NCBI RefSeq assembly: GCF_020215645.1 | Contig: NZ_CP084058.1 | Span: 7,564,001 to 7,628,000, forward strand | Direction: 5' to 3' | DNA length: 64,000 nucleotides | Origin: Nonomuraea gerenzanensis | GTDB lineage: Bacteria > Actinomycetota > Actinomycetes > Streptosporangiales > Streptosporangiaceae | Shown here: positions 1-64,000 of the stretch, piece by piece | Position numbering within the stretch: position 1 is the stretch's first letter | Layout: every line of letters begins with the position of its first letter | Program-made: the position numbers and the translations under genes | Notes under the pieces: generated by a model | Told to the model about the DNA's origin: nothing | The model's database searches: none | What the model saw: the letters and a program-made list of their open reading frames with translations, nothing else

Positions 1-1010
1 CCGTCCCGGACGAAGGCCACCCTCGTCGTGCGGTCACCGCCGTTCAGGCGCAGCAGGTGGGCGTCCTGCGCCAGGGGCGGCGGGCCGTCCACGCCCGCCA
101 CCGTCCAGCCGGTCGCGGAGACGGCGATCTCGTGGCTGCTCAGCGCGGGAGCGGCGCCGGCCGTGGGCGGCACGTACTCGACGCCGGCGTAGGACTCCGC
201 GGTCGGGAGGGCCGCGCCGTAGAAGAGGCCGGTGTAGGTGATGACGGCCTCGCCCGAACCCGGCTCCGTCCTGACGACCGGCGTGGCGTAGTCCAGGTCG
301 AGCAGGGTGTGGGACGTCTCCACGGTGAACGCGCCGAGCCGGTCCGCGACGAACCCGGACACGTTGGAGCCCCCCGCGCCCGCGCGCAGGGCCGCCACGT
401 CGGGATCGTCGGCGGGCACCCGCACCTCGTGGACGACCTGCACCCTGGCGACGGCCCAGCCCGGATCGAGCTCGCCCACCGGCTGCTCGCCGCTCGGGTG
501 GTCGCGCCAGTCGCCCGGCCTGGCCGGGGCGAGCGTGATCCGCGTCGTGGCGGTACGCTCCCGCGCCGCGCGGCGCTCGGCCCCGGTGATCTCCAGCTCG
601 GCGCTGCCGAACCGGGTGCCGCACCGGGCGAACACGTGGTACCTGCCGGGGGCGAGCGCGGGGTCCAGGGCGGCGTCCGCGTGCGTGGTCGTCCCCGACG
701 GGTCCCGCTGGAAGCCGGGGTTCCACGCGAACGCGCCCGACTGGGCGGCGGTCTCCTCGGCGGGCGCCGAGCAGACGGCGCTCAGCCGCACCGATCGCGT
801 GCCGGGAGGCACGCGGCGCGGCTCGACCGTGATCTGGAGCGGCGCCTCCGGCTCCCCCGTTTCGGCGGATTCCGACGTGGCCCGCTCCTCCGGATGGACG
901 GTGGGCGTCATCCGGGAGACCGTCCACAGCCCCGCGCCGAACACCAGCAGCATCGCCACCACGGCCAGCCCCCCGCGCAGCACGCCCGCGCGTGCTCCCG
1001 TCCCGGCCAT
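1..1010 (-). CDS. Membrane-anchored hypothetical protein (partial, 3' end outside window)
   Basis: The minus-strand frame is open from an ATG at 1010 to the left edge, so at least 336 residues are visible and the C-terminus is missing. Residues ~8-32 form one hydrophobic segment, so the rest is probably outside the membrane, tethered by its N-terminus. The exported part is rich in Glu, Pro and Thr and I recognise no domain. The ATG overlaps the stop of the upstream gene (ATGA, 1010-1012), which indicates translational coupling to the other single-pass unknown protein. Function unknown. Confidence 0.7.
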   Translation of the reverse strand, partial: MAGTGARAGVLRGGLAVVAMLLVFGAGLWTVSRMTPTVHPEERATSESAETGEPEAPLQITVEPRRVPPGTRSVRLSAVCSAPAEETAAQSGAFAWNPGFQRDPSGTTTHADAALDPALAPGRYHVFARCGTRFGSAELEITGAERRAARERTATTRITLAPARPGDWRDHPSGEQPVGELDPGWAVARVQVVHEVRVPADDPDVAALRAGAGGSNVSGFVADRLGAFTVETSHTLLDLDYATPVVRTEPGSGEAVITYTGLFYGAALPTAESYAGVEYVPPTAGAAPALSSHEIAVSATGWTVAGVDGPPPLAQDAHLLRLNGGDRTTRVAFVRD

Positions 1011-1876
1011 CACCGCAGCTCCGGAGAGCTCCCCAGCACGGTACGCAACTCCCCCGGCCTGGGCGGCCGCACCCACGTCACGCCGGGCCCGCCGGCGGCG
1101 ACCAGGCGGGGGACGACCTCGCGCAGCAGCGTCTCCGCCTCCGCGTCCGGCCGCCGGGCGCGCGCCTCCAGGTAGAGGTCGAGCACCCGGGCCAGGTCCA
1201 GCAGCAACGTGTTCGTCTCGCCCGCCTCGTCCTCCTCAGGCTCCGCCGGGGCCTCCTTGGCCGCCAGTGACTTGATCGGCGTGCCGTTGACGTGCGTGAG
1301 CGGCCTGTCGCCTGCGTCCCTGGAGTCCTGCCCGCTCTCGTCGCCGGGCACGGTGACGTGCAACGCTCCAACGCCCGCCTCGGCGGCCCACGCTCCCGGG
1401 CGGACGACCTGGCCCACCGCCGCGGCGAAGCCGGCCGTGTCCATGCCGTCCACCTCCTGCGGCAGCCAGCCGGGCCGCAGGTGCAGCACCCCGGGCCGCT
1501 CGGTGGCGGCCAGCCGCTCCAGCAGCGTCTCGACCGTCCCCTGCGGGTCGTGCAGCGCCGCGTCCCCCCGGGCCGCGAAGGCGTCGGCGAGCAGGTGCAG
1601 GGAGATGAGCCGCGGCGGCTCGTACGTGGTGAGCACGCCCTGCCCGGCGCCCACCCGCAATGCCCCGCCCGCCTCGTGGTAGGCCCGCAGGCCCTCCATG
1701 AACGCCGCCTCCGCCTCGGACGTCAGCAGCAGCTCCCACCCCCGTCTCGGCCCGGCCCCGGACGCGCCCGCGTCCTCAGCGCCCACCGGGTCCCCGCCGG
1801 AAGCCCCGTTCCGGCGGAGCCACCAGGCCACCGCGCCCACCACGGCGGCGGCCAGTACTGCGACTGCGATTAACAC
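1010..1876 (-). CDS. Membrane-anchored hypothetical protein
   Basis: A 288-residue protein with an N-terminal membrane segment (residues ~2-20, ending in two Trp and two Arg), an acidic linker, and a soluble part with no domain I recognise. A run of acidic residues lies around residues 205-220. The start is taken at GTG 1876, because an in-frame TAG lies about 40 nt upstream and no ATG intervenes. An AGGGGA stretch lies rather far upstream of the GTG, so the start is not certain. It is coupled by a 4-nt overlap to the next gene, and the two may form a membrane complex. Confidence 0.65.
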   Translation of the reverse strand: MLIAVAVLAAAVVGAVAWWLRRNGASGGDPVGAEDAGASGAGPRRGWELLLTSEAEAAFMEGLRAYHEAGGALRVGAGQGVLTTYEPPRLISLHLLADAFAARGDAALHDPQGTVETLLERLAATERPGVLHLRPGWLPQEVDGMDTAGFAAAVGQVVRPGAWAAEAGVGALHVTVPGDESGQDSRDAGDRPLTHVNGTPIKSLAAKEAPAEPEEDEAGETNTLLLDLARVLDLYLEARARRPDAEAETLLREVVPRLVAAGGPGVTWVRPPRPGELRTVLGSSPELR

Positions 1877-2221
1877 GATCTTGGTTCGCTTTCCCCTCGT
1901 ATCCCACCAGGGCTAGCAGCGTAGTGATCGCCCCCGACAAATACCGATATTTCCACAAATTAGGATCCGAGAAGCGAGTCGCCCGCCATCAGGGAGAAGG
2001 GGTGAAGTTTCTTCTATCTGGTAACCGGAAATGTTTTCCTGAGGAATTCTCCTGTCTACCCGAATCGCAGCCGCCCTCTCGACGAGCGCGTACAGGCATG
2101 TACACTCCATTCCGGAAGCACACAGTCGCTCTATGTGACGCATGCATGACATCTGGTGCCAAAAGGGCGGGTCCGCGCTACCGACAGGATGATCCCGGCC
2201 CTGAGAGAGCGCGGAGCCGGT
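1877..2221. other. Intergenic region of lower GC
   Basis: About 345 bases between a minus-strand gene and the plus-strand STAS gene, clearly less GC-rich than the surrounding genes, so it probably carries both divergent promoters. Small palindromes are visible (AGGAATTCTCCT near 2041-2052; TACA/TGTA half sites near 2090-2104). I could not assign a -35/-10 pair with confidence. Confidence 0.4.
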
Positions 2222-2542
2222 ATGGACGCACTACACCTGACCACCAGCCGCCACGACGGCACGCTCAGGGTGAGCGTGGCCGGCGAGCTCGACATCGCCA
2301 CCACCGAGGTGTTCCGCGGCCACCTGCTCGCGCTGCTGCAGGAGGCCGGCCGCGCCCGCCGCCCCGCGGAGCTGGTGATCGAGGTGAGCCGCCTGTCCTT
2401 CATCGACGCGGCCGGGCTCGGCATCCTCGTCTCCGTCCAGAACCAGGCCGTCAACCAGCACACCCGCCTGCACATCGAGGGCGTGCCACCGAGCATGCGC
2501 CGCCTGCTCCGCATCACCGGCCTGGACCGGCACCTCACCTGA
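2222..2542 (+). CDS. STAS-domain protein (anti-sigma factor antagonist family)
   Basis: A single STAS domain of 106 residues. In the family, an unphosphorylated STAS protein binds an anti-sigma kinase and releases a sigma factor; phosphorylation on Ser/Thr of a D-S-S/T-G motif switches this off. Here the motif reads F-I-D-A-A-G-L-G, so the usual phosphoacceptor is Ala. ATG 2222 is preferred because GGAG lies 7 nt upstream (2212-2215); an upstream in-frame start would add an unconserved tail. No anti-sigma kinase is encoded nearby. Family assignment is secure; partner and switching mechanism are unknown. Confidence 0.85.
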   Translation: MDALHLTTSRHDGTLRVSVAGELDIATTEVFRGHLLALLQEAGRARRPAELVIEVSRLSFIDAAGLGILVSVQNQAVNQHTRLHIEGVPPSMRRLLRITGLDRHLT

Positions 2543-2562
2543 CCCCGGCGGCCGCGCGCCTG

Positions 2563-2568
2563 TAGGTT
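2563..2568 (+). promoter_or_regulatory. -10 box TAGGTT for a leaderless RNB gene
   Basis: TAGGTT fits the actinobacterial -10 pattern TANNNT and ends 7 nt before GTG 2576, so transcription would start at or next to the start codon. No convincing -35 is visible. It favours GTG 2576 over the TTG at 2567. Confidence 0.5.
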
Positions 2569-2575
2569 GTCACGC

Positions 2576-3997
2576 GTGCCTACGATTCAGGTTCCCGATC
2601 AGATACCTCTCAAGCTGGAGGACGGGTTCGAACGGATCACGCGGGAGCTGAAGCTGCCCGGTGACTTCCCGCCCGCCGTGCTCGACGAGGCCGCCTGGGT
2701 GGCCAAGGTGCCGAAGCTCGACGCCGAGGACCTGACGGACGTGCCGTTCGTGACCATCGACCCGCCCGGCTCGATGGACCTCGACCAGGCCGTGCACCTG
2801 GAGCGGCTGCGGGCCGGCTACCGCGTCTGGTACGCCATCGCCGACGTCGGCGCGTTCGTCCGCCCCGGCGGCGTGATCGACGCCGAGGCCCGCACCCGCG
2901 GCGAGACCGTCTACCTGCCGGCGGGCAAGGTGCCGCTGCACCCGCCGGTGCTGTCGGAGGGCGCGGCCAGCCTGCTGCCCGGCGCGGTGCGGCCCGCCGC
3001 GGTCTGGCGGATCGACCTCGACTCCGACAGCCGCACCGTGGGCGCCGACGTGCAGCGCGCCCTCGTCCGCAGCCGCGAGCGCTACGACTACGACTACGTG
3101 CAGGCCGTCCACGACACCGGCACCGCCGACGGCGTGCTGGAGCTGCTGGCCGAGATCGGCGAGCTGCGGCTGGCGCTGGAGCGCGAGCGCGGCGGCGTCA
3201 CCCTGCCCACCCCCGACCAGGAGGTGGTCCCCGCCGACGGCGGCTACCGCCTGGAGTTCCGGCTGCCGCTGCCCGCCGAGGCGTGGAACGCGCAGATCTC
3301 ACTGCTGACCGGCATGGCCGCGGCCACGATGATGCTCGACGCCGAGATCGGCGTGCTGCGCGTGCTGCCCCGGCCGCAGCCGGGCGACCTGGCCAAGGTA
3401 CGCAGGGTGGCGCAGGCCCTCGACGTGCCGTGGCCGGAGGGCGCCGGGTACGGGGCCGTGGTGCACGGCCTGGATCCGAAGGCGGGGCGGCAGGCGGCGT
3501 TCCTGCACGAGTCGAAGGTGCTGCTGCGCGGCGCCGGCTACGTGAGCTTCGACGGCGCACCGCCCCGGCTGGCCGAGCACGCGGCGGTCGCGGCGCCGTA
3601 CGCGCACGTCACCGCCCCGCTGCGGCGCCTCGTCGATCGCTACGCGACCGAGGTCTGCCTGGCGGTCGCCGCCGGCGAGCCGGTGCCCGCCTCCGTGCGC
3701 GCCGCGCTCCCGCTCCTGCCCGACCTCATGGCGGCCTCGGGGCGGCGCGCCGGTGCGGTGGAGCGGGCGTGCGTGGATCTGGTGGAGGCGTTCCTGCTGC
3801 GCGATCGGATCGGGCAGGCGTTCGAGGCGGTGGTGATCGACGTGGACGAGCGGCGCGGGGGCGGACAGGTGCAGCTCATGGAGCCGGCGGTGATCGCCCG
3901 CTGCGACGGGGATCTGCCGCTGGGCGAGCAGGTCACCGTACGGCTCACCCAGGCCGATCCCTCCACCCGCGAGGTCCGCTTCACCCTCGCCACCTGA
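2576..3997 (+). CDS. RNB-domain ribonuclease (RNase II family)
   Basis: A 473-residue protein made almost entirely of the RNB exoribonuclease domain. The metal-binding segment near residues 60-72 reads D-P-P-G-S-M-D-L-D-Q, the usual form of the catalytic Asp cluster in actinobacterial members. The segment H-V-T-A-P-L-R-R near residue 345 matches the conserved C-terminal Arg region of RNase II. N-terminal cold-shock domains are missing, so this is the short actinobacterial form. It should degrade RNA 3'-5' in the cytoplasm. It lies 33 nt after the STAS gene but seems to have its own leaderless promoter. Confidence 0.85.
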   Translation: MPTIQVPDQIPLKLEDGFERITRELKLPGDFPPAVLDEAAWVAKVPKLDAEDLTDVPFVTIDPPGSMDLDQAVHLERLRAGYRVWYAIADVGAFVRPGGVIDAEARTRGETVYLPAGKVPLHPPVLSEGAASLLPGAVRPAAVWRIDLDSDSRTVGADVQRALVRSRERYDYDYVQAVHDTGTADGVLELLAEIGELRLALERERGGVTLPTPDQEVVPADGGYRLEFRLPLPAEAWNAQISLLTGMAAATMMLDAEIGVLRVLPRPQPGDLAKVRRVAQALDVPWPEGAGYGAVVHGLDPKAGRQAAFLHESKVLLRGAGYVSFDGAPPRLAEHAAVAAPYAHVTAPLRRLVDRYATEVCLAVAAGEPVPASVRAALPLLPDLMAASGRRAGAVERACVDLVEAFLLRDRIGQAFEAVVIDVDERRGGGQVQLMEPAVIARCDGDLPLGEQVTVRLTQADPSTREVRFTLAT

Positions 3998-4005
3998 CCG
4001 CCCAC

Positions 4006-4061
4006 CGCGCCACCGCCGGCGCACCCCCGCCGCCGCGCCACCGTCGGCGCACCCCCGTCGG
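4006..4061. repeat. 28-bp direct repeat, two copies
   Basis: CGCGCCACCG followed by C/TCGGCGCACCCCCG occurs at 4006 and again at 4034, with a period of 28 bp, in the gap between the convergent RNB and TetR genes. Further degenerate CGTCGGC pieces follow up to ~4080. Confidence 0.6.
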
Positions 4062-4102
4062 CACCCGCCGTCCGTCGGCGCGGGCACGCGGACGGGGCGC
4101 CG

Positions 4103-4702
4103 TCAGAACGTCGGTGGCGGGGAGGCCGGTTTGGCGCGCATGCCCTCGCAGATCACCTCCGCCATCCGCACCGCCCCACCCCTGGCCCGCGCACGGCGCT
4201 CGGCGGCCAGGCAGCCACGCAGCAGGTCGTGCACGTCCTGCGGCGCCAGATCGGCCCGCACCGCCCCCACCCGCTGCGCCCGCGCCAGCAGCCGGGCCAG
4301 CGCGGCGGCGAAGTCGTCGGCCAGCGTGGAGCCGGGCCGCAGCGTCATCCCCGAGCCGCTCTCCAGCATGTCGCACAGCGCCTGGTTCGCGGCGGCCTGC
4401 TCGACCACCGTGGTGAACCAGCCGAAGAACGCCCGCCCCGCGTCCTCGGCGGTGGCCAGCGCTCTGGCGTCGGCCACGAACCGCTCGATCCGCCCCAGCA
4501 GCACCGCCTCGACCAGCGCCTCCTTGGTCGGGAAGTGCCGGTAGACGGTGCCGACCCCGAACCCGGCCCGGCGGGCGATCTCGTCGAAGGAGATCGTCAG
4601 CCCGTCACTGGCCAGGGCCTCCTGCGCGATCTGCAGGACCCGCTCGCGGTTGCGGCGGGCGTCGGCGCGCAGCGGCCTGGCCGCGCTGTGATCGTCGCCC
4701 AT
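4103..4702 (-). CDS. TetR-family transcriptional regulator
   Basis: A 199-residue regulator. Residues ~17-62 form the TetR helix-turn-helix, with the recognition region G-F-G-V-G-T-V-Y-R-H-F. The C-terminal part is helical and would bind the ligand. It lies 139 bp downstream of, and in the same direction as, the ABC exporter at 4842-7019, so it is the obvious candidate to bind the dyad at 7188-7211. TetR repressors often control adjacent exporters; the pairing is my inference from position. Confidence 0.88.
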   Translation of the reverse strand: MGDDHSAARPLRADARRNRERVLQIAQEALASDGLTISFDEIARRAGFGVGTVYRHFPTKEALVEAVLLGRIERFVADARALATAEDAGRAFFGWFTTVVEQAAANQALCDMLESGSGMTLRPGSTLADDFAAALARLLARAQRVGAVRADLAPQDVHDLLRGCLAAERRARARGGAVRMAEVICEGMRAKPASPPPTF

Positions 4703-4841
4703 CGACCTCGACCTGCCTTCGAGACAAACGGAGAGAGCTCTCCGATTCTATCGGGCGCCTCGCCGGACATACCACCCCAACCCCGACGGCGCCCGCCCCA
4801 CCTCGATGGGACGGGCACCGCCCGCGCGGGCTACGCCGGGG

Positions 4842-5270
4842 TCACGACGTGTCGCGAAGCGGCCCGGGAGGGCCATCAGCCCCACCCGGACGCCCTCGCG
4901 AGCCCTCCGGCCCGGACGAGCCCTCAGGCACAGCCCGGCACTCGGTCGCGTTCGGCCGAGCCGACGCCGAGGCGCGCCTGGGCGCGGGCACCGGCTCGGC
5001 GCCGACCTCCCGGCCCGGCATCGGCGAGCGGCCGGACGCCTGCACATGGTCGGGCGCCAGCGAACGCCCGGACGCCAGCGGACCGCCTGACGTCGGCGAG
5101 CCACCGGAGGCCGGTGAGAGGCCGGACGTCGGCGAGCCGCCGGAGGCCGGGCTGGACGCCAACGACCCTGCGGACACCGGCGACCCGCCCGCGACCGGCG
5201 AGCGACTGGACGCCGGCGAGCCACCCGGGACCGACGACCGGCTGCGAGCCGGCACGCCGACGCGCTTGAG
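4842..5270 (-). repeat. Repeat-built coding region for the exporter tail
   Basis: The DNA for the C-terminal tail contains related direct repeats, for example GACGTCGGCGAGCC with a following CCGGAGGCCGG near 5091 and again near 5127 (36 bp apart). All remain in frame, so the tail has grown by repeat expansion without loss of frame. Confidence 0.5.
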
Positions 5271-7019
5271 CCGGATGCGCTCCTCGCGCGGCACCGGCTC
5301 CAGCACCACCACCCGCACCCTGTCCGGCAGATTCCGCAGGTCGTGCGTGATGAGCAGGGTGGTCCGCCCGGCCATGAGCCGCCGCAGCGGCCGCATCACC
5401 TGAGCGGCGGTGGCGTCGTCGAGCCCGGCCGTGGGCTCGTCGAGCACCAGCACCGGCGTGTCACGCAGGATGGCCCGCGCGATCGCCACGCGCTGCCGCT
5501 GCCCCCCGGACAGCAGGCGCCCCCGCTGCCCCACCGGCGTGTCGTACCCCTGCGGCAGCAGCTTGACGAAGTCGTGCACCCCGGCCGCCTCCGCCGCCCT
5601 GATCACCTCGTCGAGCGAGGCGCCGGGCCGGCCGTAGGCGATGTTGTCGCGTACGGACCCGGAGAACAGCATCGTCTCCTGGTGCAGGATCGTCACGTTG
5701 TCGCGCAGCGACTCCCGCGTCAGGTCCCGCAGGTCTGTGCCGTCCAGCAGGATGCGCCCCTCGTCCGGGTCGTAGAAGCGCAGCAGCAGCTTGGCCACCG
5801 TGGACTTGCCCGCCCCGCTGGGCCCGGCCAGGACCACGACCTCGCCGGGCTCGACGGCGAACGACAGGTCCCGCAGCACCGGCCGCCCGCGTCCCGGGTA
5901 GGCGAAGCCGACGCGTTCGAAGGCGACGCGGCCCCGGCTGCGGCCGGCCGGCGCGGCGTCGCGGGCGTCGGTGACCGCGGGCCCGGTCCGCAGGATCTCC
6001 ACGACCCTGTCGGAGCCCGCCGCGGCCTCCGAGACCGTCATGGCCAGCTCGCCCAGCGCCTGCACGGCCGGGTAGAGCAGGGCCAGGTAGGCCGCGAAGG
6101 CGAGCAGCCCGCCGAGCGTCAGCCGGCCCGCCGCGATCTCCCACGCGCCGAACCCGAGGATGACGATCAGGCAGACGGTCTCGATGACCTGGACCACCGG
6201 GCTGTAGAGGCCGGCCAGCCAGGCCTGCGCCATGTTGGCGCGCAGCCAGCCGCGGCCCTCGCCGTGCAGCCGCCGCGACTCGGCGTCCTGCCGGTTGTAG
6301 GCCTGCACGAGCGGCTGGTTGGCCAGCCCCTCCTCCAGGACGCTGTTCATCGCGCCGTTGCTGGCCCGTTCGAGTGCGGCCGCGGATCTGAACCGGCCCG
6401 CGAACACCTTCGAGACCACCAGGAACAGCGGGATCAGCGCCATGGTCAGCAGCGCGAGGTCCCATCGGATGAAGAAGGCGGCCCCCGCGAAGAAGATCAC
6501 GCCGGCGACCGTGGTGATGATCTTGACCAGCCCCGACCCGACGAGCTCCTCGATGGCCTCGATGTCGTCCGTCAGGCGGGCCATCAGGTCGCCCAGCCGC
6601 CGCTTCTCGGCGAAGTCGGGGGCGAGCGTCTGCACGTGCGCGTACACGCGGTCGCGCAGGGCCAGCAGGAAACGTTCGGCGCCCAGGGCGGTGGCGTAGG
6701 CCCCCGCGAAGGACGTCACCCCGGCGACGGCCGCGAGCCCGAGCCACCAGACGGCGGGCGCCCAGAAGGCCCCCAGGTCGCGGGTCGTCAGCACTTCGTC
6801 GGTGATGTGCCCGAACAGGCGGATCGCGGCGACTTCGCAGAGCGCGGCGAGAATGGCGAACACCACCCCGGCCGCGAACAGCTTCCGCAATCCGCGGGTG
6901 TCCGGCCAGAATTCGCGAAAGGTGCGGCGAAGGGAAATCGCCGGTGCGAGTTCACGGCCGGAGGCGCTCAAGGAGAGCCGGCGGCTGAGCCGCCGGCTCT
7001 CAACGGGGCGCTCTAGCAC
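4842..7019 (-). CDS. ABC exporter, fused membrane and ATPase domains, with long low-complexity C-terminal tail
   Basis: A half-size exporter of ~725 residues. A six-helix ABC membrane domain covers residues ~40-330. The ATPase follows with Walker A G-P-S-G-A-G-K-S-T near 397, signature L-S-G-G-Q near 503, Walker B V-L-D-E-P near 525 and the H-loop T-H-D near 558. The last ~140 residues are Ser/Gly/Pro/Ala-rich and repetitive (units like S-P-A-S-G-G-S-P-T-S-G), which is unusual for the family. The start is uncertain: GTG 7019 overlaps the stop of the 38-aa peptide gene and would be coupled to it; TTG 6971, just after the hairpin, is the alternative. The substrate may be the neighbouring peptide or a drug. 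No C39 peptidase domain is present. Confidence 0.85.
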   Translation of the reverse strand: MLERPVESRRLSRRLSLSASGRELAPAISLRRTFREFWPDTRGLRKLFAAGVVFAILAALCEVAAIRLFGHITDEVLTTRDLGAFWAPAVWWLGLAAVAGVTSFAGAYATALGAERFLLALRDRVYAHVQTLAPDFAEKRRLGDLMARLTDDIEAIEELVGSGLVKIITTVAGVIFFAGAAFFIRWDLALLTMALIPLFLVVSKVFAGRFRSAAALERASNGAMNSVLEEGLANQPLVQAYNRQDAESRRLHGEGRGWLRANMAQAWLAGLYSPVVQVIETVCLIVILGFGAWEIAAGRLTLGGLLAFAAYLALLYPAVQALGELAMTVSEAAAGSDRVVEILRTGPAVTDARDAAPAGRSRGRVAFERVGFAYPGRGRPVLRDLSFAVEPGEVVVLAGPSGAGKSTVAKLLLRFYDPDEGRILLDGTDLRDLTRESLRDNVTILHQETMLFSGSVRDNIAYGRPGASLDEVIRAAEAAGVHDFVKLLPQGYDTPVGQRGRLLSGGQRQRVAIARAILRDTPVLVLDEPTAGLDDATAAQVMRPLRRLMAGRTTLLITHDLRNLPDRVRVVVLEPVPREERIRLKRVGVPARSRSSVPGGSPASSRSPVAGGSPVSAGSLASSPASGGSPTSGLSPASGGSPTSGGPLASGRSLAPDHVQASGRSPMPGREVGAEPVPAPRRASASARPNATECRAVPEGSSGPEGSRGRPGGADGPPGPLRDTS
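6973..7001 (-). terminator. 13-bp hairpin between peptide gene and ABC exporter (terminator or attenuator)
   Basis: A perfect inverted repeat: GAGAGCCGGCGGC at 6973-6985 and its exact complement at 6989-7001, loop of 3 nt. It starts 11 nt after the stop codon of the 38-aa peptide gene and lies before or within the first codons of the exporter. No U-tract follows, so it may act as a partial terminator, an RNA-stability element or a translational attenuator rather than a classic intrinsic terminator. Confidence 0.65.
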
Positions 7020-7129
7020 CCCCACCACCGGCGCCGGTGGCAGCAGTTCCACCTGCGATAGCAGCGGCGGCGGCGTCGGCAGCCCCACCCTTGCTGGTAT
7101 CCGGCCTGAGACAGTTGCGTGTTCGCCAT
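7013..7129 (-). CDS. 38-residue Arg/Cys/Trp-rich peptide (candidate secreted peptide precursor or regulatory leader peptide)
   Basis: ATG 7129 is preceded by an excellent Shine-Dalgarno, GGGGGAGGA, spaced about 4-6 nt. The peptide has a neutral Gln/Ser/Gly-rich first part (residues 1-16, starting M-A-N-T-Q-L-S-Q) and a strongly cationic second part: C-R-R-R-R-R-C at 17-23, W-N-C-C at 27-30, R-W-W-G-C at 34-38. In total 5 Cys (17, 23, 29, 30, 38), 10 Arg and 4 Trp; Cys is the last residue. The stop overlaps the GTG of the ABC exporter. I recognise no family. Two readings fit: a leader/core peptide exported by the neighbouring ABC protein, or an upstream ORF whose translation controls the hairpin and the exporter. 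A third, chance coding in a GC-repeat stretch, is made less likely by the Shine-Dalgarno. Confidence 0.6.
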   Translation of the reverse strand: MANTQLSQAGYQQGWGCRRRRRCYRRWNCCHRRRWWGC

Positions 7130-7165
7130 GATTCCTCCCCCGTTGGCTGAACACTGACAAATCGG

Positions 7166-7171
7166 ACGCTA
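7166..7171 (-). promoter_or_regulatory. Candidate extended -10 for the peptide/exporter unit
   Basis: On the minus strand TGC-TAGCGT forms a TGN-extended -10 of the TANNNT type. It would give a leader of ~30 nt carrying the Shine-Dalgarno of the peptide gene. An alternative -35 TTGAAA lies at 7214-7209 with weak -10 candidates near 7186-7191. Confidence 0.35.
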
Positions 7172-7187
7172 GCACCCGAAATGCGAT

Positions 7188-7211
7188 AAATCAGCAGATA
7201 TTCGCTGATTT
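7188..7211 (-). promoter_or_regulatory. 24-bp dyad operator upstream of the peptide/exporter unit
   Basis: AAATCAGC and its complement GCTGATTT enclose an 8-bp AT-rich centre; only two symmetric pairs of the 24 bp mismatch. Size and symmetry suit a TetR-type dimer, and the TetR gene at 4103-4702 is the nearest candidate. The site would overlap the -35 region of the proposed promoter. It stands out as AT-rich in very GC-rich DNA. Confidence 0.65.
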
Positions 7212-7314
7212 CAAACAGTCTTGACTGGTAAAACCAGGCCGGAAAGGCACTCACGGCGAAGAAGTAAAGGCGTCCGGCGACAGGTAAAACGACAGGGAGA
7301 GGTCAAGGCGGCAC

Positions 7315-7350
7315 AAAAGATGCTCCTGAGAACCAGTTCTCAGGAGCATC
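7315..7350 (-). terminator. Intrinsic terminator of helY
   Basis: A near-perfect palindrome with 15-bp arms (7319-7333 and 7336-7350) lies 15 nt after the helY stop and is followed on the minus strand by TTTT at 7318-7315. Classic rho-independent form. It separates helY from the peptide/exporter unit. Confidence 0.85.
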
Positions 7351-7364
7351 CTCGGCGGGCCGGC

Positions 7365-10088
7365 TCAGGTGAGCGACGAGTACGCCACCACACCCCGCCG
7401 CATCGCGTCCATCGCCTTCACCGCGGTCTGCTTGATCTTGCTGCCGGGCGGCGCCGCGTTGCCCAGCTGACCGAGCAGGTCCATCAGCTGCTTGATCCAC
7501 CGTACGAAGTCACCGGCGGCCAGCTCGTTGCCGTTGACGCCCTCCATGAGCACCGCGTCCAGGCTGTGCCCCTTGGTCCAGCGGAACGCCGCCCACGCGA
7601 AGCCCAGATCCGGCTCCCTGATCGTGGACAGCCCGTGGTCGGACTCGATGCCCTCCAGCTCGCCCCACAGCCGGATCATCGCCGACAGCGCGTCCTGCGC
7701 CCGCCCCGCGGGGATCTTCGGGCGGCGGGTGTCGTCGGACGCCCGCGACTCGAACACCAGCGCCGACACGCATGCCGCCAGCTCCGCCGGGTCCAGCTCC
7801 TCCCACAGCCCCTTGCGCAGCGACTCCGCCGTCAGCAGGTCCAGCTCCGTGTAGAGCCGGCCCAGCCGCCGCCCCTCGTCGGTGACCGCCTCGCCGTCGA
7901 GATAGCCGAGCTGCTCCAGCACCGAGCAGATGCGGTCGAACGTGCGCGAGATGACATGCGAGCGCCCCTCGACCCTGCGCCGCAGCCCCTCGGTCTCCCG
8001 CAGCAGCTTGTAGTACCGCTCGGCCCAGCGCGCGTGATCCTCCCGCTCGTCGCAGCCGTGGCACGGGTGCTGCCTGATGAGCCGGCGCAGCTCGTTGATC
8101 TCGTCGTCCTCCACCGTGTGGTCGCGCGCTCTGACCGGCTTGCCCAGGTCGCGGTCACCGATCTTGGCCAGCAGCGTGGAGACCAGGTTGGCGCGCTCCT
8201 TCGGCGAGCGGCCGTTGAAGTTCTTCGGGATGCGCAGCTTCTCCAGCGGCTCCACCGGCACAGGGAAGTCGGCCGGGTCGAGCTTCTTGATCTGCTTGCC
8301 GATCGTCAGCACCAGCGGGCTCGGCCCGGTGCCGCGCGGGTTGCGGCCCGGGTCCAGCACGATCGCCAGGCCCGCCCGGCGCCCGCCAGGCACCCGGATC
8401 ACGTCACCGGGCTGCAGTGCCTCCAGCGAGCGCACCGCCGCCGCCCGCCGCGCGGCGCCCCGCTGGCGCGACAGCTCCGCCTCCCGGTCCGACAGCCGCC
8501 GCCGCAGCGCCGCGTACTCGGGGAAGTCGCCCAGGTGGCACGTCATCGCCTCCTGGTAGCCCTCCAGCGCCTCCTCGTGCTTGCGCAGTTGCTTGGCCAG
8601 CCCCACGACCGCCCGATCCGCCTGGAACTGCGCGAACGACTCCTCCAGCAGCGTCCTGGCGCGCTCGCGGCCGAACTGGCCGACCAGATTCACCGCCATG
8701 TTGTACGACGGCTGGAAGCTGGACCGCAGCGGATACGTACGGGTGCCCGCCAGCCCCGCCACCGACAGCGGGTCCATGCCCTGCTGCCACAGCACCACCG
8801 CGTGACCCTCGATGTCGATGCCGCGCCGCCCGGCCCGGCCGGTGAGCTGGGTGTACTCCCCCGGCGTGAGGTCGGCGTGCGTCTCGCCGTTCCACTTGTC
8901 GAGCTTCTCGATCACCACGCTGCGGGCCGGCATGTTGATGCCCAGCGCCAGCGTCTCGGTCGCGAACACCGCCTTGACCAGCCCGCGCGTGAACAGCTCC
9001 TCCACGACCTCCTTGAAGGCCGGCAGCATGCCCGCGTGATGGGCCGCCAGCCCCCGCTCCAGGCAGTCGCGCCACTCCAGGTAACCCAGCACCGCCAGGT
9101 CCTCGTCGGGCAGGTGCGCGGTGCGCTCGTCCACGAGCTGCCTGATCTCGTGCCGCTCGCGGTCGCTGGTCAGCCGGATGCCGGCGTACAGGCACTGCTG
9201 CACCGCCGCGTCGCAGCCCGCCCGCGAGAAGATGAACGTGATCGCCGGCAGCAGCCCCTCGGAGTCCAGCTTCTCGATCACCTGCACCCGGTCCGGCGGG
9301 CGCGAGCGCTGCGGCCGGCCGTAGCCCCGCCGGCCCCGCCCCGACGTCAGCCGCTCCGCGTCGCGCGTCACCCGCATCAGCGTCGGGTTGATCCGCGGCG
9401 TCAGGTCGTCGGTCATGAACAGGTCGTAGATGCGGTTGCCGACCATCATGTGCTGCCACAGCGGCACCGGCCGGTGCTCGTCCACGATCACCGTCGTGTC
9501 GCCGCGCACCTCGCCCAGCCACTCGCCGAACTCCTCGGCGTTGCTCACCGTCGCCGACAGCGCCACCAGCCTGACCGAGTCGGGCAGGTGGATGATGACC
9601 TCCTCCCACACCGCGCCCCTGAACCGGTCGGCCAGGTAATGGACCTCGTCCATCACGGCGAAGCCCAGCCCGGCCAGCGTCGCCGAGCCGGCGTAGAGCA
9701 TGTTGCGCAGCACCTCGGTCGTCATGACCACGATGGGCGCCTCGCCGTTGACGCTGTTGTCGCCCGTCAGCAGGCCGACCTTGGCGGTGCCGTACCGCTT
9801 GACCAGGTCGTTGTACTTCTGGTTCGACAGCGCCTTGATCGGCGTCGTGTAGAAGCACTTGCGGCCCTGCTCCAGAGCGAGATGGACGGCGAACTCCCCG
9901 ACGACCGTCTTGCCCGAGCCCGTGGGCGCCGCCACCAGCACCCCGTCACCGGCCTCCAGGGCCCTGCAGGCGTCCAGCTGGAAGTCGTCCAGCTCGAAGT
10001 CGTAGAGACCTCGGAACGATCTGAGAGCGGCCCCGTCGTCCCCGTGCTTCTGACGGAAGGCCGCGTAGCGTTCCGCTGGCGTTGTCAT
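7365..10088 (-). CDS. helY: Ski2/Mtr4-like superfamily 2 RNA helicase (HelY)
   Basis: A 907-residue helicase. Walker A A-P-T-G-S-G-K-T lies near residue 55, the Walker B box reads D-E-V-H (motif II), and motif VI reads T-G-R-A-G-R-R-G near residue 400. The second half carries the Mtr4/Ski2-type accessory region and a C-terminal DSHCT-like helical domain. HelY of mycobacteria sits next to tatC, as here. It probably unwinds structured RNA in RNA decay; the exact substrate is not known. A -10 box TAGGCT sits 7 nt before the ATG, so this gene has its own leaderless promoter although it follows the lipid kinase in the same direction. Confidence 0.93.
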   Translation of the reverse strand: MTTPAERYAAFRQKHGDDGAALRSFRGLYDFELDDFQLDACRALEAGDGVLVAAPTGSGKTVVGEFAVHLALEQGRKCFYTTPIKALSNQKYNDLVKRYGTAKVGLLTGDNSVNGEAPIVVMTTEVLRNMLYAGSATLAGLGFAVMDEVHYLADRFRGAVWEEVIIHLPDSVRLVALSATVSNAEEFGEWLGEVRGDTTVIVDEHRPVPLWQHMMVGNRIYDLFMTDDLTPRINPTLMRVTRDAERLTSGRGRRGYGRPQRSRPPDRVQVIEKLDSEGLLPAITFIFSRAGCDAAVQQCLYAGIRLTSDRERHEIRQLVDERTAHLPDEDLAVLGYLEWRDCLERGLAAHHAGMLPAFKEVVEELFTRGLVKAVFATETLALGINMPARSVVIEKLDKWNGETHADLTPGEYTQLTGRAGRRGIDIEGHAVVLWQQGMDPLSVAGLAGTRTYPLRSSFQPSYNMAVNLVGQFGRERARTLLEESFAQFQADRAVVGLAKQLRKHEEALEGYQEAMTCHLGDFPEYAALRRRLSDREAELSRQRGAARRAAAVRSLEALQPGDVIRVPGGRRAGLAIVLDPGRNPRGTGPSPLVLTIGKQIKKLDPADFPVPVEPLEKLRIPKNFNGRSPKERANLVSTLLAKIGDRDLGKPVRARDHTVEDDEINELRRLIRQHPCHGCDEREDHARWAERYYKLLRETEGLRRRVEGRSHVISRTFDRICSVLEQLGYLDGEAVTDEGRRLGRLYTELDLLTAESLRKGLWEELDPAELAACVSALVFESRASDDTRRPKIPAGRAQDALSAMIRLWGELEGIESDHGLSTIREPDLGFAWAAFRWTKGHSLDAVLMEGVNGNELAAGDFVRWIKQLMDLLGQLGNAAPPGSKIKQTAVKAMDAMRRGVVAYSSLT

Positions 10089-10095
10089 ACCCGTC

Positions 10096-10101
10096 AGCCT
10101 A
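10096..10101 (-). promoter_or_regulatory. -10 box TAGGCT for leaderless helY
   Basis: TAGGCT ends 7 nt before ATG 10088 on the minus strand; no Shine-Dalgarno is present in between. This is the spacing expected when transcription starts at the start codon. Confidence 0.55.
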
Positions 10102-10223
10102 CCGAAATCGCCATTCCGGTCCGTCCCGCCCGTTACGGCCCGCCGCCGGCCCGTCGCGGCGGTCCTCGGGGAGCCGCCGCACGGGGCCGGCCGTCCAGCC
10201 CAGGCGCCTTTACAACGTAGATC

Positions 10224-11117
10224 TCATACGATGACGCGCAGCGCCCCCGGGCGGACCTCGCAGTGCACCGGCACAGCGCCCACCCGTTCGCCGTCGGCGT
10301 AGGCCACCATGTCGGCGGCCTCGATCCGGACGCTGCGCACCCGCCGCACCGACACGGCCCGGTGGGTGACGTGGCTGCCCCGGTAGACGCTCGGGAACAC
10401 CCGCAGGAACTCGCCCCTGGACAGGGCGCCGATCATCACCACGTCCAGCAGCCCGTCGTCGGGCCTGGCGTCCGGGCAGACCCGCATGCCCGCCCCGTAC
10501 GAGCGCGTGTTGGCCACCGCCACCAGCATGGACTCGCGCTCGATCACCTCCTCCTCGTCCAGCGTGACGCGGAACGGGACGGGACGGAACGAGCGCAGCT
10601 CCCTGGCCGTGGCGACCACGTACCTGGCCATGCCGGGCGGCCAGGTGAGCCGGTTGGCCCGCTCGTTGACGCGGGAGTCGAACCCGCAGCACGCCACCCC
10701 GGCGAACAGCTCGTCCACGGCGCCCGCGCGGATGCGCGCGGCGTCCACCGGGCGCGACTTCATCCGCAGCACGGTGGCGGCGGCGGCCACGAGGTCGTGG
10801 CGGGGCAGGTCGAGGGCGGCGGCGATGTCGTTGCCCGTGCCGGCGGGGATGATACCGAGCGGCACGTCGGTGCCGGCCACCGCCTGGACGGCCAGGTGCA
10901 CCAGACCGTCGCCGCCGAAGGCCACGAGCGCGTCGGGGCGCTCGGACACGGCGGTGCAGGCACGCTCCAGCGCGTCGGTGGCGTCGTCGCCGACGATCAC
11001 CGTCAGCTCGGCCCCTCCGGCACGCAGGCGGCGCGCCACGGGCTCGAGCAGGCGCAGCGTACGCCCGCCGCGCGCGGCGGGGTTGACGAGCAGGGCCAGT
11101 TGCGGCGAGGAGGACAC
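10224..11117 (-). CDS. Diacylglycerol/lipid kinase family protein
   Basis: A 297-residue protein of the DAGK/YegS/sphingosine kinase fold. The nucleotide-binding motif G-G-D-G-L-V near residue 67 and P-A-G-T-G-N-D near 90 are intact; the C-terminal half is the beta-sandwich domain. It should phosphorylate a lipid such as diacylglycerol at the inner face of the membrane. It follows tatC by 41 nt. The GTG start lies 6 nt after TACATT, a leaderless promoter arrangement, so it can be transcribed without tatAC. Confidence 0.88.
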   Translation of the reverse strand: MSSSPQLALLVNPAARGGRTLRLLEPVARRLRAGGAELTVIVGDDATDALERACTAVSERPDALVAFGGDGLVHLAVQAVAGTDVPLGIIPAGTGNDIAAALDLPRHDLVAAAATVLRMKSRPVDAARIRAGAVDELFAGVACCGFDSRVNERANRLTWPPGMARYVVATARELRSFRPVPFRVTLDEEEVIERESMLVAVANTRSYGAGMRVCPDARPDDGLLDVVMIGALSRGEFLRVFPSVYRGSHVTHRAVSVRRVRSVRIEAADMVAYADGERVGAVPVHCEVRPGALRVIV

Positions 11118-11123
11118 GCCCGG

Positions 11124-11129
11124 AATGTA
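11124..11129 (-). promoter_or_regulatory. -10 box TACATT for the lipid kinase gene
   Basis: TACATT on the minus strand ends 6 nt before GTG 11117, consistent with a leaderless transcript starting inside the tat operon. Confidence 0.4.
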
Positions 11130-11158
11130 TCGCCTGCCGGGCTGAACCGGAATGCCCC

Positions 11159-12052
11159 TTAACGCTTGTCCACCGCCGGAGGCTCCTCGTCGAGCGGCGC
11201 CGGGTCGTCGAGGGAGGCGGAGTCGTCGGCCAGCGGCGAGGCCTCGTCGTCGGACAGGTGGGAGAAGTCCTCGGTGTTGGGCAGGCGCCGCTCACGCAGG
11301 TACATGAAGCCCTCGGCCAGGAAGTACAGCAGGACCATCGGCGCGGCGAGCGCCATCATCGTCAGCGGGTCGCCGCCCGGCGTGATGATCGCGCCGAAGA
11401 CGAACATGACGAAGATGACCGTACGGCGGTGCTTCTTCACCGTGGCGTGCGACAGGACGCCGATGATGTTCAGGAACACCAGCAGCAGCGGCAGCTCGAA
11501 CGACACACCGAAGATCACCAGCATGATCAGCACGTAGCTGACGTACTCGTCGATCTGGATGGCCGCCACGGTGTCGGTCGGCGCGAACCCCAGCAGGATC
11601 GCCAGGCTGGTGTCCATGATGAAGTACGCCAGCGCGGTGCCGAGCAGGAACAGCGGGACCGCCAGCCCGAGGAAGGCGAAGGAGTAGCGCTTCTCGTTGC
11701 GGTAGAGCGCGGGCGTGACGAACGCCCAGATCTGGTACAGCCAGACCGGTGAGGAGACGACGATGCCGACCAGCGCCGAGACCTTCAGCGTCAGGAAGAA
11801 CGACTGGAAGATGCCGCCGAAGATCAGCGTGCACTCGCCGGGACGGAGCTGACCGGCCGCCGGCGTCTCACAGAAGGGCTCCTTGATGAACGCCCACACC
11901 GGGTCGAAGACGATGAAGCCCACGACGATGCCCACCAGCACCGCGGCCAGCGCGATGACCAGGCGGTTACGCAACTCCCGCAGATGATCCATCAACGGCA
12001 TGCGACCCTCGGGGTCGGGTGCCGTGTTGCTCGACCGTTTGAGCAGCGCCAT
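11159..12052 (-). CDS. tatC: Sec-independent protein translocase TatC
   Basis: A 297-residue membrane protein with the six helices of TatC between residues ~25 and 250. The N-terminal segment M-D-H-L-R-E-L-R-N-R carries the conserved H-L-x-E-L-R signal-binding motif and the periplasmic loop Y-Q-I-W-A-F-V-T-P-A-L is intact. TatC binds the twin-arginine signal of folded substrates. The C-terminal ~45 residues are acidic and disordered (Asp/Ser/Pro-rich). It follows tatA by 32 nt and forms one operon with it. Confidence 0.96.
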   Translation of the reverse strand: MALLKRSSNTAPDPEGRMPLMDHLRELRNRLVIALAAVLVGIVVGFIVFDPVWAFIKEPFCETPAAGQLRPGECTLIFGGIFQSFFLTLKVSALVGIVVSSPVWLYQIWAFVTPALYRNEKRYSFAFLGLAVPLFLLGTALAYFIMDTSLAILLGFAPTDTVAAIQIDEYVSYVLIMLVIFGVSFELPLLLVFLNIIGVLSHATVKKHRRTVIFVMFVFGAIITPGGDPLTMMALAAPMVLLYFLAEGFMYLRERRLPNTEDFSHLSDDEASPLADDSASLDDPAPLDEEPPAVDKR

Positions 12053-12084
12053 CTAGCAGTCCAGGTGACGAGGAGGGATGGGGA

Positions 12085-12435
12085 TCAGGCGTGCTTGTCC
12101 GCCTGCGGGGCGGCGCTGGCACGCAGCCTGGCGGCCTGCTCCTCGAGCTGGCGGGCCTGCTCCTCCGCGGAGAGCGCCGGCGCCGGGGCGGCCTGGATCT
12201 GCTGCGGCTGCACGGGCTGGGGCTGCGGCTGCGGCTGGGCCGGAGCCTGCGCCTGGGCCTGGACGTGGTGCTGGGTGTCCGCGTCGTCGTCGTCGCGCAG
12301 CTTGGCGGTCTCCGACTTGAAGATGCGCAGCGACCGGCCGACGCCCCGGGCCATCTCGGGCAGCTTCTTCGCCCCGAACAGCAGCACGAGAACGAGTGCG
12401 ATGATCAGAAGTTCAGGAACTCCGAGGTTCGGCAT
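12085..12435 (-). CDS. tatA: Sec-independent protein translocase subunit TatA
   Basis: A 116-residue protein with one membrane helix (residues ~6-21), the F-G-A-K-K-L-P-E hinge and an amphipathic helix, as in TatA pore subunits. The cytoplasmic tail is Gln/Pro/Ala-rich (residues ~58-95) followed by a short charged helix, longer than in most TatA. Shine-Dalgarno AAGGACG precedes the ATG. No tatB is seen in this window. Confidence 0.95.
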
Positions 12436-12499
12436 GAAACGTCCTTTTGTGAGCGAGTGCCTGTTTCAGCCACGATCGTACGCTGCCTGGGGCGTGGTC

Positions 12500-12679
12500 T
12501 CATCCCCTCGGCCCGTCAATCTGGCCACTCAATCTGGCTCGCCTCGGCTCAAGCTGCGCCTGCGCCGCGGCGATTTCCCTCTTCAGAGTACGTGCCGCGG
12601 CGACGACGCGGGCACCGGCGACGCCGAGCACGACCAGCCCGGCCACGCCCAGCCCCACGGACACGAAGATCCACGTCAT
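12500..12679 (-). CDS. Small single-pass membrane protein between pafC and tatA
   Basis: A 59-residue ORF whose ATG overlaps the pafC stop (ATGA at 12676-12679), the same coupling as between pafB and pafC. Residues 3-22 are a Gly/Val/Leu membrane helix, followed by a charged Ala/Gln/Glu/Arg helix (residues ~30-50) that could form a coiled coil. The layout resembles a miniature TatA, but the F-G-x-K hinge is missing. The 4-nt overlap and normal codon use support a real gene. Function unknown. Confidence 0.7.
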   Translation of the reverse strand: MTWIFVSVGLGVAGLVVLGVAGARVVAAARTLKREIAAAQAQLEPRRARLSGQIDGPRG

Positions 12680-13641
12680 GAGTGGTGAGCGTACAGGGCC
12701 AGGGCGCGCTCGGCCTCCTCGCGCACCGTCTCCGCCATGTCGGGCGGCGAGACGACCCGGCCGGTGTCGCCCAGGCGCAGCGCCAGCTTCAGAATCCAGT
12801 CCTCGTCGCGGGCCCGCAGCGCCACCCGCAGCCGCCCCTCACCCAGCTCGGTGACCTGCTCGCACGGGTAGTACTCGGCCACCCACCGCCCGGCGGCGCT
12901 CAGCTCCAGCTCGACCAGCTCGTCGGTCGGCGACGGCCGGAAGACCCCGGCGGTCACGTCACGCGGCTCGGCCTCGGCGGGCGGGTCGGCGGGCACGTCG
13001 AGCACGTCCACGCCGAGCACCCGGTCCAGCCTGAACAATCGCATCGCCTCGGCCCGGTAGCACCAGCCCTCCAGGTAGGCGCGGCCGTCCACGACCACGA
13101 CCCGCATCGGGTCCACCTCGCGCGGCGTCACCTCGTCGCGGCCCTGCACGTAGTAACGCAGCGACAGCCGCCTGCCCCTGGTCAGGCCCTCGCGCACGCG
13201 CGGCAGCGCGTCGGGGGCGGCGTCCACGTCGACGGCGACCTGGGTGCTCACGGTGGCGGCGCCCTCGCCGGCGGCCCGCTCCAGCTTGGCGGTGACGCGG
13301 GGCAGGGCGTCACCGGGCACCTCGGCGAGTTCGGGGGTGGCGGCCAGCATGCGCAGCGCCACCAGCAGCGCGCTGGCCTCGTCGATGCCGAGCCGCAGCG
13401 GCCTGGCGATGGTGTCGGCGTTGTCGATGAGGATCTCGCCGCCGTCCCATGAGACGTCGATGAGGTCGCCGGGGGTGTGCCCGGGCAGCCCGCACATCCA
13501 CACGAGCTGCAGGTCGTCGATGAGCTGCTTCTCGCTCAGCCCGAACACGTCGGCCACCTCGCCGACCTGCGCCCCCGGATGGGACATCAGGTACGGCACC
13601 AGCGCCAGCAACCTCGGCAGCCGATCCGCCGAACCACTCAT
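12676..13641 (-). CDS. pafC: WYL-domain transcriptional regulator PafC
   Basis: A 321-residue protein with an N-terminal winged HTH (residues ~1-60), a WYL domain in the middle (~140-230, Y-L-E-G-W-C-Y-R region) and a C-terminal extension domain. With PafB it forms the transcriptional activator of the mycobacterial DNA-damage response. Its ATG overlaps the pafB stop by 4 nt, so equimolar synthesis is likely. A possible target promoter is in the window at 45464-45486. Confidence 0.92.
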   Translation of the reverse strand: MSGSADRLPRLLALVPYLMSHPGAQVGEVADVFGLSEKQLIDDLQLVWMCGLPGHTPGDLIDVSWDGGEILIDNADTIARPLRLGIDEASALLVALRMLAATPELAEVPGDALPRVTAKLERAAGEGAATVSTQVAVDVDAAPDALPRVREGLTRGRRLSLRYYVQGRDEVTPREVDPMRVVVVDGRAYLEGWCYRAEAMRLFRLDRVLGVDVLDVPADPPAEAEPRDVTAGVFRPSPTDELVELELSAAGRWVAEYYPCEQVTELGEGRLRVALRARDEDWILKLALRLGDTGRVVSPPDMAETVREEAERALALYAHHS

Positions 13642-14588
13642 GCCAGAGCCCCCTTCAAACGCCTGATCACGGCCTCACGGGCGTCCGGCGGCTCGACCAC
13701 CTCGACGTCGGCGCCGAGGCTGGCCATCCACCCGGCCAGCCGCTCGGGGTCGGTGAAGGCCAGCTCGGCCTCGTCCCACCCGTCGGTGCCGGGGTGCACG
13801 GCCCTGGCGAGCTGCCGCAGCCCCTCGCACGCCCCCTGGCGCACGCGGACGACGGCGACCCGCTCGTCGGTCGTCTCGTCGGGGAAGCCCACCATGGCCC
13901 GCAGGTCGATGCCCTCGGGCACCTCGACGGCGCCCGGCTTGCCGACCGCGGCGACCTGCCCGGCGATGCGGCTGAGCCGGAAGGCGCGCGGCGCGTCCCT
14001 GTCGCGATCGTACCCCGCCAGGTACCAGCGGCCGCGCCTGCTGACCACGCCCCACGGCTCCACGGTGCGCCCGCGCACGGTCTCGCTGCCGGCGCCGCGG
14101 TAGTCGAAGCGGACCACGCGCCGGTCGCGCACGGCGTCCCACAGCGCGGGGAAGGCCGGGTCACGGGTGTCCACCCGCAGCTCCAGCGCGCCGGTGCCGA
14201 CCGGCTGGTCGGTGGCCACGCCGCCGGCCCGCAGCTTCAGCAGCGCCCCGGAGGCGGCCTCGGCCAGGCTGGCGCGCTGCCACACCTGCGCGGCCAGGCC
14301 GAGCACGGCGGCCTCGTCCGGCTCCAGGGTGATCTCCGGCAGCTCGTACGACTCGCGCTCGATCCGGTAGCCCGGCTCGTCCTCCCACGGGTCGCGCACG
14401 ACGTCGATCGGGATGCCGATCTCGCGCAGCTCGTTCTTGTCCCGCTCGAACATGCGCTGGAACGCCTCGTCGCCATCACGGTCGTATCCGGGGACGGCCT
14501 GGCGGATCTGCTCGGCCGACAGCGGGCGCCGGGTGGCGAGCAGGCAGATCACCAGATTGAGCAACCGTTCTGTCTTCCGGCGCGACAT
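13638..14588 (-). CDS. pafB: WYL-domain transcriptional regulator PafB
   Basis: A 316-residue paralogue of PafC. The HTH is near residues 15-60 and the WYL domain near 140-220 (W-Y-L-A-G-Y-D). ATG 14588 is chosen since the sequence M-S-R-R-K-T-E-R-L-L-N-L-V matches the usual PafB N-terminus and AGGAGG lies 10 nt upstream; GTG 14597 is also possible but lies almost on that Shine-Dalgarno. First gene of the unit pafB-pafC-59aa-tatA-tatC. Confidence 0.92.
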   Translation of the reverse strand: MSRRKTERLLNLVICLLATRRPLSAEQIRQAVPGYDRDGDEAFQRMFERDKNELREIGIPIDVVRDPWEDEPGYRIERESYELPEITLEPDEAAVLGLAAQVWQRASLAEAASGALLKLRAGGVATDQPVGTGALELRVDTRDPAFPALWDAVRDRRVVRFDYRGAGSETVRGRTVEPWGVVSRRGRWYLAGYDRDRDAPRAFRLSRIAGQVAAVGKPGAVEVPEGIDLRAMVGFPDETTDERVAVVRVRQGACEGLRQLARAVHPGTDGWDEAELAFTDPERLAGWMASLGADVEVVEPPDAREAVIRRLKGALA

Positions 14589-14614
14589 CTGCCTCACTCC
14601 TCCTTCATCGACGC

Positions 14615-14620
14615 TACCCT
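14615..14620 (+). promoter_or_regulatory. -10 box TACCCT for the leaderless DUF3866 gene
   Basis: TACCCT ends 6 nt before GTG 14627. The whole divergent gap to pafB is under 40 nt, so the two promoters must overlap. Confidence 0.45.
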
Positions 14621-14626
14621 GCCCCC

Positions 14627-15694
14627 GTGATCAGATGGCGCAGAGGCGAGGTCGTACGGATCCGACGCGAGTGGCCGGGAGCGGTGGAGCTGGACGTCAC
14701 CGTCCCCGAGGGGGAGTGCCGGGCGCTGGCGTATCCACCGTTGGTGGGCCGCCCGGAACCCGGCGATGAGGTGCTGCTCAACACGACCGCGCTCGCGATG
14801 GGTCTCGGTACGGGAGGTTACGCCATGGTGGTGGCCGTCCCGAACCGTTTGCCGGAAGATCCCGAGGGTCCGGGTCACCTGGTGAAGGCCAGGTACACCC
14901 CGCTGCAGGCCACGGTGCAGGGCGCCGACGAGCAGGATTCCCCGTATCACGCCAGGTTGCGGGAGGCCGACTCGCTCGACGGGATGCCGGTGATCGTGGC
15001 CGATCTGCATTCGGCGCTGGCCCCGATCCTGTGCGGACTGTACGCCGCCAGGCGGGGCGTGCGGGTCGCGTACGTGATGCAGGACGGCGGCGCGCTGCCC
15101 GTGTGGTTCTCGATGGCGGCGGCCCGGCTGCGGGAGGAGGGCTGGCTGGCGGGCGTGGTGACGGTGGGCCAGTCGTTCGGCGGCGACCTGGAGGCGGTCA
15201 CCGTGCACACGGGGCTGCTGGCGGCCAGGCACGTGCTGGAGGCCGAGGTGGCGATCGTCACGCAGGGGCCGGGCAACCTGGGCACGGGCACCCGGTGGGG
15301 CTTCTCGGGGGTGGCGGCGGGCGAGGCGGTCAACGCGGCGGGCGTGCTGCGCGGCCTGCCGGTGGCGTCGCTGCGGGTCAGCGAGGGCGACCGGCGCGAG
15401 CGCCACTACGGCGTCTCGCACCACTCGCTGACCGCCTACGGCCGCGTCGCGCTGACGCCCGCGCAGGTGCCGGTGCCGGACCTGCCGGGCGAGTTCGGGG
15501 TGCGGGTCAGGGACCAGGCCGAGCTGCTCGCCGTGCGGCACCGCCTGGTGCCGGTCCCGGTGGACGGCCTGCGCGAGGCCCTGGAGGCCTCGCCGGTCAG
15601 GCTGTCGACGATGGGCAGGAGCCTGGAGGAGGACCTGGCCTACTTCCTGACCGCGGCGGCGGCGGGCAGGCTGACGGCCTCGCTGCTGTCGTAG
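14627..15694 (+). CDS. DUF3866 family protein
   Basis: A 355-residue protein of the DUF3866 family, which is found in actinobacteria and Gram-positives. It contains alternating alpha/beta segments with conserved D-L-H-S (near residue 126) and G-P-G-N-L-G-T-G-T (near 220). The biochemical role is not known. It is divergent from pafB, and its last 55 bases overlap tail-to-tail with the DUF3291 gene, so the two genes are in each other's antisense range. Confidence 0.85.
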   Translation: MIRWRRGEVVRIRREWPGAVELDVTVPEGECRALAYPPLVGRPEPGDEVLLNTTALAMGLGTGGYAMVVAVPNRLPEDPEGPGHLVKARYTPLQATVQGADEQDSPYHARLREADSLDGMPVIVADLHSALAPILCGLYAARRGVRVAYVMQDGGALPVWFSMAAARLREEGWLAGVVTVGQSFGGDLEAVTVHTGLLAARHVLEAEVAIVTQGPGNLGTGTRWGFSGVAAGEAVNAAGVLRGLPVASLRVSEGDRRERHYGVSHHSLTAYGRVALTPAQVPVPDLPGEFGVRVRDQAELLAVRHRLVPVPVDGLREALEASPVRLSTMGRSLEEDLAYFLTAAAAGRLTASLLS

Positions 15695-16146
15695 GCGTCC
15701 TTGAACGTGAACGCCTCGGGGCTCGGCCCCTCGCTCCTGAGGCGTTCCAGCCGCCGTATCCCCTCGGCCAGCGTGGGGATCTCACCGGCGGGCACCCACC
15801 ACATCACCATGTAGGGCTCCATCATGCGCAGGAACCACTCCCTGCGCCGCCTCAGCACGGCCAGGTGCTCGCTGCGGTAGGTGTAGTTCCACAGCGACTC
15901 CAGCGAGTCCCACACCGAGAAGTTGATCAGCAGGTGGTCGCCGTACTCGTGCACGACGGTGGCGGTGGGGTCGCTCTCGCTCTCCTTCAGGCGCCACACG
16001 AACCCGGGGGCCGAGTCGGCGACGGCGTTGATCGGTTCGAGCTGCGCGACGAACTCGGCCAGCTCGGGGCTGTCGATGGGGGCGCGCAGGTGGGCGATGT
16101 TGATCTCGGCGAGATGCATGGCAGGCGGGTTCATGGGGCTCAGCAC
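15640..16146 (-). CDS. DUF3291 domain protein
   Basis: A 168-residue (or slightly shorter) protein with the DUF3291 fold, a relative of antibiotic-biosynthesis-monooxygenase-type dimeric alpha/beta barrels. Conserved features are the L-A-E-I-N-I-A start, F-V-W-R-L and the aromatic-rich centre W-N-Y-T-Y-R-S and W-W-V-P. No catalytic residues are obvious. Starts at GTG 16146, ATG 16134 or ATG 16119 are all possible; homologue-like sequence begins near 16119. It lies 4 nt after the HTH regulator and is probably cotranscribed with it. Its 3' end overlaps DUF3866 in antisense. Confidence 0.8.
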   Translation of the reverse strand: MLSPMNPPAMHLAEINIAHLRAPIDSPELAEFVAQLEPINAVADSAPGFVWRLKESESDPTATVVHEYGDHLLINFSVWDSLESLWNYTYRSEHLAVLRRRREWFLRMMEPYMVMWWVPAGEIPTLAEGIRRLERLRSEGPSPEAFTFKDAYDSSEAVSLPAAAAVRK

Positions 16147-16150
16147 ACCA

Positions 16151-16807
16151 TCACCCGCCTTCTATGTCAATATCAGTTTGTTTTAGAGCGACGCAGCACT
16201 CCCCCGGCCGCGGGTCCAGCGCGGCCCTGCCGGGGTCGTCGCCCAGCCCCTCCAGCAGCCCCTGGCACAGGGCCAGGTTCATCGAGCACACCAGCAGCGG
16301 CTGCTCCTCGGCCAGCACGTGGAACGGGCAGTTGCGCAGCCGCAGCTTCCCGCCCTCCGCGTACGGCTCGTAGCCGCGCTCGCCCAGCACCCGCTCGACC
16401 GGCTCCCCCGGATGGGCCCTGGCGATCCTGGCGCCCGCCCCGCGCGCCACCTGCTCGGCCTGCTCCTCGGCGCCGAGCGTCTCGACCACGCCGGCCAGCA
16501 CCGAGGCGAGAGTGGCGTAGTCGCGCGGCGGCAGACTCACCGACCGCTCGCCCCTGGCCCTGCGGTAGACCTTCGCCGGCCGGCCGCTGCCCGGCCCCTT
16601 CTTCTCCTGCGCCCGGAACCCGCTCTCCAGCAGCCCGGCCTCCACCAGCTTGTCGAGATGGTGCCCGGCCAGCGTCCTGGACACGCCCGCCGCCTCGGCG
16701 GCCTCCCCCCGGCCGACGTCGCCGCCCCGGGAGGCGACGACGTCGTACAGGCTGCGGCGGACGGGGTCGTGCAGGAGGGCCAGCGCCTCGAGGTCGTCGC
16801 TACTCAC
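16151..16807 (-). CDS. ArsR/SufR-like HTH regulator with a C-terminal cysteine set
   Basis: A 218-residue regulator. A winged HTH occupies residues ~1-75 (A-A-E-A-A-G-V-S-R-T-L-A-G-H-H-L-D-K-L). The C-terminal domain carries C-P-F-H, C-S-M-N-L-A-L-C and, after a spacer, E-C-C-V, a pattern expected for Fe-S or metal binding as in SufR-like regulators. It could report iron-sulfur or redox state. GTG 16807 lies 6 nt after TAGACT, a leaderless arrangement. It is followed directly by the DUF3291 gene. Confidence 0.8.
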   Translation of the reverse strand: MSSDDLEALALLHDPVRRSLYDVVASRGGDVGRGEAAEAAGVSRTLAGHHLDKLVEAGLLESGFRAQEKKGPGSGRPAKVYRRARGERSVSLPPRDYATLASVLAGVVETLGAEEQAEQVARGAGARIARAHPGEPVERVLGERGYEPYAEGGKLRLRNCPFHVLAEEQPLLVCSMNLALCQGLLEGLGDDPGRAALDPRPGECCVALKQTDIDIEGG

Positions 16808-16816
16808 AGCGGGAGT

Positions 16817-17179
16817 CTACGAAAGCTCGCGCTCGACGTGCTTGTACGTGCACGAGCGGCTCGCCTCCACCTTGCCCGAGCCGTACCTGCGCCAGCACGC
16901 CCCCTTCTTGATCACCCGGAGGTCGATCCACTCCGGCGCCCCGTACTGCCGGTGCACGGCCTTGGCGTTGCGCAGCAGCCGGGCGGCCGTGGCGCGGGCC
17001 CTGGCCGGGGAGGAGGCGGCGGCGAGCACCCAGGTGGCACCCGCGTCACCGCCGATCACACAGGGTTTGACGCCCTTGCAGAACGGCGGGCCGGCGGAGG
17101 CGCCGGCGGCGGGCGTCCCGGCCGCCAGAAGCGCTAACACGGACGCTGTGACGATGAATGCGCGGATCATGGCATTCAT
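16817..17179 (-). CDS. Small secreted protein of unknown function
   Basis: A 120-residue protein with a clear signal peptide (residues 1-28, A-A-G-T-P-A-A-G-A-S-A) and a mature part of ~92 residues with four Cys in the pattern F-C...P-C and A-C-W...S-C-T, likely two disulfides. The mature part is basic. I recognise no domain. It follows the FKBP lipoprotein gene by only 6 nt and so may be exported and folded in the same compartment. Confidence 0.7.
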   Translation of the reverse strand: MNAMIRAFIVTASVLALLAAGTPAAGASAGPPFCKGVKPCVIGGDAGATWVLAAASSPARARATAARLLRNAKAVHRQYGAPEWIDLRVIKKGACWRRYGSGKVEASRSCTYKHVERELS

Positions 17180-17185
17180 CCTGCC

Positions 17186-18082
17186 CTAGTAGGCGGCGAG
17201 GAGATCCACCACGAAGACGAGCGTGTCGGAGCCCTTGATCCCGTACGCGGGATGGCCGGCGCGGCCGTACCCGTCGGCGGGCGGCACGATCATCAGCACG
17301 CGGCTGCCGACCGGCACCCCGGACAGGGCCTTGTCCCAGGCCCTGATGACGCTGCCGTCGCCCAGCTTGAACGCCTTCGGCCCGCCGCCCGCCCAGGTGG
17401 CCTCGAAGATCCGGCGGCGGCTCCAGACGGCGGCCTCGTACTGGGCGACCACGAGCTGCCCCGCGCGCACCGGACGGCCGTCGCCCCTGGCCAGCACCTT
17501 GGCCGCGAACCTGGCCGGCGGCGGGCCCGCGGGCACCGCCAGGGCGGGCCTGGCACCGCCGCCCACCTTCACCCCGGCCAGCGTGCCGCCCGCCGACTCC
17601 ACCGAGGCGCCCTTGCGGTGCGCGCCGAGGATGTCGACGACGTAGAACAGCTCCTCGCCGGCGGCCACGCCCTGCGGCGGGTTCGGGCCGAACCCGTCCT
17701 GCGGCGGGATGGCGGCGATCACGCGGCTGCCCACCGTGCGGCCCTTCAGCGCCCGCTCCAGGCCGGGCAGCAGCTCGCCCAGCGGGAACGCCGCCGGGGT
17801 GCCGCGGTTGAAGCTGGAGTCGACCAGGCGGTTGTCCCTGCCGTCCCACACATGCGCGGTGTACTGGACGATCGCCACGTCGTCGCCGTCGAGCCGCTCG
17901 CCCTCACCCGTGGCCAGCTCGTCCACCTGCAGCCCGGCCACCGGCTTGCCGTCGGGGAAGTCGATCGTCGGGCGGGCGCCGAACGCGCCTCCCACGCTCA
18001 GGCCCAGGTCTCCGGCGGCCTCGCTCGTACAGCCGCCCAGCAGCAGCGGCGCCAGCAACAGCGACGCGGCGGCACGGCGCAT
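17186..18082 (-). CDS. Lipoprotein with two FKBP-type peptidyl-prolyl isomerase domains
   Basis: A 298-residue lipoprotein. The lipobox L-L-G-G-C places the lipidated Cys at ~18. Two FKBP domains follow, ~50-155 and ~195-298, each with the V-G-S-R-V segment and the (F/Y)-V-V-D-x-L ending. The aromatic active-site residues are only partly kept, particularly in the second domain. ATG 18082 is chosen because GGAGG lies 4 nt upstream and the signal peptide begins there. It lies outside the membrane and probably assists folding of exported proteins. Paralogue of the next gene upstream. Confidence 0.85.
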   Translation of the reverse strand: MRRAAASLLLAPLLLGGCTSEAAGDLGLSVGGAFGARPTIDFPDGKPVAGLQVDELATGEGERLDGDDVAIVQYTAHVWDGRDNRLVDSSFNRGTPAAFPLGELLPGLERALKGRTVGSRVIAAIPPQDGFGPNPPQGVAAGEELFYVVDILGAHRKGASVESAGGTLAGVKVGGGARPALAVPAGPPPARFAAKVLARGDGRPVRAGQLVVAQYEAAVWSRRRIFEATWAGGGPKAFKLGDGSVIRAWDKALSGVPVGSRVLMIVPPADGYGRAGHPAYGIKGSDTLVFVVDLLAAY

Positions 18083-18170
18083 CGGTCCTCCCAGCACGGA
18101 ACGGCCCGGCGGCACCCGCCTCAGGGGCGCGCCGCCGGGCTCGCGATGCTACCGCGACACCGGACCGCCC

Positions 18171-18244
18171 GTCAGCAGGCGACCGGCACTTCCGGCCGTC
18201 ACGTCAGCAGGACGTCAGCAGGCGACCGGCGCTTCCGGCCGTCA
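18171..18244. repeat. 31-bp direct repeat between the two FKBP genes
   Basis: Two 31-bp copies, at 18171-18201 and 18214-18244, differ at one base. The second copy runs into the stop codon of the upstream FKBP gene, so the first looks like a local duplication of that gene's 3' end. Each copy contains an ACCGG...CCGGCC core. Confidence 0.7.
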
Positions 18245-19195
18245 GTAGGCCGCCAGGACGTCCACGACGAACACCAGCGTGCTGTTGGCGGGGATGCCCT
18301 GCTGCGCCTGGGCGCCGTAGCCCAGCTCCGGCGGGATGCTCATCACCACGCGGCTGCCGACCGGCACCCCGGCCAGCCCCTTCTGCCAGCCCTGGATCAC
18401 CTGCGCGAGCGGGAACTCGGCCGGCTCGCCCCGCTCCCAGCTGGAGTCGAACTGCTGGTCGGTGCCCCAGATCTTGCCGGTGTAGTGCACGACGAGCGTC
18501 TGGTTGGCCTGCGCCTTGGCCCCGGTGCCCTGGATGAGCGTCTTGACGACCAGCTCCTTGGACGGCTTCTCGCCGGTCTTGGTGGTCAGCGTGGGCGCCT
18601 TCTCGCCGCCGGGGCTGACGACCTCGACGCCCTTGATGGACTCGCCCGTCTCCTTGCCGGTGGCCGCCTTCAGCGCCGCCGGCTGGGTGCCGACCACGTC
18701 GAACACGAATACCTTGGTGGGCTCGGCCGGCGTCGTCTGCTGCTGGGCGACCGAGTCGTTGGCCAGCACCGCCAGCAGCCGGCCGCCGTGCTTGACCTTG
18801 GTGAAGCCCTCCTGCAGCACCTGCGGGAGCTGCTGGTTGACCGCGATCGTCTCCGGCGCCTTGGTGTCGTAGGAGGAGCCCTGGACGGCGTTGCCCTTGC
18901 CGTCCCAGTTGTAGACGGTGAGGTTGACGATCACGCGGTCGCCCGCCTTGACGCCGGCGCCGGTGCCGGGCTGGATCACCTCGTACGACGACTTGGTGGC
19001 CGGCGTGCCGGAGGGGAAGGTCACCGTGGGCTTGGCGCCCACGTTCCCGGCGACCTTGACCCCCGACGGCGCGGCGGAGGTGCTCGCGGTGGCGGCGGTG
19101 CCGGTGGTGGCGCCCGTGGTGGCGCCGTCGGAGCCGCACGCTGCGGCGAACAAGATCAATGGCACGGCGGCCGATACGGCCAGAGCGCGGCGCAT
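18242..19195 (-). CDS. Lipoprotein with FKBP-type peptidyl-prolyl isomerase domains
   Basis: A 317-residue lipoprotein with lipobox A-A-A-C (Cys ~20), a Thr/Ala/Ser linker and two FKBP-like domains. The second (residues ~210-317) is closest to active FKBP: V-H-Y-T-G-K, F-D-S-S-W-E-R-G, V-I-Q-G-W-Q-K-G-L, P-P-E-L-G-Y-G and V-F-V-V-D-V-L are all present. Shine-Dalgarno GAGGG precedes the ATG. FKBP lipoproteins next to pafA are common in actinomycetes, so the position is conserved although a link to pupylation is not shown. Confidence 0.88.
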   Translation of the reverse strand: MRRALAVSAAVPLILFAAACGSDGATTGATTGTAATASTSAAPSGVKVAGNVGAKPTVTFPSGTPATKSSYEVIQPGTGAGVKAGDRVIVNLTVYNWDGKGNAVQGSSYDTKAPETIAVNQQLPQVLQEGFTKVKHGGRLLAVLANDSVAQQQTTPAEPTKVFVFDVVGTQPAALKAATGKETGESIKGVEVVSPGGEKAPTLTTKTGEKPSKELVVKTLIQGTGAKAQANQTLVVHYTGKIWGTDQQFDSSWERGEPAEFPLAQVIQGWQKGLAGVPVGSRVVMSIPPELGYGAQAQQGIPANSTLVFVVDVLAAY

Positions 19196-19290
19196 GGGTT
19201 TCCCTCGGAAAAGACGTCAGATTCGCGCCACACTACCTGACAGCCCGGTAGGGCCGTGGTAAACCGCGCCCCACGTCCGGCGCCGCCCGC

Positions 19291-20649
19291 CTACATGCCC
19301 GCGATGAGCTTGTCCACCCGCTCGTCCACGCTGCGGAACGGGTCCTTGCACAGCACCGTGCGCTGCGCCTGGTCGTTCAGCTTGAGGTGGACCCAGTCGA
19401 CGGTGAAGTCGCGCCGCTTCTCCTGCGCCTTGCGGATGAACTCGCCGCGCAGCCGCGCCCGCGTGGTCTGCGGCGGCACCGACTTGGCCTCGAAGATCTT
19501 CAGGTCGGACGCCACCCGCTCCACCGAGCCGCGCTTCTGCAGCAGGTAGTACAGGCCGCGCTTGCGGTGCACGTCGTGGTAGGCCAGGTCGAGCTGCGCC
19601 ACCCGCGGCGAGGACAGCGGCAGGTCGTACTTGCGCCGGTACCGCTCGATGAGCTGGTACTTGGTCACCCAGTCGATCTCCCGCGAGACCAGGTCGAGGT
19701 TGCCCGTGTCGACCGCGTTGAGGGTGCGCTCCCACAGCTCCAGCACCCGGTGCGCGATGGCGTCGCCGCCGCGGCGGTCGACGAAGTCCTTCGCCTTCGA
19801 CAGGTACTCCTGCTGGATCTCCAGGCTGGACGCCTCGCGCCCGTTGGCCAGGCGCACCCGGCGCCGCCCCGTCATGTCGTGGGAGACCTCGCGGATGGCC
19901 CTGATCGGGTTCTCCAGCGACAGGTCGCGCATCACCGTGCCCGACTCGATCATGCGCAGCACCAGGTCGGTGGCGCCGACCTTGAGCAGCATCGTGGTCT
20001 CGCTCATGTTGGAGTCGCCGACGATGACGTGCAGGCGGCGGAACCGCTCGGCGTCGGCGTGCGGCTCGTCCCTGGTGTTGATGATCGGGCGCGAGCGGGT
20101 GGTGGCGCTGGAGACGCCCTCCCAGATGTGCTCGGCCCGCTGCGAGACGCAGTAGACGGCGCCGCGCGGCGTCTGCAGCACCTTGCCCGCCCCGCACACG
20201 ATCTGCCGCGTCACCAGGAACGGGATCAGCACGTCGGCCAGCCGGCCGAACTCCCCGTGCCGGCCGACCAGGTAGTTCTCGTGGCAGCCGTAGGAGTTGC
20301 CGGCCGAGTCGGTGTTGTTCTTGAACAGGTAGATGTCACCGGCGATGCCCTCTTCGCGCAGCCGCTTCTCGGCGTCCACGAGCAGGCCCTCAAGGATGCG
20401 CTCGCCCGCCTTGTCGTGGGTGACGAGCTCGATGACGTTGTCACATTCGGGTGTTGCGTACTCAGGATGGCTGCCCACGTCGAGGTAGAGACGCGCGCCG
20501 TTACGGAGGAAGACGTTGCTCGATCGGCCCCAGGACACGACCCGCCGGAACAGGTAGCGCGCGACCTCGTCGGGGGACAACCTGCGCTGCCCCCTGAACG
20601 TGCAGGTCACGCCGTACTCGTTCTCCAGCCCGAAGATGCGACGATCCAT
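19291..20649 (-). CDS. pafA: Pup-protein ligase PafA
   Basis: A 452-residue ligase of the glutamine-synthetase-like carboxylate-amine ligase fold. It phosphorylates the C-terminal Glu of Pup and joins it to substrate lysines. The motif G-L-E-N-E-Y-G-V at residues 6-13 holds the metal-binding Glu; H-P-E-Y-A-T-P-E-C and [14 protein letters not shown] are intact, and the C-terminal domain is complete. ATG 20649 lies 6 nt after TAGTGT, a leaderless promoter arrangement; GTG 20652 would lie even closer. Confidence 0.97.
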
Positions 20650-20655
20650 CACCTC

Positions 20656-20661
20656 ACACTA
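20656..20661 (-). promoter_or_regulatory. -10 box TAGTGT for pafA
   Basis: TAGTGT on the minus strand ends 6 nt before ATG 20649, so pafA can be transcribed as a leaderless mRNA independently of prcBA. Confidence 0.45.
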
Positions 20662-20789
20662 TGCCCACGGATCGGCCAGCGGGAGAGATCTTGGCAGGTG
20701 TTTTCCCTCCCGGGCCGCGAACGACCACCTCTGCCCCGCTTTCGGCCCCGTGCCCGCCCCCACGGGGCGCGGGTGCCGCGGCGCGCCGC

Positions 20790-21311
20790 TCAGGGGGTGT
20801 AGATCTCCTGAACCTGGACGATCTTGCCCTTGTACACGGTGATCAGGGACGGGTGGCCGGTCTTGCCGTGCCGCTTGATCAGCGTCGCCCTGGAGCAGCG
20901 CTTGGCGCCCAGGCCGGTCTTGCGGCTGACGGTCAGGTCCGCGGCGGGCGTCTTGCAGCCGTACGCCGACAGGAAGATCACGTTCGTGGCGATGGGCGAG
21001 GCGTACGCCCTGACGTCACCCTCCGGCGGGCCCTCGAAGTGCCCCTCGGTGCGGGTGCCCTTCTTCCACCTGATCGGCTCGTACTCGGCCACGCCGCCCC
21101 GCACGTAGGTGATCCAGCCGCGCAGGATGCCGTCGCGGCGGGAGTGGATGCGCTTGGTGAAGTCGTGCTCCGGGTCGGCCTGGAACGTGGTGCCGAAGAT
21201 CTTCGGCGGCTTGTAGTCGGGGAACGCGGTGGCGGCCCCGGCGGGCAGGGTGGTGAGCATCACGGCCGCCGCGGCACCGGCCGCCAGGAGGCCACGCAAG
21301 GGAGTGTTCAC
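20790..21311 (-). CDS. Secreted hypothetical protein between prcA and pafA
   Basis: A 173-residue protein with a signal peptide (residues 1-27, ending A-G-A-A-T-A) and a mature domain rich in basic residues and Gly, with Cys at ~119 and ~139 that could pair. No domain recognised. It starts with GTG 21311; an inverted repeat CGGATC/GATCCG surrounds the start (21311-21327) and may regulate it. A secreted protein is not expected inside a proteasome cluster, so functional linkage is doubtful. Confidence 0.65.
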   Translation of the reverse strand: MNTPLRGLLAAGAAAAVMLTTLPAGAATAFPDYKPPKIFGTTFQADPEHDFTKRIHSRRDGILRGWITYVRGGVAEYEPIRWKKGTRTEGHFEGPPEGDVRAYASPIATNVIFLSAYGCKTPAADLTVSRKTGLGAKRCSRATLIKRHGKTGHPSLITVYKGKIVQVQEIYTP

Positions 21312-21390
21312 GGATCATAAGATCCGCGATCTCCGGGTGGGGTTCGGGCGTCCGGGAGTGAAACAGGTCACACCCGGACCGCTCCCCGCA

Positions 21391-21484
21391 AACGGCCACG
21401 GGGACCCTCACCATGGCGATGAACGGCCACGGGGAACCCCACCATGGCGATGAACAGCGACGGGGACCGCCGCACCATGGCGAT
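21391..21484. repeat. Three-copy 31-bp tandem repeat downstream of prcA
   Basis: Copies at 21391-21421, 21422-21452 and 21453-21484 share ACGGGGA...CACCATGGCGAT. The period is not a multiple of three, so it is not a protein repeat. It lies in the 245-bp gap after prcA and could be a transcript-end or protein-binding element. Confidence 0.8.
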
Positions 21485-21556
21485 CCCCGTCATGACCGTC
21501 CTGCGCCCGCCCGAGAGGCTCCTGCAGCGCCTCTGCAAGCGGCCCTACAGCGCGTC

Positions 21557-22384
21557 CTACAGCGGCGAGGAGCCGTCGTCCACGTCTCCCTCGGGCCCCG
21601 TGGGCGGCGGCGTGTCACCGGAGCCCTGCGGCGGCGCGGCAGGCGGCGTGGTAGGCGGCGTGGTAGGCGGCGCGGCGGGGGCCGCGGGCGACTTGCTGGT
21701 CTGGGCCAGCAGCCGCTCCAGCCGCGCCCCCGTGAGCCGCAGGAACTTGCGGTGCTCGCGGTTGCGGTCGAGCACCGCCACCTCCAGCTGCCCGACCGGC
21801 GGCCGCTCGCCGCCCGGCTCGGTCAGCGCCGTCAGCGCCACCTCCAGCGCGTCGGCCAGCGACATCGACTCGCGGTAACGCTCCTTCAGCCGGCCGGCCA
21901 CCGCCTCGGCCTGGCCGCCCATGGCCGCGAAGCCGTGCTCGTCGAAGACCGACCCGTCGAAGGTCAGCCGGTAGATGGCGTCGCCCTCCTTGGTGTCGCC
22001 CACCTCGGCGACGACGACCTCCACCTCCAGCGACTTGATCGACTCGGTGAAGATGCGGCCCAGGTTGGAGGCGTACAGGTTGGCCAGGCCGCGGCCCGTC
22101 ACGTCGGAGCGGTCGTAGGTGTAGCCGTTGATGTCGGCGTAGCGGATGCCGCCGAGCCTCAGCTCCTCGAACTCGTTGTAGCGCCCCACCGCCGCGAACC
22201 CGATGCGGTCGTAGATCTCACTGATCTTGTGCAGCGCGCGCGACGGGTTCGGCGCGACGAACAGGATGCCGTCCACGTACTGCAGCGTGACGACGGACCG
22301 GCCCCGCGCGATGCCCTTGCGCGCGTAGTCGGCCTTGTCCCGCATGATCTGCTCGGGGGACGCATATCCGAAAGGCATGGACAC
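21557..22384 (-). CDS. prcA: 20S proteasome alpha subunit
   Basis: A 275-residue alpha subunit. The N-terminal gate region [12 protein letters not shown] and helix H0 are followed by the standard alpha-type sandwich without a catalytic Thr. The last ~45 residues are a Pro/Gly/Ala and acidic tail. Alpha rings control entry into the 20S chamber and dock the ARC ATPase. AAGGACC lies upstream of the GTG start; the stop of prcB is 15 nt before it, so prcBA is one translation-coupled operon. Confidence 0.97.
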
Positions 22385-22399
22385 GTGTGGAGGTCCTTT

Positions 22400-23248
22400 C
22401 TAGCGCAGCGGGGCGATGGGGCCGTCGGGCGAGATCAGGCGGGCTTCGAGCATCTGCTGCACGTAGCCGTAGACCTCCTCCTCCGACAGGCGGCGGAAGC
22501 CGTCGGCGTCGATCACCGACACGATGGGCCAGATCTTTCTCGTCACGTCCGGCCCGCCGGTCGCCGAGTCGTCGTCGGCGGCGTCGTACAGCGCCTGGAT
22601 CAGCGTCATCGCCATGTCGTCGGCCGACGCCCCGTCGCGGTAGAGCTTCTTCAGCGAGCCGCGCGCGAAGATCGAGCCGGACCCGATCGCGTCGAACCTC
22701 TCCCGCTCGTACGGCCCGCCCGCCACGTCGTAGCTGAAGATGCGGCCCTCGTCCCTGTCGGGGTCGTAGGCGGCGAACAGCGGCACCACCACCAGCCCCT
22801 GCATCGCCATGCCGAGGTTGCCCCTGATCATGGTGGCAAGCCGGTTGGCCTTGCCCTGGACCGACATCGAGCGGCCCTCGACCTTCTCGTAGTGCTCGAG
22901 CTCGACCCGGTAGAGGCGGGCGAACTCGATGCCCGTGCTGGCCGTGCCCGCGATGCCCATGCACGAGTAGTCGTCGGCGCGGAACACCTTCTCCACGTCA
23001 CGCTGCGAGATGATGTTGCCCGACGTCGCGCGCCGGTCGCCCGCCATGACCACGCCACCGGCGAAGGTGGCGGCCACGATCGTGGTCGCGTGCGGAACCT
23101 GGTCACCGATCGGCGTGGCCAGCACCTCATCCCGCCGCGGCAGCAAGTCGGGCGCGTACGAGCCGACAAACTCGGTGAACGAGGAACTTCCGGTGTTCTG
23201 GAAAAGATGATTCACCAAGCCGACGGGCAGATCCCTGTGCGATGCCAC
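22400..23248 (-). CDS. prcB: 20S proteasome beta subunit (catalytic)
   Basis: A 282-residue precursor. A propeptide of 54 residues precedes the catalytic threonine: H-A-T-T-I-V-A puts Thr55 as residue 1 after autocleavage. Mature Asp17 (G-D-R-R-A-T) and Lys33 (V-E-K) complete the active site. Fourteen copies of mature PrcB form the two inner rings. Shine-Dalgarno GGAGGGA precedes the GTG start. In most actinobacteria pup lies directly upstream; here pup is 5.6 kb away. Confidence 0.97.
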
Positions 23249-23464
23249 GCGACTCCCTCCAAACGTTCAGTGTTCCTAGGGCGACCCTACTCATGTTGGG
23301 TTGTTGTCTGCACTTCCCACGATCAGCTCACGGCGAACCACCTCCCCGAGCACGCCAGAAAGGCCCGATAAGCGCCGAAGGTCCGTGTTCAGATCGTTCC
23401 TTTACGCCCGCCACGGCCCATGCGACTGTCGGTATGTCTGCACATCCTGAACAGGAGGCCGACA

Positions 23465-24835
23465 ATGCGACTCCCCAGCCGACCCGCGTTGCTCGGGATC
23501 ATCGCCGCACTGGCCCTCACCTCCTGCGGCACCGGCGGCGGCAGCGCCGACGAGAGCAGCGTCACCCTCACCATCGCCGCCAACTCCATCGAGGGCGGCA
23601 AGAACGCCGAGTCCGCCCAGTGGATCAAACAGTGGGTGATCCCCGAGTTCGAGAAGACCCACCCCCATGTCAAGGTCCTGTTCCAGGGCAGCGGCGTCGA
23701 CGACGAGCAGTACAAGACCAGGATCGCGCTCGACCTCAAGTCCAGGACCGGCGCCGACGTGATCGACCTCGACGGCATCTGGGTCGGCGAGTTCGCTCAG
23801 GCGGGCTACATCAAGCCGCTGACCGAGGTCGGCGGCCCCACCGTCGAGCAGTGGGAGGGCTGGGCCCAGATCCCGCAGGCCGTGCAGGGCCTCGGCATCT
23901 TCGACGGCAAGAAGTACGGCCTGCCCCAGGGCACCGACGGCCGCGTCCTGTTCTACAACAAGACCCTGTTCAGGAAGGCCGGGCTGGCGGAGACCTGGCA
24001 GCCCACGAGCTGGCGGGAGATCATCGACGCCGGCACCCGGCTCAAGGCCGCGGGCGTGCCCGTCCCCATCCAGCTCAACGCCGGCACCGCGATGGGCGAG
24101 GCCACCACCATGCAGGGCCTGCTGCCCCTCCTGGCGGGCGCCGGCGCCGAGATCTACACCGGCGGCAAGTGGACCGGCGCCGCACAGCCGCTGAAGGACG
24201 CGCTCGGCCTCTACCAGCAGATCTACGGCGGCAGCGGCCTCGGCGACCCCAGGCTCCAGCAGGAGGCCAAGGGCCGCGACAAGTCCTTCGCCCAGTTCGC
24301 CGAGGGCAGGATCGCCATCCTGGCCGAGAGCGACTACTTCTGGCGCTCCGTCATCGAGCCCCAGGCGGGCGTCGCCCCCATGAAGGACCGCGACCAGGCC
24401 GTCGGCTACGCCAAGATCCCCGCCAAGCAGCCCGGCGCCGGCATCCGCGGCCAGGACTTCGTCAGCATGTCGGGCGGCGCCGTCCGCGTGCTCAACCCGT
24501 TCTCCAAGAACCCCAGGCTCGCCTGGGACCTGCTCGCCTTCATGCACTCGGCCGCCGCCACCAAGTCGCAGCTCGCCGGGCAGGTCCGCATCAGCGCCCG
24601 CACCGACGTCAACGACGAGGTGCTCACGGCCGACCCCATGCTCAAGTACATCGCCGACGAGGTGCTGCCCCTCACCGCCTACCGGCCGGGCGTGGCCGTC
24701 TACCCGCAGGTCTCCGCCGCCCTGCAGGAGGCCACCGCCGCCGTCGTCAGCGGCAGGACCCCCGACCAGGCCGCCACCGCCTACCAGAGCACACTCGAGG
24801 GAATCGTCGGTGGCGCGGCCAACATCGCCGGCTGA
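23465..24835 (+). CDS. Sugar ABC transporter, substrate-binding lipoprotein
   Basis: A 456-residue family-1 (carbohydrate) solute-binding protein. The signal peptide ends in lipobox L-T-S-C near residue 20. The mature part carries the pattern of extracellular sugar-binding proteins (V-I-D-L-D-G-I-W-V-G-E-F, V-L-F-Y-N-K-T-L-F). ATG 23465 has AGGAGG 6 nt upstream (23453-23458), which rules out the longer in-frame start. First gene of an operon with two permeases and an ATPase. The sugar cannot be read from sequence. Confidence 0.92.
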   Translation: MRLPSRPALLGIIAALALTSCGTGGGSADESSVTLTIAANSIEGGKNAESAQWIKQWVIPEFEKTHPHVKVLFQGSGVDDEQYKTRIALDLKSRTGADVIDLDGIWVGEFAQAGYIKPLTEVGGPTVEQWEGWAQIPQAVQGLGIFDGKKYGLPQGTDGRVLFYNKTLFRKAGLAETWQPTSWREIIDAGTRLKAAGVPVPIQLNAGTAMGEATTMQGLLPLLAGAGAEIYTGGKWTGAAQPLKDALGLYQQIYGGSGLGDPRLQQEAKGRDKSFAQFAEGRIAILAESDYFWRSVIEPQAGVAPMKDRDQAVGYAKIPAKQPGAGIRGQDFVSMSGGAVRVLNPFSKNPRLAWDLLAFMHSAAATKSQLAGQVRISARTDVNDEVLTADPMLKYIADEVLPLTAYRPGVAVYPQVSAALQEATAAVVSGRTPDQAATAYQSTLEGIVGGAANIAG

Positions 24836-25736
24836 CGCCGCCGGGCTCGGCAGGGGCAGGGCGATCGCGTTCGTCCTGCCCGCGCTCACCCTCATCGCCG
24901 TCTTCCTGCTCCTGCCCGCCCTGTGGACGATCTACCTCGGCCTCACCGACTACCGCCTCACCGGCCTGGCCGCCGCGGACCCCCGCATCGTCGGCGTCGA
25001 CAACTACACCGGCGCCCTCACCGACCCCCGCTTCCTGTCGTCGCTGTGGCTCACCGTCCTGTACGTCGGCGGCTCGGCCATCATCGGCCAGGCCGGGCTC
25101 GGCTTCACCCTGGCCTGGGTCCTGCGCGGCCGCACCGGCCCCGTGCGCCGCGCCGTGGAAGGCGTCGTGCTGCTGTCGTGGATCCTGCCCAGCACCGTGG
25201 TCGGCTTCCTGTGGTTCGCCCTGCTCGACCGCGACGACGGGACGCTCAACGCCCTCCTGCACACCCCCGGCTTCGCCTGGCTGCTCGACCACCCGCTGCT
25301 GTCGATCATCGTGTTCAACGTGTGGCGCGGCACCGCGTTCAGCATGATGCTCTACTCCGCCGCCCTGGAGAACGTGCCGCCCTCCCACCTGGAGACCGCC
25401 CGCCTGGCGGGCGCCGGCGTCCTGCAGCAGCTCCGCGACGTCGTCCTGCCCCTCATCCGGCGCCACATCCTGACGAACGTGCTGCTCATCAGCCTGTGGA
25501 CGTTCAACGACTTCACGCCGTTCGTCCTGACCGGCGGCGGCCCGGAGGGCCGCTCGGAGATCCTGCCCGTGTACGTCTACCGCGTCGCGCTCAGGGACGG
25601 CCAGCTCGGCGCCGGAGCCGCCATCTCCTTCCTCATCCTGCTCATCAACCTCCTCTTCGCCCTGGCCTACCTGCGGCTCCTGCGCGGCCGGCGCCGCCAC
25701 GAGGAGGCCGCCGCCCTCGGAGGCCCGCCCGCATGA
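24810..25736 (+). CDS. Sugar ABC transporter permease (MalF type)
   Basis: A 308-residue membrane protein with six helices and the EAA loop E-T-A-R-L-A-G-A-G near residue 200, which contacts the ATPase. It starts at a GTG 26 nt inside the binding-protein gene, so translation is coupled. The short Arg/His-rich C-terminus has no recognised role. Confidence 0.9.
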   Translation: MARPTSPADAAGLGRGRAIAFVLPALTLIAVFLLLPALWTIYLGLTDYRLTGLAAADPRIVGVDNYTGALTDPRFLSSLWLTVLYVGGSAIIGQAGLGFTLAWVLRGRTGPVRRAVEGVVLLSWILPSTVVGFLWFALLDRDDGTLNALLHTPGFAWLLDHPLLSIIVFNVWRGTAFSMMLYSAALENVPPSHLETARLAGAGVLQQLRDVVLPLIRRHILTNVLLISLWTFNDFTPFVLTGGGPEGRSEILPVYVYRVALRDGQLGAGAAISFLILLINLLFALAYLRLLRGRRRHEEAAALGGPPA

Positions 25737-25809
25737 CCGCCAGCCGCCACCGCGCGCCCCCACGCCGTCACCGGTCACCCGCCCGTCACCGCAGCCGGGA
25801 GCCCGTCAC

Positions 25810-26628
25810 ATGATCCGCCACACCGTCGGCAGGCTCGCCGCCACCGTCTTCATCGCCGTCGTCCTGGCCTTCTTCACCCTGCCCATGCTCTGGCTGGCCA
25901 GCGCCCCCTTCGACGACACCCCCACCATCACCACCTCGATCCCCGAGTTCACGCTCCGCAACTTCACCGCCATCCTGGACAACCCCTACGCCCTCGGCTC
26001 CATCGTCAACTCCCTCATCCAGGCGGGCGGCGCCGCCGCGCTCGTCGTCGTCCTGGCCGCACTCGCCGCCTACGCGCTCTCCCGCGTCCGCGTGCCGGGC
26101 CGCGACGCCCTGCTCTACCTGCTCCTCCTGCTGTCGTCCGTGGTCACCGGCACCGCCGCCATGGTGCCGATCTTCGAGCTGGCGACCCGCCTCGACCTCA
26201 TCGACACCCACCTCGGCGTCGTCCTCGTCGTCTCCGGCGGCCTCCTGCCCGCCGCCATCTTCATCCTCAAGGACTTCATGGACGACACCCCCACCTCCTA
26301 CGAGGAGTCGGCCCGCGTCTTCGGCGCCGGCCCGTTGCAGATCCTGCGCCACATCGTCGTGCCCCTCGTCAGACCGGGCCTGGCCACCATCGCCGTCTGG
26401 GCGCTGGCCAGCGTCTGGGGCGGCTTCCTGTTCCAGTTCGTCCTGCTCAGAGACCCGGAGAAGGCCCCCGGGTCCGTCATCCTCTACACCCTCTACACCG
26501 AAGGCGGCTCCCCCAGGCTGGACCTCATCTCCACCTTCTCGCTGCTCTACTCGCTCCCCGTCGTCGCCATGTACCTCTTCGTCTCACAGCGCTACGGCTT
26601 CCGCTTCCACGGAGGGATCAAACGGTGA
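25810..26628 (+). CDS. Sugar ABC transporter permease (MalG type)
   Basis: A 272-residue membrane protein, six helices, with EAA loop E-S-A-R-V-F-G-A-G-P near residue 167. A 73-bp spacer separates it from the first permease, with GGGAG upstream of the ATG. It pairs with the MalF-type permease to form the channel. Confidence 0.9.
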   Translation: MIRHTVGRLAATVFIAVVLAFFTLPMLWLASAPFDDTPTITTSIPEFTLRNFTAILDNPYALGSIVNSLIQAGGAAALVVVLAALAAYALSRVRVPGRDALLYLLLLLSSVVTGTAAMVPIFELATRLDLIDTHLGVVLVVSGGLLPAAIFILKDFMDDTPTSYEESARVFGAGPLQILRHIVVPLVRPGLATIAVWALASVWGGFLFQFVLLRDPEKAPGSVILYTLYTEGGSPRLDLISTFSLLYSLPVVAMYLFVSQRYGFRFHGGIKR

Positions 26629-27674
26629 TCACCCTGCACGCCCTCACCAAGATCTTCCCCGGCGGGGTCCGCGCCCTCGACGACATCCACCTCACCATCG
26701 CCGACGGCGAGTTCTTCGCCCTCCTCGGTCCCTCCGGCTGCGGCAAGACCACCCTGCTGCGCACCATCGCCGGCCTGGAGACCCCGACCGGCGGCGCCGT
26801 CCGCCTCGACGACAGGGACGTCACCGCCCTGCCCCCGGGACAGCGCGACGTCGCCATGGTCTTCCAGGACTACGCGATCTTCCCCCACATGGACGTCACC
26901 GCCAACATCGCCTACCCCCTGCGCATCAGGAAGGTCCCCTGCGCCCAGCGCGACGCCAAGGCCGCCGAGGTCGCCGCCCGCCTCAGCCTCACCGGCCTCC
27001 TGCGCCGCCGCCCCGCCGAGTTGTCGGGCGGCCAGCAGCAACGCGTCGCCCTCGCCCGCGCCATCGCCTGCCACCCCACCGCCTTCCTCTTCGACGAGCC
27101 CCTGTCGAACCTCGACGCCCGCCTGCGCCTCGAAGCCCGCACCTTCCTCAAACGCCTGCAGCGCGAGCTCGCCGTCACCACCGTCTTCGTCACCCACGAC
27201 CAGGCCGAAGCCCTCGCGCTCGCCGACCGCATCGCCGTCATGGACGGCGGCCGCATGATCCAGGTCGCCACCCCCGCCGAGATCTTCCACCGCCCCGCCA
27301 CCACCTTCGTCGCCTCCTTCATCGGCTCCACCCCCATGAACCTCCTGGAGGCCCGCGCCACCCCCACCGGCCTGCAGGTCGCCGGCGCCACCCTCCCCCT
27401 CCCCGACGGCCTCACCGGCGACGACGACCTCACCTACGGCGTACGGCCGGAATACATGACCCTCTCCCCCGCCGAACGCCCCGACGCCTTCCCCGGCACC
27501 ATCTCCGTCCTGGAGAACCTCGGCACCCACACCCTCGTCACCCTCGAAACGCCCGGCCCCCTCATCCAGCTCGTCGTCCCGGAAGGCGACGAACCACCGC
27601 TCGGCACCCCCGCCTGGGCCGTGCCCCGCCGCGCCCTCCTCTACCGCGACGGCACCCTCCACACCACCCGCTGA
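26625..27674 (+). CDS. ABC transporter ATPase (MalK/UgpC/PotA type)
   Basis: A 349-residue ATPase with Walker A G-P-S-G-C-G-K-T near residue 36, Q-loop F-Q-D, signature L-S-G-G-Q-Q-Q-R near 130, Walker B F-L-F-D-E-P, H-loop T-H-D and a C-terminal TOBE/OB region (residues ~240-349). It overlaps the permease stop by 4 nt (GTGA). TOBE domains occur in both sugar and polyamine/iron importers, but the partner proteins point to sugar. The operon carries its own ATPase, unlike actinomycete importers that share MsiK. Confidence 0.92.
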   Translation: MITLHALTKIFPGGVRALDDIHLTIADGEFFALLGPSGCGKTTLLRTIAGLETPTGGAVRLDDRDVTALPPGQRDVAMVFQDYAIFPHMDVTANIAYPLRIRKVPCAQRDAKAAEVAARLSLTGLLRRRPAELSGGQQQRVALARAIACHPTAFLFDEPLSNLDARLRLEARTFLKRLQRELAVTTVFVTHDQAEALALADRIAVMDGGRMIQVATPAEIFHRPATTFVASFIGSTPMNLLEARATPTGLQVAGATLPLPDGLTGDDDLTYGVRPEYMTLSPAERPDAFPGTISVLENLGTHTLVTLETPGPLIQLVVPEGDEPPLGTPAWAVPRRALLYRDGTLHTTR

Positions 27675-27683
27675 CACCGCCGC

Positions 27684-27689
27684 CATACT
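27684..27689 (+). promoter_or_regulatory. -10 box CATACT for a leaderless dinB2
   Basis: CATACT ends 7 nt before ATG 27697. The gap to the ABC ATPase is only 22 nt and contains no Shine-Dalgarno, so the polymerase gene may have its own leaderless transcript. Confidence 0.35.
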
Positions 27690-27696
27690 GGACACC

Positions 27697-28737
27697 ATGG
27701 CCACCAGGAACTGGATCCTGCACCTGGACCTCGACCAGTTCATCGCCGCGGTCGAACTCCTGCGCCACCCCGAGCTGCGCGGCAGACCCGTCGTCGTCGG
27801 CGGTTCAGGCGATCCCACCCAGCCCCGCACGGTCGCGGCCACCGCCACCTACGAGGCCCGCGAACACGGCGTGCACTCCGGCATGCCGCTGCGCACCGCA
27901 CTGCGGCGCTGCCCCGACGCCGTCTTCCTGCCCAGCGACCCGCCCGCCTACGAGGCCGCCTCAGCGCGCGTCATGGAGGTGCTGCGCGAGTTCCCCGTCC
28001 TCGTCGAGGTCTGGGGCTGGGACGAGGCCTTCCTCGGCGCCACCACCGACGACCCCGAGGCCCTGGCCGCCGACCTCCAGCACGCCGTACGCGCCCGTAC
28101 CCACCTCGACTGCTCCATCGGCATCGGCGACAACAAGCACCAGGCCAAGCTCGCCTCCGCCTTCGCCAAACCCGCCGGCGTCCACCGCCTCACCACCGAG
28201 AGCTGGGCCGAGCAGATGAACGAGCGCCCCACCGACGCGCTCTGGGGCATCGGCGCCAGAATCTCCAGGAAACTGGCCGCCCTCGGCCTGCACACCGTCG
28301 CCGACCTGGCCGCCGCCGACCCCGCCGACCTGGCCCGCCACTTCGGCCCCACCAACGGCCCCTGGTACCGCTACCTCGCCCTCGGCAAAGGCGAGGCCGA
28401 GGTCGTCACCACCCCGTGGATCGCCCGCGGCCACAGCCGCGAGACCACCTTCCCCCGCGACCTCACCGACAGGGCCGACCTCACCCGCCACCTGATCGCC
28501 CTGGCCGGACACGTCACCCAGGACGCCGTCGACGCCGGCCGCGAGATCGCCCGCGTCTCCGTCAAGCTGCGCACCACGCCCTTCCTGACCCGCACCCGCC
28601 AGACGAAGCTCCCCGCCCCCACCACCGATCCCGCCGTCGTCACCCGGACAGCCCTCGACATCCTCGACCGCCACGACCTCACCCACCCGGTCCGCCTCAT
28701 CGGCGTGGCCGTCGAGTACACGATGCCCGGGAGCTGA
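27697..28737 (+). CDS. dinB2: Y-family DNA polymerase IV, DinB2 type, with Ile at the steric gate
   Basis: A 346-residue Y-family polymerase. The first metal motif D-L-D-Q-F-I-A-A-V-E (residues 11-20) holds Asp11; the second, W-G-W-D-E-A-F, holds Asp109 and Glu110. The residue after Q-F, where most family members have Tyr or Phe as the steric gate against ribonucleotides, is Ile16. Mycobacterial DinB2 has Leu there and readily inserts ribonucleotides, and the W-G-W-D-E-A motif also matches DinB2. The thumb/HhH (I-G-A-R-I-S-R-K) and little-finger regions are present; no beta-clamp motif is obvious at the C-terminus. Located directly after the sugar ABC operon. Confidence 0.88.
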   Translation: MATRNWILHLDLDQFIAAVELLRHPELRGRPVVVGGSGDPTQPRTVAATATYEAREHGVHSGMPLRTALRRCPDAVFLPSDPPAYEAASARVMEVLREFPVLVEVWGWDEAFLGATTDDPEALAADLQHAVRARTHLDCSIGIGDNKHQAKLASAFAKPAGVHRLTTESWAEQMNERPTDALWGIGARISRKLAALGLHTVADLAAADPADLARHFGPTNGPWYRYLALGKGEAEVVTTPWIARGHSRETTFPRDLTDRADLTRHLIALAGHVTQDAVDAGREIARVSVKLRTTPFLTRTRQTKLPAPTTDPAVVTRTALDILDRHDLTHPVRLIGVAVEYTMPGS

Positions 28738-28858
28738 GCTCACCCCACCCCCGTCACCGCCCCGAAGAACCGTGATTCACGCACGAACGGCCCGGTGAAC
28801 GGCCCGGTGAACGGCGCAGAGCCCGCCCTGACGGGCGAGCATGCGCGTCCGTTTTGTT

Positions 28859-29068
28859 CTACTCTCCGCCCTTCTGGACGTAGCTGCGCACGAATTCCTC
28901 TGCGTTCTCTTCGAGAACTTCGTCGATCTCGTCAAGAATCGCGTCGACATCGTCGGTGAGCTTCTCCTGCCGCTCCTGCACATCCGGCGCCGCCGAAGCC
29001 TCGGTCTCCTCGACTTCGGACTCGCGCCGCCCGGCCTGCTTCTGCCCGCCGGTGTCCTTGGTTGCCAT
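28859..29068 (-). CDS. pup: Prokaryotic ubiquitin-like protein Pup
   Basis: A 69-residue, acidic, largely disordered protein with the coiled-coil region that binds ARC (residues ~30-58) and the C-terminus K-G-G-E. Because the last residue is already Glu, it can be used by PafA without deamidation by Dop. GCGGAGG lies 6-8 nt upstream of the ATG. Its neighbours are dop upstream (with one opposite-strand gene between) and, unusually, dinB2 downstream instead of prcB. Confidence 0.97.
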   Translation of the reverse strand: MATKDTGGQKQAGRRESEVEETEASAAPDVQERQEKLTDDVDAILDEIDEVLEENAEEFVRSYVQKGGE

Positions 29069-29157
29069 GTCCTACCTCCGCTTGGGGGACTGCCTCTAGG
29101 CATATCTTCCCCGAACGAGCCGACATTTCGCGCCGAACGCCCAGCGATCTTGCGCGC

Positions 29158-29186
29158 TTGACTAGATAGCATTCCTATCTAACAAT
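29158..29186 (+). promoter_or_regulatory. Promoter with a dyad in its spacer, for the 134-aa membrane gene
   Basis: TTGACT (-35, 29158-29163) and AACAAT (-10, 29181-29186) are separated by 17 bp. The spacer contains a perfect inverted repeat, TAGATAG at 29163-29169 and CTATCTA at 29175-29181 with 5 bp between. A repressor or MerR-like regulator bound here would control the gene directly. It lies in the divergent gap with pup. Confidence 0.6.
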
Positions 29187-29213
29187 GAACCCCTGTACCC
29201 ACAGGAGGTTGAG

Positions 29214-29618
29214 ATGTCCCCTTCGTCCCTGAGCACCGCGGGTGTGCTCCTCATCACAGTCCCCGGAGTGGCCTACGGCGGCGTCACGCTGCTGTCGTTC
29301 CTGATGAGGAACGTCCCCGGCTACCTGGACAACCCGGTCCGCCGCGGCCTGTGGCGGGCCGGTCACGCGCATGCGGGCGTGCTGGTGCTGTTCGCGCTGG
29401 TGGCGATGCTGTACGTGGACCAGTCGGGCCTGCCGGAGGCGCTGAAGACGCTCACGCGCGCGCTGATCGTGGCGGCGCCGATCCTGATGCCCCTGGGCTT
29501 CTTCCTCTCGGTGATCCGCCCGGGCGACACGAAGCCGAGCAAGCTGATCTATCTGACCATGGCAGGGGGCGTGTGCCTGGCGGCGGGCACGCTCATGCTG
29601 GGGATCGGCCTGCTCTAG
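29214..29618 (+). CDS. Small four-helix membrane protein
   Basis: A 134-residue protein with four predicted membrane helices (residues ~8-28, 48-68, 82-102, 112-133) and few polar residues. AGGAGG lies 7 nt before the ATG, the strongest Shine-Dalgarno of this section. It lies between pup and dop but on the opposite strand, with its own promoter and dyad and a terminator at its end, so it seems to be an independent insertion. No family recognised. Confidence 0.75.
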   Translation: MSPSSLSTAGVLLITVPGVAYGGVTLLSFLMRNVPGYLDNPVRRGLWRAGHAHAGVLVLFALVAMLYVDQSGLPEALKTLTRALIVAAPILMPLGFFLSVIRPGDTKPSKLIYLTMAGGVCLAAGTLMLGIGLL

Positions 29619-29630
29619 GAGGCCGATCCC
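29601..29630. terminator. Bidirectional hairpin between the membrane gene and dop
   Basis: GGGATCGGCC at 29601-29610 and its complement at 29621-29630 form a 10-bp stem around the stop codon of the membrane gene. It is 16 nt from the dop stop, so it can serve both convergent genes. Confidence 0.6.
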
Positions 29631-29645
29631 GCGGGTGTCAGATGG

Positions 29646-31160
29646 TCATTCGCCGCCGGTGAGGGCGGAGACGAGGTCGGCCGCGGTCTTGCAGCGGTCG
29701 AAGAGCTCGCCGACGTGGGCCTTGGTGCCGCGCAGCGGCTCCAGGGTGGGGACGCGCTGGAGCGACTCGCGCCCGGGGATGTCGAAGATGACGGAGTCCC
29801 AGGAGGCGGCGGCGACGGATTCGCTGTACTGGCTCAGGCAGCGGCCGCGGAAGTAGGCCCGGGTGTCGGTGGGCGGGCTCTCGACGGCGCGCTGGACCTC
29901 CTCCTCGCTGACGAGCCGCTGCATGCGGCCGCGGGCGACGAGGCGGTTGTACAGGCCCCGGTCGGGCCGGATGTCGGAGTACTGCAGGTCGACGAGCTGG
30001 AGCCGGGGGTGGGACCAGGCCAGGCCGTCGCGGCTGCGGTAGCCCTCGAGGAGTTCGAGCTTGGCGACCCAGTCGAGCTCGCGGGAGAGCTGCATGGGGT
30101 CTTCGGCCAGGCGGGTCAGGACGGACTCCCAGCGGTCGAGGATGTCCTTGTTCATCTCGTCCTGGGCGGTGCCGCGTTCCTCGACGTACTTGCGGGCCTG
30201 CTCGAGGTATTCCATCTGGAGCTGGACGGCGGTGAGCTTGCGGCCGTCGCGCATGGGGATCTCGTAGCGGCAGGTGGGGTCGTGGGAGACGGCCCTGAGT
30301 GCCTGTACGGGGTTGTCGACGGCGAGGTCGCGGGTGAGGAAGCCCTCTTCGATCATGGCCAGGACGAGGGCGGTGGTGCCGAGCTTGAGGTAGGTGGAGA
30401 TCTCGGACATGTTGGCGTCGCCGATGATCACGTGCAGGCGGCGGTACTTCTCGGGGTCGGCGTGCGGCTCGTCGCGGGTGTTGATGATGGGCCGCTTGAG
30501 CGTGGTCTCGAGGCCGACCTCGACTTCGAAGAAGTCGGCGCGCTGGCTGATCTGGAAGCCTTCGCCGCGCGAATCCTGACCGATGCCCACCTTGCCGGCG
30601 CCGACGACGACCTGGCGGGAGACGAAGAAGGGGGTGAGGTGCCTGACGATGTCGGCGAAGGGGGTGGCGCGCCGCATCAGGTAGTTCTCGTGGCAGCCGT
30701 AGGAGGCGCCCTTGGCGTCGGTGTTGTTCTTGTAGAGCTGGATGGGGGCGTTGGAGGGGATGGCGGACGCGCGGGTGGCCGCGTCGTACATCACTCTCTC
30801 GCCGGCTTTGTCCCAGATGACGGCTGCCCGGGGGTTGGTGCACTCGGGCGAGCTGTACTCGGGGTGGGCGTGGTCGACGTAGAGCCGGGCTCCGTTGGTG
30901 AGGATGACGTTGGCCAGGCCGAGATCCTCGTCGGTGAGCTGGCTGGGGTCCGCCACTTCCCGTGCCAGGTCGAAGCCGCGCGCGTCGCGGAGCGGGTTCT
31001 CCTCCTCGAAGTCCCATCGTGCTCTGCGCGCGCGGGCCGCCGAGGCGGCCAGGTAGGCGTTCACGACCTGTGAGGAGGTCACCATCGCGTTGGCGCCTGG
31101 CTGGCCGGGTACGGAGATGCCGTACTCGGTCTCGATGCCCATCACCCGACGCACCGTCAT
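29646..31160 (-). CDS. dop: Depupylase/deamidase of Pup, Dop
   Basis: A 504-residue homologue of PafA. It removes Pup from substrates and, where Pup ends in Gln, deamidates it. The motif G-I-E-T-E-Y-G-I at residues 8-15 and the Dop-specific insertion (residues ~40-80, absent from PafA) are present; H-P-E-Y-S-S-P-E-C and [11 protein letters not shown] are intact. Pup here already ends in Glu, so depupylation should be the main role. Start ATG 31160 follows AGAGGG. Confidence 0.96.
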
Positions 31161-31246
31161 GCAACACCCTCTGTTCGTCCGGGTCTGTCTATCCGCCGTT
31201 TATATGCCCGAGCCTATGCCCTTCACAGTGCCCCAGGGCCACAGAG

Positions 31247-32395
31247 TTATGGCACCGACGTCTTTTCCATCTGTACGGCGGGAGCTGATGGGGTTTGTGT
31301 AGGTCTGCGGGGCTTGAGTAGCCGCTGGATGGGGCGTTCGGCAAAGGAGTAGACGAGATACGACACGAGAATCGACACCAGTGTCGTGATCGTGGCCACG
31401 GCCCAGGGGGGCAGGTCGCCGGTGAGCAGCGGGATGAGGGCCACCGCGATGACGCTATGGAAGAGGTAAAGCGGGTATGTCGTGCCGCCGAGCGCGGTGA
31501 GCGTCCGGGAGCTGCGCATCCGGAGCATGCCGAGTGCCATGAGGGCCATCACGGCGTAGATCAGCGTCAGGGTGATGATCACGCTGACGTCCGTGACGGG
31601 CATGTTCTTGAACCCGGCCAGCTCGATCCGGCCGTGCACCCGGCCGAGCGCCGAGTGGAGGGAAAGGCCGTAGGAGACGGCGACGTAGAGCCAGGGCAGC
31701 CAGCCGCCGCCGCGTTTGTGCACGAGATACAGGGCCATGCCGGCGACGAAGTATCCGGCGTAGCCGGGCATCACGACCTCGCGGATGATCTCGTTCTCGA
31801 AGAGGCCGTTCTCCTCGAGGATCTTGACGCCGAGTGCGGCGGCGAGCCAGATGCCGCAGAAGGCCAGGACGCGCCCGCGCGTGACGCCGATGATCACGAG
31901 GATGGCGATCAGGAGGTAGAACCGCAGCTCCGCCCAGAGCGACCAGTAGACGCCGCTGGCGTCGGTGACCTTGAACAGCCGCTGGAACATGCTGGCGTTC
32001 AGCAGGTATTCACCTGGGGAAAGTTTTGGGTCCAGCGCCTTGGCTCCGGTCAGGCCGTAGAGGGCGGCGATGGCGGCCAGGCTGAGCCAGTACGCGGGGT
32101 AGAGGCGCACCAGCCGGGACCGGGCGAACGCGCCGAGCCCGCGCCCCCACACGGTCATGAGGATGACGAAGCCGCTGATGATGAAGAACAGCTCGACGCC
32201 GAGGATGCCGAGCCCGGCGATGGGTGCCAAGGCGGGGAACAGCTCGGCGGGCCGGTCCCCCCACACGGACGCGTAGGCGACCAGGTAGTGGAAGGCGACG
32301 ACGGCGAGCGCCGCGAGGAAGCGCAACAGGTCGAGCTCGGCCAACCGGCCGTCTCCTCGGGCGTGTCTGGACCGGGACCGGTTGGGAGGTTGCAC
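31247..32395 (-). CDS. Membrane-bound O-acyltransferase (acyltransferase 3 family)
   Basis: A 382-residue protein with ten or so membrane helices and the family features R-F-L-A-A-L-A-V-V-A-F-H (catalytic-type His near residue 38) and F-F-I-I-S-G-F-V-I near 73. Such enzymes acetylate cell-envelope glycans or secondary metabolites. It sits between the PLP enzyme and dop. The mean GC of this gene is lower than of its neighbours, compatible with late acquisition. Substrate unknown. Confidence 0.87.
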   Translation of the reverse strand: MQPPNRSRSRHARGDGRLAELDLLRFLAALAVVAFHYLVAYASVWGDRPAELFPALAPIAGLGILGVELFFIISGFVILMTVWGRGLGAFARSRLVRLYPAYWLSLAAIAALYGLTGAKALDPKLSPGEYLLNASMFQRLFKVTDASGVYWSLWAELRFYLLIAILVIIGVTRGRVLAFCGIWLAAALGVKILEENGLFENEIIREVVMPGYAGYFVAGMALYLVHKRGGGWLPWLYVAVSYGLSLHSALGRVHGRIELAGFKNMPVTDVSVIITLTLIYAVMALMALGMLRMRSSRTLTALGGTTYPLYLFHSVIAVALIPLLTGDLPPWAVATITTLVSILVSYLVYSFAERPIQRLLKPRRPTQTPSAPAVQMEKTSVP

Positions 32396-32416
32396 GCCCC
32401 TTTGACGTCACTTCGA

Positions 32417-33508
32417 TCACTTTGGTTCCACTGGTCCCTCTGTTCCCACGAGCAGCACGCGCGAGGACGCGTCGAGGCGGATCGCGTCGCGGGCGGCGGG
32501 CGTGAGCGCGAGCAGCCCGGCCGCTCCGGCGGCGCCGCAGCCGGACAGCGCGACGCCGGCGGCGGCGAGCACGCGGGTGGCCGCGGCGGCCTGCTCGTCG
32601 GTGATGGTGAGATAGAGGTCGGCGAGGTGGGACAGCAGCCGGTGGGCCAGGAGCGAGGGCTCGCGGCAGTCGAGCCTGCCGAGGCTGGTCGGGTGGCCGC
32701 CGACGCGGATGGGCTCGCCGGCGCGGGCGCTGTCGATGAGGCAGGGCGCGCCGTCCGGCTCCACGACGACGATCCTCGGCTGCTCGCCCCACCGGTCGCG
32801 GACGTATCCCGCCGCTGCGGCGGCCAGCCCGCCGACGCCCGCCTGCACGAACACGTGCGTGGGCGCCGCGCTGCCAGGACCGCCGGAAGGACCCGCGTGC
32901 GGCGCTGTGGCGCTTCCTGAGGGCGGGAACGTGCCGGGGTCGGCCACTTCGTCGAACAGGACGCTGTAACCGCGCATGACGTCCAGGGGGACGGCGGTGT
33001 AGCCGTCCCACGAGCTGTCGGCGACGAGCCGCCAGCCGTTCTCCTGCGCGGCGGCCATGGCGGCGGTCATGCTCGTCTCGTAGTCGTGCCCGGCGCGCCG
33101 CACCTGGGCGCCGAGCCCGCGCAGCCGCCGCGCGAACGCCTCGGGCACACCTTCGCTGAGGTAGACCACGCACGGCACGCCGACCTCGGCCGCGCCGGCG
33201 GCGACCGAGATGCCGTGGTTGCCGGCGCTGGCGCAGACGAACGGCGCGCCGCCGCCGTCCCGTTCGGCCAGCAGGTGCACGGCGTACGCGCCGCCGAGCG
33301 CCTTGAAGCTGCCCAGCCCCATGCGCCCGCTCTCGTCCTTGACGTACGCGGTGCCCGCCCCGCCCAGGCCGGGGACGGTGTGGACGGGGGTGGGGCGGTA
33401 GTCGGGGTGGCGGGCGAAGCGGGCGCGGGCCTGGCGGGCGTGCTCGACACCGATCAGCTCGTGGTCCTGATCGGTGTACGGGCTGCGCGCCGGGTTGAGG
33501 TATTCCAT
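32417..33508 (-). CDS. PLP-dependent ammonia-lyase, diaminopropionate ammonia-lyase/threonine dehydratase type
   Basis: A 363-residue fold-type II PLP enzyme. The Schiff-base lysine is in G-S-F-K-A-L-G-G near residue 70; the phosphate loop and S-A-G-N-H-G-I-S are intact; a Gly-rich Q-A-G-V-G-G-L lies in the middle. The K-A-L-G-G-A-Y pattern is most like diaminopropionate ammonia-lyase, which yields pyruvate and ammonia, but I cannot exclude another amino acid as substrate. ATG 33508 is 7 nt after TAGCAT, so a leaderless start there is preferred to ATG 33517. Confidence 0.82.
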   Translation of the reverse strand: MEYLNPARSPYTDQDHELIGVEHARQARARFARHPDYRPTPVHTVPGLGGAGTAYVKDESGRMGLGSFKALGGAYAVHLLAERDGGGAPFVCASAGNHGISVAAGAAEVGVPCVVYLSEGVPEAFARRLRGLGAQVRRAGHDYETSMTAAMAAAQENGWRLVADSSWDGYTAVPLDVMRGYSVLFDEVADPGTFPPSGSATAPHAGPSGGPGSAAPTHVFVQAGVGGLAAAAAGYVRDRWGEQPRIVVVEPDGAPCLIDSARAGEPIRVGGHPTSLGRLDCREPSLLAHRLLSHLADLYLTITDEQAAAATRVLAAAGVALSGCGAAGAAGLLALTPAARDAIRLDASSRVLLVGTEGPVEPK

Positions 33509-33515
33509 GATCGAC

Positions 33516-33521
33516 ATGCTA
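33516..33521 (-). promoter_or_regulatory. -10 box TAGCAT for the PLP lyase gene
   Basis: TAGCAT on the minus strand ends 7 nt before ATG 33508. The box overlaps the alternative start ATG 33517, which argues against that start. Confidence 0.4.
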
Positions 33522-33592
33522 GGCGCGGGGCGGCGGCAGGACCGGGGACGGGCGTCCGTGTCGCCGGGGCGCCGGAGGCGGGTGCCGCGCGG

Positions 33593-35854
33593 TCACGACC
33601 GGTCGAGGGCGGCGGCGACGGCGGCCTGCCCGAGGCTGATGCCGCCGTCGTTGGGCGGCACCCGCACGTGCTTGAGCACCCGGAAGCCCGCCGCGCGCAG
33701 CCGCTGGACGGTGCGGTCGAGGAGCAGCGCGTTCTGGAAGACGCCGCCCGACAGCGCGACGGCGGTCAGGCCGGTGTCATGCCTGAGGGCGACGCAGGTG
33801 TGGGTGATGGCGGCGGCGACGCCGTTGTGGAAGCGGCCGGCGATGACGCCGGGGTCGGTGCCGGCGGCGAGGTCGGCGGCGGCGGCCCGGACGAGATCGC
33901 CGCCCTCGACGATCAGCGGGCCGGGGCCGGAGGCGGTGATGGCGGCGTGGTAGGCGCCGGTCTCCGCCGGGTCGGCGCGCTGTTCGAGCTCGATCGCGGC
34001 CTGCCCCTCATAGGTGATCTTGTCGCGGATGCCGAGCAGCGCCGAGACGGCGTCGAACAGGCGGCCGGCGCTGGAGGTGAGCGGCGAGTCGAGCCCGGTG
34101 GCGGCCAGGCGCAGCACCTCGGCCCAGCGGTCGGCGTTGCGCTCGGCCACGCCGAGGCCGGGGTGCTCGTCGCGGAGGTAGGCGGCGGCCATCCGCCAGG
34201 GCTGCCTGATCGCGGCGTTACCGCCGGGCATGGGAACCTGGGCGAGGTGGCCGAGCCGCTCGTAGCCGGTCAGGTCGGCGCGCAGGAACTCCCCGCCCCA
34301 CAGGGTGCCGTCGGTGCCGTGGCCGAGGCCGTCGAAGGCGACGCCGATCACGGGGCCGGGGTCGCCGTTGTCGGCGAGGCAGGCGGCGATGTGGGCGTGG
34401 TGGTGCTGGACGCCGACGTGCTCGACGCCGCCGATCTCCAGGGCGTGCCGGGTGGACAGGTAGCCGGGGTGCAGGTCGTGGGCGACGATCTCGGGGCGGA
34501 TGTCGAACAGGCCGCAGTAGTGGTCGATGCCCTCGACGAAGGTGCGCAGGGTGTCGTGGTTCTCGAGGTCGCCGAGGTGCTGGGAGACGAACGCGCGCCG
34601 CCCCTGCGCCAGGCAGAAGGTGCTCTTCAGCTCGGCGCCGCAGGCCAGGACGGGCCTGGGGACGGGCCGGCGCAGGGCGAGCGGCTCGGGGGCGTAACCG
34701 CGGGCGCGGCGCAGCACGGTGATCGCGCCGGGCAGCGGGCGCAGCACGGAGTCGTCGGCGCGCAGGTGGATGGCGCGGTCGTGGGTGAGGAAGGCGTCGG
34801 CGATGCCACCGAGGCGGGTGAGCGCGTCGTCGTCCTCGTAGGCGATGGGCTCGTCGGAGACGTTCCCGCTGGTCAGCACGATCGGCTCGGCGACTTCTGC
34901 GAGCAGGAGGTGGTGCAGGGCCGTGTACGGCAGCATGACGCCGAGGCTGCGGTTGCCCGGGGCGACGGAGGGGGCGACGGAGGCGCCGTCGCGGCGGGGC
35001 AGCAGCACGATGGGGCGGGCGCGGCCGGTGAGGAGCGCGGCGGCGGTGTCGTCGATCTCGGCCAGGCGGCGGGCCTGGGCGAGGTCGGCGGCCATGACGG
35101 CGAACGGCTTCTCCTCTCGGTGCTTGCGCCCGCGCAGGGCGGCGGTGGCGCGCTCGTCGGAGGCCAGGACGGCGAGGTGGTAGCCGCCGAGGCCCTTCAC
35201 GGCGACCACGCGGCCGGCGCGCAGGAGCACGGCGGCGCACGAGACGGGGTCGCCGCACAGCTCGGTGCCGCGCGCGTCGCGCAGCAGCAGCCGGGGCCCG
35301 CAGGCGGGGCAGCAGGTGGGCTGGGCGTGGAAGCGGCGGTCGCCGGGGTCGTGGTACTCGCGGGCGCAGTCGGCGCACATGCCGAAGCCGGCCATGGTGG
35401 TCAGGAGCCGGTCGTAGGGGACGCCGCGGACGATGGTGAAGCGGGGGCCGCAGTTGGTGCAGTTGACGAACGGGTAGCGGTGGCGGCGGTCGCCCGGGTC
35501 GGCCAGCTCGCGCAGGCAGTCGTCGCAGGTGGCGGTGTCGGCGGAGACGAGGGCGCGGCGGGGGCCCGCGGGGTCGCTGGTGGCGATGGTGAAGCCGCTG
35601 TGGCCGGCGGGCTCGCCGCTGACGACGGTGACGCGTTCGATCGCGGACAGGGCGGGGGCGTCGCGTTCGAGCGCGGTGAGGAACTCCTCGACGCCCGCGT
35701 GCGCTCCTTCGACCTCGATGTGCACGCCGTTGACGTCGTTGTGCACGCGTCCGGCGAGGCCGAGCCGGTTGGCGAGCGAGTAGACGAAGGGCCGGAAGCC
35801 GACCCCTTGGACGATGCCTTCGACGTGCACGTCCACTCGTTTGAGCGTGGTCAC
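33593..35854 (-). CDS. hypF: Carbamoyltransferase HypF
   Basis: A 753-residue protein with the full HypF order: acylphosphatase domain (residues ~1-90, G-V-G-F-R-P-F), two Cys4 zinc-finger pairs (C-D-D-C, C-T-N-C, C-A-D-C, C-P-A-C between ~105 and 180), YrdC-like domain (~200-380) and Kae1-like domain (~400-750, with H-H-A-H). HypF makes the CN ligand of NiFe-hydrogenase from carbamoyl phosphate. GTG 35854 is chosen as the acylphosphatase domain begins right there. No other hyp or hydrogenase gene is in the window, so either they are elsewhere or it has another role. Confidence 0.9.
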   Translation of the reverse strand: MTTLKRVDVHVEGIVQGVGFRPFVYSLANRLGLAGRVHNDVNGVHIEVEGAHAGVEEFLTALERDAPALSAIERVTVVSGEPAGHSGFTIATSDPAGPRRALVSADTATCDDCLRELADPGDRRHRYPFVNCTNCGPRFTIVRGVPYDRLLTTMAGFGMCADCAREYHDPGDRRFHAQPTCCPACGPRLLLRDARGTELCGDPVSCAAVLLRAGRVVAVKGLGGYHLAVLASDERATAALRGRKHREEKPFAVMAADLAQARRLAEIDDTAAALLTGRARPIVLLPRRDGASVAPSVAPGNRSLGVMLPYTALHHLLLAEVAEPIVLTSGNVSDEPIAYEDDDALTRLGGIADAFLTHDRAIHLRADDSVLRPLPGAITVLRRARGYAPEPLALRRPVPRPVLACGAELKSTFCLAQGRRAFVSQHLGDLENHDTLRTFVEGIDHYCGLFDIRPEIVAHDLHPGYLSTRHALEIGGVEHVGVQHHHAHIAACLADNGDPGPVIGVAFDGLGHGTDGTLWGGEFLRADLTGYERLGHLAQVPMPGGNAAIRQPWRMAAAYLRDEHPGLGVAERNADRWAEVLRLAATGLDSPLTSSAGRLFDAVSALLGIRDKITYEGQAAIELEQRADPAETGAYHAAITASGPGPLIVEGGDLVRAAAADLAAGTDPGVIAGRFHNGVAAAITHTCVALRHDTGLTAVALSGGVFQNALLLDRTVQRLRAAGFRVLKHVRVPPNDGGISLGQAAVAAALDRS

Positions 35855-35996
35855 AGGGCCAGTGTGCGCCTCATCGGGGTGGTGTGCATGCGTATCGGCC
35901 GTGTCGCCGCGCGTTCTGCGTGTCTCCGGCGCGGGAGGTTTCTCACCATCGCGGGACAAGCGGGGCGTGACGGTGGCGGGCCCGGCCCCTGACAGG

Positions 35997-36035
35997 CGGC
36001 AGGGCCGGGCGGGACGTGCCCGCTCGGCCCTGCCG
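35997..36035 (-). terminator. Hairpin terminator downstream of arc
   Basis: An 11-bp stem (35997-36007 with 36025-36035) carries an inner 5-bp stem GCGGG/CCCGC. It begins 11 nt after the arc stop and separates arc from hypF. Confidence 0.65.
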
Positions 36036-36045
36036 TCCAGGGGTT

Positions 36046-37809
36046 CTACAGGTACTGACCGGTGTTGGCGACGGTGTCGATGGACCGGCCGGCTTCGGTG
36101 CCCTGCTTGCCGGAGACGAGCGTGCGGATGTAGACGATCCGCTCGCCCTTCTTGCCGGAGATGCGGGCCCAGTCGTCGGGGTTGGTGGTGTTGGGCAGGT
36201 CCTCGTTCTCGGAGAACTCGTCCACGCAGGCCGTGAGCAGGTGCTGCACCCGCAGGCCCTTCTGGCCGCTCTCGAGGAACTGCTTGATGGCCATCTTCTT
36301 GCCCCGGTCGACGATGTTCTGGATCATCGCGCCGGAGTTGAAGTCCTTGAAGTACAGGACTTCCTTGTCGCCGTTGGCGTAGGTCACTTCCAGGAAGCGG
36401 TTCTCCTCGCTCTCCTGGTACATGCGCTCGACGACGCTCTGGATCATGCCCTGGATGGTGGCCTCGCGGGAGTCGGAGTGCTCCGCCAGGTCATCGGGGT
36501 GCAGGGGCAGGTCGGAGACGAGGTACTTGGAGAAGATGTCCTTGGCCGCCTCGGCGTCCGGCCGCTCGATCTTGATCTTGACGTCCAGGCGGCCGGGCCG
36601 CAGGATCGCCGGGTCGATCATGTCCTCGCGGTTGGAGGCGCCGATGACGATGACGTTCTCCAGGCCCTCGACGCCGTCGATCTCCGAGAGCAGCTGGGGG
36701 ACGATGGTGTTCTCCACGTCGGAGGACACGCCGGAGCCTCGGGTGCGGAAGATCGAGTCCATCTCGTCGAAGAACACGATCACCGGGGTGCCCTCTGAGG
36801 CCTTCTCGCGGGCCCGCTGGAAGACCAGGCGGATGTGCCGCTCGGTCTCACCGACGTACTTGTTGAGCAGCTCCGGACCCTTGATGTTGAGGAAGAAGCT
36901 CTTGCCGGACTGGCCGGTCTTCTCCGCGACCTGCTTGGCCAGGGAGTTGGCGACGGCCTTGGCGATGAGCGTCTTGCCGCATCCGGGCGGCCCGTACAGC
37001 AGCACGCCCTTGGGGGGACGGAGCTTGTGCTCGCGGAACAGGTCGGCGTGCAGGTAGGGCAGCTCGATGGCGTCCCTGATCTGCTCGATCTGCCGCATGA
37101 GGCCGCCGATCTCCTCGTAGGAGATGTCGGGGACCTCTTCGAGCACCAGCTCTTCGACTTCGGACTTGGGTATGCGCTCGTAGACGTAGCCGGAGCGAGG
37201 TTCGAGCAGGAGCGAGTCTCCTGCCCTGATGGGCTGGCCGACCAGCGACTCGGCCAGTCGCACGACGCGTTCCTCGTCGGCGTGCGAGATCACCAGGGCG
37301 CGCTTGCCCTCGTCGAGCAGTTCCTTGAGCATCACGATCTCGCCGACCTCTTCGTAGCCGAGCGCCTCGACCACGTTGAGCGCTTCGTTGAGCATGACCT
37401 CCTGGCCACGCCGCAACGAGTCGACGTCGACGGCCGGGCTGACGTTCACCCGGAGCTTGCGCCCTCCGGTGAACACCTCGATCGTGCCGTCTTCTCTGGC
37501 CTCCAGGAAGGTGCCGAAGCCGGATGGCGGCTGCGCCAGCCGGTCGACCTCCTCCTTGAGAGCGACGATTTGGTCCCTGGCCTCCTTGAGGGTTGCCACC
37601 AGACGCTCGTTCTGGCCTGTCACGGCCGCGAGATTCGCCTGTGCCTCATGAAGACGCTCTTCGAGGACCCTGGCCTGACGGGGTGACTCGGCCAGCTTCC
37701 GCCTCAGCGCGGTGATCTCCTCCTGGAGGAAGGAGACCTGTGTTGAAAGATCAGCGACCTCCCGTTCGCGCTGCGCGGCTCGAGCCTCAGCATCATCGCG
37801 AGCTGCCAC
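36046..37809 (-). CDS. arc: Proteasome-activating AAA+ ATPase ARC/Mpa
   Basis: A 587-residue hexameric unfoldase that captures pupylated proteins and threads them into the proteasome. Residues ~1-75 form the coiled coil that binds Pup, then two OB domains (~90-235), then the AAA+ domain with G-P-P-G-C-G-K-T near 280, Walker B V-F-F-D-E-M-D near 350 and the arginine-finger region. The C-terminus G-Q-Y-L is the motif that docks into the alpha ring. The Shine-Dalgarno AAGGAGGTGA (37816-37825) is fully complementary to 16S rRNA, so translation should be strong. Confidence 0.97.
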
Positions 37810-37815
37810 GCCCCG

Positions 37816-37825
37816 TCACCTCCTT
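37816..37825 (-). promoter_or_regulatory. Perfect Shine-Dalgarno of arc
   Basis: AAGGAGGTGA, full-length complement of the 16S rRNA 3' end, 6 nt before GTG 37809. It fixes the start and is the strongest ribosome binding site in the window, next to many leaderless genes. Confidence 0.8.
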
Positions 37826-37849
37826 CCCAGTCGAGGGCGACTACTAAGG

Positions 37850-38013
37850 ACCTTACCTATCTCGGGCCCCTCCGTAACCTGGCCGGGCAGTGTTCGTAGA
37901 GTGACATTCAGTATTCGTTGAATAATCCCCAATAGTGCGTTTAATACTCCCAGCATATGAACACGGCGATCTGTTCCCGTGTCACGCACCAACGCACCCT
38001 CGTGGCCAAATTG
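37850..38013. other. AT-rich gap upstream of arc
   Basis: Region with low GC containing AGTATT (37911-37916) and AATACT (near 37944-37950) as far-spaced inverted halves and several TTGAAT/AATAAT pieces. It probably holds the arc promoter; I could not choose one -35/-10 pair. Confidence 0.35.
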
Positions 38014-38877
38014 TCATAGTTCTTCAGTGGTCCCCTTCGGTCGACGACGGCGCGGCGGCGGGGTCACGCCGTCGGCCATGCGCCGGGCGATGACGAGGAA
38101 CCCGGTGTGGCCGATCATCCGGTGATCGGGCCTGACCGCGAGTCCTTCGACATGCCAGTCGCGAACCAGGGTCTCCCACGCATGCGGCTCGGTGAAACAC
38201 CCGTGATCGCGAATCACCTCGACCGTCTTGGACAACTGGGTGGTCGTGGCCACGTAACAGCAGATCACGCCACCGGGCGTGAGCGCCTTGGCGGCGGCGT
38301 CCACGCACTCCCACGGGGCGAGCATGTCGAGGATGACGCGGTCGACGTCCACCTCGTCGATCGAGGACACCAGGTCGCCGACGACCAGGCGCCAGTTGTC
38401 GTCCATCGGGCCGCCTTCTTCGGACCCGAAGAACTTCTGCACGTTCTTGCGCGCCACGTCCGCGAAGTCCTCGCGCCGCTCGTAGGAGGTGACGTGTCCC
38501 TCGGGGCCGACGGCGCGCAGCAGGAAGCAGGTCAGCGCGCCGGAGCCGACGCCCGCCTCGATCACGCGGGCGCCGGGGAAGATGTCGGCCATGCCGACGA
38601 TCATCGAGGCGTCCTTGGGATAGATGACGGCCGCGCCGCGCGGCATGGCCAGCGTGTAGTCCTGGAGGAGGTGGCGGAAGGCGAGGTACTGGGTGCCGCC
38701 GGAGGAGCGCACGACGGAGCCTTCAGGCTGCCCGATCAGGTCGCTGTGGGGGATGGCGCCCTTATGGGTGTGGAAGACGCCGTCCTCCTTGAGCGTGATC
38801 GTGTGGCGCTTGTTCTTGGGGTCGGTGAGCTGCACCTGATCCCCTGCCTGGAATGGCCCATGCCTGCGGAAACCCAT
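38014..38877 (-). CDS. trmI: tRNA (adenine-58-N1)-methyltransferase TrmI
   Basis: A 287-residue SAM-dependent methyltransferase. The N-terminal beta domain is followed by the SAM-binding motif V-I-E-A-G-V-G-S-G-A-L-T near residue 112 and the catalytic-domain motif D-M-L-A-P-W-E. It methylates A58 in the T-loop of tRNAs. The start is ATG 38877 (M-G-F-R-R-H-G-P-F), 7 nt after TACCCT with no Shine-Dalgarno. trmI next to arc is the order seen in mycobacteria. Confidence 0.93.
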   Translation of the reverse strand: MGFRRHGPFQAGDQVQLTDPKNKRHTITLKEDGVFHTHKGAIPHSDLIGQPEGSVVRSSGGTQYLAFRHLLQDYTLAMPRGAAVIYPKDASMIVGMADIFPGARVIEAGVGSGALTCFLLRAVGPEGHVTSYERREDFADVARKNVQKFFGSEEGGPMDDNWRLVVGDLVSSIDEVDVDRVILDMLAPWECVDAAAKALTPGGVICCYVATTTQLSKTVEVIRDHGCFTEPHAWETLVRDWHVEGLAVRPDHRMIGHTGFLVIARRMADGVTPPPRRRRPKGTTEEL

Positions 38878-38884
38878 GGCGGCA

Positions 38885-38890
38885 AGGGTA
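38885..38890 (-). promoter_or_regulatory. -10 box TACCCT for leaderless trmI
   Basis: TACCCT on the minus strand ends 7 nt before ATG 38877. The divergent GNAT gene begins 43 nt further on. Confidence 0.5.
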
Positions 38891-38932
38891 TAGGGCTTTT
38901 GAGCGCGTCCGGACGCACGATATCTATGGGGG

Positions 38933-40039
38933 GTGTTCCCGCGTGATGTGATCTCGGCCGGCCCCCTGATCCTCCGCCCCCCGGTGGCGGACGATGCCGA
39001 GTCGATGGTGAAGATGTGTGACGATCCGGTGACGGCACGGTTCATGCCGCTGTTGCCGCAGCCGTACGGGCGCGGCGACGCGCTCGCCTACCTGCGCGGG
39101 GTGCCCGTCCGGTGGGAGGAGGGCGGGGCGCAGTACGCGATCACGGCGGGCGGGCGGATGTCCGGCCTGGTGTGGCTGGGCCCTCCTGACCGGTGGGGCA
39201 CGGCGGAGGCCGGCTACCTGGTGGCGCCGTGGGCGCGGGGCGGCGGCGTGGCGGCGACCGCGGTGCGCGCGCTGACCGACTGGGCCTTCGACCAGGGGGT
39301 GCGCCGGGTCGAGCTGCAGGTGGAGGTCGAGAACGTGGCGAGCCTGCGGGCGGCGTACCGCGCGGGCTTCTGCGAGGAGGGGCGGCGGCGGGAGGCCAGG
39401 CGGCTGCGTGACGGGCGCCCGGCCGACTACGTGCTGCTCGCCAGGCTCCGGGGGGAGGCGGCGCCGGCGGTGGAGCCGTACCTGCCGCTGCTGGCGGACG
39501 GCGAGCTGAGCGACGGCGTGGTGCGGCTGGTGCCGATGGCGCCCGGCGACGCCGCCGACTACCAGCGGATGATGGCCGAGCCCAGCGTGGCGGCCTACTC
39601 CGTGACGCCGCCCGTCTCCCTGGAGGACGCCGAGCGGCGCTGCCGCTACACCGGCTACTGGTGGCTGTCGGGCCAGCGGGCGGAGCTGGCGGTCAAGGAC
39701 GCGGGCTCGGGCGCCTTCGCCGGGCACATCCAGCTCACGCAGGTGATCCCGCCGCTCGGCCAGGCCATGATCGGCTACTCGCTGGTGCCCGCCTTCCGCG
39801 GCCGCGGCTTCATGACGCGGTCGGTGCGGCTGCTGGTCGACTGGGCGTTCGCGCACACGGCCCTGCACCGGATCGTGGCCGGCACCGACGTGGACAACTC
39901 GGCCTCGCACGCGGTGCTGGAGCGGTCCGGCTTCCAGCGCGAAGGGGTGCAGCGGGAGCTGCTGCCGCAGCCGGACGGCACGCGGGCGGACGATCTCCAG
40001 TGGGTACGGCTGCGCCCCGCCGGGGTTCCCGTGCCGTAG
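38933..40039 (+). CDS. Protein with two GNAT acetyltransferase domains
   Basis: A 368-residue tandem of two RimJ/RimL-type GNAT domains (residues ~8-175 and ~190-360). Both have the acetyl-CoA loop region: A-P-W-A-R-G-G-G-V-A in the first (changed from Q/R-x-x-G-x-G/A) and P-A-F-R-G-R-G-F-M in the second, which looks the more canonical. A probable N-acetyltransferase for a protein terminus, aminoglycoside-like compound or amino acid; the substrate is unknown. GTG 38933 follows a G-rich stretch. Confidence 0.82.
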   Translation: MFPRDVISAGPLILRPPVADDAESMVKMCDDPVTARFMPLLPQPYGRGDALAYLRGVPVRWEEGGAQYAITAGGRMSGLVWLGPPDRWGTAEAGYLVAPWARGGGVAATAVRALTDWAFDQGVRRVELQVEVENVASLRAAYRAGFCEEGRRREARRLRDGRPADYVLLARLRGEAAPAVEPYLPLLADGELSDGVVRLVPMAPGDAADYQRMMAEPSVAAYSVTPPVSLEDAERRCRYTGYWWLSGQRAELAVKDAGSGAFAGHIQLTQVIPPLGQAMIGYSLVPAFRGRGFMTRSVRLLVDWAFAHTALHRIVAGTDVDNSASHAVLERSGFQREGVQRELLPQPDGTRADDLQWVRLRPAGVPVP

Positions 40040-40064
40040 GCGTGCCGCCGGGCCGCGCGAGGCG

Positions 40065-40089
40065 CCCGGGAGTGCCGTGACCTCCCGGG
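40065..40089 (+). terminator. Hairpin after the double GNAT gene
   Basis: CCCGGGAG at 40065-40072 and CTCCCGGG at 40082-40089 form an 8-bp stem with a 9-nt loop, 26 nt after the stop codon. No T-tract follows. Confidence 0.45.
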
Positions 40090-40266
40090 AGATCACGACG
40101 GTGTTGCGGCGGGACCGGCCCCCGGGCCGAAATGGGCAAAAATCCTGATTTCCTGTTGAGGGGTAGTCAAGGGCCCCGTCGGGGGCGATAGTCAGGGCAC
40201 CCGCAGGCGAGTTTCGCGCGATCGGGCTGCGCGATCTCGCCCCCTCCGCTCCGAGGGGATTCCGCG

Positions 40267-40770
40267 ATGCCGTACAACCGCCTCGATGTCGCCATGCGCG
40301 AACTTCTCTCCACGTTCTCCTGCCTGGAGCCGGCCGAGCTGACCGGCCGGCTGGCGCGCACCGCCGCCGCCGTCACGGGCACCGCCTACGCGGGCTTCGT
40401 CCGGGTGGACGCGCTCCGCCAGGAGTCCTGCCTGCTGCACGTCCACACGCCGCCCGGCGACCCGCTGCGCCTGCGGCGGTGGCTGACCGAGTCCGGCGTG
40501 CTGAAGGAGCTCACCGCGTCCTGCGAGGCGGTGCGGCTGCCGGCGGACGTGTCGCTGGGCGAGCCGGGGTTCCTGGCCACGCCCGTGCCGGTGACGGCGC
40601 GGGAGCACACGTTCGTGTGGGTGGCGGGGCGGGCGTTCTGCGACGGTGACGAGCATCTGCTGGGCCGGTTCGCCACGGCTGCGGGGCGGGCGCTGGAGGC
40701 GGCCAGCGGGTGCGAGGCGGCGGTGCGGCTGTTGCGGGGCGTACGGGCTTTCCGACCGGTGCCGCCGTGA
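40267..40770 (+). CDS. GAF-like sensory protein of unknown function
   Basis: A 167-residue protein. The alternation of helices and strands, with A-A-A-V-T-G-T-A-Y-A-G-F near residues 36-47 and V-A-G-R-A-F-C-D-G-D-E-H near 118-129, resembles a single GAF domain as found in anti-sigma kinases and diguanylate cyclases. No output domain is attached. The upstream 227 bp are free of genes. It may bind a small ligand and act through an unlinked partner. Confidence 0.6.
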   Translation: MPYNRLDVAMRELLSTFSCLEPAELTGRLARTAAAVTGTAYAGFVRVDALRQESCLLHVHTPPGDPLRLRRWLTESGVLKELTASCEAVRLPADVSLGEPGFLATPVPVTAREHTFVWVAGRAFCDGDEHLLGRFATAAGRALEAASGCEAAVRLLRGVRAFRPVPP

Positions 40771-41336
40771 TCTTGCTGCTTGCGGGCCGGCCGGATCCGG
40801 GGTAGGGGGTGGCCGGTTCGGGGGTGGGCTGGTTGTTTCATAAGCGGTTATCTGCAGTGGGGGCTTCTGAAGGATCTTCATGATTTAACGGATTTGGCGA
40901 GATATTGGTGGCAATTCACGATTTGGCGTAATACAACCTCCACCGTCCTCTCGGCCGGCGGCCGGGATCGTTGCTTGGGGGCCATTCCGGTCCCGGTTCG
41001 CCGGCGGGGGTCGGCGCCTGCTACGGCTTGAGGGCGCAGCCCGCCGTGGAGACGCGCCCGTCCTGGACGCCCGCCCATCGCGGACGTCCGCCCGCCTCGG
41101 ACGCTCGCCCATCGCGGACGCCCGCCCGCTCTGGACGTGCCGCCGCCAAGAGGCGCAGCACCCTCTGTCCCTACGGCGCGGCACACCCCCAAGGCGTTTC
41201 TGACCAGCGGAGATAACACCCCTGAAGACCCACTGTCATCCCAAATATGCAGCCTTTGGCGCATTTGTCGCTCCTTCTCCCGAATGGGCGAGGGTGCGCA
41301 TGTAAGGGATCACCTGCTCCGATAACGTGACCGGTC
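40771..41336. other. 566-bp intergenic region with a lower-GC block and tandem repeats
   Basis: No gene is supported. Positions ~40850-40940 are clearly AT-richer and contain GATTTGGCG twice (near 40890 and 40921), possibly a binding site. 41047-41131 holds 17-bp repeats. 41220-41320 is again AT-richer and should contain the promoter of the downstream SDR gene (GATAAC near 41320 is a weak -10). Confidence 0.4.
41047..41131. repeat. 17-bp tandem repeat, five degenerate units
   Basis: Units beginning T/CGGACG or TGGAGACG at 41047, 41064, 41081, 41098 and 41115. Units 2 and 4 share a CATCG end and units 3 and 5 a CCGC-type end, so an alternating 34-bp higher-order unit is possible. Confidence 0.75.
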
Positions 41337-42170
41337 ATGAGGATGCTGATCGTGGGCGGGAGCGGGTTCCTAGGCGGCGAGCTCGTACGGCGCTGCGCCA
41401 CCGCCGGCCACGAGGTGGGAGCCACCTACCTCACCCGCCCCGGACCCCAGGAACAGGCGACCTGGCTGCCCCTGGACGTGCGCGCGAGGCAGGACGTGGC
41501 CGGCGTGTTCGACGCGTTCGCCCCCGAGGTGACGATCAACGCCGCGTACCGGCAGGCCGACTGGGCGACCACGGCGGACGGAGCCGCGCACGTGGCGGCG
41601 GGAGTGGCGCGCGTGGGCGGGCGCCTGGTGCACGTGTCCAGCGACGTGGTGTTCTCGGGGGGCGAGCACCGGTACGACGAGACGTCCCCGCCCGACCCCA
41701 TCACCCCCTACGGCGCGGCCAAGGCGGCGGCGGAGACGGCCGTACGGGCCTTGCTGCCCGGTGCCGCGATCGCCAGGACGTCCCTCATCCTCGGCCACGG
41801 CCGGTCGGGGCACGAGGCGCTGGTCCGGTCGCTGGCGGCGGGGGTGGGTGAGGGGGTGCTGTTCACCGATGACGTGCGGTGCCCCGTTCACGTCGGTGAT
41901 CTGGGGGCGGCGCTGGTGGAGGTGGCGGAGCGGGGGCTGGCGGGCGTGCTGCACGTGGCGGGGGCCGACGCGGTGAGCCGGTACGAGCTGGGTGTGCTCG
42001 TCGCCCGCAGGGACGGCCTCGACGCGGCTCGCCTCCGCACGGGGCGCCGGGCCGACGCCGGGGTGCCCGGGCCGCTGGAGGTGCGGCTGGACTGCTCGGC
42101 CACCCAGCGGCGGCTGGCGACCCGGCTGCGTGGTGCCCGCGAGTTCCTGGCTACGTCCGACGCCTCATGA
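41337..42170 (+). CDS. NAD(P)-dependent sugar reductase/epimerase (RmlD-like SDR)
   Basis: A 277-residue extended short-chain dehydrogenase. The nucleotide-binding motif G-G-S-G-F-L-G-G lies at residues 7-14, S-S-D-V-V-F-S-G near 102 and the catalytic Y-G-A-A-K near 123. The S-S-D-x-V-F pattern and overall length resemble dTDP-4-dehydrorhamnose reductase. No other deoxysugar gene is nearby, so the substrate remains open. Confidence 0.8.
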   Translation: MRMLIVGGSGFLGGELVRRCATAGHEVGATYLTRPGPQEQATWLPLDVRARQDVAGVFDAFAPEVTINAAYRQADWATTADGAAHVAAGVARVGGRLVHVSSDVVFSGGEHRYDETSPPDPITPYGAAKAAAETAVRALLPGAAIARTSLILGHGRSGHEALVRSLAAGVGEGVLFTDDVRCPVHVGDLGAALVEVAERGLAGVLHVAGADAVSRYELGVLVARRDGLDAARLRTGRRADAGVPGPLEVRLDCSATQRRLATRLRGAREFLATSDAS

Positions 42171-42260
42171 CGTTTCAGAGCGGCCAGGCGCACTCAAGCG
42201 CCCGGCGAGGGTGCCCGCATCCGTGCGACGTACCTCGACCGCGCCAGAGGCCCCTTACCG

Positions 42261-42340
42261 CGCCGCCGAAGCACGTCGCCGCCCGGAACGCGCCGCCGCC
42301 CAAGCGCACAACCGCCGAAGCGCGTCACCGCCCGGAGCGC
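42261..42340. repeat. 29-bp direct repeat, 49 bp apart
   Basis: CCGCCGAAGC followed by A/GCGTC...CGCCCGGA begins at 42263 and again at 42312. It lies in the gap between the convergent SDR and FHA genes. Confidence 0.5.
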
Positions 42341-42381
42341 ACGGTCCCCGGACCCCACAACACCCCAGCACCGTGAAACCC

Positions 42382-42416
42382 GGCCGCCCGCACCCGCACC
42401 GAAGCCACGGGCGGCC
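42382..42416. terminator. Hairpin between SDR and FHA genes
   Basis: GGCCGCCCG at 42382-42390 and CGGGCGGCC at 42408-42416 form a 9-bp stem; GGGTTTCA follows on the minus strand. It can end the minus-strand FHA transcript, and probably also the plus-strand one. Confidence 0.5.
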
Positions 42417-42434
42417 GAAAGGAAAGGAGCCCCG

Positions 42435-43901
42435 CTACCCCCGATGCGCCTCGAAGCGCAATGTCCGTGACACCCCCACCCGCACCGTGGTCCCCGGCGC
42501 GATGGTGACAGGCTCGTTCGGCGGGATGTCGTAGAAGTTCGGATCCCCCGGCGGCTGGATCTGGGTGCCGTTGACAGAGCCCAGATCCACCAGGTTGACG
42601 TCCCACCCGTCGAGCGCCACCCGCAGGTGGCGGCGCGAGACCGAGCCGTCCGGGCTGGTGACCTTGGCGGGCCTGGCGGTGCCGCCGGCGACCTCGGGTG
42701 CGCGCTCCGGGTCGCGGCCCAGGAGGTAGTCGCTCTCCAGGGGCAGCGCGGTGCCGTCGTCGAGGATGAGGACGCCGAGCGAGGGGCGCGGGCCCTTGTA
42801 GGGGACGAGGGTGCGCTGCACCAGGGCGATGCCGCAGACGGCGCAGTAGGGCACGCGGGGGTCGTTGAAGTGGTCGTTCTTGCAGTCGACGCCGTAGACG
42901 AGCGGCCGGTCGCCGTGCTCGCCCTGCTGCTGCTCCTGCGGGGGCGGGCCCGGGTGGTCGTACGGGTCGGGCGGGCCGAGCACGGGCGGGGCGGGCTGGT
43001 CGTAGTGGTCGGGCGGGCCGAGGTGCTGCGGGACCTGCTGGTCGCCGACGCCGTTGCCGGAGGCGGGGGGCTCGTCGTAGGAGGGGAACTGCTGCTGCTC
43101 CTGCAGGGGCGGCGGCTGCTCCTGCGCCTGGTAGGCGGGCTCCTGCAGGGGCTGGTAGGCGGGCTCCTGCGGCGGCAGGTAGGGGGCCGGCTCCTGCGGG
43201 GTGTGGTAGGCGGGCGGCTCCATCGGCGCGGGCTGGGGGCCGGAGGGCGGGCCGGGCGCGATGGGCGGCTGGTCGGGCATCGGGTACGGCGGGCGCTCGA
43301 CGGGCTGCTGCTGCTGTTGCTGCTGCTGGGGCTGCTGGATGAGGTCGGCCTCCAGGTGGAAGCCGGTGGCGGGCAGCTCGCTGGTCAGCATGCGGGGCTG
43401 GGCGGGGGCCGCGGGCCGGCCGGTGAACTCGCCGGTGAAGTCGCCGACGAGGCCGCCGCCGTGCACGATGCCGCCCTCGAAGCGGACGGCGGGGTGCGGG
43501 CTGCCTGCGCCGGGAAGGCTGAGCTCGACGCGCTCGACGGGGCCGTTGACGAGGCGGTCTGCCCAGGTGAGGGAGTCGCTGCCGGCCAGCCGGGTCTCCC
43601 CGCCCGAGGTGGCGATGACGGCGGAGGCGGAGCCGCTGACGAGGACGGCGACGCCGCCGCCGACGGGGCCGGCGACCGCGCAGGTGGCGGGGTCGGCCGC
43701 CATGTTGGCCGCGAGCACCTGTGCGGCGCGGCGGGCCAGCGCCCGGCCGTCGCCACCGGAGGCGGCGGTCTCGCGCAGCGCCTCGATCAGGGCGTCGGCC
43801 GCCGACTCGGCCGAGTCGCACACCAGCAGCAACCCGCCCTCGTAGGCGACAAGCCCGGTGCCGGGAAGCGGACGCACCACTCCGAAGCCCTGGCCGGTCA
43901 T
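42435..43901 (-). CDS. FHA-domain protein with N-terminal phosphatase-like region
   Basis: A 488-residue protein. Residues ~1-175 resemble a degenerate PP2C-like domain. A disordered Gln/Pro/Tyr-rich linker follows (residues ~185-325), including eight Gln in a row. A small Cys pair segment (C-K-N-D-H-F and Y-C-A-V-C-G) may bind zinc, and residues ~365-485 form an FHA domain (L-G-R-D-P, S-V-S-R-R-H-L, D-L-G-S-V-N-G-T), which binds phosphothreonine peptides. It is probably part of Ser/Thr-kinase signalling; no kinase lies next to it here. GGGAGGA precedes ATG 43901. Confidence 0.8.
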   Translation of the reverse strand: MTGQGFGVVRPLPGTGLVAYEGGLLLVCDSAESAADALIEALRETAASGGDGRALARRAAQVLAANMAADPATCAVAGPVGGGVAVLVSGSASAVIATSGGETRLAGSDSLTWADRLVNGPVERVELSLPGAGSPHPAVRFEGGIVHGGGLVGDFTGEFTGRPAAPAQPRMLTSELPATGFHLEADLIQQPQQQQQQQQPVERPPYPMPDQPPIAPGPPSGPQPAPMEPPAYHTPQEPAPYLPPQEPAYQPLQEPAYQAQEQPPPLQEQQQFPSYDEPPASGNGVGDQQVPQHLGPPDHYDQPAPPVLGPPDPYDHPGPPPQEQQQGEHGDRPLVYGVDCKNDHFNDPRVPYCAVCGIALVQRTLVPYKGPRPSLGVLILDDGTALPLESDYLLGRDPERAPEVAGGTARPAKVTSPDGSVSRRHLRVALDGWDVNLVDLGSVNGTQIQPPGDPNFYDIPPNEPVTIAPGTTVRVGVSRTLRFEAHRG

Positions 43902-44241
43902 GCGTCCTCCCTCATGACGACCGTGCTGCGCTCATCGGTGCCCTCGCTGCGCTCGGTCACTCAACTCTCCTCCCCGGAAGCCGGCGTTGTTACGGCACCC
44001 GCACTGCCGTGCTGGCCACCAGCCATACGCATACCCAGACGGCGGGGCCGTGTCGCGGCCCCCTCGTCTCGATTCGGTGAACCGGCGGGCCGCGGCAAAC
44101 CCCTCAACTGTGCAAGTTTGGCCAAACAGAACACTATCGGCCAGTCGCGGCATCGCAGAAATCGCGGGGGTCGGCCTCGGCCGCCTGAAACTGCTGGACA
44201 CGACCCTATCGAGGGGTCGCTCGTTAAACGAGTGGGACAAA
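43902..44241. other. 340-bp intergenic region
   Basis: Between two minus-strand genes. It contains a hairpin GACCC/GGGTC with a TATCGA-type loop near 44203-44219, a possible end signal for the protease gene, and a palindrome TTTGGCCAAA near 44113-44122 that may belong to the FHA promoter. No supported gene. Confidence 0.4.
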
Positions 44242-45378
44242 TCAGACGCCGGTGAAAACGCGGTTCACATCGGCGGTCGAGAGCACGCCGTAGATCTCGC
44301 CACCGTCCTCCACCAGCAGGTACTCGCTGCCGGGCGCCTCGCGCATGGCCTCGATGAGCGGCTCCCCCTCCAGGGCGGCGGACAGTATCATGCGCGCCTC
44401 CAGGCTCTTGGCCAGCGAGGAGACGTTCACCCATGGGCGGCGGTGCTCCGGAGTGGCCTGCACGGCGGCCTCGCTGACGATGGCCACGGGCCTGCCCTCG
44501 TGGTCGACGACGACGAGGGCGCCCGCGTGGCGTTCGGTGGCCTGCCGCAGCGCCTCCGACAGCGGCGTCTCGCCGGCCACCGGGATCGCCCTGCGCGCCA
44601 GGGTGCGCGCGTTGACCTGCGGGATCCTGGCCCTGATCTTGGCCAGGCGCAGCGACTGGCTGGCGCCCATCCAGATGAACGAGGCCAGCACCAGCGGCCA
44701 CACCAGGTTGGTCAGGTCCAGCTCCCGCCCGGCCGACAGCGCGCTCGCGACCGGGAACACCACCAGCAGCACGGCCAGCACCCGCCCGCCCCAGGCCGCC
44801 ACGACGGTGCCGGAGCCGGGGCTGCGGGTGAGCTTCCACACGCCGGCGCGCAACATCCTGCCGCCGTCGAGCGGCAGCCCCGGCAGCAGGTTGAAGACGC
44901 CGACGATGAGGTTGGCGAACCACAGCTGCCAGGTGAGCACCTCGAGGATGCCGCCGTTGTTGATCAGGTAGACGTCGGCGACGAGGCCGATCCCGGCCAG
45001 GCCGAGCGAGAGCGCGGGGCCGGCCGCCGCGACCATGAACTCCTTGCCCGGCGTGGGCGGCTCCTTCTCGATCTCCGACACCCCGCCGAGGAGGTAGAGG
45101 GTGATCCTGCGGACCGGCAGGCCGTACGCCTTGGCCAGCACGCTGTGGGCCAGCTCGTGCAGCAGCACCGAGACGTACAGCAGCACCGCGAACACGAACG
45201 CCACCCCGTAGGCGGCGAAGTCGTCGAGCTGGGGCAGCATCTGCCGCATCTGCGGCCCGAACATCACGGTGATGAAGGCGGCCACCAGGAACCATGTCCA
45301 CGACACGTACACCGGAATGCCGAACGGCTTCCCCATCCGGATGCCGGAGGACCCCTGCCGCGGGCTCTGCTCGCTCAC
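44242..45378 (-). CDS. Site-2-type zinc metalloprotease (M50) with two CBS domains
   Basis: A 378-residue membrane protease. H-E-L-A-H near residue 66 and N-L-L-P-G-L-P-L-D-G-G near 155 are the zinc-ligand motifs. Five or six membrane helices are followed by two CBS domains (residues ~255-378), which sense nucleotides. Site-2 proteases cut within membrane helices, for example to release anti-sigma factors. GTG 45378 is chosen since AAGGAG lies 4-5 nt upstream; an in-frame extension to 45555 would run over the divergent nuclease gene and is rejected. Confidence 0.9.
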   Translation of the reverse strand: MSEQSPRQGSSGIRMGKPFGIPVYVSWTWFLVAAFITVMFGPQMRQMLPQLDDFAAYGVAFVFAVLLYVSVLLHELAHSVLAKAYGLPVRRITLYLLGGVSEIEKEPPTPGKEFMVAAAGPALSLGLAGIGLVADVYLINNGGILEVLTWQLWFANLIVGVFNLLPGLPLDGGRMLRAGVWKLTRSPGSGTVVAAWGGRVLAVLLVVFPVASALSAGRELDLTNLVWPLVLASFIWMGASQSLRLAKIRARIPQVNARTLARRAIPVAGETPLSEALRQATERHAGALVVVDHEGRPVAIVSEAAVQATPEHRRPWVNVSSLAKSLEARMILSAALEGEPLIEAMREAPGSEYLLVEDGGEIYGVLSTADVNRVFTGV

Positions 45379-45463
45379 CGCACTCCTTGAACGTCCATTA
45401 CGTGCTGTTGCTGCCTTGATGCTACGCGCCCGATCACGTCTACCTCGTTGCGCGGAGGTTATT

Positions 45464-45486
45464 CTGTCGGGGTCTTGACCTAGAGT
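45464..45486 (+). promoter_or_regulatory. RecA-NDp (PafBC-type) DNA-damage promoter
   Basis: CTGTCGGGG (45464-45472), exactly 8 nt, then TAGAGT (45481-45486). The published actinobacterial RecA-NDp consensus is TTGTCRGTG-N8-TANNNT; seven of nine upstream bases and all fixed -10 bases agree. It ends 7 nt before ATG 45494, so the mRNA would be leaderless. Confidence 0.7.
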
Positions 45487-45493
45487 GCGGTGC

Positions 45494-46354
45494 ATGACAT
45501 TGACCGAGCCGGTGATCATCGGAGCTCTCTCCCCGTCCCGGGCGGGCGATTTCATGACGTGTCCGCTGCTCTACCGCTTCCGGGTGATCGACCAGCTTCC
45601 GGAGAAACCGTCGCAGGCGGCGGTGCGCGGCACGGTGGTCCACGCGGTCCTGGAGCGCCTGTACGACCTGCCGGCGCCGCGCCGCTCGGTGGAGGCGGCG
45701 CTGGAGCTGCTGGGCCCGCAATGGGAGCGGCTGCTGGCCGACGATCCGCAGTACGCGCAGATGTTCGCCGACGAGGCCGAGCAGGCGCAGTGGCTCGGGC
45801 AGGCGCAGGAGATGCTGCGGCGCTACTTCACGCTGGAGGACCCGACGCGGCTGGAGCCGGCCGAGCGGGAGCTGTACGTGGAGGCGGTCCTCGACGGGGG
45901 GCTGATGCTGCGGGGGTACGTCGACCGGCTCGACGTGGCGCCGACCGGCGAGGTCCGGGTGGTCGACTACAAGACGGGCAGCGCGCCCGGGCCCGACTTC
46001 GAGGCCAAGGCGTTGTTCCAGATGAAGTTCTACGCGCTGGTGCTGTGGCGGCTGCGTGGCAGCGTGCCTCGGCTGCTGCAGCTCGTCTACCTGGGCGGGC
46101 AGGGCGAGGTGCTGCGGTACGCGCCCGACGAGGCCGACCTGCTGGCCACCGAGCGCAAGGTGATGGCGTTGTGGGCGGCGATCGAGCGGTCGCTGGAGAC
46201 GGGCGAGTGGCGGGCGCGCCGCAGCCGCCTGTGCGACTGGTGCGACCACCAGGCGCTGTGCCCGGAGTTCGGCGGCACGCCGCCGCCGGTGCCCGACCGC
46301 CAGCCGGGCGACACGACCCGCAGCAGCCGCCGCGCGGCCACCGACGAGCTGTAG
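45494..46354 (+). CDS. RecB-family nuclease with PD-(D/E)XK domain
   Basis: A 286-residue nuclease-like protein. Conserved H-A-V-L-E near residue 50, G-Y-V-D-R-L-D near 140 and V-V-D-Y-K-T-G near 155 are the PD-(D/E)XK catalytic motifs, and Q-M-K-F-Y-A is the usual motif after it. One Cys near the start (F-M-T-C-P) and three near the end (C-D-W-C, L-C-P-E-F) could hold an Fe-S cluster, as in AddB or Cas4. It should act on DNA ends in repair. A DNA-damage-type promoter precedes it. Confidence 0.88.
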   Translation: MTLTEPVIIGALSPSRAGDFMTCPLLYRFRVIDQLPEKPSQAAVRGTVVHAVLERLYDLPAPRRSVEAALELLGPQWERLLADDPQYAQMFADEAEQAQWLGQAQEMLRRYFTLEDPTRLEPAERELYVEAVLDGGLMLRGYVDRLDVAPTGEVRVVDYKTGSAPGPDFEAKALFQMKFYALVLWRLRGSVPRLLQLVYLGGQGEVLRYAPDEADLLATERKVMALWAAIERSLETGEWRARRSRLCDWCDHQALCPEFGGTPPPVPDRQPGDTTRSSRRAATDEL

Positions 46355-46466
46355 TCACCGGGCGATCACCGGCGAGCTGTAACCGCTCAGCGGCCACCGG
46401 GAGGCCGCAGCCGCCGGGCAGCCACCGGCGGGCCGTAGCCGCCGACCGGCCACCGCGAGCTGTGAC
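46340..46466. repeat. 28-bp tandem repeat at the 3' end of the nuclease gene
   Basis: Units start with ACCG...GAGCTGTA at 46340, 46368, 46396, 46424 and (partial) 46452. The first unit contains the stop codon of the nuclease gene, so the array has expanded from the coding 3' end. Confidence 0.75.
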
Positions 46467-46550
46467 GCTCGTCCTCCGGGCGGGCCCCGCCGGTGCTTAT
46501 CCTCCCTCGGGAGGAGGTTGCGGGCTTTCACCTGGTCTTACAGTGAAGCG

Positions 46551-47741
46551 GTGCGCATAGATCGGAGCAGGCTGCACGACACGGTGCTCGCCGGTGTGGT
46601 GGCAGCGGCCTCCGTGGCGCTGTACGCGCTCTACGGGCCCGATCGGCTGCAGGCCGAGGGGATCCCGGTCGAGGGCATGCGGCAGCCCGACGTGCTCGGC
46701 GCGCTGCTGCTGGTGGCGGCGTCGGTGCCGGTGGCGGTGCGCCGCCGGTGGCCGCTGTCGGCGCTGTGCGCGGGGCTGGTGCCGGAGACGCTGCTCAACG
46801 CGCTGGGCTACGGCACGGGCATGTCGAGCCTGGCCGGCATCGTGCTGCTGTACTCGGTGGCGTCCTACCGGGGGCTGGCGGTCGCGCTGGCCGGGCTGGT
46901 GCTGTCGCTGGTGACGTACCTGACGGGGGCCGTGTCGAGCCCGGTCAGGGCGGGGAGCGCGAGCGAGTACGTCGTCACGGCGCTGGTGCTGGTGGCGGTG
47001 TGGGGCGCGGGCCGCAGCCTGCGGTTGCGGCGGGCGTACCTGGAGGAGCTGAAGGACCGGGCGGCGCGGCTGGAGCGGGCGCACGCGGCCGACACGCGGG
47101 CGGCGCGGGCCGAGGAGCGGTCGCGGATCGCGCGCGAGCTGCACGACGTGGTGGCGCATCACGTCAGCGTGATGACGGTGCAGGCGGCGGCGGCGCGGCG
47201 GGTGCTGGCCTCCGATCCGGAGCTGGCGCGGGAGGCGCTGTCGGCGATCGAGAACACGGGGCGGCTGGCGATGACGGAGATGCGCAACATCGTCGGCGTG
47301 CTGCGCACCGACACCAGGGCCGACGCGCGGGCCGAGCTGGGCCCGCAGCCGGGGGTGCGGGACCTGCCCGCGCTGGTGGAGCAGATGCGGGAGGCGGGGC
47401 TGCCGACGCGGCTGCGGCTGGAGGGCGAGCCGGTGGCGCTGCCCGCCGGGGTGGACCTGGCCGCCTACCGGCTGGTCCAGGAGGGGCTGACCAACAGCCT
47501 GCGGCACGCGGGCGCGGGGGCGGAGGCGGTGGTGACGGTCCGGTACGAGCCGTACGAGCTGGACGTGCGCGTGGAGGACGACGGGAAGGGGCCGGACCGG
47601 GAGCAGGGCCGGCCGCCGGGTCACGGGCTCGTGGGCATTCGCGAGCGGGTGGCCCTCTATGGTGGAATCCTGAACATCGGTCCGCTGCCGGGGGGCGGCT
47701 TCGAGGTGCGGGCGAGGCTCCCGTTGAAGGACGGCCAATGA
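46551..47741 (+). CDS. Sensor histidine kinase, NarL/LytS-type (HisKA_3)
   Basis: A 396-residue kinase. Four to six membrane helices occupy residues ~10-150, without an obvious extracytoplasmic sensor domain. The dimerisation/phosphoacceptor helix reads R-I-A-R-E-L-H-D-V-V-A-H-H with His near 193, and the HATPase domain carries N-S-L-R-H-A and D-D-G-K-G. GTG 46551 is preferred; a TTG at 46518 lies directly against GGAGG with no spacing. Forms an operon with the response regulator. Confidence 0.9.
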   Translation: MRIDRSRLHDTVLAGVVAAASVALYALYGPDRLQAEGIPVEGMRQPDVLGALLLVAASVPVAVRRRWPLSALCAGLVPETLLNALGYGTGMSSLAGIVLLYSVASYRGLAVALAGLVLSLVTYLTGAVSSPVRAGSASEYVVTALVLVAVWGAGRSLRLRRAYLEELKDRAARLERAHAADTRAARAEERSRIARELHDVVAHHVSVMTVQAAAARRVLASDPELAREALSAIENTGRLAMTEMRNIVGVLRTDTRADARAELGPQPGVRDLPALVEQMREAGLPTRLRLEGEPVALPAGVDLAAYRLVQEGLTNSLRHAGAGAEAVVTVRYEPYELDVRVEDDGKGPDREQGRPPGHGLVGIRERVALYGGILNIGPLPGGGFEVRARLPLKDGQ

Positions 47742-48421
47742 CGATCAGAGTGCTGCTGGTGGACGACCAGCCGCTGCTGCGTACCGGTTTCCGGCTGATC
47801 CTGGAGGCCGAGCCCGACATCACGGTGGTGGGGCAGGCGGGCGACGGCAAGGACGCGCAGGAGCAGACCAGGGCGCTGCTGCCCGACGTGGTGCTGATGG
47901 ACATCCGGATGCCCGGGGTCGACGGCATCGAGGCCACGCGCCGCATCGTGCGGGAGGCGGCGCCGTCGGCGCACGTGCCGAAGGTGCTGGTGCTGACGAC
48001 GTTCGACCTCGACGAGTACATCGTGGAGGCGCTGCGCTCGGGGGCGTCGGGGTTCCTGCTGAAGGACGTGCCGCCGGATGAGCTGGTGCAGGCGATCCGG
48101 GTGGTGGCGGCGGGCGACGCGATCGTGGCGCCGAGCGTGACGCGGCGGCTGCTCGACCGGTTCGCGGCGCGGCTGCCGTCGGCCTACGAGCAGGCGGCGC
48201 CGGCCCGGCTCGACCGGCTGACCGAGCGGGAGCTGGAGGTGCTGCGGCTCATCGCCAAGGGCATGTCCAACGCGGAGATCGCGGCCAAGCTCGTGGTGAG
48301 CGAGACGACGGTGAAGACGCACGTCGGCAACGTGCTGACCAAGCTGGGGCTGCGGGATCGGGTGCAGGCCGTGGTGCTGGCGTACGAGACGGGGCTGATC
48401 ACACCCGGCGCCATCTCCTGA
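47738..48421 (+). CDS. LuxR/NarL-family response regulator
   Basis: A 227-residue regulator. The receiver domain holds D-D-Q near residues 9-11, the phosphoacceptor in V-L-M-D-I-R-M-P near Asp54, and Lys near 105. The LuxR HTH (residues ~155-215) has L-T-E-R-E-L-E-V-L and S-E-T-T-V-K-T-H-V. Its ATG overlaps the kinase stop, so both are made together. Targets unknown; the adjacent Opp operon is convergent, so control of it would need another site. Confidence 0.94.
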   Translation: MTIRVLLVDDQPLLRTGFRLILEAEPDITVVGQAGDGKDAQEQTRALLPDVVLMDIRMPGVDGIEATRRIVREAAPSAHVPKVLVLTTFDLDEYIVEALRSGASGFLLKDVPPDELVQAIRVVAAGDAIVAPSVTRRLLDRFAARLPSAYEQAAPARLDRLTERELEVLRLIAKGMSNAEIAAKLVVSETTVKTHVGNVLTKLGLRDRVQAVVLAYETGLITPGAIS

Positions 48422-48422
48422 G

Positions 48423-48486
48423 ACGGCGGACGAGGCGGCGGACGCGGCGGCGGACGCGGCGGCGGGCGCGGCGGCGGGCGCGGCAG
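48423..48486. repeat. 12-bp tandem repeat
   Basis: About five units of GGCGGACGCGGC (later GGCGGGCGCGGC) directly after the response-regulator stop codon. Read on the other strand it gives Pro/Arg repeats in an unsupported frame. Confidence 0.7.
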
Positions 48487-48566
48487 GAGGCTCCCGGCAC
48501 GACTGGACGGCCGCCCCCAGGCACGGCAGAAGGCCCCACGGCACGACGGCACGACAGCACGACAGC

Positions 48567-48597
48567 ACGGCCGCCCGGGCAGAGGCCGGGCGGCCGT
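48567..48597. terminator. Bidirectional terminator between response regulator and oppF
   Basis: A perfect 12-bp stem, ACGGCCGCCCGG (48567-48578) with its complement (48586-48597), loop of 7 nt. Twelve nt before the oppF stop; it can end both convergent transcripts. Confidence 0.75.
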
Positions 48598-48608
48598 CGT
48601 GAAGGGCT

Positions 48609-49634
48609 CTACTCGCCGGCCGTGACGGCGGGCGCCGCCGTCTTCTCGGGGGCGTTCTCCGGGAAGTGGCAGGCGACCTGGTGCCCACTGGCCAGCTCCG
48701 CCAGCGGCGGCTCGACCTGCTTGCAGATCTCCTGCGCCTTCCAGCAGCGCGTGTGGAAACGGCAGGCGGGCGGCGGGTTGAGCGGGCTGGGCACGTCGCC
48801 GGTCAGCCGGATGCGCTCGCGTTCCTTGCGCGCCTTCGGGTCGGGCACCGGCACCGCCGACATGAGGGCGTTGGTGTACGGGTGCATGGGCGAGGCGTAC
48901 AGGCTCTTGCGGTCGGCGATCTCGACGATCTTGCCGAGGTACATGACGGCGACCCGGTCGCTGATGTGCCGCACCACCGACAGGTCGTGGGCGATGACGA
49001 CGTAGGTCAGGTCCAGCTCGTTCTGCAGGTCCTCCAGCAGGTTGACGACCTGCGCCTGGATGGACACGTCGAGCGCGGAGACCGGCTCGTCGGCGATGAT
49101 CAGCTTGGGCTTGAGCGCGAGGGTGCGGGCGATGCCGATGCGCTGCCGCTGGCCGCCGGAGAACTCGTGCGGGTAGCGGTTGTAGTGCTCGGGGTTGAGC
49201 CCGACCAGCTCCAGGATGTCCTGGACGGCCTTCTTGATGCCGTTCTCGGTCTGGATGCCCTGGATCCGGAACGGCGCCCCCACGATCGCGCCGACCGTGT
49301 GGCGCGGGTTGAGCGACGAGTACGGGTCCTGGAAGATCATCTGCATGTCGCGCCGGAGCGGCCTGAGCCGGCCCTGGCTCATGTGCGTGATGTCCTCGCC
49401 CTCGAACAGGACGGTGCCGCCCGTGGGCTCGAGCAGCCGGGTCACCAGCCTGCCCGTGGTGGACTTGCCGCAGCCCGACTCCCCCACGAGACCGAGCGTC
49501 TCGCCCTTGAAGACGTCGAAGCTGATGCCGTCGACCGCCTTGACGGCGCCCACCTGCCTTTTGAACAGGCCCTTGGTCACGGGGAAGTGCTTCTCCATGT
49601 CCCGTACGGACAGAAGCAGCTCGTTGTCGCTCAC
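48609..49634 (-). CDS. oppF: Oligopeptide ABC transporter ATPase OppF
   Basis: A 341-residue ATPase with Walker A G-E-S-G-C-G-K-S near residue 50, signature F-S-G-G-Q near 160, Walker B I-I-A-D-E-P and H-loop A-H-D. The C-terminal oligopeptide-type domain with its Cys motif (C-R-F-H-T-R-C) is present and probably holds an Fe-S cluster or zinc. GTG 49634 overlaps the oppD stop by 4 nt, so the longer in-frame extension is rejected. Provides one of the two ATPases for peptide import. Confidence 0.93.
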
Positions 49635-50656
49635 TGGGTCTCCAGCACTGGCTTGATCTCGTTCGCCCACAGGCTCTGCCGTTCGGCGCGGTCCATGTGG
49701 CAGCGCACCAGGTGGCCGCCCTCGGTCTCGGCCAGGGCAGGGACCTCGGTGTCCGCCCTGCCCTGCGTGCGCTCGGCGTACGGGCAGCGGGGGTGGAAGG
49801 CGCAGCCGTTGGGCACGTTGATCAGGGACGGCGGTGAGCCCTTGATCGGCAGCAGCCGCTCGGTGGGCTCCCGGTCGAGCCGGGGCATCGAGCCCAGCAG
49901 GCCCCAGGTGTAGGGGTGTTCCGGCCGGTAGAAGATGTCCTCGGTGGAGCCGTACTCGACGCACTTGCCGCCGTACATGACGAGGATGTCGTCGGACAGC
50001 TCGGCCACCACGCCCAGGTCGTGCGTGATGATGATCAGCGCCGAGTTGAACTCGCGCTGCAGGTCGCGCATCAGGTCCAGGATCTGGGCCTGCACGGTCA
50101 CGTCGAGCGCGGTGGTCGGCTCGTCGGCGATGAGCAGCTCGGGGTCGCACGAGAGCGCCATGGCGATCATGGCGCGCTGGCGCATGCCGCCGGAGAACTC
50201 GTGCGGGTAGCTGTCGACGCGCCGGGCCGGCTCGGGGATGCCGACGCGGCCGAGCATGTCGATGGCGTGCTTGCGGGCGACCTGCTTGGAGACGTCGTTG
50301 TGGATGCGGTACGCCTCGATGATCTGGTGGCCGACCGAGTAGAACGGGTGCATCGACGACAGCGGATCCTGGAAGATCATCGCCATCTTCTTGCCGCGCA
50401 GCCGGCGCACGTGCTCGGCGGAGGCGCCGATGAGCTCCTCGCCGTCGAGCCAGATCTCGCCGGCGAGCCGCGCCCTGCCGCCCTTGTGCAGGCCCAGGAT
50501 GCCGAGGCTGGTCACGCTCTTGCCGGAGCCCGACTCGCCCACGATGCCCAGGGTCCTGCCTCGCTCCAGGCTGAAGGACAGCCCGTCGACGGACTTGACC
50601 AGGCCGTCGTCGGTCGGGAAGTGGATCTTCAGGTCCTTGACGTCAAGGAAGGTCAC
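49631..50656 (-). CDS. oppD: Oligopeptide ABC transporter ATPase OppD
   Basis: A 341-residue ATPase, partner of OppF, with Walker A G-E-S-G-S-G-K-S near residue 43, signature F-S-G-G-M-R-Q-R near 158, Walker B L-I-A-D-E-P and H-loop T-H-D. The C-terminal Cys motif reads C-A-F-H-P-R-C. GTG 50656 overlaps the stop of the permease gene by 4 nt, and a longer in-frame extension inside the permease gene is rejected. Confidence 0.93.
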
Positions 50657-51666
50657 GAAAGCCTCACCCTCGGGTCGACCACGGCGTACAGCAGGTCGAC
50701 GATCAGGCTCGCGGCCACCACGAAGCCGGCGGCGACGAGCACGACGCCCATGACCTGGGGCAGGTCCTGGTTCCTGATCGCCAGGATGGCGAACTGGCCG
50801 AGCCCGGGCAGAGTATAGGTGGTCTCGGTGAGGATGGCGCCACCGATGAGCAGGCCGAAGTCGATGCCGAACAGGGTCAGGATCGGCGTGAGCGCGGCGC
50901 GCAGGCCGTGCTTGACCACGACCTGGTTCTCGCGCAGGCCCTTGGCCCTGGCGGTGCGGATGTAGTCCTCGCTCATCGTCTCCAGCATGCCCGCGCGGGT
51001 CAGGCGCGCATAGGTGGCGGCGAACAGGAACGCCAGCGTGATCCACGGCAGCAGCAGGTTGTAGGCCCATTGCGCCGGGTTGACGGTGATGTCGGTCCAG
51101 GCGCCGCCGGGCGGTGTCCAGCCCAGGCCGTAGCTGAAGACGACCAGGGAGATCATGCCGGTGAAGAAGATGGGCAGCGACACGCCGGCCAGGGCGGTGC
51201 CCATGGAGATCCGGTCGAAGATGCTGCCCCTGCGCAGCGCCGACAGCACGCCCACGCTGACGCCGGCCAGCACCCACAGCAGCGCGGCGCCGAGGGCCAG
51301 GGAGAAGGTCACCGGCATGCGGTCGACCAGGTCAGGCCAGACGGGCTGCCCGCTGATGAAGGAGTAGCCGAAGCAGGGCGCGGGGCACTGCTCGACGCCG
51401 GCGCCGTAGTCGTACTCGGCGCCCGCGAACAGGCCCTTGACGAACCTGCCGTACTGCACGACCACCGGGTCGTAGAAGCCCAGGCGCTCCGCGACCAGGT
51501 GCACCGTCTCCGGTGTGGCGGCGCGCCCGACGTATCGCGAGGCGAGGGCCTCGGGTGTCGCCCCCGCCCATTGCGGCACCACGAAGAAGATGCCGAAGGT
51601 GACCATGCTGATCACGACCAGCATGGCGACGGCGCCGATCAGACGCCTGATGATGTATGTGACCAC
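50653..51666 (-). CDS. oppB: Oligopeptide ABC transporter permease OppB
   Basis: A 337-residue membrane protein with an N-terminal helix (residues ~8-30), a long extracytoplasmic loop and five further helices. The EAA loop Y-I-R-T-A-R-A-K-G-L near residue 235 is intact. Two Cys in the loop (E-Q-C-P-A-P-C) may form a disulfide. It lies 97 nt after the binding-protein gene. Confidence 0.92.
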   Translation of the reverse strand: MVTYIIRRLIGAVAMLVVISMVTFGIFFVVPQWAGATPEALASRYVGRAATPETVHLVAERLGFYDPVVVQYGRFVKGLFAGAEYDYGAGVEQCPAPCFGYSFISGQPVWPDLVDRMPVTFSLALGAALLWVLAGVSVGVLSALRRGSIFDRISMGTALAGVSLPIFFTGMISLVVFSYGLGWTPPGGAWTDITVNPAQWAYNLLLPWITLAFLFAATYARLTRAGMLETMSEDYIRTARAKGLRENQVVVKHGLRAALTPILTLFGIDFGLLIGGAILTETTYTLPGLGQFAILAIRNQDLPQVMGVVLVAAGFVVAASLIVDLLYAVVDPRVRLS

Positions 51667-51762
51667 CGCTGTCGGCCGGGTGGCCCGCCCGCCGCGGGCG
51701 GGCCACCCATGCCTTCACCTGCCTTCGCTAGATCCCCGGCCCTCGTCCAGTTACCGAATCCG

Positions 51763-53529
51763 TCACTGGACGCCGAGCAGGACGTAGTCGTACATGCTCT
51801 GGCCTTCGTTGTAGGCGAGGTTCGTCACGCCCTGACCCCGCATGAGCAGCGACTTGGCCCACACGACGGGAAGGATGGAGGCGTCCTCCATGACCTTCTT
51901 GTCGACGTCGACCCACAGCTTGGCGCGGGCGGCGGCGTCGAGCTCGGCGGAGGCCTGGTCGATCAGCTTGTCGACCTCGGGGTTCTTGACGCTCAGGTTG
52001 TAGTTGCCGGCGTCGCGGATGGTGCGGCTGTCGACGATGGCCTGCATGAAGCCGTAACCGTCGGGCCAGTCGGAGCCCCAGCCGTGGGTGGCCAGGCCGA
52101 TGCCGTTCTCCTTGACGTAGTTCACGTTGCCGGCGTAGTCGGAGAAGTAGCTGGAGGCCGGGAAGCCCTTGAGCGTGAGCTTGATGCCGACGCGCGCCAG
52201 CGCCTGCTGCATCGCCTCGGCCAGCGCCTTCTCGCGCGGACGGTCGGAGCGGAACGACATGTTGGTGGTGAAGCCGTTCGGCTGGCCACAGGCGGCGAGC
52301 GCCTCCTTGGCCTTGGCGACGTCACCCTTGTTCTCCGGGGTGGCGTACAGGTCGAACTTCTCCTGGCCGACGATGGGCGGCGGCATCACGTTCGTGGCGA
52401 TGTCGCCACCGGCCACCGGGCCACCGAAGGCGGTCTGGTTGGCGACGCGGTCCGCGGCCCACATGACGGCCTTGCGGCAGTCGACGTTGTCGAGCGGCTT
52501 GGTGTCGGGGATGACCGACACGTACCAGAGCCTCGGGATCGTCGGGTTGTCCGTACGGGCCTTCAGCGCCGGGTCCGGCAGCACCTTGCCGAGCGCGGCC
52601 GGCTGCATGCCGGTGCCCGGGATGTCGAGCTGGACGCTGCCCGAGATGAGCTGGTTGTCCAGGTCGTCCGCGTTGACGTTGAGCTGGACCTCGATGCGGT
52701 CCGGCAGCGCGGGACGGTTCGGGTCGGTCGCCGGGTCCCACTGGTCGTTGCGGACCAGCGCGAACCGCTTGCCGATCTCGTTCGTCTCGAACTTGTACGG
52801 GCCGGAGGAGACGACCTTCTCCCGGTACTTGGCGCCCGTGTCCTTGTCCTTGGGCACCGGAGCCGTCATCGGCATCTGGACGACGTAGTCCATGGACGCG
52901 AACGGCTTCTTCAGGTGGAAGACGACCGTGGAGTCGTCGGTGGCCTCGACCGCCGACTTGTAGTCCACGTCGGGGGTCTTGTAGACGCCCTTGAAGTCCT
53001 TCGGCCAGTCAAGCAGCTCGTTGAGGTACGAGGGGCCGTGCGGGAAGGTCTCCTTGTCGAAGGAGCGGGCCACCGCGTAGGCCACGTCCTTGGCCGTGAT
53101 CGGGGTGCCGTCCTCGAACTTCACCCCGCTCTTGATCTTGTACGTCCAGGTCTTGCCGTCGGGGCTGGGCTGACCGAGCCCCTCCGCCAGGTCGGGCACG
53201 ACCGTGTTGCCCTCGGGGCCGGGACCCGTCTTGTACATCGTCAGCGTCCGCCAGTAGAACCGGCCGAAGTTGAACGAGTAGCCGTAGTAGGTGTCGGCCG
53301 GGTCGAGGCTGTCCCAGTCGGAGGAGTGGGCCGCCTTGAGCGTCCCGCCCTTCTTCGTGGACGGGTTGTACACCTGCGTGAGAGCGGCGTTGGCCGCGGG
53401 TTGCGCGGCACCGCCTGCCGCCGTCTGGGCGGGCTGGCTGGGAGTGCCGCCACCTCCGCCGCCACAGGCGGAGAGCACCAAGGCGAGCGCCGCTGTCGCG
53501 GCTCCTGCCAGTGCGTGTTTCCTTCTCAT
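51763..53529 (-). CDS. oppA: Oligopeptide ABC transporter substrate-binding lipoprotein OppA
   Basis: A 588-residue family-5 solute-binding protein. The signal peptide ends in L-S-A-C near residue 21, followed by a Gly-rich stretch and an Ala/Gln linker. The mature protein has the typical order of the family (A-H-S-S-D-W-D-S-L-D-P-A-D near 70; F-E-D-G-T-P-I-T-A-K-D-V-A-Y near 140). It captures peptides, or possibly nickel or sugars, for OppBCDF. The order here is oppC-oppA-oppB-oppD-oppF. Confidence 0.92.
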   Translation of the reverse strand: MRRKHALAGAATAALALVLSACGGGGGGTPSQPAQTAAGGAAQPAANAALTQVYNPSTKKGGTLKAAHSSDWDSLDPADTYYGYSFNFGRFYWRTLTMYKTGPGPEGNTVVPDLAEGLGQPSPDGKTWTYKIKSGVKFEDGTPITAKDVAYAVARSFDKETFPHGPSYLNELLDWPKDFKGVYKTPDVDYKSAVEATDDSTVVFHLKKPFASMDYVVQMPMTAPVPKDKDTGAKYREKVVSSGPYKFETNEIGKRFALVRNDQWDPATDPNRPALPDRIEVQLNVNADDLDNQLISGSVQLDIPGTGMQPAALGKVLPDPALKARTDNPTIPRLWYVSVIPDTKPLDNVDCRKAVMWAADRVANQTAFGGPVAGGDIATNVMPPPIVGQEKFDLYATPENKGDVAKAKEALAACGQPNGFTTNMSFRSDRPREKALAEAMQQALARVGIKLTLKGFPASSYFSDYAGNVNYVKENGIGLATHGWGSDWPDGYGFMQAIVDSRTIRDAGNYNLSVKNPEVDKLIDQASAELDAAARAKLWVDVDKKVMEDASILPVVWAKSLLMRGQGVTNLAYNEGQSMYDYVLLGVQ

Positions 53530-53577
53530 TGACTAACCCCTTGATGAGTGGGATGCGGGGGATGAAGCGTTGGCGGT

Positions 53578-54570
53578 TCAGTGCGCCCGCGGGTCGAAGG
53601 CGTCGCGCAGTCCGTCACCGAACAGGTTGAACGCCAGGACGGTGATGAAGATCGCCAGACCCGGGAAGAGCACGAAGTGGGGCAGCGTGTAGAAGCGGAC
53701 CGCTTCGGAGAGCATGCCGCCCCAGGTCGGGGTGGGCGGGTTGATGCCGACGCCGAGGAAGGACAGCGCGGCCTCGAACAGGATGTTGGTCGGGATGAGA
53801 AGCGTCGCGTAGACCAGGATCGGCGCCATCAGGTTCGGCAGCACCTCGCGGAAGAGGATGTAGCCGTGGCGGGCGCCGAGGCTCCTGGCTGCGTCGACGA
53901 ACTCGCGCTCGCGCAGCGAGAGCGTCTGGCCGCGGACGAGGCGGCCGATGCTGGGCCAGCTGAAGAACCCGATGATGAAGATCAGCATCGCGATGCGCAG
54001 GCCGTCGCCCTCCAGCCCGAACCCCTCGTTGGGCATGACGCCCACCAGCGCGATCGCGAAGACCAGCAGGGGGAAGGCCAGGAAGACGTCCATGATGCGG
54101 CCGATGACCTGGTCGACCCAGCCGCCGAAGTAGCCGGCGACGACTCCCGCGACGGTGCCGATGACCACCGACACGATGGTGGCCAGGAAGCCGATCAGCA
54201 GCGAGATCCACGCGCCGGACACGATGCGGCTGAAGATGTCGCGGCCGTTGACCGGCTCGACGCCGAGCAGGTACTCGCTGCTCATGCCGCCGAAGGTGCC
54301 CTTGGGCAGGAGCGTGTTCTGGTCGATCTGGTCCTGGTGGAACTCCAGCGGAGGGTGGCCGAACATGGAGATGATCGGCGAGGAGAAGACCGCCACGAGG
54401 ATCAGCAGCACCACGACGATGCCGCCGCCGAGCGCGACCTTGTCGCGGCGCAGCCGCATCCACGCGATTCTGGTCAGCGACCGGCCCTGGATGGCCTTGC
54501 CCGCTCCCACGAGCACAGACTCCGGCTGCGCCTCCGCCGCGGAACCGGATACGTCTAGCGGTGCGGTCAT
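53578..54570 (-). CDS. oppC: Oligopeptide ABC transporter permease OppC
   Basis: A 330-residue membrane protein with the OppC_N-type first helix (residues ~45-68) and five helices in the second part; the EAA loop F-V-D-A-A-R-S-L-G-A near residue 225 is intact. ATG 54570 is chosen because the longer start adds nine unconserved residues. First gene of the operon; the promoter should be in the 241-bp gap upstream, which is AT-richer. Confidence 0.92.
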   Translation of the reverse strand: MTAPLDVSGSAAEAQPESVLVGAGKAIQGRSLTRIAWMRLRRDKVALGGGIVVVLLILVAVFSSPIISMFGHPPLEFHQDQIDQNTLLPKGTFGGMSSEYLLGVEPVNGRDIFSRIVSGAWISLLIGFLATIVSVVIGTVAGVVAGYFGGWVDQVIGRIMDVFLAFPLLVFAIALVGVMPNEGFGLEGDGLRIAMLIFIIGFFSWPSIGRLVRGQTLSLREREFVDAARSLGARHGYILFREVLPNLMAPILVYATLLIPTNILFEAALSFLGVGINPPTPTWGGMLSEAVRFYTLPHFVLFPGLAIFITVLAFNLFGDGLRDAFDPRAH

Positions 54571-54811
54571 GCCGAGATGCCCCCTGGTACAAGACAACGC
54601 TGTCTTAACGCGTGGTTGACTTCAGACCGCGGCTCGCGGACCTTCAGGAGGCAGAATCTATGGCCTGAGCTGCTATGACTAGTCCCTCAGGCCGCTATGT
54701 GGCTAATCTGTGATTGACGCGAAACTCATTTGTATCGATCTTGAACGGTTGGTCCTGAACGTGTCCCGGTTGTGTCTCAGAACCGTGACACGGGGCTCCG
54801 GCGGCGGCCGA

Positions 54812-55324
54812 TCAGCTGATGCCGCGCCGCTTGAGGAGCTCCTCGATGTCGGAGAAGTCGTCATCGCCCTTGGCCGCGGGCTTCGGCGCGGCGGGCTTCT
54901 GGGCCACGGCCGGCTGCTGCGGCTTGCCGGCGGCGGTCGCCGCCTTCGGCTGGGCGCCCTGCACCGGCCGCGCGGCGGGCGCGTCACCGGTGTCCTTCTT
55001 CTTGCGGCCGGCCGACAGCTTCCTGCCCCGCATCACCCCCGACACCACGAACAGCACCACCGACAGCCCGGCCACGGCCACGCCGGCCCACACGGCCGGG
55101 TTGAACACCAGGCCGGTCACGAACCCGACCACGGTCGTGCCGATGTTCCACAGTGACTGCAGCGCGCCCGTGAGGTAGGCCGCGACCGGCAGCAGCGCCC
55201 ACGCCGTCGTCCGCAGGCCGGCCGCCGCTCCCCTGCGCCTGAAGGCTAGGAACGCCAGCACCAGCCCGGCGATGGTCACCCCGGCGCACAACGGCAGCCA
55301 GGCGATCGCCTCGAAGTTACCCAT
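54812..55324 (-). CDS. Actinobacterial membrane protein of unknown function
   Basis: A 170-residue protein with three membrane helices (residues ~8-28, 40-62, 75-98), then a Lys/Arg cluster and a Pro/Ala/Gln-rich disordered tail (~105-150), ending with a short acidic helix D-D-D-F-S-D-I-E-E-L-L. The tail with its terminal acidic helix looks like a binding peptide for a cytosolic partner. No family name known to me. Confidence 0.75.
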   Translation of the reverse strand: MGNFEAIAWLPLCAGVTIAGLVLAFLAFRRRGAAAGLRTTAWALLPVAAYLTGALQSLWNIGTTVVGFVTGLVFNPAVWAGVAVAGLSVVLFVVSGVMRGRKLSAGRKKKDTGDAPAARPVQGAQPKAATAAGKPQQPAVAQKPAAPKPAAKGDDDFSDIEELLKRRGIS

Positions 55325-55422
55325 CTCGCCGCCCCCTCGTCATCGCTCGTGCCCTCCATCCTGGCACGCGGAGGCTCGTCCGCCTCCTCCGCGAGAACCA
55401 CATGTCCCTTAGGGGTAACGCT

Positions 55423-56067
55423 TCAGGACGGCAGAAGATCCCTGAGATCGGCGACCCCGATCTCCGTCAGGGACGCGACCACCAGCCGGCCGGGCGCCGG
55501 CTCGACGGGCAGCAGGCTCGGCACCGCCACCACGGCGCAGCCGGCCGCCGTCGCGGCGGCCACGCCGTTCGGGGAGTCCTCCAGCACCACGCACCGCACG
55601 GGAGGCACGCCGAGCAGCCGCGCGGCCGTCAGGTAGGGCTCGGGGTCCGGCTTGGTCCTGGTCACGTCGTCGGCGGTGACCACGACGTCGAACCGGTCGC
55701 GGCCGACGCTCTTGAGCACCGCGTCGGCGATGTCCTTGAGCGAGGAGGTGACCAGCCCCACGGGCACCCCCTCCGCGCGCAGGGCGTCGAGCAGCTCAGA
55801 GGCGCCCGGCATGATGCGCACCCCGGCCGACAGCCGGGCCACCATGCCGGAGACCATCCACTCGCGCACGGTCCGCGGCGGCACGTCGGCGCCCGAGACG
55901 GCCAGCATGTACTCGACGGTGCGCTCCATGGAGCCGCCGACGAGGTGGACCTGGTGCTCGGGTGTCCACTCGGCGCCGAGCCTGGCCATCACCTCGGTCT
56001 CGATCGTCAGCCAGACGCGCTCGCTGTCGACCAGCAGGCCGTCCATGTCGAAGAAGACCGCTTGCAT
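55423..56067 (-). CDS. HAD-superfamily hydrolase (beta-phosphoglucomutase/phosphatase type)
   Basis: A 214-residue HAD protein of subfamily IA. Motif I F-F-D-M-D-G-L-L-V-D-S lies at residues 5-15, motif II T-S-S near 112, and motif III Lys with E-D-S-P-N-G near 168 are intact, with an alpha-helical cap between. It should dephosphorylate a small sugar phosphate or similar. It lies 71 bp after metH on the same strand, with a hairpin between. Confidence 0.88.
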   Translation of the reverse strand: MQAVFFDMDGLLVDSERVWLTIETEVMARLGAEWTPEHQVHLVGGSMERTVEYMLAVSGADVPPRTVREWMVSGMVARLSAGVRIMPGASELLDALRAEGVPVGLVTSSLKDIADAVLKSVGRDRFDVVVTADDVTRTKPDPEPYLTAARLLGVPPVRCVVLEDSPNGVAAATAAGCAVVAVPSLLPVEPAPGRLVVASLTEIGVADLRDLLPS

Positions 56068-56085
56068 TCCTGCCCCCGATCGGTG

Positions 56086-56124
56086 CCGCCGCCCGCCGTA
56101 CTGCGTGTCCGGGCCGGGCGGCGG
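56086..56124 (-). terminator. Hairpin between metH and the HAD gene
   Basis: CCGCCGCCCG (56086-56095) and CGGGCGGCGG (56115-56124) form a 10-bp stem with a 19-nt loop, 13 nt after the metH stop. The loop is large, so termination may be partial. Confidence 0.4.
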
Positions 56125-56137
56125 CGGTCACGTCATG

Positions 56138-59100
56138 TCAGACGTTGAAGTACTTGGCTTCCGGGTGATGGGCGACCAGCGCCGAGGTGGCCTGCTCCGG
56201 GTGGAGCTGGAACTCCTCCGACAGCGTCACCCCGACGCGCTCCGGCGCGAGCAGCTCGAACAGCTGCTTCTGGTCCTCCAGGTTGGGGCAGGCCGGGTAG
56301 CCGAAGGAGTAGCGGCAGCCCTGGATGTTGACCTTGAGCATGTCGTCGAGCGACTCCTCGCCGCCGATCCCCCACTCCGAGCGCACCCGGGCGTGCCAGT
56401 ACTCGGCCAGCGCCTCGGTGAGCTGCACCGACAGGCCGTGCAGCTCGAGGTAGTCGCGGTAGGCGTCCTTGGCGAACAGCTCGGCCGTGGCCTCGGAGAT
56501 CTTCGAGCCCATCGTGGCCACCTGGAAGCCGACCACGTCCACCTCGCCGGTGTCCTTGCCGCGGAAGAAGTCCGACAGGCACAGGTGCCGGTCGCGGCGC
56601 TGGCGCGGGAAGGTGAAGCGGGTGCGCTCGCTGCCGTCGTCGTCGAGGATGATCAGCGAGTCGCCGTCGGCGACGCACGGGAAGTAGCCGTACACGACGG
56701 CGGCCTCCAGCAGGCCCTCGGTCTGCATGCGCTCCAGCCACATGCGCAGCCGCGGCCGGCCCTCGGTCTCGACCAGCTCCTCGTAGCCGGGCCCGTCGCC
56801 GCCCCTGGTGGGCTTGAGGCCCCACTGGCCGAGGAACAGGGCCCGCTCGTCGAGGAAGGCGGCGTACTCGTTCAGCGAGATGCCCTTGACCACGCGGTCG
56901 CCGTGGAACGGCGCGCGCGGCACGGGGTTGTCGGCGGCCACGTCGGAGCGCGCGGGCAGCTCCTCGACGGGCGTGCGCACGAGCGTGGCGCCCGTCTTGA
57001 CGCGCCGCTCGCGCAGCGGCGGCAGCGTCGCGCCCTTCACGCCGCGCTTGACGGCCATGAACGCGTCCATCAGCCGCAGCCCCTCGAACGCGTCGCGGGC
57101 GTAACGCACCTCGCCCTCGAACAGGCCGGCCAGGTCCTGCTCGACGTAGGCGCGGGTCAGCGCGGCGCCGCCGAGCAGCACCGGGTACTTCTCCGCCAGG
57201 CCCCTGGAGTTCATCTCCTCCAGGTTCTCCTTCATGATGACCGTCGACTTCACCAGCAGCCCCGACATGCCGATGACGTCGGCCTTCTGCTCGTCGGCCG
57301 CCTCGAGGATGGCCGAGACGGGCTGCTTGATGCCGAGGTTGACGACCTGGTAGCCGTTGTTGGACAGGATGATGTCGACGAGGTTCTTGCCGATGTCGTG
57401 CACGTCGCCCTTGACGGTGGCCAGCACGATGCGGCCCTTCGTCTCGCCCTCGACGCGCTCCATGTGCGGCTCGAGGTGTGCGACGGCGCTCTTCATCACC
57501 TCGGCCGACTGCAGCACGAACGGCAGCTGCATCTGGCCGGAGCCGAACAGCTCGCCCACCGTCTTCATGCCGTCGAGCAGCACGTCGTTGATGATCTCCA
57601 GGGCGGGGCGCTGCTCCAGCGCGGTGTCGAGGTCGGCCTCCAGGCCCTTGCGCTCGCCGTCGATGATGCGCCGCTTGAGCCGCTCCCACAGCGGCAGCGC
57701 GGCCAGTTCCTCGGCCTTGCCGGCGCGCATCGCGGCGGCGTCGACGCCCTCGAACAGCTCCATGAACCGCTGCAGCGGGTCGTAGCCCTCGCGGCGGCGG
57801 TCGTAGACCATGTCGAGGGCGACCTGGCGCTGCTCGTCGGGGATGCGCGCCATCGGCAGGATCTTCGAGGCGTGCACGATGGCCGAGTCGAGGCCGGCGT
57901 TGACGCACTCGTTGAGGAAGACCGAGTTGAGCACCATGCGGGCGGCCGGGTTGAGGCCGAAGCTGATGTTGGACAGGCCCAGCGTGGTCTGCACGCCCGG
58001 GTAGCGGCGCTTGAGCTCGCGGATGGCCTCGATGGTCTCCAGGCCGTCGCGCCTGGTCTCCTCCTGGCCGGTGGCGATGGGGAAGGTCAGGCAGTCGACG
58101 ATGATGTCCTCGACCCGCATGCCCCAGTTGGTGGTCAGGTCGTCGACCAGGCGGGAGGCCACGCGCAGCTTGTGCTCGGCGGTGCGGGCCTGGCCCTCCT
58201 CGTCGATGGTCAGCGCGACCACGGCCGAGCCGTGCTCGCGGACCAGGCGCATGATCTTCTGGAAGCGGGAGTCGGGGCCGTCGCCGTCCTCGTAGTTGAC
58301 GGAGTTGACCGCCGCGCGCCCGCCCAGCATCTCGAGGCCGGCCTGCAGCACCGCGGGCTCGGTCGAGTCGAGCATGATCGGCAGGGTGGAGGCGGTGGCG
58401 AAGCGGAAGGCCAGCTCCTTCATGTCGGCCACGCCGTCGCGGCCGACGTAGTCGACGCACAGGTCGAGCATGTGGGCGCCGTCGCGGGCCTGGTCGCGGG
58501 CCGTCTCGACGCAGTCGTCCCAGCGGCCCTCCAGCATGGCCTCGCGGAAGGCCTTGGAGCCGTTGGTGTTGCAGCGCTCGCCGATGGCCAGGTAGGAGGT
58601 GTCCTGCCGGAACGGGACCGTCTGGTAGAGCGAGGAGGCGCCGGGCTCGGGGTGCGGGCGGCGCGCGGTGACCTCCTTGCCCCTGACGCGTTCGACGACC
58701 TGGCGCAGGTGCTCGGGGGTGGTGCCGCAGCAGCCGCCGACCAGGGACAGGCCGTAGTCGCGGGTGAAGGTCCGGTGGGCGTCGGCCAGCTCCCCCGCCG
58801 TCAGCGGGTAGTACGCGCCGTCGGCGGTCAGCACCGGCAGGCCGGCGTTGGGCATGCACGACAGCTTGAGCCGCGAGTGGCGGGCGAGGTAGCGCAGGTG
58901 CTCGCTCATCTCGGCCGGGCCGGTCGCGCAGTTGAGGCCGACGATGTCGACGCCGAGCGGCTCGATGGCGGTCAGCGCGGCGCCGATCTCTGAGCCGAGC
59001 AGCATGGCGCCGTTGGTCTCGATCGTCACCTGCGCGATGATCACGATGTCGCGGCCGGAGTCCTCGATGGCCCGCCTGGCGCCGACGACGGCCGCCTTGA

Positions 59101-59602
59101 CCTGCAGCAGGTCCTGGCACGTCTCGATGATCAGCGCGTCGGCCCCGCCCGCGATCAGGCCTGCGGCGTTGTCGCGGTAGGCGTCGCGCAGGCTCGCGTA
59201 CGGCAGGTGGCCGAGGGTGGGCAGCTTGGTGCCGGGGCCCATGGAGCCGAGCACGAAGCGCGGCTGCTCCGGCGTGGCCCAGTGGTCGGCGGCCTCGCGC
59301 GCGATCCTGGCGCCCGCCTCGGAGTACTCGAAGACGCGGTCGGCGATGTCGTACTCGCCGAGGGCGGCGAGGTTGGCGCCGAAGGTGTTGGTCTCCACGC
59401 AGTCGACCCCGACGGCGAAGTAGGCGTCGTGCACGCCGCGCACGATGTCGGGACGGGTGACGTTGAGCACCTCGTTGCAGCCCTCGTGCCCGTGGAAGTC
59501 GTCGAGCGTCGGGTCCTGGGCCTGGAGCATCGTGCCCATCGCCCCGTCGGCGACGATCACACGCTGGGCCAACACTTCTCTGAAGGTCGGGGAGATGCTC
59601 AT
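56138..59602 (-). CDS. metH: Cobalamin-dependent methionine synthase MetH
   Basis: A 1154-residue enzyme with all four modules: homocysteine-binding (residues ~1-310, zinc ligands in N-C-A-T-G and G-G-C-C-G-T-T), methyltetrahydrofolate-binding (~330-600, I-G-E-R-C-N-T-N-G), B12-binding (~650-890, with the cobalt ligand in D-V-H-D-I-G-K-N) and the SAM-dependent reactivation domain (~900-1154, G-C-R-Y-S-F-G-Y-P-A-C). It makes methionine from homocysteine. ATG 59602 lies 7 nt after TAAGCT, so the mRNA appears leaderless and there is no room for a cobalamin riboswitch between -10 and start. Confidence 0.96.
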   Translation of the reverse strand: MSISPTFREVLAQRVIVADGAMGTMLQAQDPTLDDFHGHEGCNEVLNVTRPDIVRGVHDAYFAVGVDCVETNTFGANLAALGEYDIADRVFEYSEAGARIAREAADHWATPEQPRFVLGSMGPGTKLPTLGHLPYASLRDAYRDNAAGLIAGGADALIIETCQDLLQVKAAVVGARRAIEDSGRDIVIIAQVTIETNGAMLLGSEIGAALTAIEPLGVDIVGLNCATGPAEMSEHLRYLARHSRLKLSCMPNAGLPVLTADGAYYPLTAGELADAHRTFTRDYGLSLVGGCCGTTPEHLRQVVERVRGKEVTARRPHPEPGASSLYQTVPFRQDTSYLAIGERCNTNGSKAFREAMLEGRWDDCVETARDQARDGAHMLDLCVDYVGRDGVADMKELAFRFATASTLPIMLDSTEPAVLQAGLEMLGGRAAVNSVNYEDGDGPDSRFQKIMRLVREHGSAVVALTIDEEGQARTAEHKLRVASRLVDDLTTNWGMRVEDIIVDCLTFPIATGQEETRRDGLETIEAIRELKRRYPGVQTTLGLSNISFGLNPAARMVLNSVFLNECVNAGLDSAIVHASKILPMARIPDEQRQVALDMVYDRRREGYDPLQRFMELFEGVDAAAMRAGKAEELAALPLWERLKRRIIDGERKGLEADLDTALEQRPALEIINDVLLDGMKTVGELFGSGQMQLPFVLQSAEVMKSAVAHLEPHMERVEGETKGRIVLATVKGDVHDIGKNLVDIILSNNGYQVVNLGIKQPVSAILEAADEQKADVIGMSGLLVKSTVIMKENLEEMNSRGLAEKYPVLLGGAALTRAYVEQDLAGLFEGEVRYARDAFEGLRLMDAFMAVKRGVKGATLPPLRERRVKTGATLVRTPVEELPARSDVAADNPVPRAPFHGDRVVKGISLNEYAAFLDERALFLGQWGLKPTRGGDGPGYEELVETEGRPRLRMWLERMQTEGLLEAAVVYGYFPCVADGDSLIILDDDGSERTRFTFPRQRRDRHLCLSDFFRGKDTGEVDVVGFQVATMGSKISEATAELFAKDAYRDYLELHGLSVQLTEALAEYWHARVRSEWGIGGEESLDDMLKVNIQGCRYSFGYPACPNLEDQKQLFELLAPERVGVTLSEEFQLHPEQATSALVAHHPEAKYFNV

Positions 59603-59609
59603 GAGGTGA

Positions 59610-59615
59610 AGCTTA
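59610..59615 (-). promoter_or_regulatory. -10 box TAAGCT for leaderless metH
   Basis: TAAGCT on the minus strand ends 7 nt before ATG 59602. No Shine-Dalgarno is present in the gap. Confidence 0.45.
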
Positions 59616-59732
59616 TCGGGTGCGCCTCCGGCGACGGTCGAGCGCGGGCCCGCCCGGGGCTTTTCCCGCATCCTGCGATAAGCGCTATGGTACGACACGT
59701 CAATTGTACATGGCGTCCAATTGGGGGCTCCC

Positions 59733-60191
59733 ATGGCCTACCGCACCGTCCTCGTCGGCACCGACGGCTCCGCCTCCTCCTTCCGCGCCGTCTCGGCCGC
59801 CGCCTCCCTCGCCGCGGCCACCGGCGCCACGCTCGTGCTGGCGTGCGCGTACCTGCCCATGCGCGAGAGCACGCGCGTGGCCGCCGCCGATCGGCTCGGG
59901 GAGCTGGCGTACAAGGTGAGCGGGTCCACGCCCGCCGAGGACGCGCTGCGGGCGGCGCGCGAGCACGCCGTGGCCGCCGGGGCCGTGGAGGTGGTGCTGG
60001 CGGCTGAGCGCGGGGAGGCCGTGGAGGTGCTCGTGGGGCTGGCGGAGCGGCACGGGGCGGATCTGATCGTGGTGGGGAACCGGGGGTTGAACAGCTTGGC
60101 GGGGCGGTTGCTGGGGTCGGTGCCTTCGGGGGTGACGCATCGGGCGTCGTGTGACGTGCTCGTCGTTCATACGACGGCGGGGGGCCGCTGA
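59733..60191 (+). CDS. Universal stress protein (UspA family)
   Basis: A 152-residue single-domain Usp. The ATP-binding pattern G-N-R-G-(9)-G-S near residues 113-127 is intact, as is V-G-T-D-G-S at residues 8-13. Many such proteins bind ATP and modulate dormancy and stress. ATG 59733 follows GGGGGCTCCC. It is divergent from metH, which gives a 130-bp shared promoter gap. Confidence 0.88.
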   Translation: MAYRTVLVGTDGSASSFRAVSAAASLAAATGATLVLACAYLPMRESTRVAAADRLGELAYKVSGSTPAEDALRAAREHAVAAGAVEVVLAAERGEAVEVLVGLAERHGADLIVVGNRGLNSLAGRLLGSVPSGVTHRASCDVLVVHTTAGGR

Positions 60192-60628
60192 ACGGCGGCA
60201 CGGGGCGCGTGGCACTGCGCGGCGCAGACGCGAGGCGCGGCGCAGACGCGAGGCGCGGCGGGAGTTCGCGGGGCGCGGCGGGAGTTCGCGGGGCGCGGCG
60301 GGAGTTCGCGGGGCGCGAACGCCGGTTGGCCGGGGTGCCCGTCCGGCGCCGGGGCAGGCCGTGGCGGGGCGGCCGGACGACACGCCCACGCGAGGCCCGG
60401 CGGGCGCCCTGATGCGTGCGCCGGCAGCCCGCTCACCAGGCACGATGCCGCGTTCGAGCCCGCAGGCCACCGCCGGCCCCGCCTCCCCGCCCCGCTCGCC
60501 CGCCCGGCTCCTCCACCACCTCCCGCCTCCGGGAGGTCGTCGAGGGGCGGCGTTCGGGGAGAGATCGGTGACGGCGACGCCTCCTTACCGCATAGGCTTA
60601 GCGGGACGATGGAGAGAGGAGGCGACAC
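60192..60628. other. 437-bp intergenic region with tandem repeats
   Basis: Between the Usp and PAC2 genes, both on the plus strand. 60217-60312 is filled by tandem repeats. The rest is GC-rich without a supported gene; GCATAGGCTTAGC near 60590-60602 may contain the -10 of the PAC2 gene (TAGGCT). Confidence 0.45.
60217..60312. repeat. Composite tandem repeat, 2 x 18 bp and 3 x 20 bp
   Basis: GCGCGGCGCAGACGCGAG occurs twice (60217, 60235) and GCGCGGCGGGAGTTCGCGGG three times (60253, 60273, 60293). Both units share the GCGCGGCG head, so one array gave rise to the other. Confidence 0.8.
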
Positions 60629-61483
60629 GTGATAGAGCTCGAAGGGCTCCCCGAGCTCGTCGACCCGGTGCTCATTGCCGCGTTCGAGGGGTGGAACGAC
60701 GCGGGCGAGGCTTCCAGCGGTGTGATCGCCCACCTCGAGTCGGCGTGGAAGGCCGAGCCGCTCATCGCGCTCGACCCCGACGACTACTACGACTTCCAGG
60801 TCACCCGTCCCGTGGTCGAGATGAGCGACGGGCTGGCGCAGTCGATCGTGTGGCCGACCACCCGGCTGCTGCGCGCCCGGCCGCCGGGCCTGGAGCGCGA
60901 CGTCGTGCTGCTGCGCGGCATCGAGCCCAACATGCGCTGGCGCTCGTTCTGCGACGACATCATCTACATCTGCCGCGAGCTGGGCGTCGAGCTGGCCGTG
61001 ATGCTGGGCGCGCTGCTCAACGACTCGCCGCACACCCGTCCCGTGCCGATCCTGGGCGGGGCGACCAACGCGGGCCTGGCCCGTTCGACCAACCTGGAGC
61101 TGAGCCGCTACGAGGGCCCGACGGGCATCGTGGGGGTGCTGCAGCACGCGTTCGGCAAGGCCGGGCTCGACGCGATCTCGCTGTGGGCGTCGGTGCCGCA
61201 CTACGTGGCCCAGCCGCCCAACCCGAAGGCCACGCTCGCGCTGCTGCGCCGGCTGGAGGACGTGCTGGAGATTCCGATGCCGCTGGGCGACCTCGACGAG
61301 GAGGCCCGGGCGTGGGAGCGCGGCGTCGACGAGCTGGCCTCGCAGGACAGCGAGGTGGCCGAGTACGTCAAGGAGCTGGAGGAGCGCAAGGACGCGGCCG
61401 AGCTGCCCGAGGCCAGCGGCGATGCGATCGCGGCCGAGTTCGAGCGCTACCTGCGGCGCAGGGACCGCGACACTGACAGCTAA
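60629..61483 (+). CDS. PAC2 family protein
   Basis: A 284-residue protein of the PAC2 (proteasome assembly chaperone 2-like) family. The N-terminal F-E-G-W-N-D-A-G-E-A near residues 19-28 and the segment V-P-H-Y-V-A near 190 are typical. In actinobacteria the function is unproven; the name comes from the eukaryotic assembly chaperone. The C-terminal 70 residues are acidic and helical. GGAGGCGACAC precedes the GTG start. It lies 24 kb from the proteasome genes. Confidence 0.85.
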   Translation: MIELEGLPELVDPVLIAAFEGWNDAGEASSGVIAHLESAWKAEPLIALDPDDYYDFQVTRPVVEMSDGLAQSIVWPTTRLLRARPPGLERDVVLLRGIEPNMRWRSFCDDIIYICRELGVELAVMLGALLNDSPHTRPVPILGGATNAGLARSTNLELSRYEGPTGIVGVLQHAFGKAGLDAISLWASVPHYVAQPPNPKATLALLRRLEDVLEIPMPLGDLDEEARAWERGVDELASQDSEVAEYVKELEERKDAAELPEASGDAIAAEFERYLRRRDRDTDS

Positions 61484-61618
61484 CCTTCAGGGATTAATTC
61501 CGACAACTTTTGCCGCTTTCGGGTAATAATCGGGAACCCGTATAAGTTTGCACCAAGTTGGGACCCTAGATTTAAGCATCCATAACCCCGGGATCCACCG
61601 GGGACCTCGGCTTCGCAC

Positions 61619-62218
61619 GTGATGCCTGCTCAACTGACCGCGCACGTTAGGCACGCCATGGCGACACCCCATGTAGACCCGCACCACAGGAGCCAGGACA
61701 CCAGGCAGCGGGTCCTCCAGCTCGCCGTCTCGCTCCGGGAGGACCGCACGGGCGGCTCGGTGGACTACTACCTCGCCCTGCTGCAGGATCGGCTCCCCCT
61801 CTGGCTGAGCATTCTCCACGATCTATCCCATCGCATCGGAAAAGGGTCGGTTTCGGACAACCTTCTGCCGATCGCTCGTGCGGGGATCGATTACTACATA
61901 GACATACAAAGTGCGGCACTACCCGCCTTCACCTCCCCGAACGTGACCGTCCGCTTCCGCCAGGCCATCCGCGAGACGGGGCTCGGGCCGCATGCCGAGA
62001 CCTCGCCGCTGGCCGCGTATCTGGCGGCTGAGCAGCGGCTGGGGCGCGTTCGGGACGACGTGGATCCGGAGGCGAGCGCGCGGCTGCTGGTCGCGGGGTG
62101 CTTCCATCGGGCGTACATCGAGATGTTCGTCGGTGCCGATGCCGGGCCTGCCCGTGAGGTCAGCGCGCGGGAGATCGTACGGGAGCTGCGGTTGGAGCCT
62201 GTCCCCCAGCCTGCGTGA
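61619..62218 (+). CDS. TetR-like protein apparently lacking the DNA-binding domain
   Basis: A ~199-residue protein (ATG 61661 would give 185). From residue ~55 on it looks like the C-terminal ligand domain of a TetR regulator (I-R-E-T-G-L-G...L-A-A-Y-L-A-A-E-Q-R-L-G-R-V-R-D-D-V-D-P-E-A-S-A style). Before it there is T-R-Q-R-V-L-Q-L-A-V-S-L, as in a TetR helix 1, but then an abrupt change to unrelated sequence with no HTH pattern. Upstream, 61484-61618 is AT-rich with a possible -10 TAATAAT near 61524. Either a deletion derivative or a stand-alone ligand-binding protein. Confidence 0.6.
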   Translation: MMPAQLTAHVRHAMATPHVDPHHRSQDTRQRVLQLAVSLREDRTGGSVDYYLALLQDRLPLWLSILHDLSHRIGKGSVSDNLLPIARAGIDYYIDIQSAALPAFTSPNVTVRFRQAIRETGLGPHAETSPLAAYLAAEQRLGRVRDDVDPEASARLLVAGCFHRAYIEMFVGADAGPAREVSAREIVRELRLEPVPQPA

Positions 62219-62305
62219 CGAACGGGCGGCCGGCACGGTCGACGCCTCAGGTTGCATGGCCGGCGCCTCAAGGCGAGCGCGCCCGTCGCGGGATGGCAGG
62301 CCGGG

Positions 62306-63022
62306 TCAGGCTCGGCGCAGGGGCCGGCGTTCGGTGGTGGTGTGGTGGCGATGGAGGGCCTGGTCGTAGCGGTGCCAGATGAGGGCCGCCACGTCCGGGT
62401 CCGCGCCCAGCGGCTCGCTCACCAGCCCCGCCCCCACCGACGCGAGCCGGCCGTGGAAGAAGCCGGGCGCCAGGACGTACGAGGCGATGGCCACGCGGGC
62501 GGCCGGGGTGGAGCCGAGCCGTTCCATGGCCTCCTCCAGCGACGGCGAGCCCGCCGAGGCGAAGGCGGCGGTGACGGGGCGGGCCAGGCGGACGGCGAGC
62601 TGGTGGGCGGCGGCGCGGACGTCGGCCAGCGCGGACGGGTCGGAGGAGCCGGCCGCGCCGAGCAGGACGGCGTCCGTGGAGCGCAGGCCCGCCCGCGCCA
62701 GCTTGCGTGCCAGCGCCGAGGTCAGCAGCCGGTGCGGGCCGAGCCAGCCGGCCACGATCGCGTCCGGGCGGTGCTGGGCGATGACCTCGGGCAGGTCGAT
62801 GTGCACGTGGTAGCCGCCCGCCAGCAGCAGCGGCACCACGACCACCGGGCCCGGGACCACGGGCAGGACCTCCGCCAGGAGGGGCGAGCTGATCTCCAGG
62901 TAGCTCAGCTCGACGCGCTGCCCCGGGCGGGCCCTGCGGGCCGTCTCCGCCAGCGCCGACAGGGTCTGCTCCCCCTCGGCGCTGCGCGTTCCGTGCGCGG
63001 CCAGGACGAGTGCGGGCGTCAC
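62306..63022 (-). CDS. CbiX/SirB-type sirohydrochlorin chelatase
   Basis: A 238-residue protein with two related halves. His in A-A-H-G-T-R (residues 8-13) and in G-G-Y-H-V-H-I-D near 72 are the metal-binding/catalytic residues of class II chelatases. It should insert iron (siroheme) or cobalt (B12) into sirohydrochlorin. It follows the HemD-type gene in the same direction with a 160-bp gap. Together they point to siroheme supply for nitrite or sulfite reductase. Confidence 0.88.
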   Translation of the reverse strand: MTPALVLAAHGTRSAEGEQTLSALAETARRARPGQRVELSYLEISSPLLAEVLPVVPGPVVVVPLLLAGGYHVHIDLPEVIAQHRPDAIVAGWLGPHRLLTSALARKLARAGLRSTDAVLLGAAGSSDPSALADVRAAAHQLAVRLARPVTAAFASAGSPSLEEAMERLGSTPAARVAIASYVLAPGFFHGRLASVGAGLVSEPLGADPDVAALIWHRYDQALHRHHTTTERRPLRRA

Positions 63023-63182
63023 CTGCTCCCTCCGGTACGCCTGTCGCGTCCGGACAGCGTGGTGCCCCAGGGCATGGTGTTCTCCTCGTGGTGATGGCGG
63101 TGCTGCTGGACGGGCCTGGCGGGGGACGTCCCGGGCGAGGGCGTTGAGGACTCGCCACGCGCCGGGAGCCGGGGGCTGGAAA

Positions 63183-64000
63183 TCAAAGGCCCGCCTCGTA
63201 CAGGCAGGCGAGGCGGTAGCCGCGCTTGACGACCGTCTCGACGATGCCGCTGGGGCCGAGGGCGCGGCGCAGCCGGGTGATGGCCATCTCGACGGCGTGC
63301 TCGGCGGAGTCGCGGGCGACGCTGCCCGGCAGCACCGTGCGCAGGTCGGCCCGTGACACGACGTGGCCCGGCTTGTCGGCCAGGCGCTTGAGCACCGCCA
63401 TCGGGGCGGGCGGCAGCGGGCGCAGCTCGCCGTCCACGACCACGGCGTGACCGCGGATCTCCAGCTGGTGATCGCCGGCCGTGAGGCGGGTGACGCCGTG
63501 CTCGGGCAGGTGGCGGGCCAGGGCGCGGGCCAGCGCGCCGAGGCGGGACCGGTCAGGCTGCAGGGTGGGGACGCCGCGCGAGGTCAGCGGCTCGGCGGTG
63601 ACGGGCCCGACGCAGGCGGCCACGACAGATCCGCTGAACGCGGCCAGCAGCGTCTCCTCCAGCCCCTCCGCCCTGGCGGCGCCGAGCATGGCGTGCACGG
63701 CCGGCGCGCTGGTGAAGGCGACCGCGTCCACGGACCCGGAGACGGTCTGGCTGATCAGGCGGCGCAGCGGCGAGATGTCCCGGTACGGCAGCCACCGGTA
63801 GACCGGGATCTCGATCACCTCGGCGCCGGCCTCGCGCAGCGCGGCCACGAAGTCGCGCAGCGGCTCGCCGTGCTGCTGCACCGCGATGCGCCGCCCGCGC
63901 AGGTCCTGGGCGAGCAGGTACTCCTTGACCTCGTTGCACGACTCGGTCGAGGGGGTCCAGTGGTCGTTGAGGCCTGCGGCGCGCACCGCTCCCCTGGCCT
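63183..64000 (-). CDS. Uroporphyrinogen-III synthase fused to a winged-helix domain (partial, 5' end outside window)
   Basis: At least 272 residues are visible and the frame stays open to the right edge. The first part contains HemD-type segments (A-F-T-S-A-P-A-V, and V-A-A-C-V-G-P-V-T-A near the middle). The last ~95 residues form an OmpR-type winged helix (L-A-D-K-P-G-H-V-V-S-R-A-D-L, V-E-M-A-I-T-R-L-R-R-A-L, V-V-K-R-G-Y-R-L). Such fusions are known in actinobacteria next to nitrite-reductase genes and may both make uroporphyrinogen III and regulate. GTG 63986 is only an internal candidate start. Confidence 0.85.
   Translation of the reverse strand, partial: ARGAVRAAGLNDHWTPSTESCNEVKEYLLAQDLRGRRIAVQQHGEPLRDFVAALREAGAEVIEIPVYRWLPYRDISPLRRLISQTVSGSVDAVAFTSAPAVHAMLGAARAEGLEETLLAAFSGSVVAACVGPVTAEPLTSRGVPTLQPDRSRLGALARALARHLPEHGVTRLTAGDHQLEIRGHAVVVDGELRPLPPAPMAVLKRLADKPGHVVSRADLRTVLPGSVARDSAEHAVEMAITRLRRALGPSGIVETVVKRGYRLACLYEAGL

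Follow-up and report, generated by a model that had tools for sequence, protein, structure and literature searches.

Leaderless bacteriocins, of which aureocin A53 and lacticin Q are examples, as are arcanocin and arachnicin in the Actinomycetota, are short, highly cationic, Trp-bearing ribosomal peptides that have no known leader and come with machinery of the ABC transporter kind and no protease (PMC11580447). A second arrangement is that of BmrB-BmrCD in Bacillus subtilis, where an ORF of about 50 residues, a terminator-like hairpin and a multidrug ABC transporter are found together; in that system the terminator is internal to the leader gene, which is single and contains rare codons (PMC4191407). 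At the level of the peptide alone there are also the Arg/Trp antimicrobials, such as the tritrpticin analogues, with the synthetic RRRWWW-NH2 inhibiting S. aureus at about 1 uM (PMC11858513, Table 4).

The window, the whole 64,000-nucleotide stretch of Nonomuraea gerenzanensis that was analysed, contains a gene for a short cationic peptide followed by the gene for an ABC exporter. As in the leaderless bacteriocins, peptides of the window type are short, cationic and found with an ABC transporter gene (53/53 Nonomuraea loci, all found through the exporter), but unlike them they match no sequence family, are of low complexity and hypervariable, and have one half-transporter as their sole constant neighbour. 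By analogy, the module may work like a leaderless-bacteriocin system, rather than being an established member of that family. A small ORF and a terminator-like hairpin ahead of an ABC transporter are also features of BmrB-BmrCD, although in the peptide-exporter loci the hairpin comes after the stop codon, copies are sometimes tandem and Arg codon use is like that of highly expressed genes. The exporter has the same domains as the MsbA, Sav1866 and P-glycoprotein exporters, which are its best solved relatives, yet it differs from them in its link to a peptide gene and in scoring below the curated NCBIfam cut-offs shown. The explanation preferred here, with a probability of roughly 0.6, is that the two genes form a secretion module of an exported cationic peptide and its dedicated exporter, with export, recognition and activity inferred.

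The peptide gene and the exporter gene

The peptide gene, MANTQLSQAGYQQGWGCRRRRRCYRRWNCCHRRRWWGC, is found at 7013-7129 on the minus strand and has 38 codons and a net charge of +10 (K+R minus D+E). The layout in the original prediction was reproduced at this position, with 5 Cys spaced C-x5-C-x5-CC-x7-C, a C-terminal Cys and 10 Arg; there are also 4 Trp, and the Cys, Arg and Trp are confined to residue 15 onward. The Shine-Dalgarno that had been claimed is present as GGGGGAGGA (7133-7141, minus strand, read from the sequence), its end 3 nt 5' of the ATG, and a similar site is also found 5' of the peptide gene in the relatives inspected. Before the ORF is a gene for a DSHCT-type helicase (7365-10088), and after it the exporter gene. 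Named records show that the window peptide is also found in N. parvosata (100%), N. candida, N. fuscirosea, N. wenchangensis and N. terrae.

Searches of Pfam and NCBIfam placed the window peptide in no family, and 10 varied relatives gave none in NCBIfam and one sub-threshold match in Pfam (Late cornified envelope, E 0.089). With a 43-residue relative as the query against 5.8 billion predicted proteins, no match was obtained for the Nonomuraea peptide, and the Streptomyces peptides are annotated as "hypothetical". If the peptide-secretion reading is true, gene finders miss secreted cationic peptides of the Nonomuraea and Streptomyces type.

The exporter gene (4842-7019, minus strand) has a likely start at the GTG at 7017-7019, or alternatively at 7023-7025, and encodes a half-transporter of the MsbA/Sav1866/P-glycoprotein type. 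That the adjoining gene encodes an ABC exporter, as had been proposed, is borne out by matches above cut-off to ABC_membrane (PF00664, E 2.1e-44) and ABC_tran (PF00005, E 2.3e-35), with no match to C39 or any other peptidase family in Pfam. Past the ATPase domain the exporter has a C-terminal tail (4842-5270, minus strand) that is repetitive and Ser/Pro/Gly-rich (GSPASSRSPVAGGSPVSAGS...). Downstream of the exporter and in the same direction is a TetR-family regulator (4103-4702, minus strand; PF00440, with an SbtR-like C-terminal domain). The idea of a defence system was dropped, as a PADLOC search found nothing for the peptides and its matches to the exporter were restricted to the ATPase parts.

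Linkage of peptide and exporter across genomes

In a single-sequence search of 297 genomes of the family, 216 had a match at E <= 1 and clear relatives were confined to the peptide's own genus. The matches in other genera had almost without exception the look of chance similarity, and the best of them (E 1.5e-4) was found on inspection to sit in an unrelated open frame. A peptide profile matched 27 of 54 Nonomuraea genomes, which reflects a loss of sensitivity and not absence, because the search led by the exporter recovered the peptide loci; the exporter itself has an orthologue in 53 of the 54. The sole Nonomuraea genome in which the exporter did not reach the chosen threshold has no peptide profile match either.

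Loci located through the exporter were scanned for an ORF of 25-70 codons with an ATG, a Shine-Dalgarno match of at least 4 and a net charge of at least +6, no more than 900 nt from the exporter, these rules having been fixed after the first sequences were seen. A small basic ORF led by a Shine-Dalgarno precedes the exporter at 53/53 Nonomuraea loci. Of 24 loci representing 15 other genera of the family, 21 have one, with the three misses (L127, L128 and L135) having by eye an ORF there that is near-neutral (net +1, -1 and +1). The scan found 27 of 30 in Streptomyces, a figure that rises to 29 when L170 and L188, which have a weak Shine-Dalgarno, are included by eye; at L191 there is a broken frame only, with no intact peptide ORF. 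Another 12 Streptomyces loci, most of them belonging to a second or third exporter of the genome, were read under laxer rules; 11 have the peptide and L209 does not. In a sample of the class the scan was positive at 10/10 loci, five of them Streptomyces (L158 is the same as L196 of the Streptomyces set). The ORF at L163, from another family, was judged spurious and the locus counted as being without a peptide, giving the peptide at 4/5 loci from other families. As controls, an ORF of the scan type was found before 8 of the 104 genes that have 200 nt or more free upstream, and a small basic ORF ahead of 3 of 29 other ABC exporters in the same genome, none of these three having a 70 nt fold at -30 kcal/mol or lower. 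A look ahead of orthologous exporters, proposed with the original prediction, thus finds the peptide ORF at every Nonomuraea locus and recurring in other genera, and the peptide-exporter module is both real and widespread. Among the papers found in one open-access library none describes the pairing in its title or abstract, and within that scope the module is undescribed.

Gene content around the exporter was compared in 17 neighbourhoods, namely the first 25 kb of the window plus 16 loci of other genera, of which two are on short contigs, with genes of at least 90 codons predicted by a home-made gene caller. The exporter is the sole cluster present in 17/17, the next largest clusters having 4 members, and therefore no partner modifying enzyme or peptidase was seen.

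Diversity of the peptides

In the relatives of the window peptide the N-terminus, MA[NS]TQ[LF]...GWGC, is conserved, and the remainder is R/W/C-rich and changeable. The net charge is +7 to +12 across the 53 Nonomuraea peptides, and compositions overall are R/W/C/G-, K/P/A-, P/K- or R/H-rich. Examples from other genera of the family are MTVNKLFPTSFDSWGWGGCGCRRRRCGCRRRWCGCGGWGGGWW and MSISLFPTFGGFGGFGGCGCRRRRFGCGCGCRRRFFGCGGGCGRRRFWW, and Streptomyces has types that are MSFHKIAPVKK...RRPVGHKG-like (K/P/A), P/K-rich (MSFKKLAPLPPKPK...) and R/H-rich (MSFRKVFPRRRR...). Near the N-terminus a [polar]-[ILVMF]-x-P motif is common and not universal, being found in 25/30, 8/10, 17/24 and 7/53 peptides of the sets scanned, the last of which is Nonomuraea; the window peptide is without it. 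At L135 the ORF before the orthologous exporter is G/F/H-rich and near-neutral (MVLGNFDCFGGGFGGGFGGGFGGHGGHGFGHHRRRRFHRFFHERTFFSSGGGGFEDDFC), and at L197 it is R/G/Y-rich; both resemble low-complexity sequences of the phase-separating kind.

The suggestion that the peptide has a modified or disulfide-linked core with a special Cys spacing finds no support. There are 34 variants of the spacing among the 53 Nonomuraea peptides, that of the window being found in 7 of them, the number of Cys varies between 1 and 10, and Cys is absent from 21 of the 27 Streptomyces peptides that were scanned. A fixed Cys pattern was therefore rejected, and as the spacing is not conserved a fixed pattern of disulfides or crosslinks is unsupported. 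The same variation bears on whether the peptide is a RiPP, with the conserved first part as leader, the Cys/Arg/Trp part as modified core and the modifying enzymes encoded elsewhere. A conserved first and a variable second part in the Nonomuraea peptides would suit this, as would a hairpin that sits between the small gene and the transporter gene. It is nevertheless highly improbable, given that the number and spacing of Cys change, that the 10 varied members gave no precursor family in Pfam or NCBIfam, and that no enzyme is common to the 17 neighbourhoods, although enzymes could be encoded elsewhere in the genome.

As for the C-terminus, 12 of the 53 Nonomuraea peptides and 4 of 21 others end in RRRWWW, so that 16 natural peptides share this end with the Arg/Trp antimicrobials, and a C-terminal WWW is found in 21/53 of the Nonomuraea peptides. 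RRRWWW-NH2 is synthetic and amidated, whereas the natural tail is alike in composition, also bears exporter start codons and implies no natural kinship; the resemblance to antimicrobial hexapeptides is suggestive only. Because the WWW region doubles as the exporter start, the ending is not independent evidence of antimicrobial function.

Selection and codon use

Purifying selection is specific to the peptide frame and acts on both halves of the peptide. For 7 orthologues that do not differ in length (21 pairs, pooled) the peptide frame has a pN/pS of 0.137 and the two alternative frames have 1.39 and 1.54, with in-frame values of 0.178 for the first 17 residues and 0.124 for the remainder. In a second group (n=3) it is 0.113 in frame against 2.96 and 1.79 in the others. 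Three extra orthologue pairs were too similar to inform, one having a pN/pS of 0.43 and two having 0 or 1 change. As the pooled pairs are non-independent and share a common history, these figures are descriptions rather than tests. The comparison of synonymous and nonsynonymous change put forward with the original prediction thus found the frame conserved in relatives that keep the exporter, the opposite of what would have spoken against a gene, and the 38-codon ORF is confirmed as a real gene.

The use of Arg codons in the peptides is close to that of ribosomal-protein genes and far from that of the window genes or the exporters. In the 53 Nonomuraea peptides (536 codons) CGT accounts for 0.218 and CGG for 0.155, with 0.20 and 0.189 respectively in the ribosomal-protein genes of the window's genome (90 codons). 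The values are 0.055 and 0.358 for the window genes (659 codons), and 0.053 and 0.402 for the 5' part of the exporters (1526 codons).

Expression signals and tandem genes

Upstream of the peptide gene a putative extended -10 element, TGC-TAGCGT, was picked out by eye at 7166-7174 on the minus strand, with a TGATTT-like box at 7188-7193. The block GGTGCTA(G/A)CGTCC recurs upstream of the Nonomuraea peptide genes inspected, where its role as a promoter is predicted. On the other side of the gene, 11 nt 3' of the peptide stop and within the first codons of the exporter, is a strong hairpin, GAGAGCCGGCGGC-TCA-GCCGCCGGCTCTC (6973-7001, minus strand), which is a putative terminator or expression-lowering element. 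Such a hairpin begins 7-23 nt past the peptide stop in 53/53 Nonomuraea loci. The 70 nt after the peptide ORF fold at -30 kcal/mol or lower in 52/53 of these, and when any ORF of the locus is counted the same is true of 21/21 loci from other genera of the family, 26/27 from Streptomyces and 10/10 from the class sample. That the hairpin belongs to a described RNA family was dropped, as Rfam gave no match at E <= 1 across 6700-7400. Bacteriocin operons usually have this layout, with a hairpin separating a small gene from a transporter that is expressed at a lower level.

The likely start codon of the window exporter overlaps the stop of the peptide ORF, and at 53/53 Nonomuraea loci an exporter-frame start codon is found at the peptide stop, with the frame open into the exporter; by eye, the exporter at L122 and L129 apparently starts 3' of the hairpin. 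A possible small stem over the exporter start (7002-7027, minus strand) would pair GGTGGGG, at the end of the peptide gene, with CCCCGTT in the spacer. It has a mean of 5.98 bp in 42 distinct loci compared with 5.42 when partners are shuffled, and 0/300 shuffles are as high, which is weak evidence because the loci are related in sequence. Such pairing hints that the stem may couple translation of the exporter to that of the peptide.

A strict peptide pattern matches 38 of 42 Streptomyces loci, 29 as a single gene, 6 double, 2 triple and 1 with five copies, so that 2, 3 or 5 tandem peptide genes are found at 9/42. The tandem copies have a pN/pS of 0.43 (22 within-locus pairs). The 70 nt after the inner copies fold weakly, at about -8 to -18 kcal/mol, and those after the last copy strongly, at -32 to -51 kcal/mol.

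This anatomy is also what might be expected of a regulatory leader, in which ribosomes that slow or stall on an Arg-, Pro- or Lys-rich ORF would alter the hairpin or access to the start and so set expression of the exporter, the trigger being, for instance, a ribosome-binding drug or a shortage of amino acids. Runs of poly-Arg, Lys-x-Lys and poly-Pro are hard to translate, which counts for such a leader, as do the order of ORF, hairpin and exporter with the exporter start over the leader stop in 53/53 Nonomuraea loci, and the small stem that covers the exporter start. The model would be BmrB ahead of BmrCD, a 53-residue leader before a multidrug ABC transporter (PMC4191407). Against it, 9/42 Streptomyces loci have 2-5 tandem genes with a strong hairpin after the last one only, and the Arg codons are like those of ribosomal-protein genes, whereas bmrB has rare codons (PMC4191407). 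Trp is also not kept, with Phe in its place at L121 and Trp missing from most Streptomyces peptides read, and Trp attenuation was rejected for this reason. Thus neither the rare codons nor the conserved regulatory codons of an attenuator were found. A leader accounts for the hairpin and the overlap and not for the tandem copies or the high-expression-like codons, and is therefore the less likely reading; the sensing leader that had been offered as an alternative keeps a hairpin and overlap that would suit an attenuator, is weakened on the other three counts, and is on balance unlikely.

Matching of peptide and exporter

In several Streptomyces genomes there is more than one such exporter, two or three in all, and every one of them has a peptide type to itself; paralogous exporters within one genome carry the peptide type of their own clade. 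On a FastTree of 85 exporters, from which 41 further Nonomuraea sequences were omitted, there are 13 changes among the 13 peptide-type labels, some of which were given by hand, where the minimum is 12 and the shuffled mean 48.9. Peptide type follows exporter clade, a clustering of labels that kinship alone would also give.

The tight linkage and the match of peptide type to exporter clade are also expected if the peptide stays inside the cell and serves the exporter instead of being its cargo, either as a small subunit or by accompanying an anionic substrate as its counter-ion or carrier. A low-complexity and shifting composition is unlike a fixed binding surface, and the tandem copies, with codon use like that of ribosomal-protein genes, suggest that much more of the peptide is made than of a membrane protein, so that an intracellular partner appears decidedly unlikely.

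A proposed secretion module for cationic peptides

The tandem copies, the high-expression-like codons, the conserved linkage and the cognate types do fit the peptide being a product that is exported, and together with the frame-specific selection and the otherwise differing neighbourhoods they speak for the preferred reading of a secretion module. In such a module a strong promoter and ribosome-binding site would give an abundant short, cationic and probably disordered peptide, with the hairpin and overlapping start codon holding the exporter at a lower, linked level. That the ABC exporter then pumps the peptide out is the simplest inference, and it would perhaps recognise the more conserved N-terminus of the peptide. 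Outside the cell the peptide would be a polycation, most likely acting as an antimicrobial against competitors and less likely binding the wall or matrix. Counter-evidence comes from the near-neutral ORFs of L127, L128 and L135, the missing peptide at L209 and L163 and the broken one at L191. Of the ribosomal cationic peptide tied to an exporter that the original prediction envisaged, the gene, the linkage and the conserved front with a fast-changing charged rear have stood, and the modified or disulfide-linked core has found no support.

A broader reading of the sequences, to which we give somewhat less than even odds, is that these loci make up an actinobacterial secretion system for polycationic, low-complexity and probably disordered peptides, in which charge and composition are kept and not sequence, the chemistry of the cargo is specific to the exporter clade, and one exporter may have up to five cargo genes. 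If this is true, the peptides might, outside the cell, be lethal to competitors or form condensates with DNA or with anionic polymers of the wall, antibiotic-rich genera would carry an overlooked class of secreted cationic peptide, and its members might provide new antibacterial leads or turn out to be components of a matrix. More such peptides can easily be sought by way of the exporter, and its matching to them would make it possible to ask how a half-transporter recognises disordered polycations.

Other observations

Two sister genomes have an extra, stand-alone copy consisting of the promoter block, a 45-codon ORF and a hairpin (L113:4408-4545, plus strand; L114 at about 7166-7304, minus strand), where the next gene is convergent and hence no exporter follows. 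The stand-alone copies of the sister genomes (L050, L051) have by eye 3 nonsynonymous and 0 synonymous differences; with no sign of constraint, they were dropped as proof of a product. Around the Streptomyces exporters, a response regulator and a histidine kinase are found a few genes from the exporter in three of the five neighbourhoods read (L215, L216 and L219), a pair that looks CutRS-like.
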